Assembly: GCA_009841475.1 (NCBI GenBank)
Contig: VXLT01000110.1
Coordinates: 1-33,738 of the forward strand
DNA: 33,738 bases
Source: Gemmatimonadota bacterium
GTDB taxonomy: Bacteria > Gemmatimonadota > Gemmatimonadetes > Longimicrobiales > Gaopeijiaceae
Reading direction: 5' to 3'
Part shown: one piece after another, positions 1-33,738 of the stretch
Numbering within the stretch: position 1 is the first letter of the stretch
How the letters are laid out: each line of letters starts with the position of its first letter
Position numbers and translations under genes: made by a program
The notes under the pieces: generated by a model
Told to the model about the DNA's origin: nothing
What the model saw: the letters and a program-made list of their open reading frames with translations, nothing else
Databases searched by the model: none

Positions 1-1
1 G

Positions 2-457
2 TTCGGCGGCGGCGGGGGGCGGGGGCCGCTGGTCGTGCCGGGCAACTACACCGCGCGGCTGCAGGTCGATGGCGCCGGGGCGGTTGCGGGTGCGCAGCTG
101 GCGCAGCCGTTCGAGGTGCACGAGGATCCGCGGCTCAACGTCACGCCCGCCACCCGCTCGGCCTGGACGGCGACCCTGCTGCAGCTTGGCGAATTGCGGG
201 CGCGGGCCCAGCGGCAGCTGGCTCGTGTGGAAGAAGCACTTGAGGCCGTGGCGGACGACGACGAAAGCCCACGGGCCGCCAAGCTGCGGGACCTGGAACG
301 CGAGTTCGGGGAGCTGGTCACCCGAATCGGCCGTCTTGCAGGCGATATCGAGGGGGTAGTCGCGCCGCTTACCCAGGACCAACGGTCCCGCCGCGTGTTC
401 TATACCGACATGCTGGAGGTGCTGGTCAGGGAGTTGGAGGGGGTGTCGGACCGATGA
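2..457 (+). CDS. C-terminal part of an exported BNR/VPS10 (sortilin)-like protein (5' truncated by window)
   Basis: The frame is open from the first bases of the window and stops with TGA, so this is the 3' end of a longer gene. After a Gly-rich loop comes a beta-strand segment of the type PGNYTARLQVDG followed by a FEVHEDPR element. The rest is a helical, Arg/Glu-rich tail of about 100 residues. In my recollection this order (PG-x-Y-T-x-R-L strand, then V-x-x-DPR, then a long helical tail) is typical of the C-termini of large sortilin/BNR-repeat glycosyl hydrolase-like proteins common in Gemmatimonadota. The catalytic or propeller part is outside the window, so the family call is inference. 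It converges with the minus-strand gene that ends 7 bp downstream. Confidence 0.6.
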   Translation, partial: FGGGGGRGPLVVPGNYTARLQVDGAGAVAGAQLAQPFEVHEDPRLNVTPATRSAWTATLLQLGELRARAQRQLARVEEALEAVADDDESPRAAKLRDLEREFGELVTRIGRLAGDIEGVVAPLTQDQRSRRVFYTDMLEVLVRELEGVSDR

Positions 458-464
458 GTCGGGC

Positions 465-1433
465 TCAGAGCTCCACCACGCGCCCCACCCCCGCCTCCTC
501 CGCGCGGCGCATTACCTCGCCGCCGATCGCCACATCCTGGACCGCGGTTCCCACCGACTTGAAGAAGGTGAGGTCACGCCCTGCCCTGCCCTCCGGTGCT
601 TCCCCGTTGACGATCTCACCGAGGTCGGCGTCGATCACCTCCCGCGTCACCAGCCCCTGCCCGATCGGGATGATGAGGTCGCCCGCCTCCTCCAGCACGG
701 CCTCGCGGTCCTCCACCACCACCCGCGCGCGGGTCACGACCTCGCTGCCGACCTCCTGATGATCCGGCAGGAAGCTGCCGCTTCCGCTCACGTGCGTCCC
801 GGCGGGCAGGCCCGAGCCATCAAAGACGGGGGTGCGTGAGGTGGTGACGGCCACGATGATGTCCGCCCCGTCGACCGCCTCCGCCGGGTTGCGCACTGCC
901 CGCGCCTCTACGCCATCAAGCGAATCGGCCAGCGCCCTGGCCGATTCCCCACCCCGCGACACCACCCTCACCTCCTGAATCGGCCGCACCGCCCGGATCG
1001 CCTCGATCTGCCTCGGGGCCTGGACCCCTGCCCCGAAGATCGCCAGCACACGGCACTCCGCCCGGCTCAGGAGCCTGGCCGCAAGGCCGGCGGCCGCCGC
1101 GGTCCGGATCGCCGTGAGTTCACCCGCGTCCATCAGCGCCGCCGGGAGCCCCGTCCCGTCGTCGAGCATCAGAATCACCCCGTTGATCGACGGGAGTCCG
1201 CGCGACCGGTTCCCGCCGAACACGGATACGACCTTGGCTCCCCGCTCCCCGGTCGCACCCAGCCGCGCGGGCATGAAGAGCGAGATCCCGTCCCCCGTTG
1301 TCAACGCCCCCCGCACCGGCATCTCGGCCGAGCCTGCCGACAGCTGTCCGAAGGCGCGCGCCATCGCCCCAATGGCGTCACGCATGCTGATGAGGGAGAG
1401 GATTTCGGAGCGGGAAAGGATGCGGAGCTTCAT
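465..1433 (-). CDS. Ornithine cyclodeaminase / mu-crystallin family NAD(P)-dependent enzyme
   Basis: A 322-residue protein, the usual length for the ornithine cyclodeaminase/mu-crystallin family. It shows the family N-terminal helix (SRSEILSLISMRDAIGAM), a central LTAIRTAAAAGLAA segment (about residues 106-119), and a Rossmann dinucleotide-binding loop GAGVQA at residues 134-139. Members act as ornithine cyclodeaminases, alanine dehydrogenases, or reductases of cyclic imines such as pyrroline-2-carboxylate; the sequence alone does not decide the substrate. The protein is cytosolic (no signal peptide). The ATG overlaps the TGA of the upstream coiled-coil gene by four bases (ATGA), so the two are probably translationally coupled although they look functionally unrelated. 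Confidence 0.9.
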   Translation of the reverse strand: MKLRILSRSEILSLISMRDAIGAMARAFGQLSAGSAEMPVRGALTTGDGISLFMPARLGATGERGAKVVSVFGGNRSRGLPSINGVILMLDDGTGLPAALMDAGELTAIRTAAAAGLAARLLSRAECRVLAIFGAGVQAPRQIEAIRAVRPIQEVRVVSRGGESARALADSLDGVEARAVRNPAEAVDGADIIVAVTTSRTPVFDGSGLPAGTHVSGSGSFLPDHQEVGSEVVTRARVVVEDREAVLEEAGDLIIPIGQGLVTREVIDADLGEIVNGEAPEGRAGRDLTFFKSVGTAVQDVAIGGEVMRRAEEAGVGRVVEL

Positions 1434-1981
1434 TCGGCCAGTGTTGCGATTGCTTGCATGATCCGCGTTTCCGATGTCAGGAGGCCTCCCTTCAGCGCAT
1501 CCGCCACAGTGCGGAGCTCGGTTCTGACCTCGCCGATCCGCTCATCCATCTGAGCCCCCAGGTGGTCCATTCGCGCGTCGATCCGGACGAAACGCGTGTC
1601 CATTCGGTCGCTCAATCGAGTCACGCGCCCATCCAATCGAGTCACGCGCCCATCCAATCGATTCACGCGCCCATCCAGGCGACCGATCCGATCGCCCATC
1701 CGGGTTATCCGCCCATCAACGTGGTCCACCGTTCGGGTGAAATGGTCGCTCAGCTCCCCAAGCTTCTCATCGAGGTGAGCGTAGCCTCTTTCGACTTCCA
1801 GGCGCAGCCCGCCCAGCTTCTCGTCCAGGTGAGCAAGATCGTTTTCGCGCATCGTCCGGAACTCTGTGCGCAGGACTCCTACTTCCTGTCGAATCTCGGT
1901 CTTGATCAACCTCCAGAACGCGATCAGACACAGCACGACCGAGGCGAAACCACCGCCTACCAGCCACGCCGTGTCGCTCAT
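1430..1981 (-). CDS. Small inner-membrane protein with a long repetitive coiled coil
   Basis: The product has 183 residues. Residues about 3-23 form one transmembrane helix (a Trp/Leu/Val/Ala-rich stretch after MSDT). Nearly all of the rest is predicted coiled coil in a regular 7-residue pattern such as RLDGRVT, with D/E-K-L-G variants nearer the membrane. I start at the ATG at 1981 because GGGAG lies about 9 bases upstream; an in-frame TTG at 2008 is the alternative. The heptads are encoded by a 21-bp tandem repeat at 1613-1675. The stop overlaps the start of the ornithine cyclodeaminase-family gene. I recognise no specific family. A membrane-anchored scaffold or spacer is possible, but function is unknown. 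Confidence 0.75.
   Translation of the reverse strand: MSDTAWLVGGGFASVVLCLIAFWRLIKTEIRQEVGVLRTEFRTMRENDLAHLDEKLGGLRLEVERGYAHLDEKLGELSDHFTRTVDHVDGRITRMGDRIGRLDGRVNRLDGRVTRLDGRVTRLSDRMDTRFVRIDARMDHLGAQMDERIGEVRTELRTVADALKGGLLTSETRIMQAIATLAE
1613..1675 (-). repeat. 21-bp in-frame tandem repeat (3 near-perfect copies) coding for coiled-coil heptads
   Basis: Three consecutive 21-base units at 1613-1633, 1634-1654 and 1655-1675 are identical except for one base in the third. Each encodes one heptad of the coiled-coil protein on the minus strand. Units flanking the block (to about 1730) keep the period but have diverged. The unit equals seven codons, so copy-number change would lengthen or shorten the rod without a frameshift. 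Confidence 0.9.
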
Positions 1982-2087
1982 CTCATTCTCCCTTGGGGTT
2001 TCTGTCAAGTACCAAGATAGTCGGTGTGAAGTACCACTCCAAGCCGCTTGGAGGGTCGGGTTCCCATTGCCGCTTTGGGCCGAATTT

Positions 2088-2606
2088 CTACAAATACCGC
2101 TCCGCCAACACCCTCCGGTGATGCCGGGAGTGGCCCGCGATGATCCAGGCCAGGCTCCTGACCGTGAATTCGTAGCCGCTGGCCACCCCCCTGCGGCTCC
2201 AGACCTCCTCGTCGAAGCTCCTCAGCAGCAGGACGGTCGCCCGGCGGACGGTCGTGAACTCCTCGGCGAGGTCGGCGAGGGTGCGGCCATCAGCGCCGGA
2301 ATTGGCGGCGTACGCGTTCTCGTCGAAGGAGGGGAAGTGCGACCGGTCCCCGCGGGCGAACGCCATGGCGCGCACGGTGAACATCCGTTCGGCGTCGGTG
2401 ACGTGGCCCACCACCTCGCGCACCGACCACTTGCCGGGCGCGTAGCGGTACCCCTCCCTGTCCGGCGGAACGCTGGCGAGAAGCGCACCCCACTCGCCGG
2501 CCTCCGCTTCGAGCGTGTCCAGCAGCGGCTCTTTCACCGCCGCGATGTAGGGTGCGTAGAACTCGGCGTATTCGTCGGTCCCGGGCCTGCCCGGAGATTG
2601 TGACAT
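2088..2606 (-). CDS. DinB-superfamily (DinB/YfiT-like) metalloprotein
   Basis: The product has 172 residues. The fold signature of DinB_2/YfiT-like four-helix proteins is visible: APGKWSVREVVGHVTDAERMF around residues 56-76, then a C-terminal GHSRHH. The likely metal ligands are H68 and the H159/H163 pair. Family members are Ni/Zn/Fe-binding proteins, some acting as thiol (bacillithiol, mycothiol) transferases; the substrate is unknown here. I start at the ATG at 2606, with AAAGGA about 12 bases upstream; an in-frame ATG at 2642 would add 12 residues but lacks a clear ribosome site. It is cytosolic, and 97 bp separate it from glpD upstream. Confidence 0.88.
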   Translation of the reverse strand: MSQSPGRPGTDEYAEFYAPYIAAVKEPLLDTLEAEAGEWGALLASVPPDREGYRYAPGKWSVREVVGHVTDAERMFTVRAMAFARGDRSHFPSFDENAYAANSGADGRTLADLAEEFTTVRRATVLLLRSFDEEVWSRRGVASGYEFTVRSLAWIIAGHSRHHRRVLAERYL

Positions 2607-2704
2607 GGGTCTGATGTGTCCTTTTTCGATGGGTCGCGGCATGGGCGCCCGGTCGGATGCGGGCGGCGACGGACGTCATCCATCGCCGTGCGCGCCACTG
2701 TTGA

Positions 2705-4267
2705 CTAGGAAACGTAGCGACTCGCCAGCCGCGTGAAAGCCCGGACCTCGTCGGCGGCCCAGCGCTCGTCGCAGCCCAGTTCATGTGCCATGGCGGCGGC
2801 TACTCCAGGCGCCGCCTGCGCTGCCGCCCGCGCGTTCAGGAACAGCGCACGCGTCCGCCGCGCCAAAACGTCCTCCAGGCGGACCGCCATCTCGCTGCGG
2901 GCGGCCCACGCGGCCTGGCTCAGCCGGTACGGCAGCGCGGGGTGCATGAGACCGGCAAGGCGCTCGTCGGCCTCCTCCAGTTCGCGGATCGCGTCGGCGT
3001 CGGTGCCATACACCTTCCAGGGGTAGCGGGCGTCGCCCCGCCGCGAGTAGCCGTGCAGCCTGAGCGCCGCGGTGCGGGTGTGAGCCGGGGACAGCCCACC
3101 GACGTCGGCGGCGATGGTCACCGTGTCCTGCGCGACCTTGCGGCAGGTCGTCCACTTCCCGCCGGTTACCGTCACCAGTCCCCGCCGGGACGCCCCCACG
3201 CTGTGGCCGCGGGACAGCGCGGCGGTGTTCTGCTCGGGGCCGGCGGCCATCAGTCCCCTCAGACCGGCCCACGCCGAGAGGATATCCGCCCGGGTAATCG
3301 GGCGAGCCAGGTACCGCCCCGCATGCTCGATCAGGTAGTCCACCTCCTCGTCGCTCGCAGCCGGGTCCCGCGACGGCTCGCCGACCGGCACGTCGGTGGT
3401 GCCGATTACGACGTGACCGTGCCACGGAATCGCGAAGAGCACCCTGCCGTCGTCGGTTCGGGGAACGAGCATCGCCGTGTGGCCAGGCAGGAAGGCACTG
3501 CTCACCACGATGTGCGCGCCCCGGCTCAGCACCACGGCAGGGTTCTGGTCCGGGTCGTCCATCCGCCGGATCGAATCGGCGAACGGACCCGCCGCGTTCA
3601 CTACCACGGCGCCGCGCACCTCCCACTCCGCGCCGCCCACCAGATCGCGCACGCGCACCCCCTTCACCGCCCCGCGCGACTCCACCAGCGCGACCACCTG
3701 CGCGTAGTTGAGCGCGACGCAGCCAAGGCTGACCGCGGTCCGCGCCATCGCCCACCCCAGGCGGGAGTCGTCGAACTGCCCGTCGTGGAAGAGGACGCCC
3801 CCGTGCAGCCCCCGGGGCCGCAGAGTGGAGATCCGGTTCAGGCAGTCGCGACGGCTGAGCAGTCGTGACGCACCGAGGTTCCGACCCGCGGCCAGGGCAT
3901 CGTAGACCTTCAGCCCGGCGCCGAAGTACGGCCGCTCCCACCAGCGATACGCGGGCACGACGAGGGGAAGGTCGTCCACCAGGTGGGGCGCGTTCCTCCG
4001 TAGCCGGTGCCGTTCGCGCAGGGCGCCGTAGACGAGGCCGACCTCGCCCTGCCGCAGGTAGCGGACCCCGCCGTGGATCAGCTTGGTGCTACGGCTGGAG
4101 GTGCCGCCGGTGAAGTCGCCCCGTTCGAGCAGCAGGGTCCGGTACCCGCGGGCACACGCGTCGAGGGCAGTCGCGAGTCCCGTGCAGCCGCCGCCGATCA
4201 CCACCACGTCCCACGGGCGCAGCTCCCTGGCCCGGTCGAGCATGTGGTCTCTGGAGAGGATGTTCAC
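2705..4267 (-). CDS. glpD: Glycerol-3-phosphate dehydrogenase (FAD-dependent, GlpD/GlpA type)
   Basis: This 520-residue FAD flavoprotein oxidises sn-glycerol 3-phosphate to dihydroxyacetone phosphate and passes electrons to the membrane quinone pool. The FAD-binding loop GGGCTG is at residues 25-30, followed by the family signature GTSSRSTKLIHGG at 55-67. Further conserved blocks are present: an FHDGQFDDSRL region, NAAGPFAD, a VIGTTD block and a TVTGGKWTT block. The C-terminal cap domain is complete, so the length is normal. A weak ribosome site (AGGTGA) sits just before the ATG. No glycerol kinase or transporter lies nearby, so the gene stands alone. The dipeptidase-like gene is divergent across a 203-bp spacer. 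Confidence 0.95.
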   Translation of the reverse strand: MNILSRDHMLDRARELRPWDVVVIGGGCTGLATALDACARGYRTLLLERGDFTGGTSSRSTKLIHGGVRYLRQGEVGLVYGALRERHRLRRNAPHLVDDLPLVVPAYRWWERPYFGAGLKVYDALAAGRNLGASRLLSRRDCLNRISTLRPRGLHGGVLFHDGQFDDSRLGWAMARTAVSLGCVALNYAQVVALVESRGAVKGVRVRDLVGGAEWEVRGAVVVNAAGPFADSIRRMDDPDQNPAVVLSRGAHIVVSSAFLPGHTAMLVPRTDDGRVLFAIPWHGHVVIGTTDVPVGEPSRDPAASDEEVDYLIEHAGRYLARPITRADILSAWAGLRGLMAAGPEQNTAALSRGHSVGASRRGLVTVTGGKWTTCRKVAQDTVTIAADVGGLSPAHTRTAALRLHGYSRRGDARYPWKVYGTDADAIRELEEADERLAGLMHPALPYRLSQAAWAARSEMAVRLEDVLARRTRALFLNARAAAQAAPGVAAAMAHELGCDERWAADEVRAFTRLASRYVS

Positions 4268-4269
4268 CT

Positions 4270-4305
4270 GGGGGGATGCAGGGGCGAGGGGGTGAGAGGT
4301 GGGGG
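4270..4305 (+). other. Putative G-quadruplex motif in the glpD/dipeptidase divergent spacer
   Basis: Four G-runs of 4-6 guanines (4270-4275, 4281-4284, 4288-4292, 4301-4305) are separated by loops of 5, 3 and 8 bases. A further GGGG lies at 4314-4317. The tract sits directly upstream of glpD, on the strand complementary to its message. Folding is possible by sequence rule only; the genome is GC-rich, so chance occurrence is not excluded. Confidence 0.35.
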
Positions 4306-4470
4306 AACCCTTTGGGGACAGGTGTTTGGGGACTCGTCTTGAATTCTCGCGTATGGCGCGCGCATTGTCAGCACGATCGCGCGTCAGCAGGACCGCCGTT
4401 CAGCTCGGCGGCGAGTCAGCACGACCGCAGGTCGGCGCGACTGGCCATCCAAGTGGAAGGGGAACGTTCC

Positions 4471-5535
4471 GTGACCGCCATCTTCCAGTCCGATGAGGCC
4501 GGCTGGAGCGGATACGACGCCGCCTTTGTCGTCGACGCGCTCGCCAGCCCGGGGCCCTTCAACGTCCCGAACCGGATCGGTCGCCCACTCACGGCGGAGA
4601 TGGTGAGCAACGCGGCAGCCTCCGGGATCACCGCGGTGAACGTGACCGCGAGCGGGAGCGGCGAGACCCCGGACGAGGCGTATGCGCGGTCGCTGGAGCA
4701 TCTGGCCTATTGGCAGCGCGAGGTGGAGTCGAACCCCGATGTGCTCTCACTCGCGGCGAGCGTTAGCGAGATCGAGGCGGCAAAGTCGGCCGGCCGTCTG
4801 GCGCTGATCATGGGCTTTCAGGACACCGTCATGCTCGGCACCGACTTGGCCCGCATGGACGAATTCCACGCACAGGGCGTCAAGATCGTTCAGCTCACCT
4901 ACAACCTGCCCAACCTGGTGGGCGAGGGCTGTCTGTCGCCGGGCAACGGGTGCCTGACCGATTTCGGGCGCGAACTCGTGGCCCACCTGGCGGCGGCCGG
5001 GGTGCTGATCGACCTGTCCCACTGCAGCCAGCGCACCACCGCCGAGGCGATCGCGGCCGCGCCGGGCCCCATGTCCATCACCCACTCGGGCTGTTCCGCC
5101 GTGTACGAACATCCCCGCAACAAGCAGGACGCGGAGATGCGCGCGATGGCCGAACGCGGCGGCGTCATCGGCATCTACCTGATGCCGTTCCTGAACGCCG
5201 GGGGGCCAGCCACCGCCGACGACCTCTACCTCCACATCGAGCATGCCGTGAACGTCTGCGGCGAGGAGCACGTCGGCATCGGCAGCGACAACTCCATCAC
5301 CCCCACGGTGGACGACGAAACCTACCGCGCCACGCTGCAGCAGTTCGCGGACGAGCGGCTGCGCCTCGGGATCGGCGCGCCCGGGGAACACGAGGTGCTC
5401 TTCGTGCCGGACCTCAATTCGCCCGCCCGGATGCGCATGATCGCCGACGGGCTGCTGGCGCGGGGGCACAGCGAGGCGCGGGTCGAGAAGATCGTGGGCG
5501 GCAACTGGATGCGGCTGTTGGGGGAGGTCTGGTAG
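4471..5535 (+). CDS. M19 (membrane/renal dipeptidase) family protein with atypical metal site
   Basis: The product has 354 residues and an M19 TIM-barrel pattern: VVDALASPGPFN at the N-terminus, LIMGFQDT (about 112-119), a VQLTYN block, IDLSHCS (H184), SITHSG (H205) and HVGIGSD. From knowledge of renal dipeptidase the ligands should be HxD near the N-terminus, a bridging Glu, and two later His. Here the two later His are present, but the HxD position reads LxS and the bridging Glu reads Q117. A subgroup with the GFQ form exists as I recall, so this may be a distinct amidohydrolase-like branch. I start at GTG 4471, behind GGAAGGGG; the open frame extends further upstream without plausible sequence. 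No signal peptide is seen. Confidence 0.85.
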   Translation: MTAIFQSDEAGWSGYDAAFVVDALASPGPFNVPNRIGRPLTAEMVSNAAASGITAVNVTASGSGETPDEAYARSLEHLAYWQREVESNPDVLSLAASVSEIEAAKSAGRLALIMGFQDTVMLGTDLARMDEFHAQGVKIVQLTYNLPNLVGEGCLSPGNGCLTDFGRELVAHLAAAGVLIDLSHCSQRTTAEAIAAAPGPMSITHSGCSAVYEHPRNKQDAEMRAMAERGGVIGIYLMPFLNAGGPATADDLYLHIEHAVNVCGEEHVGIGSDNSITPTVDDETYRATLQQFADERLRLGIGAPGEHEVLFVPDLNSPARMRMIADGLLARGHSEARVEKIVGGNWMRLLGEVW

Positions 5536-5547
5536 GATCTGTCTGTT

Positions 5548-5584
5548 AGCCGGGCTTTCGGAGCGAGGGGACGGGCGCCCGGCT
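5548..5584. terminator. Hairpin between convergent genes (candidate bidirectional terminator)
   Basis: Perfect 8-base inverted repeat, AGCCGGGC at 5548-5555 and GCCCGGCT at 5577-5584, with a 21-base loop, lies exactly between the stop of the dipeptidase-like gene and the stop of the minus-strand propeller gene. There is no strong T-run on either side, so intrinsic termination is only plausible. Confidence 0.4.
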
Positions 5585-6837
5585 CAACGCGGCGCGGTGC
5601 GGTTCAGCCGGTGGACCTGCACCGACTCCACGTCCGTGACGGGGTCGGTCAGCAACCCGACAATCCGATCCCCGGCGATCCAGCTGACCCGGGGAAACGG
5701 CAGCTGCATCGTCCCCAGCCACCGGCCCTCCGGGTCGAAGACGCTCCACTCGCTCGACTGATCGTCCAGCCGGTTCGCCACCCAAAGGTGCCCGTCGCTG
5801 TCGGTGATCAGCCCCGCGACCCTCGCGCGATAAAGTCTCGGCGGGTATTCCTCCAGGACCTCATCCCACCCGTCCCAATCCAATGTTTGGCGTTCCGACA
5901 GCCGCGCCTTCCAGGCCTCGACCTCCGAGGCGAGGATGGGGATCGGCTCCACCGCCGTGCGCCTTATGATTCGGCGAAGGACACCCGTCGGAGAGAACTG
6001 GTGAACTTCGTATCGATCCCCATTGCTGATGTACACCGACAGGGGGCTCCCGCCGGTCGTGAAGACCGCCTGCGTTGGGAAGGGGAGCAAGAAGGGGATT
6101 AGTGGCGGGGCCGCGACCTGTTCCTGCCCGTCCCACCACCCGAAATGGTAGGTGGCGTAGGCCGAGTCGACCCTCACATAGCCCGTCGGGGCCTTGTAGA
6201 GTGTGTAGACAGCGGGAGCCCAGTCCCGGGGATATACGTCAACCAGGAATGTTCCGTCCGGAAGGGGCACGGTTGCGGGCTCGCTCAGGCGCTGCTCCGG
6301 CGTTTGCGCGGCCGCGAACAAGGCGCTCACGTCCAGGGTCCGATCCCTCAGAAGGTTTCCGGATGGATCGAAATAGCTGATCCCGCCCAACAAGTAGTCC
6401 CAGACCGCGATCGTGTCCGCTGGAAGAACCTGGAGATGAAGGGGGTAGGAGAATTCGCCCGGGCCTTGCCCCTTGCCCCCGAACGACCCGGAGAGAGCGC
6501 CCGTGGTGTCGAACACCAGCACCATGGACTCACCGCTGGAGAGCACGGCCACCCGCCCGTCCGAAAGAAGCGCGGCCCCCGCGAGCCGCCACAGCAGGTG
6601 GGCGGGATCATCGGCCGCCTGGTTCGGGCGATACCCGCCGATCACGATCTCCGGCTCGGGGTCCACCGTCCAGAAGTGGGCGGAATCCAATTCCGGGGCA
6701 TGATTCTCCACGATCCGGATGTTGGCCGAGTCCCGGACGGTGACCGTGTTTGGCGGGGCCTCGTCTGCGGGCCGTTCACACGCAGACAGGGCGAGAAACG
6801 GGGCCGCTACGAGGAGACACCGGGCCGATCGGTACAT
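5584..6837 (-). CDS. 6-bladed beta-propeller lipoprotein
   Basis: The 417-residue product starts with a lipoprotein signal (LLVAAPFLALSAC, lipobox LSAC), so it should be anchored to a membrane facing the periplasm or outside. The body has repeated beta-blade segments and the family signature GGKGQGPGEF near residue 145. Such NHL/6-bladed propellers are widespread in Gemmatimonadota and Bacteroidota and usually act as binding scaffolds; no enzymatic role can be claimed. I start at ATG 6837, preceded by GAGGGG with 7-base spacing; GTG 6843 is the alternative. The stop of the permease gene is 11 bases upstream, so both are probably on one transcript. Confidence 0.8.
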   Translation of the reverse strand: MYRSARCLLVAAPFLALSACERPADEAPPNTVTVRDSANIRIVENHAPELDSAHFWTVDPEPEIVIGGYRPNQAADDPAHLLWRLAGAALLSDGRVAVLSSGESMVLVFDTTGALSGSFGGKGQGPGEFSYPLHLQVLPADTIAVWDYLLGGISYFDPSGNLLRDRTLDVSALFAAAQTPEQRLSEPATVPLPDGTFLVDVYPRDWAPAVYTLYKAPTGYVRVDSAYATYHFGWWDGQEQVAAPPLIPFLLPFPTQAVFTTGGSPLSVYISNGDRYEVHQFSPTGVLRRIIRRTAVEPIPILASEVEAWKARLSERQTLDWDGWDEVLEEYPPRLYRARVAGLITDSDGHLWVANRLDDQSSEWSVFDPEGRWLGTMQLPFPRVSWIAGDRIVGLLTDPVTDVESVQVHRLNRTAPR

Positions 6838-6848
6838 TCGCACGCCCC

Positions 6849-8999
6849 TCAGTCCGCCGCCACCCGCCCCATGAACGCCCGCACGCGCTCATGGCTCTTC
6901 AGCACGATCACCGTGCCCGGCGCCTCGCGCGCGATCCGCTCCGGGATGGTGCCGAAGAGGATGCGGCTCGAGAAGCTGTCGCCCGAGGCGCCGACCATGA
7001 CCGCATCGTAGTCGTCCGCCGCAGCCACGATCGCCTCGACCACGCCGGCCCCGGCCAGGACCCGTGTCTCCACCGCCGCGCTCTCCGGCATCCCGGCCCG
7101 TTCCCCGGCCAGCCACTTCTCCTTTTCCGCGCGGTTCCGCTCCGGCGCGTCCGCGGGCACGACTCCGGCCAGCGTCAGCGTACCCGCGGCTCCCTCCGCA
7201 AGGCCGGCCGCGTACCCCGCCGCCTTGCGCGCGTGCACGCTCCCCGCGGTGGGGAGCAGGATGCGCCGGGGAACCGCCCGCCCGGGCCCGAACCGGACCA
7301 GCATGATGTCGGCGCGCGCCAGCCGCACGACGTCGTCGGTCACCTCGCCGAGAATCTTTCGCGCGGTGGTCGTGAAGCCCTTCCAGCCGAGCAGGATCAG
7401 GTGGGAGCGGTCTTCGCGCCGGGCCTCCAGGACGGCGCGGGCCACGTTGCGCCCCACCCGCACCTCGGTCGTGATGGGAACGCCCAGCTCGCCTTCCAGC
7501 GCGGCCAGGCGTTCCAGCATGTCGTCCTCGGCCTCGATCGCCTTGCGCGCGAGCTCGGGCGGCAGCTGGTCGGGGACCTGCACCACGCGCAGGAGGGTGA
7601 CCTCGCCGTCGCGCTGCCGGGCCAGGGTGGCGGCGATCCGCAGCAGGGGCTCGGCCGTGTGGGGGTTGTAGACCGGGAGCAGGATGCGGAAGGGGGCTTC
7701 GCGCGGGGATGCCCGCAGGGCGACGATGCGCGAGACCGGCCCCGCCGCGTCGGGAACCTCGTAGCGGGTGCCGCGCCAGGCGGCGTACCAGAACAGCCCC
7801 ACCAGCAGCGCGAGGATGGCGAGCAGCACCGGCTGCAGGTGCCCGTGGATCGGGATTTGCAGGATCAGGTAGATGTTGGCCGCGATCCCCAGCGCGGGCA
7901 GGAGTGGCACCAGAGGGACCCGGAAGGGGCGCTCGATGTCGGGGAAGCGGCGGCGGTGGACGATCAGCGCCGCGTTGACGAAGCACAGGGCCAGCAGCAG
8001 CACCAGGTTCGCGAAGTGGGCGAGGTCCTCGAGCGGCAGCAGGAGCGCGAAGAGGCCGATCGAGCCGCCCGCCGCCAGCACCGCCACATAGGGCGTGTGC
8101 GTGCGCGCGCTAATGCGGCCGAAGAAGCCGGGCAGGTGGCTCCGGTGGCTCATCGACAACGCCACACGGGACCCGGCGAGGATCGAGGCGTTCGACGCGG
8201 AGATCATCGAGAAGATCGCTCCACCCACGATCACCGCCCCCCCGATCGGCCCCAGGAAGGCCCGCGCGGCCACGCCCATCGCGGCCTCGGTGTATTCGTT
8301 CAGGTCGGCCACCACCACGACCAGCACCACCAGCGCGTAGAGCACCGTCACCACCAGCATCGAGATGAAGATCGCGCGCGGGATCGTCTTCGTCGGGTTC
8401 ATCACCTCGCCCGCCGAGGCCGCGATCGCCGAAAACCCGAAGAAGGTGATGAAGACGAGCGCGGCGGTGGACGCGATGAGCGGGAGGTCGGTACTGAACC
8501 GCTCGGTGATGGAGGCCGTGTCGAAGCCGCCCAGGCCACCAGCGATGAACCACACCAGCAGCGCGATCTTGGCGACCGTGACGACGATCTGGAAGGTGCC
8601 GCTCTCCTTGGTGCCCTTCATGTTGAGGAGCGTGAGCGCGGCCAGGAAGACGAGCCCCGGCAGCGCCACCAGGGGCACGTGCCAGATGAACTCGTTGAAG
8701 TAGGTGGACAGGCTGGCGATGTAGAAGGCGCAGGACGACGCGTAGCCCAGCAGGATGCACCAGCCCACCAGGTACGCCAGCAGCGGCGGGAAGGTCTTGC
8801 GCGCGTAGAGGTAGCCCTCGCCGGAGGAGGGGTAGATCGAGGTGAATTCGCAGTAGGTGAGCGCAGTGAAGGCCGCCACGGCCGCGGCGAGCAGGAAAGA
8901 GACGATCGCCGCGCTCCCCACGTACCCGACCGCCAGCCCCGACAGGGTGAAGATCCCGGCGGCGATCATGGTGCCGGTCCCGATCGCCAGGGCGGACAC
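6849..8999 (-). CDS. APC-superfamily amino acid permease with two C-terminal universal stress (UspA) domains
   Basis: About 12 hydrophobic helices fill roughly residues 1-405, beginning with the family signature AIGTGTMIAAGIF. Two UspA-like alpha/beta domains follow (about 435-565 and 575-705). The second carries an ATP-binding-type pattern, GASG then GT (GASGDSFSSRILFGT); the first has a similar GWKG loop. The permease imports or exchanges amino acids or amines; the Usp domains probably sense nucleotides and regulate it. The start is uncertain. GTG 8999 lacks the usual short cytosolic lead, and the frame stays open upstream to a stop at 9141-9143 with family-like residues (LSRDLGL) but no ATG, GTG or TTG. 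It is followed closely by the propeller lipoprotein gene. Confidence 0.88.
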   Translation of the reverse strand: MSALAIGTGTMIAAGIFTLSGLAVGYVGSAAIVSFLLAAAVAAFTALTYCEFTSIYPSSGEGYLYARKTFPPLLAYLVGWCILLGYASSCAFYIASLSTYFNEFIWHVPLVALPGLVFLAALTLLNMKGTKESGTFQIVVTVAKIALLVWFIAGGLGGFDTASITERFSTDLPLIASTAALVFITFFGFSAIAASAGEVMNPTKTIPRAIFISMLVVTVLYALVVLVVVVADLNEYTEAAMGVAARAFLGPIGGAVIVGGAIFSMISASNASILAGSRVALSMSHRSHLPGFFGRISARTHTPYVAVLAAGGSIGLFALLLPLEDLAHFANLVLLLALCFVNAALIVHRRRFPDIERPFRVPLVPLLPALGIAANIYLILQIPIHGHLQPVLLAILALLVGLFWYAAWRGTRYEVPDAAGPVSRIVALRASPREAPFRILLPVYNPHTAEPLLRIAATLARQRDGEVTLLRVVQVPDQLPPELARKAIEAEDDMLERLAALEGELGVPITTEVRVGRNVARAVLEARREDRSHLILLGWKGFTTTARKILGEVTDDVVRLARADIMLVRFGPGRAVPRRILLPTAGSVHARKAAGYAAGLAEGAAGTLTLAGVVPADAPERNRAEKEKWLAGERAGMPESAAVETRVLAGAGVVEAIVAAADDYDAVMVGASGDSFSSRILFGTIPERIAREAPGTVIVLKSHERVRAFMGRVAAD

Positions 9000-9051
9000 C
9001 AGGCCCAGGTCGCGGCTCAGGCCGGCGACGACCTTTGGTTCGCCCGCCGAC

Positions 9052-9121
9052 GATCCGTGGGCGCTCGCGGTCGGAGATCCGTTAGCGGTCGACGCCGGAG
9101 ATCCCTGGGCGCTCAGCGCAG
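9052..9121 (-). repeat. 24-bp tandem repeat (about 3 units) at the 5' edge of the permease gene
   Basis: Three consecutive units, each starting GATCC, at 9052-9075, 9076-9099 and 9100-9121. On the minus strand, in the permease frame, they give an 8-residue Ser/Ala/Gly-rich repeat ahead of the family-conserved LSRDLGL segment. The period is a multiple of three, which fits a translated N-terminal extension, but no standard start codon lies upstream of it in frame. Confidence 0.65.
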
Positions 9122-9188
9122 CCCTCCCGGTTCCGGTCGCTCAGCGCTCACCGGAGGATTGCTTCCGGACCCGAGCCGGAATGCTCGG

Positions 9189-9710
9189 TCAAGGCTGTGC
9201 CGCCGCCGCGGGAAGCAGCGCGCGCACGTCCACCTGCACATCCTCATCCATGGGCCGGAACGGCCCCGGCCATTTGCGGACGATCTTCCCCTCGGCATCG
9301 ATCAGAAAGCTCCCGGGAAGTCCGAGCAGGAAGTACGCATCCTGGATCGCCCACGTCGGATCGTGCCATACAGGGAAGGTGATGTCGTGCTCCTCCAGGA
9401 ACGCGACGATCTGGTCCCCGTCGCTGCGGTTGTCCACGCTGACCGCGACCACCTGGAAGCCACGATCGGCGTAGGTATCGTGCAGTTCCTGCAGCTCGGG
9501 CATCTCCTCCCGGCAGGGTGCGCACCAGGTGGCCCAGATGTTGAGCATGTAGGGTCCGCCGAGCAGGTCCGCGCTTCCGGTCTCGGCGCCTTCCAGGGTG
9601 AGCGCGGTGAATGGAGGCGCGGGGTCGCCCACCTCGACCGGCCTGAATTCGTCGACGTTGCAGGCGGCCGCGACGACGGCGGCAATGGTGATCGGGATGC
9701 ATCGCTTCAC
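9189..9710 (-). CDS. TlpA/ResA-type thioredoxin-fold lipoprotein
   Basis: The 173-residue product has a short signal with lipobox AAAC (C17) and a thioredoxin-like domain of the AhpC/TSA-redoxin kind. It begins EVGDPAPPFTALTLEG and has the active site WCAPC at residues 62-66 in the context LNIWATWCAPCREEMPEL. It should reduce disulfides in the envelope, for example apocytochrome c or other Cys-containing exported proteins. That fits the c-type cytochrome and vicinal-Cys quinoprotein genes several kb away, though a link is inference. The GTG at 9710 is preceded by AGGAGA with 7-base spacing, which decides the start against a longer frame reaching 9860. The region back to the permease frame (9141-9188) is short and empty. 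Confidence 0.9.
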   Translation of the reverse strand: MKRCIPITIAAVVAAACNVDEFRPVEVGDPAPPFTALTLEGAETGSADLLGGPYMLNIWATWCAPCREEMPELQELHDTYADRGFQVVAVSVDNRSDGDQIVAFLEEHDITFPVWHDPTWAIQDAYFLLGLPGSFLIDAEGKIVRKWPGPFRPMDEDVQVDVRALLPAAAAQP

Positions 9711-9865
9711 GGGAAGTTCTCCTGGTCGGCACGGAGACGGGCGGCAGATCAACCTACCCAAGCGCGCCCGGTGCGCCAATAATTGGTGAGGATCCCGGAA
9801 CACTCGACCAACCCCGCACGTAGGGAACGGAGTCCAATCCACACCCCTTTTCGGAGCCACCCGAC

Positions 9866-10552
9866 ATGGCCACTGACATGCAATCGGACCTAGTCAAGAG
9901 AAAGCTGGCTTTCCTGGCCGGCTTCGCCCTCTATTTCGCCGCCCTCTGGCTGCTGTGGGACACGCCCGTTGTCTATCCGCTCAAGATCTTCGTCGTGATG
10001 CTGCACGAGATCAGCCACGGGATCGCCTCCATCGCCACCGGCGGCACCATCGAGAAGATCACCCTCGATCCCTACCAGGGGGGCGCCTGCTACTGCGGCG
10101 GCGGCAACGCCTTCCTCACCCTTTCGGCAGGCTACCTCGGCAGCCTGATCTGGGGTGTGGCGCTGCTGGCGGCCACAAACAGTCGGCGAATCCCCACTCC
10201 GGCGGTGGTCTTCGGCGTCGGCACGCTGGTGGTGGTTCTAACGGCGCTCTATGTCCGCAACAGCTTCGGCCTGGCCTTCGGACTGGCCTTCGGCGCCACC
10301 CTGATGATCGCCGGGCGCAAGCTCGGACCCGCGGCCAGCCGCATTCTGATGACCGCGCTGGGACTGACCAGCTGCCTCTACGCCATCCTCGACATCAAGA
10401 GCGATGTGCTGGACCGGCCCCACCTGCGATCCGACGCGGCCATGCTGGCGGAACTCACCGGGGTGCCGACCATGACCTGGGGCGTCATCTGGATCGCGGT
10501 CGGGGTGGTGGTGAGTGCGCTGGCGTTTCGGAGGGCGTTCAAGGCGGCGTGA
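9866..10552 (+). CDS. M50 (site-2 protease-like) integral membrane metallopeptidase
   Basis: The product has 228 residues with about six hydrophobic helices. The zinc motif HEISH is at residues 47-51, within a membrane segment (VVMLHEISHGIASIATGG). A later LDIKSD element supplies the usual third-ligand Asp region. This matches the short M50B-like family in which the protease lies inside the membrane and cuts transmembrane or anti-sigma-type substrates. The substrate is not indicated by neighbours. A GGAG lies about 9 bases before the ATG. The gene is divergent from the TlpA-like gene and converges with the propeller gene whose stop is 1 base away. Confidence 0.85.
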   Translation: MATDMQSDLVKRKLAFLAGFALYFAALWLLWDTPVVYPLKIFVVMLHEISHGIASIATGGTIEKITLDPYQGGACYCGGGNAFLTLSAGYLGSLIWGVALLAATNSRRIPTPAVVFGVGTLVVVLTALYVRNSFGLAFGLAFGATLMIAGRKLGPAASRILMTALGLTSCLYAILDIKSDVLDRPHLRSDAAMLAELTGVPTMTWGVIWIAVGVVVSALAFRRAFKAA

Positions 10553-10553
10553 G

Positions 10554-11621
10554 TCACCGCCGGGACAGCCGGGGCTCCAGGATGTGCAGGAATGGCACTC
10601 CGGCCTCCGTCTCCTCGTAGCCGATCACATAGCGGGAACTACCATCAAAGCCGACAAACACGCCGTCGTGGTGATAGCGAGCGAGCGTACGCCCGGTAGC
10701 GGGATCCACAAGATCGAGCCACCCATCACGCAACTCGACAATGTCGATTTCATGGAGCCTGGCCTCCGGCGGTGGAGGTGGACCGGTCCAGTCCGGATCG
10801 GCTGTGTGCCACACAAGCCATAGCCCCCGATCGTCCAACATCGCCGAGCCCAGCGCCGCTGGCGCGAATTCATCGTCGCCCTCGTCGAACTCCGCAACAC
10901 GACGATCGTAGACCCTGCGGATCCTCGGCTCCGGCGTCAGGTCCCAGCGCACGATTCGGTTGGTTTCCCACGGCACCGCCCAAACGGTCTCGTCCCGCCC
11001 CGCAACGGCCGTGTGCGTGGCCCGGGGCGTCTGCTCGGGGGAATGGACCCTGCCATCGTACCCACGTGAGGCCATCTCTCCAGAAGGCCGTAGCACATGA
11101 AACTTGTGATCCACCGACCCGGGAGTCGGAACGGAGGTAAGAAACACCGCCACGTCATCGCTCACCACGGCAGCCGACCTGACCTCTCCCAGAAACCGGT
11201 CGGTCCGGAGCACCTGAAAGTCGTGGTCCAGCATCGTTCGGCCCTTGTGATACTCGAACACGTGGATGTAATGGGGACCCACGCCAATGTGAGAGATGGA
11301 CTGGTACTCCCCAGGGCCCTCTCCACGTCCCCCGATGGTCCGCAGGTAGGTGCCGGTGGAATCGAACACCGCAACCTCCGCTTCCCTGGAATTCCAGAGG
11401 AGGATGCGGCCCCGCCGGTCCACGGCGACATGCGAAAACGGTGAGACGAGTTCCAGACCGGGTCCGTCCAGTCCGCCGATGGTCACAACGGTGTCGAGCG
11501 TGATCACGCATTCGCCGCAGGTCACTTCACCGGACACAACCTCCGGCTCCTGAGCACCAAGGCGCATCGCGGTGATATGACCCATGCCGAGGGCGGAAAG
11601 CAGGATGCAGGCGATTCTCAC
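10554..11621 (-). CDS. Exported 6-bladed beta-propeller protein
   Basis: The 355-residue product has an N-terminal signal sequence (ACILLSALGMGHITAM, cleavage probably near LGAQ) followed by blade-like repeats. The signature GGRGEGPGEY near residue 105 is shared with the other two propellers in this window. A CGEC pair near residue 36 could form a disulfide or bind metal. I start at GTG 11621, which overlaps the TGA of the amidohydrolase gene (GTGA), so the pair is translationally coupled. That suggests the propeller works with the amidohydrolase in the envelope. The longer open frame upstream is inside the amidohydrolase gene and was not used. Ligand unknown. Confidence 0.8.
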   Translation of the reverse strand: MRIACILLSALGMGHITAMRLGAQEPEVVSGEVTCGECVITLDTVVTIGGLDGPGLELVSPFSHVAVDRRGRILLWNSREAEVAVFDSTGTYLRTIGGRGEGPGEYQSISHIGVGPHYIHVFEYHKGRTMLDHDFQVLRTDRFLGEVRSAAVVSDDVAVFLTSVPTPGSVDHKFHVLRPSGEMASRGYDGRVHSPEQTPRATHTAVAGRDETVWAVPWETNRIVRWDLTPEPRIRRVYDRRVAEFDEGDDEFAPAALGSAMLDDRGLWLVWHTADPDWTGPPPPPEARLHEIDIVELRDGWLDLVDPATGRTLARYHHDGVFVGFDGSSRYVIGYEETEAGVPFLHILEPRLSRR

Positions 11622-13456
11622 GGGACGACCGGTTCCCCCCGAAACACCACCTCCCCGTTGAACACCGTCATCTCGCACACCATGTCGCGCAGCTCCTCGG
11701 TCGGGACCGATAGCGGATTGCGGTCCCATACGGCCAGATCCGCGTACTTTCCGGGCTCAATCGTCCCCACCTTGTCTTCCAGGAACAGCTGGTGGGCCGC
11801 CCAAACGGTGAAGGAGCGCAGCGCGGTCTCCGCATCCACCGACTCGGCGGTGCCGTAGGGCGCATCGCCGTAGACGCCCAGGAGCGGCTGGCGCGCGACC
11901 GAGGCCCACACGCCGTACCGGGCCGGGAAGGGCGTGACGAAGAAGTCCGACCCGCTCGCCCAGATGATCCCGCGGGCCTGGTAGGACCGGAAGGGATTGA
12001 GGCGCAGGGCGCGCTCCGGGCCGAAGTTGCCGGCGTAGGTGTCGCCGATCCACCATGTGAAGGTCGGGGAGGGCTCCGGGTAGCCGGCCTGCCAGTCGCG
12101 CTGCAGCTCGGCCATGGCGTCGAGGGCGTGGTCGGTGGGGATGTTGGAGTGGATGATGGAGTGGCGGAGGCCGCGGGTCGGGGTGGCCGCGAGGGCCTCC
12201 TGGATGCTCTCGACCGTCCAGTCGATGGCGCGGGCGCCGATGGCGTGCATGCCGACGTGGAGGCCCGCGTCGTGGTAGGCCCGAAAGCGCTCGCGCAGCT
12301 CGTCGGGATCCATGGTGGGGTAGCCGCGGTTGCCGGTGTCGGTGCCGGTGGACTCGCGGTTCCAGTCGTCGTATAGCCACGCCGTGCGGGCGCCGCCGCT
12401 GCCGTCGATGTAGAGCTTGACGCCGCCGGCGATGAGGCGGTCGTCGCCGGTGGATTCGTAGGGGCGGGTGAAAGCGGCGAGACGTTCCGCGTAGGCACGC
12501 ACCTCCTCGATGGTCCCGTCCAGCGCGCTCCACAGGGCGAAGATGCGGACGGTGAGGTCGCCGTCGGCGAGGACGTCGGCGTACGCGTCCCAGGTGTATT
12601 GCGTGATCCCCGGGTCCTTGCCGCCGGTCATGCACTCGGCGTTGAAGGCGCCGGCCAGGGAGCGGATGCCCTCGCGCTGCTGGTCCGGGCCGAGCCGGGG
12701 GATGAGCCGCGTGACGAGCCCCATCGCGGATTCCTTGAGGACTCCGGTGGGCTGGCCGGCTGCGTCGCGGTCGATGGTGCCGCCCGGCGGATCCGGGGTG
12801 CCCGCGGTGATCCCCGCCATCTCCAGCGCGACCGAGTTGGCCACGCCGTAGTGGCCCATGGTGTGCATCAGCCAGACGGGCCGCCCCTCGTCCACCTCGT
12901 CCACATCGGTCGCGTAGATGTAGCGCAGCTCCTCCAGCTTGCCCTCGTCCCACCCACCACCCCGCACCCATTCGCCCTCGCCCACGAGCGCGGCCTGTTC
13001 GCCCACCATCCGCTGCACATCCGCGATGTTCTCGACGTTCGGGTAGCTCATGTCGAGGTTGTAGAGGCGGTTCGCGCCCCCGCTCGCGAAGTGCACGTGC
13101 GCGTCGATGAGTCCCGGGGTCACCGCGCGGCCCGCCAGGTCGACCCGCTCGGTCCCGGGACCGACCATTGCTTCGATCTCGGCCACGGTCCCGACGGCGA
13201 CCACGCGGTCACCCACCACCGCCACCGCTTCCGCCACGCGGCTCCCCGCGTCGAGGGTGATGACGGGGCCGCCGGTGAGCACGAGATCGGCTTCCGGGGG
13301 AGACTCGGTTGTGCAGCCCGCCAGCACGAAGCAGGCTGCCGCGGCGCAGGCTGCCAGTGCGGCGCCGATGGCCGGGAAGGCGCGGACCTGCGGGGCGGCG
13401 CAGCGCTTGGGCTGGATTCTCGTCAAGAACGTAAGGTAGACATTGCCAACTGTCAT
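11618..13456 (-). CDS. Amidohydrolase family (Amidohydro_3, YtcJ-like) lipoprotein
   Basis: The 612-residue product carries a long signal region with lipobox LAGC (C48), an N-terminal beta-sandwich segment (ADLVLTGGPVITLD) and the metal motif DAHVHF (H120, H122). The large TIM-barrel insertions follow the YtcJ/Amidohydro_3 pattern (a GGWDEGKLEEL-like segment, HTMGHYGVANS, then HAIGARAIDW). The C-terminal block VGTIEPGKYADLAVWDRNPL is canonical. These enzymes hydrolyse amide or formamide bonds of unknown substrates using one or two metals. ATG 13456 gives an unusually long n-region; upstream in-frame GTG 13534 and ATG 13510 have no better ribosome sites. It is the upstream member of a coupled pair with the propeller gene. 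Confidence 0.92.
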   Translation of the reverse strand: MTVGNVYLTFLTRIQPKRCAAPQVRAFPAIGAALAACAAAACFVLAGCTTESPPEADLVLTGGPVITLDAGSRVAEAVAVVGDRVVAVGTVAEIEAMVGPGTERVDLAGRAVTPGLIDAHVHFASGGANRLYNLDMSYPNVENIADVQRMVGEQAALVGEGEWVRGGGWDEGKLEELRYIYATDVDEVDEGRPVWLMHTMGHYGVANSVALEMAGITAGTPDPPGGTIDRDAAGQPTGVLKESAMGLVTRLIPRLGPDQQREGIRSLAGAFNAECMTGGKDPGITQYTWDAYADVLADGDLTVRIFALWSALDGTIEEVRAYAERLAAFTRPYESTGDDRLIAGGVKLYIDGSGGARTAWLYDDWNRESTGTDTGNRGYPTMDPDELRERFRAYHDAGLHVGMHAIGARAIDWTVESIQEALAATPTRGLRHSIIHSNIPTDHALDAMAELQRDWQAGYPEPSPTFTWWIGDTYAGNFGPERALRLNPFRSYQARGIIWASGSDFFVTPFPARYGVWASVARQPLLGVYGDAPYGTAESVDAETALRSFTVWAAHQLFLEDKVGTIEPGKYADLAVWDRNPLSVPTEELRDMVCEMTVFNGEVVFRGEPVVP

Positions 13457-13519
13457 GTTTGCTTTACTTTCTGTTCCCGTAGAGACACTCTGCACTCGAA
13501 CAGTCCCCATGCGCCGAGG

Positions 13520-13547
13520 TTGATTCTCCGCCACAAGTCACTATACA
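13520..13547 (+). promoter_or_regulatory. Sigma-70-like promoter for the quinoprotein leader
   Basis: TTGATT (13520-13525) and TATACA (13542-13547) are separated by 16 bases; each hexamer is one or two bases from consensus. This stands out in a GC-rich background. Transcription would begin near 13554, giving a leader of about 330 bases before the quinoprotein ATG. Confidence 0.5.
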
Positions 13548-13554
13548 TTGAAGC

Positions 13555-13569
13555 TGGCCATGGTGGCCA
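13555..13569. promoter_or_regulatory. Palindrome TGGCCA-TGG-TGGCCA at the predicted transcription start
   Basis: Two copies of the self-complementary hexamer TGGCCA, three bases apart, lie 7-21 bases downstream of the -10 element. The position suits either a repressor operator or a 5' hairpin on the message. No regulator gene is adjacent. Confidence 0.3.
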
Positions 13570-13660
13570 AACGCGGTGCCGTCATGAATGGCGGTTCCGT
13601 TTTCGCGCAGGATGCACAGTCCCGCCCGATGTCAAACCCATGAAAAGGGAGGTGATCACT

Positions 13661-13723
13661 TGTCTAGTCCAAGTACCCAGCCCAACCCGGCAAGGGCAAG
13701 CGGTCGCCGCTTCGGCAACTAAG
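13661..13723 (+). CDS. Putative 20-residue leader peptide (TTG start)
   Basis: TTG at 13661 opens a 20-codon frame ending in TAA (13721-13723), giving a Ser/Pro/Arg-rich peptide. Ten bases, GGAGGTGATC at 13649-13658, are fully complementary to the standard 3' end of 16S rRNA, and the core GGAGG lies 7 bases before the TTG. No other gene in this window has such a strong site. The stop codon sits in the 6-base loop of a hairpin (TTCGGC 13712-13717 with GCCGAA 13724-13729). A strong terminator-like hairpin follows 63 bases later. The layout resembles a translation-coupled attenuator, but the peptide lacks an obvious run of one regulatory amino acid. A competing ATG frame at 13641 has no ribosome site. 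Confidence 0.4.
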
Positions 13724-13786
13724 CCGAAACACGATCCAACGTTCGCGCCGTAAGCGGCCTTCGCGCCGGGTTGCGGCCGGTTTCAG

Positions 13787-13831
13787 AAGCCCCCGGAGGT
13801 TCTGTGTAGCGTCCAGAGCCTCCGGGGGCTT
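13787..13831 (+). terminator. Strong GC hairpin upstream of the quinoprotein gene (attenuator candidate)
   Basis: AAGCCCCCGGAGG (13787-13799) pairs perfectly with CCTCCGGGGGCTT (13819-13831) across a 19-base loop. There is only a short T-containing tail (TTATCGTG), so it may end transcription weakly or act as an RNA-stability element. A third related segment, CCTCCGGAG at 13849-13857, could pair with the left arm instead and open the hairpin. Confidence 0.65.
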
Positions 13832-13886
13832 ATCGTGTCCTGTACAAACCTCCGGAGTCAACGGCCCACAGCCTGGAAGCAACCCC

Positions 13887-15749
13887 ATGACCCCACGCAG
13901 CATCGTCGCCAGTACGGTCGCCGTGGCCATTTTTTCGCTGGTTCCCTGCACCCCCTCCGCCGCCCAGGAGGGCGCGGAGATCTTCGAGACCGCGTGCGCG
14001 AGCTGCCACACGCCTGCGGGCACCGAGCGCGCGCCGGGGGTCAATCTCCTCCGGCAGCTCACCCCCCGTGCCATCGTCGCCTCCCTCGAGGACGGCGTGA
14101 TGCGTGCCGAGGGCGCCGACCTGACGCGCGAGGAGCGCATCGCCGTGGCCGAGTACCTTACCCGCCGCCGCTACGAAGCCAGCCGTGTCCCGGAGTCCAC
14201 CTTTTGCAGTGGGCTCCCCTGGACCGGCATGGACCCGGCCACTGTCTCCTGGATGGGCTTCGCAGGCAACCTGGCGGGCACGGGCTACCAGCCGCCGGAG
14301 CGGGCGGGGCTGAGCGCGTCCGATGTGCCCAGCCTCGAGTTGCGCTGGGCGTTCGCCTTTCCGGGCGGCACGAACATGCGGACCTCGCCCGCGGTCGCCG
14401 GTGACGCCGCCCTGGTGGCCGGGCCGTTCGGCGAGGTGGTGGCGCTGGACCTGGCAACCGGGTGCGTACGGTGGGGTTTCGAGGCGGATGCGCTGGTCCG
14501 GGGCGCCATCGTGGTCGGCGAGGGGCCGGAGGGGCGCTCGGCCGCGTATTTCGTGGACTCGCGCACCAGCGCATACGCCGTCGACCTGGAGAGCGGTTCA
14601 CTGCTCTGGAAGCAGCGGGTCGGCTGGCACGCCGTCGCATACGGCACCGGAAGCCCGGCCCTTCACGATGGACGTCTCTTTGTTCCCGTCTCTTCACTGG
14701 AGGTCACGGCGGCGGGTGATCCGCGATACGAGTGCTGCACCTCTTCCGGCGCGGTCGCAGCCCTCGACGCCGCTACCGGCGAGGTGCTCTGGTACCACCG
14801 GGTGATCCCCGGCTACCCTGAGGAGACGGGCAGGAACGGGATCGGGACGACGACCTGGGGGCCGTCCGGAGCCGCCGTCTGGTCCAGCCCCACCATCGAT
14901 CCCGCCCGCGGACTGCTGTACGCCGGAACGGGCGAGAACCTGACCCACCCCACGACCGGGAACAGCGACGCGATTCTGGCGCTCGACCTGGAGACCGGGG
15001 AGCTGGTCTGGTCGTTCCAGGGAACCTCCGGCGATGCCTTCAACATGGCGTGCACGCAGGCGGCCTACCGCGAGAACTGCCCCGATCCCGTTGGCCCCGA
15101 TCTGGACTTCGGGATGGCACCGATGCTGGTGACCCGTCCGGACGGCAAGGAGATCCTGGTTGCGGGGCAGAAATCGGGGATGGTGTGGGCTCTCGACCCC
15201 GACAACGACGGGGCGCTCCTCTGGTCGACGGCGGTCGGAAAGGGCAGCGCGCTGGGGGGGATTCACTGGGGGATGGCGAGCGATGGCCGCTACGCCTACG
15301 CACCGAACGCCGACCGGAACGCCGTGATCGTGGACGTGAATCCCGAGCGCGAACTCTCGCCGGGTCTGTACGCGCTTGACCTCATGACGGGCGAGGTGGT
15401 CTGGAGAGCGATGATGCCGGAGGACTCCTGCCGCGGCAGGAGGCGCTGCTTCGCCACCAATTCGGCCGGGGCTGCGGTGATCGACGGTGTGGTCTTCGCC
15501 GGCGGTCTGGACGGGGTGATCCGGGCCCACTCCGCGGTGGACGGGGCGGTGATCTGGGAGTTCGACACGACGCAGCCGGTCGAGACGGTCGGCGGGGTGC
15601 CCGGCAGGGGAGGCGCGATCGACGGTCCCGGACCGGTGGTGGCCGGAGGCATGCTCTTCGTCAACAGCGGCTACGGCACCTTCGGCCAGATGCCGGGCAA
15701 CCTGCTGCTGGCGTTCGCGGTGGGCGATTCCGGCGGCGACGGCAGCTGA
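13887..15749 (+). CDS. Exported cytochrome c / PQQ-type beta-propeller quinohemoprotein (PVA dehydrogenase-like)
   Basis: The 620-residue product has a signal peptide (cleavage near SAAQ). Next comes a small class I cytochrome c domain with heme motif CASCH (residues 37-41) and a likely distal ligand M72. An eight-bladed PQQ-type propeller follows, with repeated blade ends of the form VVALDLATGCVRWG, AYAVDLESGSLLWK and VAALDAATGEVLWY. A vicinal Cys pair lies in ECCTSSGAV, a hallmark of quinoproteins. An N-terminal cytochrome followed by the propeller, with CCT, is the order I recall for polyvinyl alcohol dehydrogenases, so a secondary alcohol-type substrate is likely but unproven. A GGAAG lies about 8 bases before the ATG. 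It heads a plus-strand run of four exported proteins behind a structured leader. Confidence 0.85.
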   Translation: MTPRSIVASTVAVAIFSLVPCTPSAAQEGAEIFETACASCHTPAGTERAPGVNLLRQLTPRAIVASLEDGVMRAEGADLTREERIAVAEYLTRRRYEASRVPESTFCSGLPWTGMDPATVSWMGFAGNLAGTGYQPPERAGLSASDVPSLELRWAFAFPGGTNMRTSPAVAGDAALVAGPFGEVVALDLATGCVRWGFEADALVRGAIVVGEGPEGRSAAYFVDSRTSAYAVDLESGSLLWKQRVGWHAVAYGTGSPALHDGRLFVPVSSLEVTAAGDPRYECCTSSGAVAALDAATGEVLWYHRVIPGYPEETGRNGIGTTTWGPSGAAVWSSPTIDPARGLLYAGTGENLTHPTTGNSDAILALDLETGELVWSFQGTSGDAFNMACTQAAYRENCPDPVGPDLDFGMAPMLVTRPDGKEILVAGQKSGMVWALDPDNDGALLWSTAVGKGSALGGIHWGMASDGRYAYAPNADRNAVIVDVNPERELSPGLYALDLMTGEVVWRAMMPEDSCRGRRRCFATNSAGAAVIDGVVFAGGLDGVIRAHSAVDGAVIWEFDTTQPVETVGGVPGRGGAIDGPGPVVAGGMLFVNSGYGTFGQMPGNLLLAFAVGDSGGDGS

Positions 15750-15831
15750 TGCGGCCGGGGGCGGCTTCCGGGGTTACCGCTGCGAAGCGCCAAAGCTGGC
15801 CCCGGGCGGGCAGGTTCCGCACATTGTCACC

Positions 15832-16677
15832 ATGAACAGATTGCCCGTTTGCGCGCTGATTCTCGTGGCGATGGCCGCCGCCTTCCCGGCCCTCGCGTGC
15901 GCTCAGACGCCCGGCATCCCCCGCACGCCCTCCGGCAGGCCCGACATGAACGGTCTGTGGCAGGCGCTCGGCAACGCCCACTGGGACATCGAGCCGCACG
16001 CCGCGCGGCCCGCGCTGGCCATGCAGCCCGGGCCGGTGATCCCGGTTCCGGCCAATGAGGTGCTGGCGCTGGGCGCGGTCGGGTCCGTCCCATCCGGCTA
16101 CGGCGTAGTCGAGGGCGGCGTGATCCCCTACCTGCCGGACGCCCTGGAGCTCCGCGACGAGAACCGCCAGATGTGGCTGGAGCGCGATCCGGAGATCAAG
16201 TGCTACCTGCCGGGAGTGCCGAGGGCGACCTACATGCCCTTCCCCTTCCAGATCTTCCAGAGCGACGCCAAGGTCTTCATGGCGTACGAGTACGCCGGCG
16301 CGATGCGCGAAGTCTACCTGGAGGACCCGGGCCCGCCCCAGGTCGATTCCTGGATGGGACAGTCGGTCGGCCGCTGGGAGGGCGACACCTTCGTGGTGGA
16401 AGTGAACGGATTCAACGGCCAGACGTGGCTGGACCGCGCGGGCAACCACCACAGCCCGGGCCTTACAGTGACCGAGCGGTACACGATGATCAGTGCGAAC
16501 CATATCATGTATGAAGCGGAGCTGGACGATCCGGAGACGTTCGCGCGGCCCTGGAAGATCCGCATGCCGCTGTACCGCAACATCGATCCGAATGCCCGTC
16601 TTGGGCAGTTCAAGTGCGTGGAATTCGTCGAGGAGCTGATGTATGGACACCTGCGCAAGAACCCGATCCGCCGGTAG
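15832..16677 (+). CDS. Exported protein of unknown function (TPxGRPDMxGLW / GRWEGDTFVV family), paralog 1
   Basis: The 281-residue product has a signal peptide (ALILVAMAAAFPALACAQ), then a PRTPSGRPDMNGLW opening and a conserved GQSVGRWEGDTFVVEVNGF block around residues 180-198. The following segment, TVTERYTMISANHIMYEAELDDPETF, is mostly beta. These motifs recur in the next gene, so the two are paralogs. Such proteins are common as exported hypotheticals in Gemmatimonadota and Acidobacteriota next to DUF6152 genes. I do not know a biochemical function; a lipocalin- or beta-sandwich-like binding role would be a guess. There is no strong ribosome site before the ATG. The last 35 bp overlap the next gene. 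Confidence 0.8.
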   Translation: MNRLPVCALILVAMAAAFPALACAQTPGIPRTPSGRPDMNGLWQALGNAHWDIEPHAARPALAMQPGPVIPVPANEVLALGAVGSVPSGYGVVEGGVIPYLPDALELRDENRQMWLERDPEIKCYLPGVPRATYMPFPFQIFQSDAKVFMAYEYAGAMREVYLEDPGPPQVDSWMGQSVGRWEGDTFVVEVNGFNGQTWLDRAGNHHSPGLTVTERYTMISANHIMYEAELDDPETFARPWKIRMPLYRNIDPNARLGQFKCVEFVEELMYGHLRKNPIRR

Positions 16678-17761
16678 GGCTCCCGGGAGGGACGCCCTCT
16701 TCCTGTCGGCCGTGGGCATCGCGGCCGCGGGGCTGGCGCTCGCCGTCGCCCCCCACGCGACCGCCCAGGAGCGTGAGGCAGCAGCCATCGAGTGGGTAGT
16801 CCCCCGCACCCCCGCCGGTCACCCGGATCTGCAGGGGAACTGGACCAACGCCACCACGACGCCGATCCAGCGCCGGGAAGGTCAGGGCCCGGTCTATACC
16901 TGGGAAGAGGTCGCCAGGATCGAGGGCTTCAGGGAGGGCGTGCGGCGGGCGGCGGGCGCTGACAGCGATCCCAACCGGGGAGCGCCTCCGGTCGGCGGCA
17001 TCTTCACCGGCGATGCGCGCAGCGACGCCGCGTCGGGAGGCACGGGCGGATACAACTACTTCTACATCGATCCGGGTGAGCGGGTGGCCGTCTTCAACGG
17101 CGAGCCCAGGACCTCGCTTGTGGTCCATCCCGAGAACGGGCGGGTTCCCGGACTCACCGACGAGGGCCGCCGCCGCTTCGGCGAGCGACGCCGCTTCCGC
17201 AGCCAGTTCGGCCAGTACGACAACCCGGAGAACCGGCCGCTGGCCGAGCGCTGCATCATGTCCTTCGGCTCGAACGCGGGGCCGCCGATGCTCCCCAACT
17301 ACTTCTACAACAACAACTACACGATCGTGCAGACCCCCGATCATGTGATGATCATGACCGAGATGGTGCACGACGTGCGGATCATCCGGCTCGGGGAGCG
17401 CAAGCCGCTGCCCGCGCACATCCGTCCGTGGATGGGCGACTCCTGGGGGCGCTGGGAGGGGGACGCGCTGGTCGTCGAGACCACGAATCTTCACCCGGAC
17501 CAGACCCTGCAGGGGGTCGCGCCTTCGGAGGAATTCAAGGTGATCGAAAGGTTCACGCGGGTGGACGAGCACACCATCAACTACGAATTCACCGTCGAGG
17601 ATCCGATCATGTGGAGCGAGCCATGGCGGGGCGAGGTGCCCTTCACGCGGCTTGACGGACTGGTTTACGAATACGCCTGCCACGAGGGCAACTACGCGCT
17701 GGAGAACGTGCTGCGCGGGGCCCGGGCGCAGGAGCGGCAAGAGCGGCAAGAGCGGAGGTAA
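16643..17761 (+). CDS. Exported protein of unknown function (GRWEGDALVV family), paralog 2
   Basis: The 372-residue product has a long n-region with Arg residues before a hydrophobic signal (FLSAVGIAAAGLALAVAP, cleavage near ATAQ). It shares with the preceding gene the opening VPRTPAGHPDLQGNW, the MGDSWGRWEGDALVVETTNL block and the following IERFTRVDEHTINYEFTVEDP segment. The middle region has an unusual NYFYNNNYTIVQTPDHVMIM run. The C-terminus ends in a short RQE repeat encoded by a 9-base tandem repeat. The ATG lies inside the preceding gene, preceded by GAGGAG with 7-base spacing; that and the 35-bp overlap imply coupled translation. Function unknown. Confidence 0.82.
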   Translation: MDTCARTRSAGRAPGRDALFLSAVGIAAAGLALAVAPHATAQEREAAAIEWVVPRTPAGHPDLQGNWTNATTTPIQRREGQGPVYTWEEVARIEGFREGVRRAAGADSDPNRGAPPVGGIFTGDARSDAASGGTGGYNYFYIDPGERVAVFNGEPRTSLVVHPENGRVPGLTDEGRRRFGERRRFRSQFGQYDNPENRPLAERCIMSFGSNAGPPMLPNYFYNNNYTIVQTPDHVMIMTEMVHDVRIIRLGERKPLPAHIRPWMGDSWGRWEGDALVVETTNLHPDQTLQGVAPSEEFKVIERFTRVDEHTINYEFTVEDPIMWSEPWRGEVPFTRLDGLVYEYACHEGNYALENVLRGARAQERQERQERR

Positions 17762-17768
17762 GGAAACG

Positions 17769-18218
17769 ATGCGCAAGAAATGGATTCTCGTGGCCGGCGC
17801 GCTGGTGCTGCTGGCGGCGGTCGCGGTCCCGGTCGTGGCCCATCACGCCTTCGGAGCCGAGTTCGATCGCAACGCACCGATCAAGCTCCAGGGCAAGATC
17901 GTCAAGCTCGAATGGGTGAACCCGCATACCTGGATCCACATCGAGATCGAGAAGGAAGACGGGACCAAGGAGGTGTGGGCGGTGGAGGGGGGAACGCCGA
18001 ACGTGCTGCTCAGGCGGGGCCTGCGCCGGGACTGTCTCGAGCCCGGGACCGAGATTATCGTCGACGGCTACCAGGCCAAGGACCACTCCCTGAAGCGTGC
18101 GAACGGACGTGACGTGACCTTCACCGACGGCAGCAAGATCTTCCTGGGCTCGTCCGGGACGGGTGCGCCGTACGAGGAGGAACTGCTCAAGGCAAGGCGG
18201 CAGCAGGGGCGCTGCTAG
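17769..18218 (+). CDS. DUF6152 family exported protein with His-His at the predicted mature N-terminus
   Basis: The product has 149 residues. The signal peptide ends PVVA and the mature protein is predicted to start at H25-H26 (HHAFGAEFD), the most conserved feature of the family as I know it. The body (KLQGKIVKLEWVNPHTWIHIEI, GGTPNVLLRRG, VDGYQAKDHS) looks like a small OB-fold or beta-barrel and also contains His residues. A free N-terminal His next to another His is compatible with copper or other metal binding; this is inference. A GGAGGTAAGGAA stretch precedes the ATG, 7 bp after the previous stop. The stop overlaps, tail to tail, the stop of the minus-strand DUF6644 gene. Confidence 0.88.
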   Translation: MRKKWILVAGALVLLAAVAVPVVAHHAFGAEFDRNAPIKLQGKIVKLEWVNPHTWIHIEIEKEDGTKEVWAVEGGTPNVLLRRGLRRDCLEPGTEIIVDGYQAKDHSLKRANGRDVTFTDGSKIFLGSSGTGAPYEEELLKARRQQGRC

Positions 18219-18685
18219 GAAAACCCGATCCAGCGTCCGGCGGCGGCCACGGTAAACCACAGCGCCAGTGACACGGCCCCGACGATGCGGCCGGTCATGC
18301 CGGGATCGTCGGCTGCCCGGCGCGCCACGCGTTCGCGCACCGCGAAGGTGAATGCCAGCGCGACCGGCAGCGTGCACATCTTCACCCAGAACGAGGTGTT
18401 GTAGTAGGCCTTGATGGCCTCCGACAGGAACAGCGGAATCCCCGTCAGGACCATCACGATGACGCTCGCGACGAGCCACGGCCGGGCGTAGCGCGCCAGG
18501 CGGGCGACCGGCTGGCTGGTGAGGCCGACACCGAGCAGTCTCAGGTCCACGACGAGCAGCGCGCCCCCGAGCATGCACAGGCCGAGGAGGTGGACGGCCT
18601 CCAGGATCGGGAAGGCCCACACCGAGTCGGCGATCGCCCTGCCGATCAGCGTCGATTCGCACCAGCGGAAGAAGGGTTCGAGCAT
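18215..18685 (-). CDS. DUF6644-like membrane protein, copy 1
   Basis: The 156-residue product has four hydrophobic helices. The first helix region contains FPILEAVHLLGL followed by DLRLLGVGL. Later helices follow the order RPWLVASVIVMVLTGIP, an AYYNTSFWVK hinge, and a C-terminal AVSLALWFTVAAAGRW. The same layout occurs in copy 2 (next minus-strand gene), so these are tandem paralogs. The family is uncharacterised. A conserved His in helix 1 might bind heme, but copy 1 lacks some of the His residues of copy 2. It lies 72 bp downstream of copy 2, with no obvious own ribosome site. Confidence 0.8.
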   Translation of the reverse strand: MLEPFFRWCESTLIGRAIADSVWAFPILEAVHLLGLCMLGGALLVVDLRLLGVGLTSQPVARLARYARPWLVASVIVMVLTGIPLFLSEAIKAYYNTSFWVKMCTLPVALAFTFAVRERVARRAADDPGMTGRIVGAVSLALWFTVAAAGRWIGFS

Positions 18686-18757
18686 GTCAGGCTACCAGGC
18701 TGCGGTGATGTCCGTCATTGCAGCATTCAGCGGGGCGAACGGGTTGCATCACGTCCA

Positions 18758-19315
18758 CTACTCCGTCCCCACGGGGCATCCCGCTACCCAGTTCACCCAC
18801 CCGGGCTGGGGCTGGATGTCGCAATCGAACCAGTTGTAGGCGATGAGGCGGCCCGTCACCACGACCACCGTCCACACGGCCAGCGACACCGCGCCGGCGA
18901 TCCGCGCCGCCCGCGGCGGGGAGGCGTCCCGGTCCCACTCTGCGGCGTGGCGGTGCACCCCGTTGTGGAAGATCGCGACGTTCGCGCCCGCCAGCAGGAG
19001 CACCAGCACCTTGATCCGGAAGAAGAGGTTGTGGTAGTAGCGCAGCGGTTGCGAGTAGAAGAGGAGGAGCCCGGTCACGGTCATGACCATGAACCCGATG
19101 TGGGTCCACGGCAGAAGGCGCCCCGTGAATGCCGTGACCGGCACCTTGCGGAACCCCACGCCGAGAAGCCGCAGGTCCATCATCACGGTGGTGCCGACGA
19201 AGAGGCCGAGCGCAAGGACGTGGGTCGACTCCACGAGCGGCCACACGTAGAGCGACTCGAGGAGCGCCACGCTCCAGGGAGTCTCGCCGAGCCAGACCAG
19301 GAACCGTTCGATCAA
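18758..19315 (-). CDS. DUF6644-like membrane protein, copy 2
   Basis: The 185-residue, four-helix product parallels copy 1 helix by helix: PLVESTHVLALGLFVG, MMDLRLLGVGF, HIGFMVMTVTGLLLF, YYHNLFFRIKVLVLL, and AVSLAVWTVVVVTGRL. It has extra His residues (ESTH, WTH, YYH and IFHNGVHRH) near membrane ends, suggestive of heme or metal binding in the manner of b-type cytochromes. That is a hypothesis. The start is taken as TTG 19315, whose last two bases are shared with the TGA of the upstream cytochrome gene (TTGA overlap); no ATG fits. Its position directly after a cytochrome lipoprotein suggests membrane electron transfer. Confidence 0.75.
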   Translation of the reverse strand: MIERFLVWLGETPWSVALLESLYVWPLVESTHVLALGLFVGTTVMMDLRLLGVGFRKVPVTAFTGRLLPWTHIGFMVMTVTGLLLFYSQPLRYYHNLFFRIKVLVLLLAGANVAIFHNGVHRHAAEWDRDASPPRAARIAGAVSLAVWTVVVVTGRLIAYNWFDCDIQPQPGWVNWVAGCPVGTE

Positions 19316-19842
19316 GGGTGCCCGGGGGTTGAGCCGTCCGGCCGGCCGGCGGGGGAGGCCTCGCCCGCGGCAGGATCCGGAAGGGTGTCGTAGTTGGGGC
19401 GCAGCGTCTGGGTGGCGTACACGGCATGGCACCCGGTGCAGACCAGGTAGACGTCGCCGCCGACCTCGAATACGCGGTCGGGATCGCGTGCCTGCGCCGC
19501 CTCGACCGCCCGCATGCCGATGTCGATCATCGCGCGGGACATCGCCACCCAGTGGTCGCCCTGCACGCGCTCCTGCAGCAGGAGGAGGTTGCCCGATTCG
19601 GCAAGCACCCAGGCCGCATTCTCCGCGGCCTCCCATTCCTCCGCGGTCCGGGGCTCGATCCTGTACTCACCCTCCAGGTCCATGATGATTCCCACCGCGT
19701 CCCAGTAGACCTCGGCTGCCGGCTCGAGCACCGACAGCATCAGCTGCTTCGAGTCGGCCGCGGCGACGAATGGGGGCGGGCCGGGGGCATCGGCGCACGC
19801 GCCCGCGAGCAGTAGGGCGCAGCTAAGAGTCAGTGTTCTCAT
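19312..19842 (-). CDS. Exported cytochrome c'-like (class II type) protein, probable lipoprotein
   Basis: The 176-residue product has a signal (LTLSCALLLAGAC) ending in an imperfect lipobox. The rest is mainly helical, and a single heme motif CTGCH lies near the C-terminus (C135, C138, H139) after a helix that includes RAVEAAQARDPDRVFEVGGDVY. A late CxxCH after three helices is the class II (cytochrome c') arrangement. It may carry electrons or bind small ligands in the periplasm. It is the first gene of a minus-strand set with two DUF6644 membrane proteins, and is divergent from the PQQ dehydrogenase fusion, 181 bp away. The longer open frame upstream was rejected because the signal peptide begins at ATG 19842. 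Confidence 0.8.
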   Translation of the reverse strand: MRTLTLSCALLLAGACADAPGPPPFVAAADSKQLMLSVLEPAAEVYWDAVGIIMDLEGEYRIEPRTAEEWEAAENAAWVLAESGNLLLLQERVQGDHWVAMSRAMIDIGMRAVEAAQARDPDRVFEVGGDVYLVCTGCHAVYATQTLRPNYDTLPDPAAGEASPAGRPDGSTPGHP

Positions 19843-20023
19843 GGCCGGGAAAGATACCCCCGCCGGGAGGAGACGGCACCCCGACCGCACCCGAATCGCA
19901 CCCCCACGGGTGACCTGGAGTGCCGGAGCAGCCGCCAGGCGCATCCCGTTGAATAGCGGACACCGCCTTCGGCGCTCATCTTGTCTACTGCCCCTCACTC
20001 GCACCCCAACCGGAAAACCCCGC

Positions 20024-22885
20024 ATGAAATCGTACTCCCGGATGCTACGCCACGGTCCGGCCCTCGCCGTCCTGGCTCTCGCGGCCACCGTGCCGTCCGC
20101 CGGCGCGCAAGCCCAACAGTCCGACTGGCCGATGCACGGACGGGACGCCGCCGAAACCCGCTACAGCCCCCTCGACCGGATCAACACCGGCAACGTGGAT
20201 CAGCTCGGGGTTGCCTGGAGCTGGGAGATCCCCAAGACCGGCGCCCGTCTGGAGACCACGCCCATTGTCGTGGACGGAGTGCTCTACGGCACGGCGGCGT
20301 TCAGCTTCGTATTCGCGCTCAACGCCGTCACCGGCGAGGAGATCTGGCGCTGGGACCCAGCGATCCCGCATGAGCGGCGGGGCGGCCCGCCATCCTGCTG
20401 CGGCGACGTCAACCGTGGTGTCGCGCTTCATGGAGACAAGGTCTTCGTTGGCCTGCTGGACGGCCGTCTCGTGGCCCTCGACCGCACCGACGGTTCAGTA
20501 GTCTGGACCGTACAGACAACACCGGCCGGATCCGACTTCACCATCACAGGTGCGCCGCGGGTGACCGGAAACGCCGTCGTCATCGGCAACGGGGGGGCCG
20601 AGTACGGCGTCCGCGGCTACGTCACCGCCTACGACACCGAGACGGGGGACGCGTTGTGGCGCACCCACACGGTCCCCGGGGATCCAGCCGACGGATTCGA
20701 GAGCGAGGCCATGCGGGCCGCAGCCGAGACCTGGACTGGCGAGTGGTGGGTGGTGGGCGGCGGCGGAACCGTCTGGGACGCGATGGTGGCCGACCCCGCT
20801 GCAAACCTGTTCTACATCGGCACCGGCAACGGCTCGCCCTGGAACCGCGACAACCGCAGCCCGGGCGGGGGCGACAACCTCTACCTCTCCGCCATCGTGG
20901 CCCTCGACCCGGACGACGGGTCCATCGAATGGCACTACCAGACGACGCCGGGGGATGACTGGGACTACACCGCGACCCAGCCGCTCATGCTGCTGGACCT
21001 CGAAATCGGCGGCCAGGAACGGCAGGTCATCGTCCAGGCGCCCAAGAACGGGTTCTTCTACGTGGTCGACCGGCTGACCGGCGAACTCATCTCGGCCGAA
21101 CCCTTCGCCGACGACCTCACCTGGGCCACCGCGGTCGACCTGGCAACCGGGCGTCCCATCGAGACTCCCGAAGCACGGTATGGCATGACCGGGAAGGGAG
21201 TCTACCTGGCCCCGGGTCCGAGCGGCGCCCACAACTGGCACCCCATGTCGTGGAGCCCGCGCACCGGGCTGGTCTACCTCCCCGCCACCAACAACAACTA
21301 CTACTTCGAGAAGGAGGAAGGATTCGAATACCGGGCGGGCAGGTGGAACACGGGCACCGTCCAGGGGGCCAGTGACCAGCGGCCGGAGCGCCCGCCCCTC
21401 AAGGGGCCGCACAACGTGCTTCTCGCGTGGGATCCGGCGGAGAACGCCGAGAGGTGGCGGGTCGAGGCCGACGGCGGACACGGCGGAACCATGGCCACGG
21501 CGGGCGGCCTGGTGTTCTGGGGCACGGATTCGCGGCTGGCCGCGCTCGATGCCCGCACCGGCGAGGAACTCTGGTCCGCGAATGTCGGAGGTGGCACCGC
21601 GTCGCCGGTCACCTACGAGGTGGACGGCACGCAGTACGTCTCCATCGCGGCCGGGCTGGTCAGCAGCGGTGGCGAGCAGCGCGTCTGGAGCTTCGCGCTG
21701 GGGGCGGAAGAGGCCACCCAGGACCTCACCACCGCCACCCCCGAGGAGGTCGGTCTCTCCAGCGAGGTCCTCGCGCGCATCGGCCCGACCATGCAGCAGT
21801 TCATCGACAACGAACGGACGGCGGGGATCATGACGCTGGTCGCCCGGCGCGGCGAGATCGTGCACTGGGACGCCCACGGCTGGCGCATCCGGGATGAGGA
21901 CCCCCTTGAACCCAACGACATCTTCCGCATCTACTCGATGACCAAGCCGGTCACGAGCGTCGCCGCAATGATCCTCGTCGAGGAGGGCCGCCTCTCGCTG
22001 GACGATCCTCTCTCCAGCGTCATCCCCTCCTTCGCCGACATCCAGGTGTACGACGATGGCGAACTTCGCCCACCGACCCGCCCGGTCCTGATCCGCGACC
22101 TGCTGTCCCACACCTCCGGCCTCACCTACGGCGTCTTCGGCAACACGCCGGTCGACTCCATCTACCGGGCCGGTCTCGGCGCCCTCGACATGCGCGGCGG
22201 CGGGGACCTTGCCGCACGCGCGGAGGCGATCGCGTCCTTTCCCCTCATCGACGATCCGGGCGACCGGTGGATCTACAGCCTGTCCACGGACGTTCTCGGC
22301 CGCGTGGTCGAGGTGGTCTCGGGCCAGTCGCTGGACGCCTTCTTCCGGGAGCGCATCTTCGAGCCGCTCGGGATGCACGACACCGGCTTTCACGTGGCCG
22401 AGGGCAAGGCGGACCGCTTCACGCAGGTGTACCTCCGCAGCCGCGACGGGCTTGTCGCCCCCCCCTCCCGCGGCGGCGACCGCTTCACGCGGCCTCCGTC
22501 CTGGTACTCGGGCGGCGGCGGCCTCACTTCGACGGCGGCCGACTACCTCCGCTTCTGCGAGATGCTCCTCGGCGGCGGCGAGACGGACGGCGTCCGCATC
22601 CTGAAGCCGGAGACCGTCGAACTCATGACGCGGAACCACCTGCCGGACGAGATGATCCCCGTCCTGGGCCTCCCGGGCCAGGGCTTCGGACTCGGATTCG
22701 CGGTGTCGGTCGGCGAGAACCCCGGGACCTACTGGTGGTCGGGCGTGGCGAACACCTTTTTCTGGATCGATCCGGAGCGCGAGATCATCGCGTTTGCGTG
22801 GACCCAGCTGCAGCCGTACGGCATGGCTCCCGTCGACCGCCTGCTGAGGCCCATCGTGTACGAGGCGATCCTGGACGGGAATTGA
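20024..22885 (+). CDS. Fusion: PQQ-dependent alcohol dehydrogenase-type propeller + serine beta-lactamase/EstB-like esterase
   Basis: One uninterrupted 953-residue frame. Residues 1-29 are a signal peptide. About 32-560 form a PQQ methanol/ethanol dehydrogenase-type propeller: DWPMHGRDAAETRYSPL opening, vicinal Cys C125-C126 in SCCGDVNRG, and candidate Ca/PQQ ligands E193 (GGAEYGVRGY) and N269 (GTGNGSPWN). An Asp of GDDWDY (D314) is the likely catalytic base. From about 570 on there is a class C beta-lactamase/EstB-type domain: a TPEEVGLSSEVLARI opening, SMTK (S638, K641), Y751 in YSLSTDVLG, and W905-S-G907 as the third motif. The C-terminal cytochrome c found in quinohemoprotein dehydrogenases is missing; the hydrolase stands in its place. 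The protein should be periplasmic. The metallopeptidase gene starts 3 bp downstream. Confidence 0.9.
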   Translation: MKSYSRMLRHGPALAVLALAATVPSAGAQAQQSDWPMHGRDAAETRYSPLDRINTGNVDQLGVAWSWEIPKTGARLETTPIVVDGVLYGTAAFSFVFALNAVTGEEIWRWDPAIPHERRGGPPSCCGDVNRGVALHGDKVFVGLLDGRLVALDRTDGSVVWTVQTTPAGSDFTITGAPRVTGNAVVIGNGGAEYGVRGYVTAYDTETGDALWRTHTVPGDPADGFESEAMRAAAETWTGEWWVVGGGGTVWDAMVADPAANLFYIGTGNGSPWNRDNRSPGGGDNLYLSAIVALDPDDGSIEWHYQTTPGDDWDYTATQPLMLLDLEIGGQERQVIVQAPKNGFFYVVDRLTGELISAEPFADDLTWATAVDLATGRPIETPEARYGMTGKGVYLAPGPSGAHNWHPMSWSPRTGLVYLPATNNNYYFEKEEGFEYRAGRWNTGTVQGASDQRPERPPLKGPHNVLLAWDPAENAERWRVEADGGHGGTMATAGGLVFWGTDSRLAALDARTGEELWSANVGGGTASPVTYEVDGTQYVSIAAGLVSSGGEQRVWSFALGAEEATQDLTTATPEEVGLSSEVLARIGPTMQQFIDNERTAGIMTLVARRGEIVHWDAHGWRIRDEDPLEPNDIFRIYSMTKPVTSVAAMILVEEGRLSLDDPLSSVIPSFADIQVYDDGELRPPTRPVLIRDLLSHTSGLTYGVFGNTPVDSIYRAGLGALDMRGGGDLAARAEAIASFPLIDDPGDRWIYSLSTDVLGRVVEVVSGQSLDAFFRERIFEPLGMHDTGFHVAEGKADRFTQVYLRSRDGLVAPPSRGGDRFTRPPSWYSGGGGLTSTAADYLRFCEMLLGGGETDGVRILKPETVELMTRNHLPDEMIPVLGLPGQGFGLGFAVSVGENPGTYWWSGVANTFFWIDPEREIIAFAWTQLQPYGMAPVDRLLRPIVYEAILDGN

Positions 22886-22888
22886 AGA

Positions 22889-25516
22889 ATGCCCTACGCC
22901 AAACGCTCCACGCCCTCCCACCTGATCGGCTACGCCGCCCTCCTCGCCCTCGCCGGTTGCGGCGGCGACGACGGCGACCCCATTCCCCCCGAGCCCCCCG
23001 CCACACCGACGACCGTGACCATCACCCCGGCCTCCGTCACGCTGAACGCGGTGGGGGACCAGCAACAGTACCAGGCTCAGGTGCTGGACCAGCGGGGACG
23101 CGCGATGTCCGGCGTGACCGTGACCTGGTCGAGCACCCAGCCGGGAGTGGCGGAGGTCGACCGGGCGACGGGGCTCGCCACCGCCGCCGGGCCCGGAACG
23201 GCGGGCATTCGTGCGGTGGCCCAACGTGTCAGCGGCGAGGTGACGCTCGAGGTCGTCCAGGTGCCCGTGGCGCTGGAGAAGACGCAGGGCGACGGTGAGG
23301 TGGGGTTCTTCGGTGAGGCGCTGGCGGTGTCCCCCGCCGTCCGGGTGCTCGACGCGAACGGGCATCCGGCCCCGGGGAAGGGCGTCGTCTTCGAGGTCAC
23401 CTCCGGAGGCGGATCCGTGTTCCCCGAAGTCGCCAACACCGGCCCGGACGGGGAGGCGCGGACCGAGTGGACGATGGGGGAGGATTCCGTACAGACGCTC
23501 AGCGCATCGGCATCCGGGCTGACGGCCGAATTCACGGTCACCGCGATCGAACCGCCGCTGGAGATCCTCACCGACTCGCTTGCCTGGGGACGCGCAACGC
23601 TGGACTACCTGACCGTGCTATCGGCCAAGGGAGGCTCCCGCATGGGGTACGTGTGGAGTCTCGCCGATGGTGCGGCGTTGCCCGGCGGGCTCGAGATCAC
23701 CGCGGACGGGCGGATCCAGGGGACGCCCGAGGAAGCCGGTGTGTCGGAGGTGGAGGTGCGCGTGACCGACTCCAACGGCCGGGACACCACAACCACCTTC
23801 GGGTTGCGAGTTTGCGACGCGCCCCTGGGGCTGGAGGTGGGGGATGTGACGACCGTCGATCCGGAGGAACTGGAACCGTGCGGGTTCCTGGTGGTCGCCG
23901 ACGAGGCCGGAGCTTACTACCGGGTAACTTTCGCGGGGCTCAACGGGGAGCGTCGGGCCAGCTGGCAGGCGAACCTCTTGATGGAACCGCTTCCGGGTCA
24001 GACTGCGGCGTTCCGACCCACGGTCGCCCGGCGGGGGGCCCGCCGACCGGCCGAAGCGGACCAGGACTGGGCCGCCACGTCGGCGGCGTGGTCGGAAATG
24101 CGTGAGATCGAACGCGCCAACGAACAGCTGCACCGGGAGATACGGCGCCAGGAAGCCGAACTCATGCGGGAAATGATGGCTCGTGGCCCGCTCGAAATCC
24201 TCCCGGACCGGCCCGTAGCCCAGGCCCGGCGAACCGCGGTGACTCCCGTCACCTTCAAGCTCTACGACCGCTCACCCGGGGCGACGAACCGTTGCGCGGT
24301 GCACCAGACCGTGGTCGCCGACGTAATCGCGGAGAACGACGACTTCATCGTCTATGAGGACGTAGAAGCCACCTCGCCCGTGTCAGTCGAAAACGCGAAC
24401 CGGATTATCGACTTCTACACGGAGCACGGCAAGGAGATCATCGAGCGCTACTTCGGCGGGGTCAGCGACGTGAACGGCGATGGCAAGATCGCGCTGCTAG
24501 TGGATGCGACGTTGCCGGGCGTGCAGGCGTTCGTCTGGTCCGCCGACTTTACCTTTCCCGCCACGAGCTGCCCCGCATCGAACGAGATGGAGCTCGTCCA
24601 CATGAGCGTCGGAGGCTTCGATTTCGGCAACGACCGATACTGGGCACTCTCGGCGCTTGTACACGAAGTCAAGCACGTCAGCTCCATGTACAAGCGCGTC
24701 GTTAACCACCGGCTTCGAGGGGGAACCGGGGAAAACACCTTCCACCCCGTCTGGATCGAGGAGGGGACGGCCGAGATCGGCAAGGAGATGAGTTCGCGGC
24801 TGGCCTGGGAGCGCGCGGGGGGGCCCGCGGCGGGGGCACGCGCCTTCGGCGACACGATGCGGATCGCGCTCCGCGAACACGCACCCGAGTTCTACGGCGT
24901 CTTCAGCATGATGAACCGGACAGTGCTGGCCTTCTCCCAGGATCCCAACGGCATCACCTTCGACCCCGGGGACCGGCTTGCCCCGCTGTACGGCAGCGGC
25001 TGGCACTTCCACCGCTTCTTGCGCGACTGGGCGGCAGGTGGCGGCGCGGGGATGGACATGGCCGGCGACGAGGCGCTAGTGACGGCGCTCAACGACTCGC
25101 TCACCGCGCCGGGGGTCGAGGGGATCGAGGATGTGATGGGCATGACGATGGCCGAAATGCTCCACGCCCACGCCATCGCGATGACTGTCGCGGGCTCCGA
25201 GGACGTACTGATCGACGACGCCACGCCGCGCTTCCTGTCCTACGACTTCCCCACGGCGACCGAGATCTTCATCAACCCCGACCCGCCGGGGCGCTATCCC
25301 TGGCCCAGGACGTTGACGGGCGACGACGACCTGTCATCGGTGCCGGCCGCGGTGCTCGGCGAGGAGCAGCGGTTCAATGGGCGCGTCACCTCGAACGGCA
25401 TACGAGTACTCGACTTCGAGGCGATGGAGGCAGGAGCCCGGGCGGTGTTCCGCGTGACCGCGGGGCCGGAGGTCTCGGTGATCGTGGCCCGGATCGTGAA
25501 ACCGCCGGGCTTCTAG
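22889..25516 (+). CDS. Multi-domain lipoprotein: Ig-like domains plus M30-like zinc metallopeptidase
   Basis: The 875-residue product has lipobox LAGC (C24) followed by an acidic, Pro-rich linker. A BIG_2-type Ig domain follows (about 42-125, with SVTLNAVGDQQQYQAQVLDQRG), then a BIG_1-like domain (about 127-222). A putative-Ig (He_PIG-like) domain covers about 225-310, with LPGGLEITADGRIQGTP. A charged helical stretch lies near 405-437. The C-terminal half contains a zinc motif HEVKH (H592, H596) and, 28 residues later, WIEEGTAEIG, whose Glu is the probable third ligand. That matches gluzincins of the M30/hyicolysin kind. It is probably a surface-anchored protease with substrate-binding Ig modules. 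The ATG lies 3 bp after the fusion gene, so they are likely co-transcribed. Confidence 0.83.
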   Translation: MPYAKRSTPSHLIGYAALLALAGCGGDDGDPIPPEPPATPTTVTITPASVTLNAVGDQQQYQAQVLDQRGRAMSGVTVTWSSTQPGVAEVDRATGLATAAGPGTAGIRAVAQRVSGEVTLEVVQVPVALEKTQGDGEVGFFGEALAVSPAVRVLDANGHPAPGKGVVFEVTSGGGSVFPEVANTGPDGEARTEWTMGEDSVQTLSASASGLTAEFTVTAIEPPLEILTDSLAWGRATLDYLTVLSAKGGSRMGYVWSLADGAALPGGLEITADGRIQGTPEEAGVSEVEVRVTDSNGRDTTTTFGLRVCDAPLGLEVGDVTTVDPEELEPCGFLVVADEAGAYYRVTFAGLNGERRASWQANLLMEPLPGQTAAFRPTVARRGARRPAEADQDWAATSAAWSEMREIERANEQLHREIRRQEAELMREMMARGPLEILPDRPVAQARRTAVTPVTFKLYDRSPGATNRCAVHQTVVADVIAENDDFIVYEDVEATSPVSVENANRIIDFYTEHGKEIIERYFGGVSDVNGDGKIALLVDATLPGVQAFVWSADFTFPATSCPASNEMELVHMSVGGFDFGNDRYWALSALVHEVKHVSSMYKRVVNHRLRGGTGENTFHPVWIEEGTAEIGKEMSSRLAWERAGGPAAGARAFGDTMRIALREHAPEFYGVFSMMNRTVLAFSQDPNGITFDPGDRLAPLYGSGWHFHRFLRDWAAGGGAGMDMAGDEALVTALNDSLTAPGVEGIEDVMGMTMAEMLHAHAIAMTVAGSEDVLIDDATPRFLSYDFPTATEIFINPDPPGRYPWPRTLTGDDDLSSVPAAVLGEEQRFNGRVTSNGIRVLDFEAMEAGARAVFRVTAGPEVSVIVARIVKPPGF

Positions 25517-25563
25517 GGGGACCACGCCGCCCGAATCTATTGGCCAGGAATGGTAAAGTAAAC

Positions 25564-25995
25564 ATGACATTTCGTAAAGCAAACCATACATCATTGACCA
25601 TCACCTCCTTGGCATCCTGGTCAACCCTGCTCTTCCTCGTCGTCGTGTTCGTCGCCGGCTGTGGTGACAGCAACGGCCCGATGCCGCTCGAGCCTTCTCC
25701 CCCAATCCCGGGGAGCATTTTCTTTACCCCCGGGAATGCCACGCTGACCGCCGTTGGGGACCAGCAGCAGTTCGTGGCCCGGGTGTGGGACCAGCGGGGA
25801 AACGAGATTCCGGATGCCGAGGTGACCTGGTCAACGACCCGGTCCGAGGTGGCCGAAATCGATCAGGACTCGGGCCTGGCAACTGCAACGGGACCCGGCA
25901 CCACAACGATCCGCGCCGCGACGGGCCGCGTCGCAATGGAAGGTTCGCTCACAGTGGATCTGGAGCCCCCGCGCCCCGGAGAAGGCGGAAAGTGA
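25564..25995 (+). CDS. Short lipoprotein with one BIG_2 Ig-like domain (paralog of the preceding gene's N-terminus)
   Basis: The 143-residue product has a long signal with lipobox VAGC (C33), a Pro-rich linker and one Ig-like domain. It tracks the first Ig domain of the preceding metallopeptidase almost column by column (LTAVGDQQQFVARVWDQRG against LNAVGDQQQYQAQVLDQRG, then SGLATATGPGT against TGLATAAGPGT). It then ends, with no protease or other domain. It may be a partial duplicate of the neighbour, decayed or kept as an accessory binding protein. I start at ATG 25564; TTG 25540 is in frame but lacks a ribosome site. Its upstream AT-rich bases differ from the surroundings. Confidence 0.7.
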   Translation: MTFRKANHTSLTITSLASWSTLLFLVVVFVAGCGDSNGPMPLEPSPPIPGSIFFTPGNATLTAVGDQQQFVARVWDQRGNEIPDAEVTWSTTRSEVAEIDQDSGLATATGPGTTTIRAATGRVAMEGSLTVDLEPPRPGEGGK

Positions 25996-26001
25996 CGGAC
26001 A

Positions 26002-26014
26002 CCGACTGCGTCGG
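26002..26014. terminator. Small hairpin between convergent genes (weak terminator candidate)
   Basis: CCGAC (26002-26006) and GTCGG (26010-26014) are separated by three bases, in the 19-bp gap between the Ig lipoprotein stop and the greA stop. The stem is only five pairs and no T-run follows. Confidence 0.25.
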
Positions 26015-26497
26015 CTAGTCCCCCTCGTCCAGCCGCTGCGGAAGCGTCTGCAGCTCCACGATTCGGAAGCGCCTTTCTCCGGCGGGCAGGCGCACGCTCA
26101 CGTCGTCTCCCTGGCGCGCGCCGAGCAACCCCCGGCCGATCGGCGATTCCAGCGAAATATGGCCCGCGTCCAGGTCGATGAAGTCGCCGGCGACGATGGT
26201 GAAGGTGTTCTCGCCATTGGTCGCCAGATCCAGCACGCGGACGCTGGACCCGAAACCCACCCGGTCCGCGGGGATGTCCTTCACGTTGATCTTCGAGAGT
26301 TCGGACATGCGCCAGGCGAGGTGCCCGATCCGGGCCTGAACGAACTGCTGCCGCTCCAGGGCCGACTTGTATTCCGCGTTTTCCCGCAGATCTCCGAGTT
26401 CGACCGCCTTCTTGATCCGGTCCGGCAGCTCGATGTTGAGTTCCCGGGTCAGCGCTTCGACCTCTTCCGAGATACGCGTCTTTATTTCTTCCAGCAT
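26015..26497 (-). CDS. greA: Transcription elongation factor GreA
   Basis: The 160-residue product is the standard GreA size. An N-terminal coiled coil includes the conserved turn GDLRENAEYKSA, whose acidic residues reach the RNA polymerase active site to trigger cleavage of backtracked RNA. The C-terminal FKBP-like domain has ISLESPIGRGLLGARQGDDVSV, the GreA pattern. The ATG at 26497 is preceded by GGAG with an 8-base spacer. The longer open frame reaching 26911 lies in purK and is not part of the gene. It is 98 bp downstream of purK on the same strand. I see no clear promoter in that gap, so it may be read from the purEK transcript. Confidence 0.93.
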   Translation of the reverse strand: MLEEIKTRISEEVEALTRELNIELPDRIKKAVELGDLRENAEYKSALERQQFVQARIGHLAWRMSELSKINVKDIPADRVGFGSSVRVLDLATNGENTFTIVAGDFIDLDAGHISLESPIGRGLLGARQGDDVSVRLPAGERRFRIVELQTLPQRLDEGD

Positions 26498-26595
26498 GAC
26501 ATTCGCTCCGTTGGATGAAGCCGGAAAGTTAACAGTCCGTCGATGAATCCGCCGGGAGGTGGAGTCTCGGGCGATGCCGCGTGGACCGGCGTGCG

Positions 26596-27780
26596 CTACC
26601 CCCCGGTCGCCATGGGGAGTTCCCCGGCGCCAGGGAGGAGTTCCCACACCCGGGAGACGGCGCGCATGACCGCCGCCTCGTCGCGGGCGGTGACGTTGAC
26701 GTGGCCGATCTTGCGGCCGGGCCGCGGCGCCTTGCCATATAGGTGCAGGTGCGCGCCGGGGATTGACGCCACAGCGCCCGGGTCCGGGAGTTCGCCGATG
26801 ACGTTGACCATCGCCGCCGGGCCGGGGACGCGCGGCGTGGCCAGCGGCATTCCCGTGACCGCGCGGATGTGGTTCTCGAACTGGCTGACGTCGGCACCGT
26901 CGAGCGTCCAATGCCCCGAATTGTGGACGCGCGGCGCCATTTCGTTCGCGAGGAGGCGCCCACCGACTTCGAAGAGTTCAATGGCGAGCACGCCGATGTA
27001 GTCCAGCCGGTCCAGTACGAGGGCGGCCAGCCGTTCGGCCTCCGACTGCAGGGAGGGCGTGAGGTCTGAAGTCCGCGGGAGGTCCGGGGCCGGTGTCAAC
27101 GCCGGGGCCGGCGCGCGCAGCGGCGCGAGGCCGGGCGCCGGGGCATAGCTCACCCTCAGGATGCCCCCACGGTGGTGGTTCTCCGTCAGCGGATAGAAGG
27201 CCCGTCCCCCCTCCCGCCCGGCTACCGCCAGCACGCTCAGTTCCCTTTCGAACGCGACGAAGCCCTCCACGATCAGCCCGGCTCCCAGCTCTTCGACCGC
27301 GGCCTCCGCCTCGCCCAGCGACCGGACCACCTCCTGGCCCTTCCCGTCATAGCCGAGCCGGCGCGTCTTGATCACCGCGGGAAGTCCCGTCACGGCCACC
27401 GCCTCTTCGACATCTTCGGGTCCGTCGACCGGGTGAAACGGCGCGGTGGAGATCCCCAGCTCGCGGAACATCCGCTTCTCGGCGAGGCGGTCCTGCGACA
27501 CCTGCAGCGCACCCGGTGGCGGCAGCGCGGGAACACGCGCGGCCAGGTAGGCGGCGCTATCCGCCGGAACGTTCTCGAACTCGTAGGTCACCACGTCGGC
27601 CGCCGCTGCCACCGCGGCCAGCCCGTCCGGGTCGTCGTAGGCGGCGGCCACCACGGCGCTCGCCACCCCGGCGGGCGGGTCGGGCGCCCCCTCCAGCACC
27701 GTGAAGCGGTGTCCCAGCGGGATGCCCTCGAGGGCAAGCATGCGGGCGAGCTGCCCGCCGCCCAGGATCCCGATCTTCAC
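26596..27780 (-). CDS. purK: N5-carboxyaminoimidazole ribonucleotide synthase (PurK)
   Basis: The 394-residue ATP-grasp enzyme converts AIR, bicarbonate and ATP to N5-CAIR in purine synthesis. The N-terminal [12 protein letters not shown] block, [10 protein letters not shown], the ATP-grasp [12 protein letters not shown] segment, and the metal-binding C-terminal part ([25 protein letters not shown]) are all intact. Odd feature: between RVSYAPAPG and the [12 protein letters not shown] helix (about residues 215-240) there is an Ala/Pro/Leu-rich low-complexity insert that typical PurK lacks. Translation starts at GTG 27780, which overlaps the purE stop (GTGA). PurE acts next in the same pathway. 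Confidence 0.95.
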
Positions 27781-28313
27781 CCTGGCGGCGGGACGCTCGG
27801 GTCGCGGTCGGCGAGGACCGCGTCGGTGCGGGCGCGAGCGTATTCGCGAACAGCTCGTCGGACCGCCGGGCGGGACGTCCCCAGGATCCGGGCGGCCAGC
27901 AGCGCCGCGTTGGTGGCCCCCGCCACGCCGATCGCCAGGGTTCCCACCGGCACGCCCCCCGGCATCTGCACGATCGACAGGAGCGAGTCCATCCCCTTGA
28001 GCGCCCTGGACTCGACCGGGACCCCGAGCACGGGAAGTACGGTCTTGGCCGCCACCATTCCGGGGAGGTGCGCCGCGCCCCCGGCCCCGGCGATGATCGC
28101 CTCGAGCCCGCGTCCCTCCGCCGCCGCCGCATACTCGAAGAGCTGGTCCGGCGTGCGGTGGGCCGAGACCACCCGCACTTCATGCGGAATCTCCAGCGCC
28201 TCCAGGGTCTCGGCGGCGTGTCTCATGGTGTCCCAGTCGCTGCGGGAACCCATGATCACCCCGACGAGCGGGGGGTCGGTCAGCGAATCGGCTGCGCGTG
28301 TTCTTGAAGCCAT
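27777..28313 (-). CDS. purE: N5-carboxyaminoimidazole ribonucleotide mutase (PurE class I)
   Basis: The 178-residue product is the class I PurE that rearranges N5-CAIR to CAIR. Diagnostic blocks: [35 protein letters not shown] and [23 protein letters not shown]. It is cytosolic and forms octamers in known homologs. Directly coupled to purK by a four-base overlap. The start is the ATG at 28313; only a weak purine run (AAAAAAAGA) precedes it, and a longer open frame upstream runs into the divergent acyl-CoA enzyme gene. A slightly extended C-terminal tail ([19 protein letters not shown]) follows the core. Confidence 0.95.
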
Positions 28314-28520
28314 CGGCGGTCTTTTTTTCCGGAAAAGGGGATGCGAATTCGTGTCGCGGCCCGGAGCCATGCCCCGAAACGAAAAACCGACTTTGCCAGC
28401 GTGACAGCGGATTATCAAGGGGGCCGGGTCACAAACCGGACCACAAACCGAAGGGCGACGGGCCCCATGGGAAGCACCCCCGGCGATCTCCCGGGCCGCC
28501 CAACGCGGTATCTTTCGAAC

Positions 28521-30785
28521 ATGTCCGCGACCCGCAGCCCCCGCATTTCCGACGACCCCACCTTCCTGGCGTTCCTGCCGGTGCTTTGCGCCGTTTGGGC
28601 CGACGGGCTCATGGAGGACGCCGAACTCAGCGCGGTCAGCGGCGCCCTGGACGGCGCCAGCTGGATGACGGCCGAGGGGCGCTCGCGCGTGCTCGACTGG
28701 CTCGACCCCGCGCATCCCCCGTCGCCTGCGGTGTACGGCGGCGCCCTGGAGAGGCTCCGGGACGGGATGGGCGACAGCCGGACGCTCGCCATGGCGGGCG
28801 TGACATTGTCTGGACGGGTCGCGGCATGGCGCGGCGACGCACTCGGCACGCTGGTCCAGCTGGAGCTGGCGCTGGGGCTGGCCGGGGCGGAGGCGCTGCG
28901 CGAACTGACCCGCACCGAGGGGATGGTGGTGCCCGTGGACCGGGGGGTGCCGGCGCCATCCCGCGCCGCGAGGGAGGCCGCGGCGCTCTTGCAGGGCGAC
29001 TACCCCGAGGTCCGTGCCCGGGTGCGTGCCGTGCTGGGGCGTCCCGAGATGCGCATGCCGGACGAGATGCCGCGCGGCGAGTACCGCGAGCGCACCCTCG
29101 CCGCGGTCCGGGTCCTGGCCGAGGAGGGGCTCGGCGCGATCTCCTACCCGCGCGAGTTCGGTGGCGGGGGGGATCCGGCCGCCGCCGTGGCCGCCTTCGA
29201 AGAGCTCGCCCTGGGAGACCTCAGCGTGCTGGTCAAGTACGGCGTGCAGTTCGGGCTCTTCGGAGGCAGCATCGCGCAGCTCGGCACGGAAAAGCACCAC
29301 CGCCGCTATCTCCACCGGATCGCCACCCTCGCCCTGCCCGGCTGCTACGCGATGACCGAAACAGGGCACGGCTCCAACGTTCGCGACCTCCGCACCACCG
29401 CCGACCACGACCCCGAAACCGGGGGGTTCGTCATCACCACCCCCGACGACGACGCACGCAAGGACTACATCGGCAACGCCGCGCTGCACGGCCACGAGGC
29501 CACCGTCTTCGCCCGGCTGCGCGCCGGGGCCCGCGACCACGGCGTCCATGCCTTCCTGGTCCGCATCCGCGACGAACACGGCAACGTCGCCCCCGGCGTC
29601 CGGATCGAGGACTGCGGGGCGAAGCAGGGGCTGAACGGCGTCGACAACGGGCGCATCTGGTTCGACGGCGTGCGCGTCGGACCGGACGCGCTGCTGGACC
29701 GCTTCGCCCGTATCACGCCGGACGGCGAATACGAAAGCCCGATCCCGAACCCGGGGCGCCGCTTCTTCACCATGCTCGGCACCCTGGTCGCGGGGCGGAT
29801 CAGCATCGCGGCCGCCTCCCACACGGTCGCGAAGAAGGGGCTGGCGATCGCGTTGCGCTACGCAGCCGACCGGCGTCAGTTCGGTCCAGCCGGGGGTGCT
29901 GAAGTCCCCATCCTCGACTACCTGGCGCTCCAGCGCGAGCTCCTCCCCCGGCTCGCCACCTCTTACGCCACCACCTTCGCGCTCCGCGACCTCGTCAGGC
30001 GCTTCGCCGACCCCGCTACCGACCGCCGCGAGCTGGAGGTGCGGGCTGCCGCGCTCAAGGCCGTCACGTCACGCCACGCGCTCGGCACCCTGCAGGCGTG
30101 CCGCGAAGCCTGCGGCGGCCTGGGCTATCTCACGGAGAGCCGATTCGCGCAGATGAAGGCGGACACCGATGTCTTCACCACCTTCGAGGGCGCCAATCCG
30201 GTTCTGCTGCAGCTCGTCGCCAAGGGTCGGCTGTCACGCTTCCGGCGCGAGATCGGCGATCTGAGCATGTGGGGCATGGCGCGTTACCTCGCCGATCTCG
30301 CCGGCACCCGTCTCGCGGACATGAACCCCGTGATCACGCGCCGCACCGACCCCGGCCACCTCGCCGACTTCGACTTCCAGCTCTCGGCGCTGCGCTACCG
30401 CGAGCAGCGGCTGATGCGCTCCGCGGCCCGGCGCCTCAAGCACCGCCTGGACAAGGGGATGGACAGCTTCGACGCAGTCAACGCCTGCCAGGACCACCTC
30501 ATCACCTTTGCGCGGGCCTACCCCGACTGCGCCCTGCTCTCGACTTCGGTCGCGGCCCTGAGCGAGATGGACGATTCCGCGGGCAAGGCGCTCATCAGCG
30601 AGGTCGTCGCGCTGTATGGCCTGGCCACCCTGGAGGCGCACCGCGCCTGGTACCTGGAGACGGGGTACTTCGAGCCGGCCAAGAGTGAAGCCGTGCGTCG
30701 CGAGGTCAACGAGCGCTGCCGGAGGCTGGCGCCGCGGGCGCTGGAGCTTGTTGACGCGTTCGGGATCCCGGAGGAGTTGCTGTAG
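28521..30785 (+). CDS. Acyl-CoA oxidase/dehydrogenase-like flavoenzyme with extra N-terminal helical domain
   Basis: The 754-residue product is much longer than a 380-residue acyl-CoA dehydrogenase and follows the acyl-CoA oxidase plan: [16 protein letters not shown] (FAD/substrate loop), [23 protein letters not shown]-type beta-domain (positions about 370-395), a RRQFGP segment, and [16 protein letters not shown] with E556 as probable catalytic base, then a long C-terminal helical domain. The first about 70 residues ([22 protein letters not shown]) resemble a TerB-like helical module, which is unusual. It should introduce the trans-2 double bond in fatty acyl-CoA; whether electrons go to oxygen or to a flavoprotein cannot be read from sequence. 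ATG 28521 was chosen; upstream in-frame ATGs at 28341 and 28467 give non-conserved sequence. Confidence 0.87.
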
Positions 30786-30936
30786 GCGGCGATTGCCGGA
30801 GATGTGGGACAGATGGCGTGAAACGGATGAAGGAACCGGCGCCGACATTCGTACTTGACTAGGAGTCTTGCACGAATCCCGGTTCGGGAAAATGCTCAAT
30901 CGAGAATCCGAGCCCTCGACCCCGAGGAGGCACCCC

Positions 30937-31950
30937 GTGACACTGCTGCGCCTTGCCATGGCAAGCCCTATTGTCGCCCTGATCTCCGCACCCCCTTCCA
31001 GCGCGCAGGCCCCGGAGCACCGCTGGCTGCCCGAACCGGTTCTCGTGGCCAGTTTCGTGGACGAGGACGGAACCCTCTTCGGCGACCCCCAGGAAATCGT
31101 TGCCCTCCCGCACGGCGCATTTGCACTGGCCGACAGAGGGGAAAACACCATCCGCGCGTTCCTCGCCGATGGCAGTCCAGCGTGGACCTTCGGGCGCTCG
31201 GGGGCCGGGCCGGGCGAATTCGGCTCTATTCAGGACATCGACGTGTCGCCCGCGGGCGAAGTGCTGGTGCTGGACCGGCGACTGGGCCGCGCGACTATTC
31301 TCGATGCGGCTACGGGGAAGCAGGTCACCGGTTTCAGCATCCCTACCGGGGGTCAGTATGGCATCCTGCCCTCCTCCGGTCGCGGGCGCGTGCTGGTGAT
31401 CCCGGAGGGCGAAAAGGACAAGACCCTCTGGGTGGCTGTTTCTGAAGACGGTGCGGCGCTGGAATCGGCCGACATGCCGGTGGCCTGCGCTCACGGCCTG
31501 GCGTGCGAGGCCTATTCCGCTACCACCGGGTCGATGGGCGCCGCGCTGGCGTTTCGGTGGTCGAGCAAGGTGATCTTCCTGGATCCGGGCGGTTCCGTGC
31601 GTTTCACCATCGATGGCGTCGAGGGGCTACCGGTCCCGGATGTGAACACGGAGAGCACCACTATTCCGGGACTGGGCAACGCGACCGTCACGAGAGTCGA
31701 CCGGTCGGCGGGTACCGCGACCGCGGGACTCACCGGCGACGAATTGAACCTATATGTGCTTTTCGGCGGTTCGGAGGAGGAGGAACGCCGCCGCATTGTC
31801 AACGTCTACTCGGTCGCGACCGGAGACTACAGGGGCTCGTTCCTGTTTCCGAACAGCCTGGCGGGACTGGCGATCCTCTCGGACGGCAGGCTCGCTACCC
31901 TGGACCGGGACTACATCCCGACCGTGCACATCTGGGAGCTGTCCTGGTAG
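30937..31950 (+). CDS. Exported 6-bladed beta-propeller protein
   Basis: The 337-residue product has a signal peptide (LLRLAMASPIVALISAPPSSAQ) and then propeller blades with the signature FGRSGAGPGEFGSIQDIDV, shared with two other genes in this window. One loop contains Cys residues (VACAHGLACEAYS) that may form a disulfide. A near-perfect AGGAGG lies 6 bases before GTG 30937, which decides the start against TTG 30868 and ATG 30892. It lies 151 bp downstream of the acyl-CoA enzyme gene and converges with tyrS. The ligand or enzymatic role is unknown. Confidence 0.8.
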   Translation: MTLLRLAMASPIVALISAPPSSAQAPEHRWLPEPVLVASFVDEDGTLFGDPQEIVALPHGAFALADRGENTIRAFLADGSPAWTFGRSGAGPGEFGSIQDIDVSPAGEVLVLDRRLGRATILDAATGKQVTGFSIPTGGQYGILPSSGRGRVLVIPEGEKDKTLWVAVSEDGAALESADMPVACAHGLACEAYSATTGSMGAALAFRWSSKVIFLDPGGSVRFTIDGVEGLPVPDVNTESTTIPGLGNATVTRVDRSAGTATAGLTGDELNLYVLFGGSEEEERRRIVNVYSVATGDYRGSFLFPNSLAGLAILSDGRLATLDRDYIPTVHIWELSW

Positions 31951-31964
31951 CGGGAAGGATCCCC

Positions 31965-33233
31965 CTACCCCACCACCTCCACCACCAGGTGCCGCTTCCT
32001 CCCCACGCGGACGATCACGAAGCGCCCCTCGATGGCGTCTTCGGCTCGCACCATCGCGCCGATCTCGGCCACCCTCGCGCCGTTGAGGTAGACCCCCCCA
32101 CCCCGAATCAGCCGCCGCGCCTCGCTGCGGGACGCGGTCGTCCCGGCATCCGCCATCACCACCGCGAGCTCCACCCCGCCCTCCAGTTCCCCCCTCGCGA
32201 CCACCGTCTGCGGCACATCGGCGAAGATCTCCTCGATGTCGGCCGCCCCGAGCCCCTCCAGGCTCCCCCCGAAGAGCACCCCCGATGCGCGCACCGCGCG
32301 GTCCAGCCCGTCGGCCCCGTGGACCGCGCGGGTCATCTCCGCCGCCAGGCGCTTCTGGGCCTCACGCCGGTGCGGCTCTTCGGCGACGGCCGCCGCCAAC
32401 TCGTCGACCGCGGCCCGGTCAAGCAGGGTGAACATCTTCAGGAAGCCGATCACGTCGCCGTCGGCGGTGTTCAGCCAGAACTGGTAGAAGCGGTACGGCG
32501 AGGTGCGATCGGGGTCGAGCCAGACCGTCCCCTCCTCGGTCTTGCCGAACTTCACGCCGCTCGCCGACTCGACGAGGGGGAAGACGACGCCGTGGCAGCG
32601 GGGCCCGCCCATCCGGCGCACCAGGTCGATTCCGGCCGTGATGTTCCCCCACTGGTCGGAGCCGCCCATCTGCAGCGTGCACCCGTACCTGCGGTTGAGC
32701 TCGAAGAAGTCGTAGGCCTGCAGCAGCTGGTAGCTGAACTCCGTGAAGGAGATGCCGGATTCGTCGTCCTTAAGGCGCCGCCGCACCGACTCCTTGCGGA
32801 GCATCGCGTTGACCGAGAAGTGCTTGCCGACGTCCCGCAGGAAGTCCACCAGCCCGAGGCCGTCGAGCCAGTCGAGGTTGTTCGCCATGCGGGCAGGCGC
32901 GGTCCGCGACTCGAAGTCCAGGAACGACGCCAGCTGCCGGTGAATCGCATCCGCATTCTCCTCGGCCATGGCCCGGTCGAGAAGCGCGCGCTCCGAAGCC
33001 TTGCCGGACGGGTCGCCGATGAGGCCGGTGCCGCCGCCGACCAGCGCGATCGGGCAGTGGCCCGCCCGCTGCAGGTGCACGAGTCCCATGATGGGGACGA
33101 GCGATCCCACGTGAAGCGACGAGGCGGTGGGGTCGAAGCCGATGTAGCCCGTGACCTGGCCCGCCGCGAAGGCGGCCGCCGCGTGTTCACTCGCGTCGGC
33201 GAGAAGACCGCGCCAACGCAGTTCCTCGATCAT
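31965..33233 (-). CDS. tyrS: Tyrosyl-tRNA synthetase
   Basis: The 422-residue class I synthetase attaches tyrosine to tRNA-Tyr. GYIGFDPTASSLHVGSL holds the HIGH-type motif (HVGS), FTEFSYQLLQAYDF and MGGSDQWGNI line the tyrosine site, and VKFGKTEEG is the KMSKS-type loop in its TyrRS form. A C-terminal S4 RNA-binding domain follows (SRSEARRLIRGGGVYLNG). The length is normal. I start at ATG 33233 with GGGAG 6 bases upstream. The start overlaps the TGA of the acyl-CoA synthetase gene (ATGA); an upstream open frame to 33467 is only that gene's shadow. No T-box-like leader is visible. Confidence 0.97.
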   Translation of the reverse strand: MIEELRWRGLLADASEHAAAAFAAGQVTGYIGFDPTASSLHVGSLVPIMGLVHLQRAGHCPIALVGGGTGLIGDPSGKASERALLDRAMAEENADAIHRQLASFLDFESRTAPARMANNLDWLDGLGLVDFLRDVGKHFSVNAMLRKESVRRRLKDDESGISFTEFSYQLLQAYDFFELNRRYGCTLQMGGSDQWGNITAGIDLVRRMGGPRCHGVVFPLVESASGVKFGKTEEGTVWLDPDRTSPYRFYQFWLNTADGDVIGFLKMFTLLDRAAVDELAAAVAEEPHRREAQKRLAAEMTRAVHGADGLDRAVRASGVLFGGSLEGLGAADIEEIFADVPQTVVARGELEGGVELAVVMADAGTTASRSEARRLIRGGGVYLNGARVAEIGAMVRAEDAIEGRFVIVRVGRKRHLVVEVVG

Positions 33234-33738
33234 GTCGTCTCCCGTGGGTGTGTGGCTGGGGACGGACCGCTCCCGGCCGGGTCGAGGAGCGCCGCGGCCG
33301 CCGCTCGCATCACCTTTCCCGTCCACGTTCGGGGCAGCGCCTCGACGACCAGTATGCGGGACGGGCAGCGGCCTCGCACCAGCCGGTCGCGGCAGTGACC
33401 GTCCACCGCCTCCACACTGACGGTCGCCAAATCGCCCTCCACCACCGCGGCCACCACCTCGCCCCACTCCTCGTCGGGCACCCCGAAGACCACCGCTTCC
33501 CGCACCCCGGGCAGCCCCTCGATCACCCGCTCGACCTCGGCCGGGCTCACGTTCAGCCCCCCGCTCACAATCATCGCATCGGCGCGGCCTTCGATCCAGA
33601 CGAGGCCGTCAGGGTCGACGCGTCCCAGGTCGCGGGTAGAGAACCAGCCGTCCGGGTCGGTTTCGAGCGCTTCGGGCTGGGCGCCGGGCCCGGGGATGAC
33701 GATGGACGCCAGAGTGGGGCCGCGGACCTGGAGGGGGG
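33230..33738 (-). CDS. C-terminal part of an AMP-forming acyl-CoA synthetase, MenE-like (5' end beyond window)
   Basis: The frame is open to the window's end, so only the last 169 or so residues are present. Motifs of ANL-family adenylating enzymes appear in order: VRGPTL, GWFSTRDLGRVDPDG (A8-type hinge region), GRADAMIVSGGLNVSPAEVE, and LPRTWTGKVMR with the conserved catalytic Lys. The set, especially VRGPTL and IVSGGLNVSPAEVE, is closest to o-succinylbenzoate-CoA ligase (MenE) in my judgement. The N-terminal part that would decide this is missing, so no symbol is given. It is translationally coupled to tyrS by ATGA, although the functions are unrelated. Confidence 0.8.
   Translation of the reverse strand, partial: PLQVRGPTLASIVIPGPGAQPEALETDPDGWFSTRDLGRVDPDGLVWIEGRADAMIVSGGLNVSPAEVERVIEGLPGVREAVVFGVPDEEWGEVVAAVVEGDLATVSVEAVDGHCRDRLVRGRCPSRILVVEALPRTWTGKVMRAAAAALLDPAGSGPSPATHPRETT

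Follow-up and report, generated by a model that had tools for sequence, protein, structure and literature searches.

A PQQ alcohol dehydrogenase propeller fused in frame to a family VIII.1 esterase in a genus of Gemmatimonadota

Results

A single open frame of 953 codons runs uninterrupted from position 20024 to 22885 (+ strand) of the window, by which we mean the whole 33,738-nucleotide stretch analysed here; its genome is a draft MAG of 369 contigs. The order along the encoded protein is signal peptide, complete PQQ alcohol dehydrogenase (ADH) propeller, short linker and family VIII.1 esterase with a beta-lactamase fold, and Pfam profiles match at residues 35-356 (PF01011) and 590-936 (PF00144). 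The frame also stays open upstream of 20024, and the start of the fusion gene was set there because this is where the signal peptide begins. The parts of the fusion gene are as follows.

20024..20113, + strand: signal peptide MKSYSRMLRHGPALAVLALAATVPSAGAQA, residues 1-30, with a hydrophobic peak at about residue 13 and an Ala-rich end
20117..21700, + strand: predicted PQQ ADH beta-propeller, residues 32-559 (TIGR03075, match to 1kv9, residue alignment and structure model)
21701..21727, + strand: linker, about residues 560-568 (low model confidence and junction comparison)
21716..22882, + strand: predicted family VIII.1 esterase with beta-lactamase fold, residues 565-953

The upstream block consists of genes for a quinoprotein, two proteins without a family, a DUF6152 protein, two DUF6644 membrane proteins and a lipoprotein cytochrome c. 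The neighbouring genes are these.

13887-15749: quinoprotein whose propeller follows an N-terminal cytochrome c domain (TIGR03075, 100.7 of 480 bits)
15832-16677 and 16643-17761: two related, block-conserved proteins with no Pfam or NCBIfam match
18215-18685 and 18758-19423, - strand: two DUF6644 membrane proteins, side by side and conserved beside the cytochrome c gene
19312..19839, - strand: c-type cytochrome of 175 aa, a lipoprotein (lipobox LAGAC) with CTGCH close to its C-terminus, transcribed away from the fusion gene
22889..25516, + strand: large lipoprotein containing Ig-like domains and an HEVKH motif; its gene begins 3 bases past the fusion stop codon

The quinoprotein is a distinct redox protein of the conserved block. 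A lipoprotein cytochrome with a C-x-x-C-H motif lies beside the fused gene in the 11 longer loci of the genus (L168-L178) and is likewise kept at the esterase-only loci of G003, g12 and G027; the one in the window is a candidate electron acceptor of the fusion protein. A homolog of the Ig-domain lipoprotein is found just 3' of the fused gene in most longer loci, and its gene in the window is probably co-transcribed with the fusion gene. The HEVKH motif of this lipoprotein, together with a downstream Glu (WIEEGTAE), possibly marks a zinc metallopeptidase.

The preliminary description of this DNA had claimed one frame without stop or frameshift at the junction and a single N-terminal signal peptide, and both observations stand. 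The protein is predicted to be exported by a Sec-type route, and its N-terminus was modelled with low confidence. An AlphaFold2 model of the fusion protein (66 sequences; mean pLDDT 85.7) contains two confident domains with a weak spot at residues 562-567, but the relative orientation of the domains is left open because pTM is only 0.60. In Foldseek comparisons, the propeller matched 1kv9 and 1kb0 and the esterase matched EH7 and EstG.

The N-terminal half scored 563.8 bits against TIGR03075 (PQQ-dependent dehydrogenase, methanol/ethanol family; cut-off 480.05) over residues 28-545 and matched 1kv9 with E=3e-162 in the comparison with solved structures. Residues C125, C126, E193, N269 and D314 align with C116, C117, E185, N263 and D308 of 1KB0, respectively, and W251 and K341 also align onto the PQQ/calcium site of this structure. 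We take the adjacent cysteines of 1KB0 to form the PQQ disulfide, its Glu, Asn and Asp to be calcium ligands and D308, equivalent to D314 here, to be the catalytic base. All of the PQQ/calcium-site residues (C125/C126, E193, W251, N269, D314 and K341) are invariant among 22 distinct fused proteins, with the one exception of an E193→D change. Two residues past D314, all 22 of these proteins carry T316, as in the calcium type; this is the position of the extra Asp of lanthanide-dependent ADHs (XoxF/PedH type), a class that is thereby ruled out. The propeller half would be a PQQ- and calcium-dependent alcohol dehydrogenase that folds in the periplasm.

Type II quinohemoprotein ADHs (1kb0, 1kv9, 1yiq; TIGR03075) share the fold, the Cys pair, the calcium and PQQ ligands and the catalytic Asp with the propeller at 44-48% identity, but they carry a C-terminal heme c domain in the position where the fusion has its esterase. 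A motif check of the fused proteins found no CXXCH and no heme c domain, which rejects a heme c hidden inside the fusion and also membership in the type II group, whose relatives do have CXXCH. The closest relatives of the propeller, mostly at 63-76% identity across the domain, are stand-alone proteins of Gemmatimonadota and Acidobacteriota (L055-L068, L119-L127) that lack the heme domain as the fusion does, but stop with a short tail at about residue 559 and have no esterase. Several records titled Gammaproteobacteria or BD2-11 (L054, L060, L061, L068, L056) have propellers that fall inside the Gemmatimonadota group, and their titles are probably outdated; the L054 propeller duplicates that of G033. 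Four propeller genes lie on a Bryobacteraceae contig (L079, 413-8813), three of them in tandem on one strand and one on the opposite strand.

The C-terminal half carries the motifs S638-M-T-K641, Y751-S-L, G830-G-G-G833 and W905-S-G907 and lacks G-X-S-X-G, in agreement with the definition of family VIII.1 (S-X-X-K, Y-X-X with the catalytic Tyr, W-X-G, G-G-X-G and no G-X-S-X-G; PMC9795927). None of S638, K641, Y751, W905 and G907 varies among the fused proteins, and the 27 esterase-only relatives keep them too, apart from W905 in one. Solved family VIII.1 esterases (EH7, 7pp3; 4ivi; EstG, 7u1b) share the same four motifs at about 40% identity, with TM-scores of 0.84-0.91 on the target, but are stand-alone enzymes, whereas the esterase of the fusion sits behind a propeller and lacks its own signal peptide. 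The domain had been called EstB-type in the preliminary description; the beta-lactamase-fold hydrolase is indeed there, but family VIII.1 is the better label, given that the nearest solved structures are EH7, EstG and 4ivi rather than EstB (1ci8). A class C beta-lactamase is ruled out by Y-S-L and W-S-G in place of Y-A-N and K-T-G and by a score of 26.7 bits against 415 for NF033085. The methyl acetate hydrolase AcmB (NF052559) aligns over residues 595-934 at 205.6 bits, far short of the cut-off of 550; AcmB is stand-alone and its substrate is not transferable. The C-terminal half appears to be a Ser-Lys-Tyr family VIII esterase.

All the residues listed in the preliminary description (C125-C126, E193, N269, W313-D314, S638/K641, Y751, W905-S-G907) are correctly placed. 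Its claim that two intact exported enzymes are joined is strongly supported, with the catalytic residues complete in both halves. Pairwise dN/dS lies at 0.08-0.15 in the propeller and at 0.09-0.21 in the esterase, and purifying selection acts on both halves of the fusion.

The same one-frame fusion is present in 20 of the 23 genomes of the genus, the window's own included, with linkers of 4-12 residues; the other 19 fused proteins are 73-88% identical to that of the window, and two of the fusion-bearing genomes (G001 and G021) are single contigs. Two of the remaining genomes (G003 and G014) have the esterase only, and G010 has no close homolog of either part. The fusion also occurs in the named records L039-L053. 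The related named records are Gemmatimonadota MAGs, several with sample codes that presumably belong to marine sponge studies. Elsewhere in the family, one fused gene was found in another genus (G030; a 1025-codon frame with a 29-residue linker), in a gene context different from that of the genus fusions. The G067 bin is likely mixed: its fused gene is almost identical to that of G002, and it also has the separate genes that characterise its own genus. No further fusions were found among matches with E < 1e-100 in 395 genomes of the phylum, and no plasmid record covers 80% of the fusion protein. In G233 (L161, 5203-8309), two unfused genes stand divergently side by side, one for a stand-alone family VIII-like esterase and the other for a PQQ dehydrogenase of the heme type.

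These genomes settle whether the fusion is real. A draft of 369 contigs might in principle join two adjacent genes through an assembly or binning error, and the preliminary description had raised an indel at the junction and homologs always encoded as two genes as grounds for doubt. Because the same frame recurs in 20 genomes, two of them single-contig, an assembly error is refuted and the indel excluded even without raw reads, and within this genus the homologs are not always two genes; purifying selection also stands against an artefact, the chance of which we consider negligible.

We compared gene order and trees to reconstruct the history of the fusion. Genus g12 and G027 (genus g6) have the same block, ending in a propeller-less esterase gene with its own signal peptide, and in G071 the propeller stands alone between the genes that flank the entire block in the window. 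Over 300 bases, the sequence preceding the g12 esterase genes aligns at about 73% with that preceding the L017/L018 fused genes; for the region upstream of the G014 gene, the alignment with L027/L019 stands at 67-68% over 116-154 bases. Esterase-only genes from G003/G014 and g12 nest with strong support within the fused group of the esterase tree, and for this reason AU tests reject a single clade of all fused esterase domains (p = 3e-41 with G030, p = 3e-69 without it); placing g12 alone outside the fused group is also rejected (p = 0.0002). A common origin of all fused propellers, G030 included, is not rejected (p = 0.24). Since esterase-only genes occupy the same place and share homologous upstream DNA, gene order and trees suggest that the block already contained an older esterase gene, that a propeller most likely entered this gene between its signal peptide and its body, and that the propeller was later lost at least twice. 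Alternatively, there might have been several independent gains, or transfer between lineages.

We also looked for PQQ synthesis genes. PqqC (TIGR02111) was not found in the window genome or in the genus genomes listed among 298 genomes of the phylum, both single-contig ones included, but was over the cut-off in 34 other genomes of the phylum, and PQQ is therefore probably obtained from outside the cell. No genus genome had a PqqE match over the cut-off, although the control genomes of the PqqE search contained no true positive either. Genomes of genus g1 have several PQQ dehydrogenase genes, yet PqqC was not found in them, so they possibly rely on external PQQ.

Discussion

We propose that the fusion protein is a periplasmic enzyme in which a short linker tethers a calcium/PQQ ADH propeller to a family VIII esterase (Ser-Lys-Tyr). 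The latter would cleave an ester and the adjoining propeller would oxidise the alcohol product (ester to alcohol to aldehyde). With the usual heme c domain missing, electrons would leave PQQ through a separate c-type cytochrome, possibly the neighbouring lipoprotein. PQQ would be taken up from outside, and the gene would have been born by insertion of a propeller gene into a resident esterase gene. For this proposal as a whole, we estimate a probability of roughly 0.5; the narrower idea of a single-polypeptide, two-step oxidative esterase, with the esterase in place of the heme c domain and PQQ supplied by other organisms, is tentative and falls a little short of even odds.

A coupled reaction, in which the alcohol released by ester hydrolysis is then oxidised, is plausible, and it is the most economical reading because two intact active sites are exported together; the weak methyl acetate hydrolase match is also consistent with it. 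Several observations nevertheless point against the proposal, including that same match being below its cut-off, the unfixed domain orientation and the propeller-less esterases. G003, G014, g12 and g6 have the esterase alone at this locus, so it can work without a propeller. An ester of a simple alcohol is also not assured as substrate, because a cyclic glucose hexamer is what EstG, a close solved relative, acts on (PMC11389396). A shortage of PQQ may count against the proposal as well, if uptake fails.

Alternatively, both domains may be active but uncoupled, with the fusion providing co-export and fixed stoichiometry for two enzymes of the same catabolic block that act on different bonds in a complex substrate or on different substrates. 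The esterase is the older resident of the block, the propeller stands alone in many relatives and the linker varies in sequence as well as length, all of which fit this explanation; retention of the fusion in most of the genus, despite repeated chances to split and with both active sites intact, does not, and we consider it doubtful, if the most serious competitor. If the genus cannot make PQQ, the propeller might instead be a PQQ-less scaffold or binding domain for an esterase that alone functions in vivo. The PqqC and PqqE results and the apparent losses of the propeller would accord with such a role, as would the existence of 'empty' quinoprotein relatives in NCBIfam (TIGR04528). However, the propeller reaches just 338.8 of the 650 bits required by that family and retains all PQQ, calcium and catalytic residues under strong selection, and bacteria that do not synthesise PQQ can use it from outside, as E. 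coli can, so that a scaffold seems unlikely. It is more improbable still that the fusion is an EstG-like envelope enzyme acting on periplasmic glucans, with the propeller oxidising a sugar or glucan alcohol. EstG ranks with the solved structures nearest to the esterase domain (TM-score 0.91 on the target) and has a cyclic glucose hexamer as its reported substrate (PMC11389396), but EH7, a broad ester hydrolase (PMC9795927), and 4ivi are as close by sequence as EstG (7u1b/7uda), and no glucan genes were seen in the block around the fusion gene.

Literature searches returned no described PQQ-esterase fusion; the architecture appears to be new, while both component enzyme kinds are already known. 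Known PQQ alcohol dehydrogenases either carry heme c domains or stand alone, and their conserved fusion to an esterase in nature would offer a new route for feeding ester-derived alcohols to a PQQ ADH in the periplasm. It would also represent a ready-made bifunctional enzyme for synthesis or sensing. For this uncultured lineage of Gemmatimonadota, the fusion offers a testable hypothesis of substrate use, and its apparent inability to synthesise PQQ suggests that the cofactor is shared within its community.
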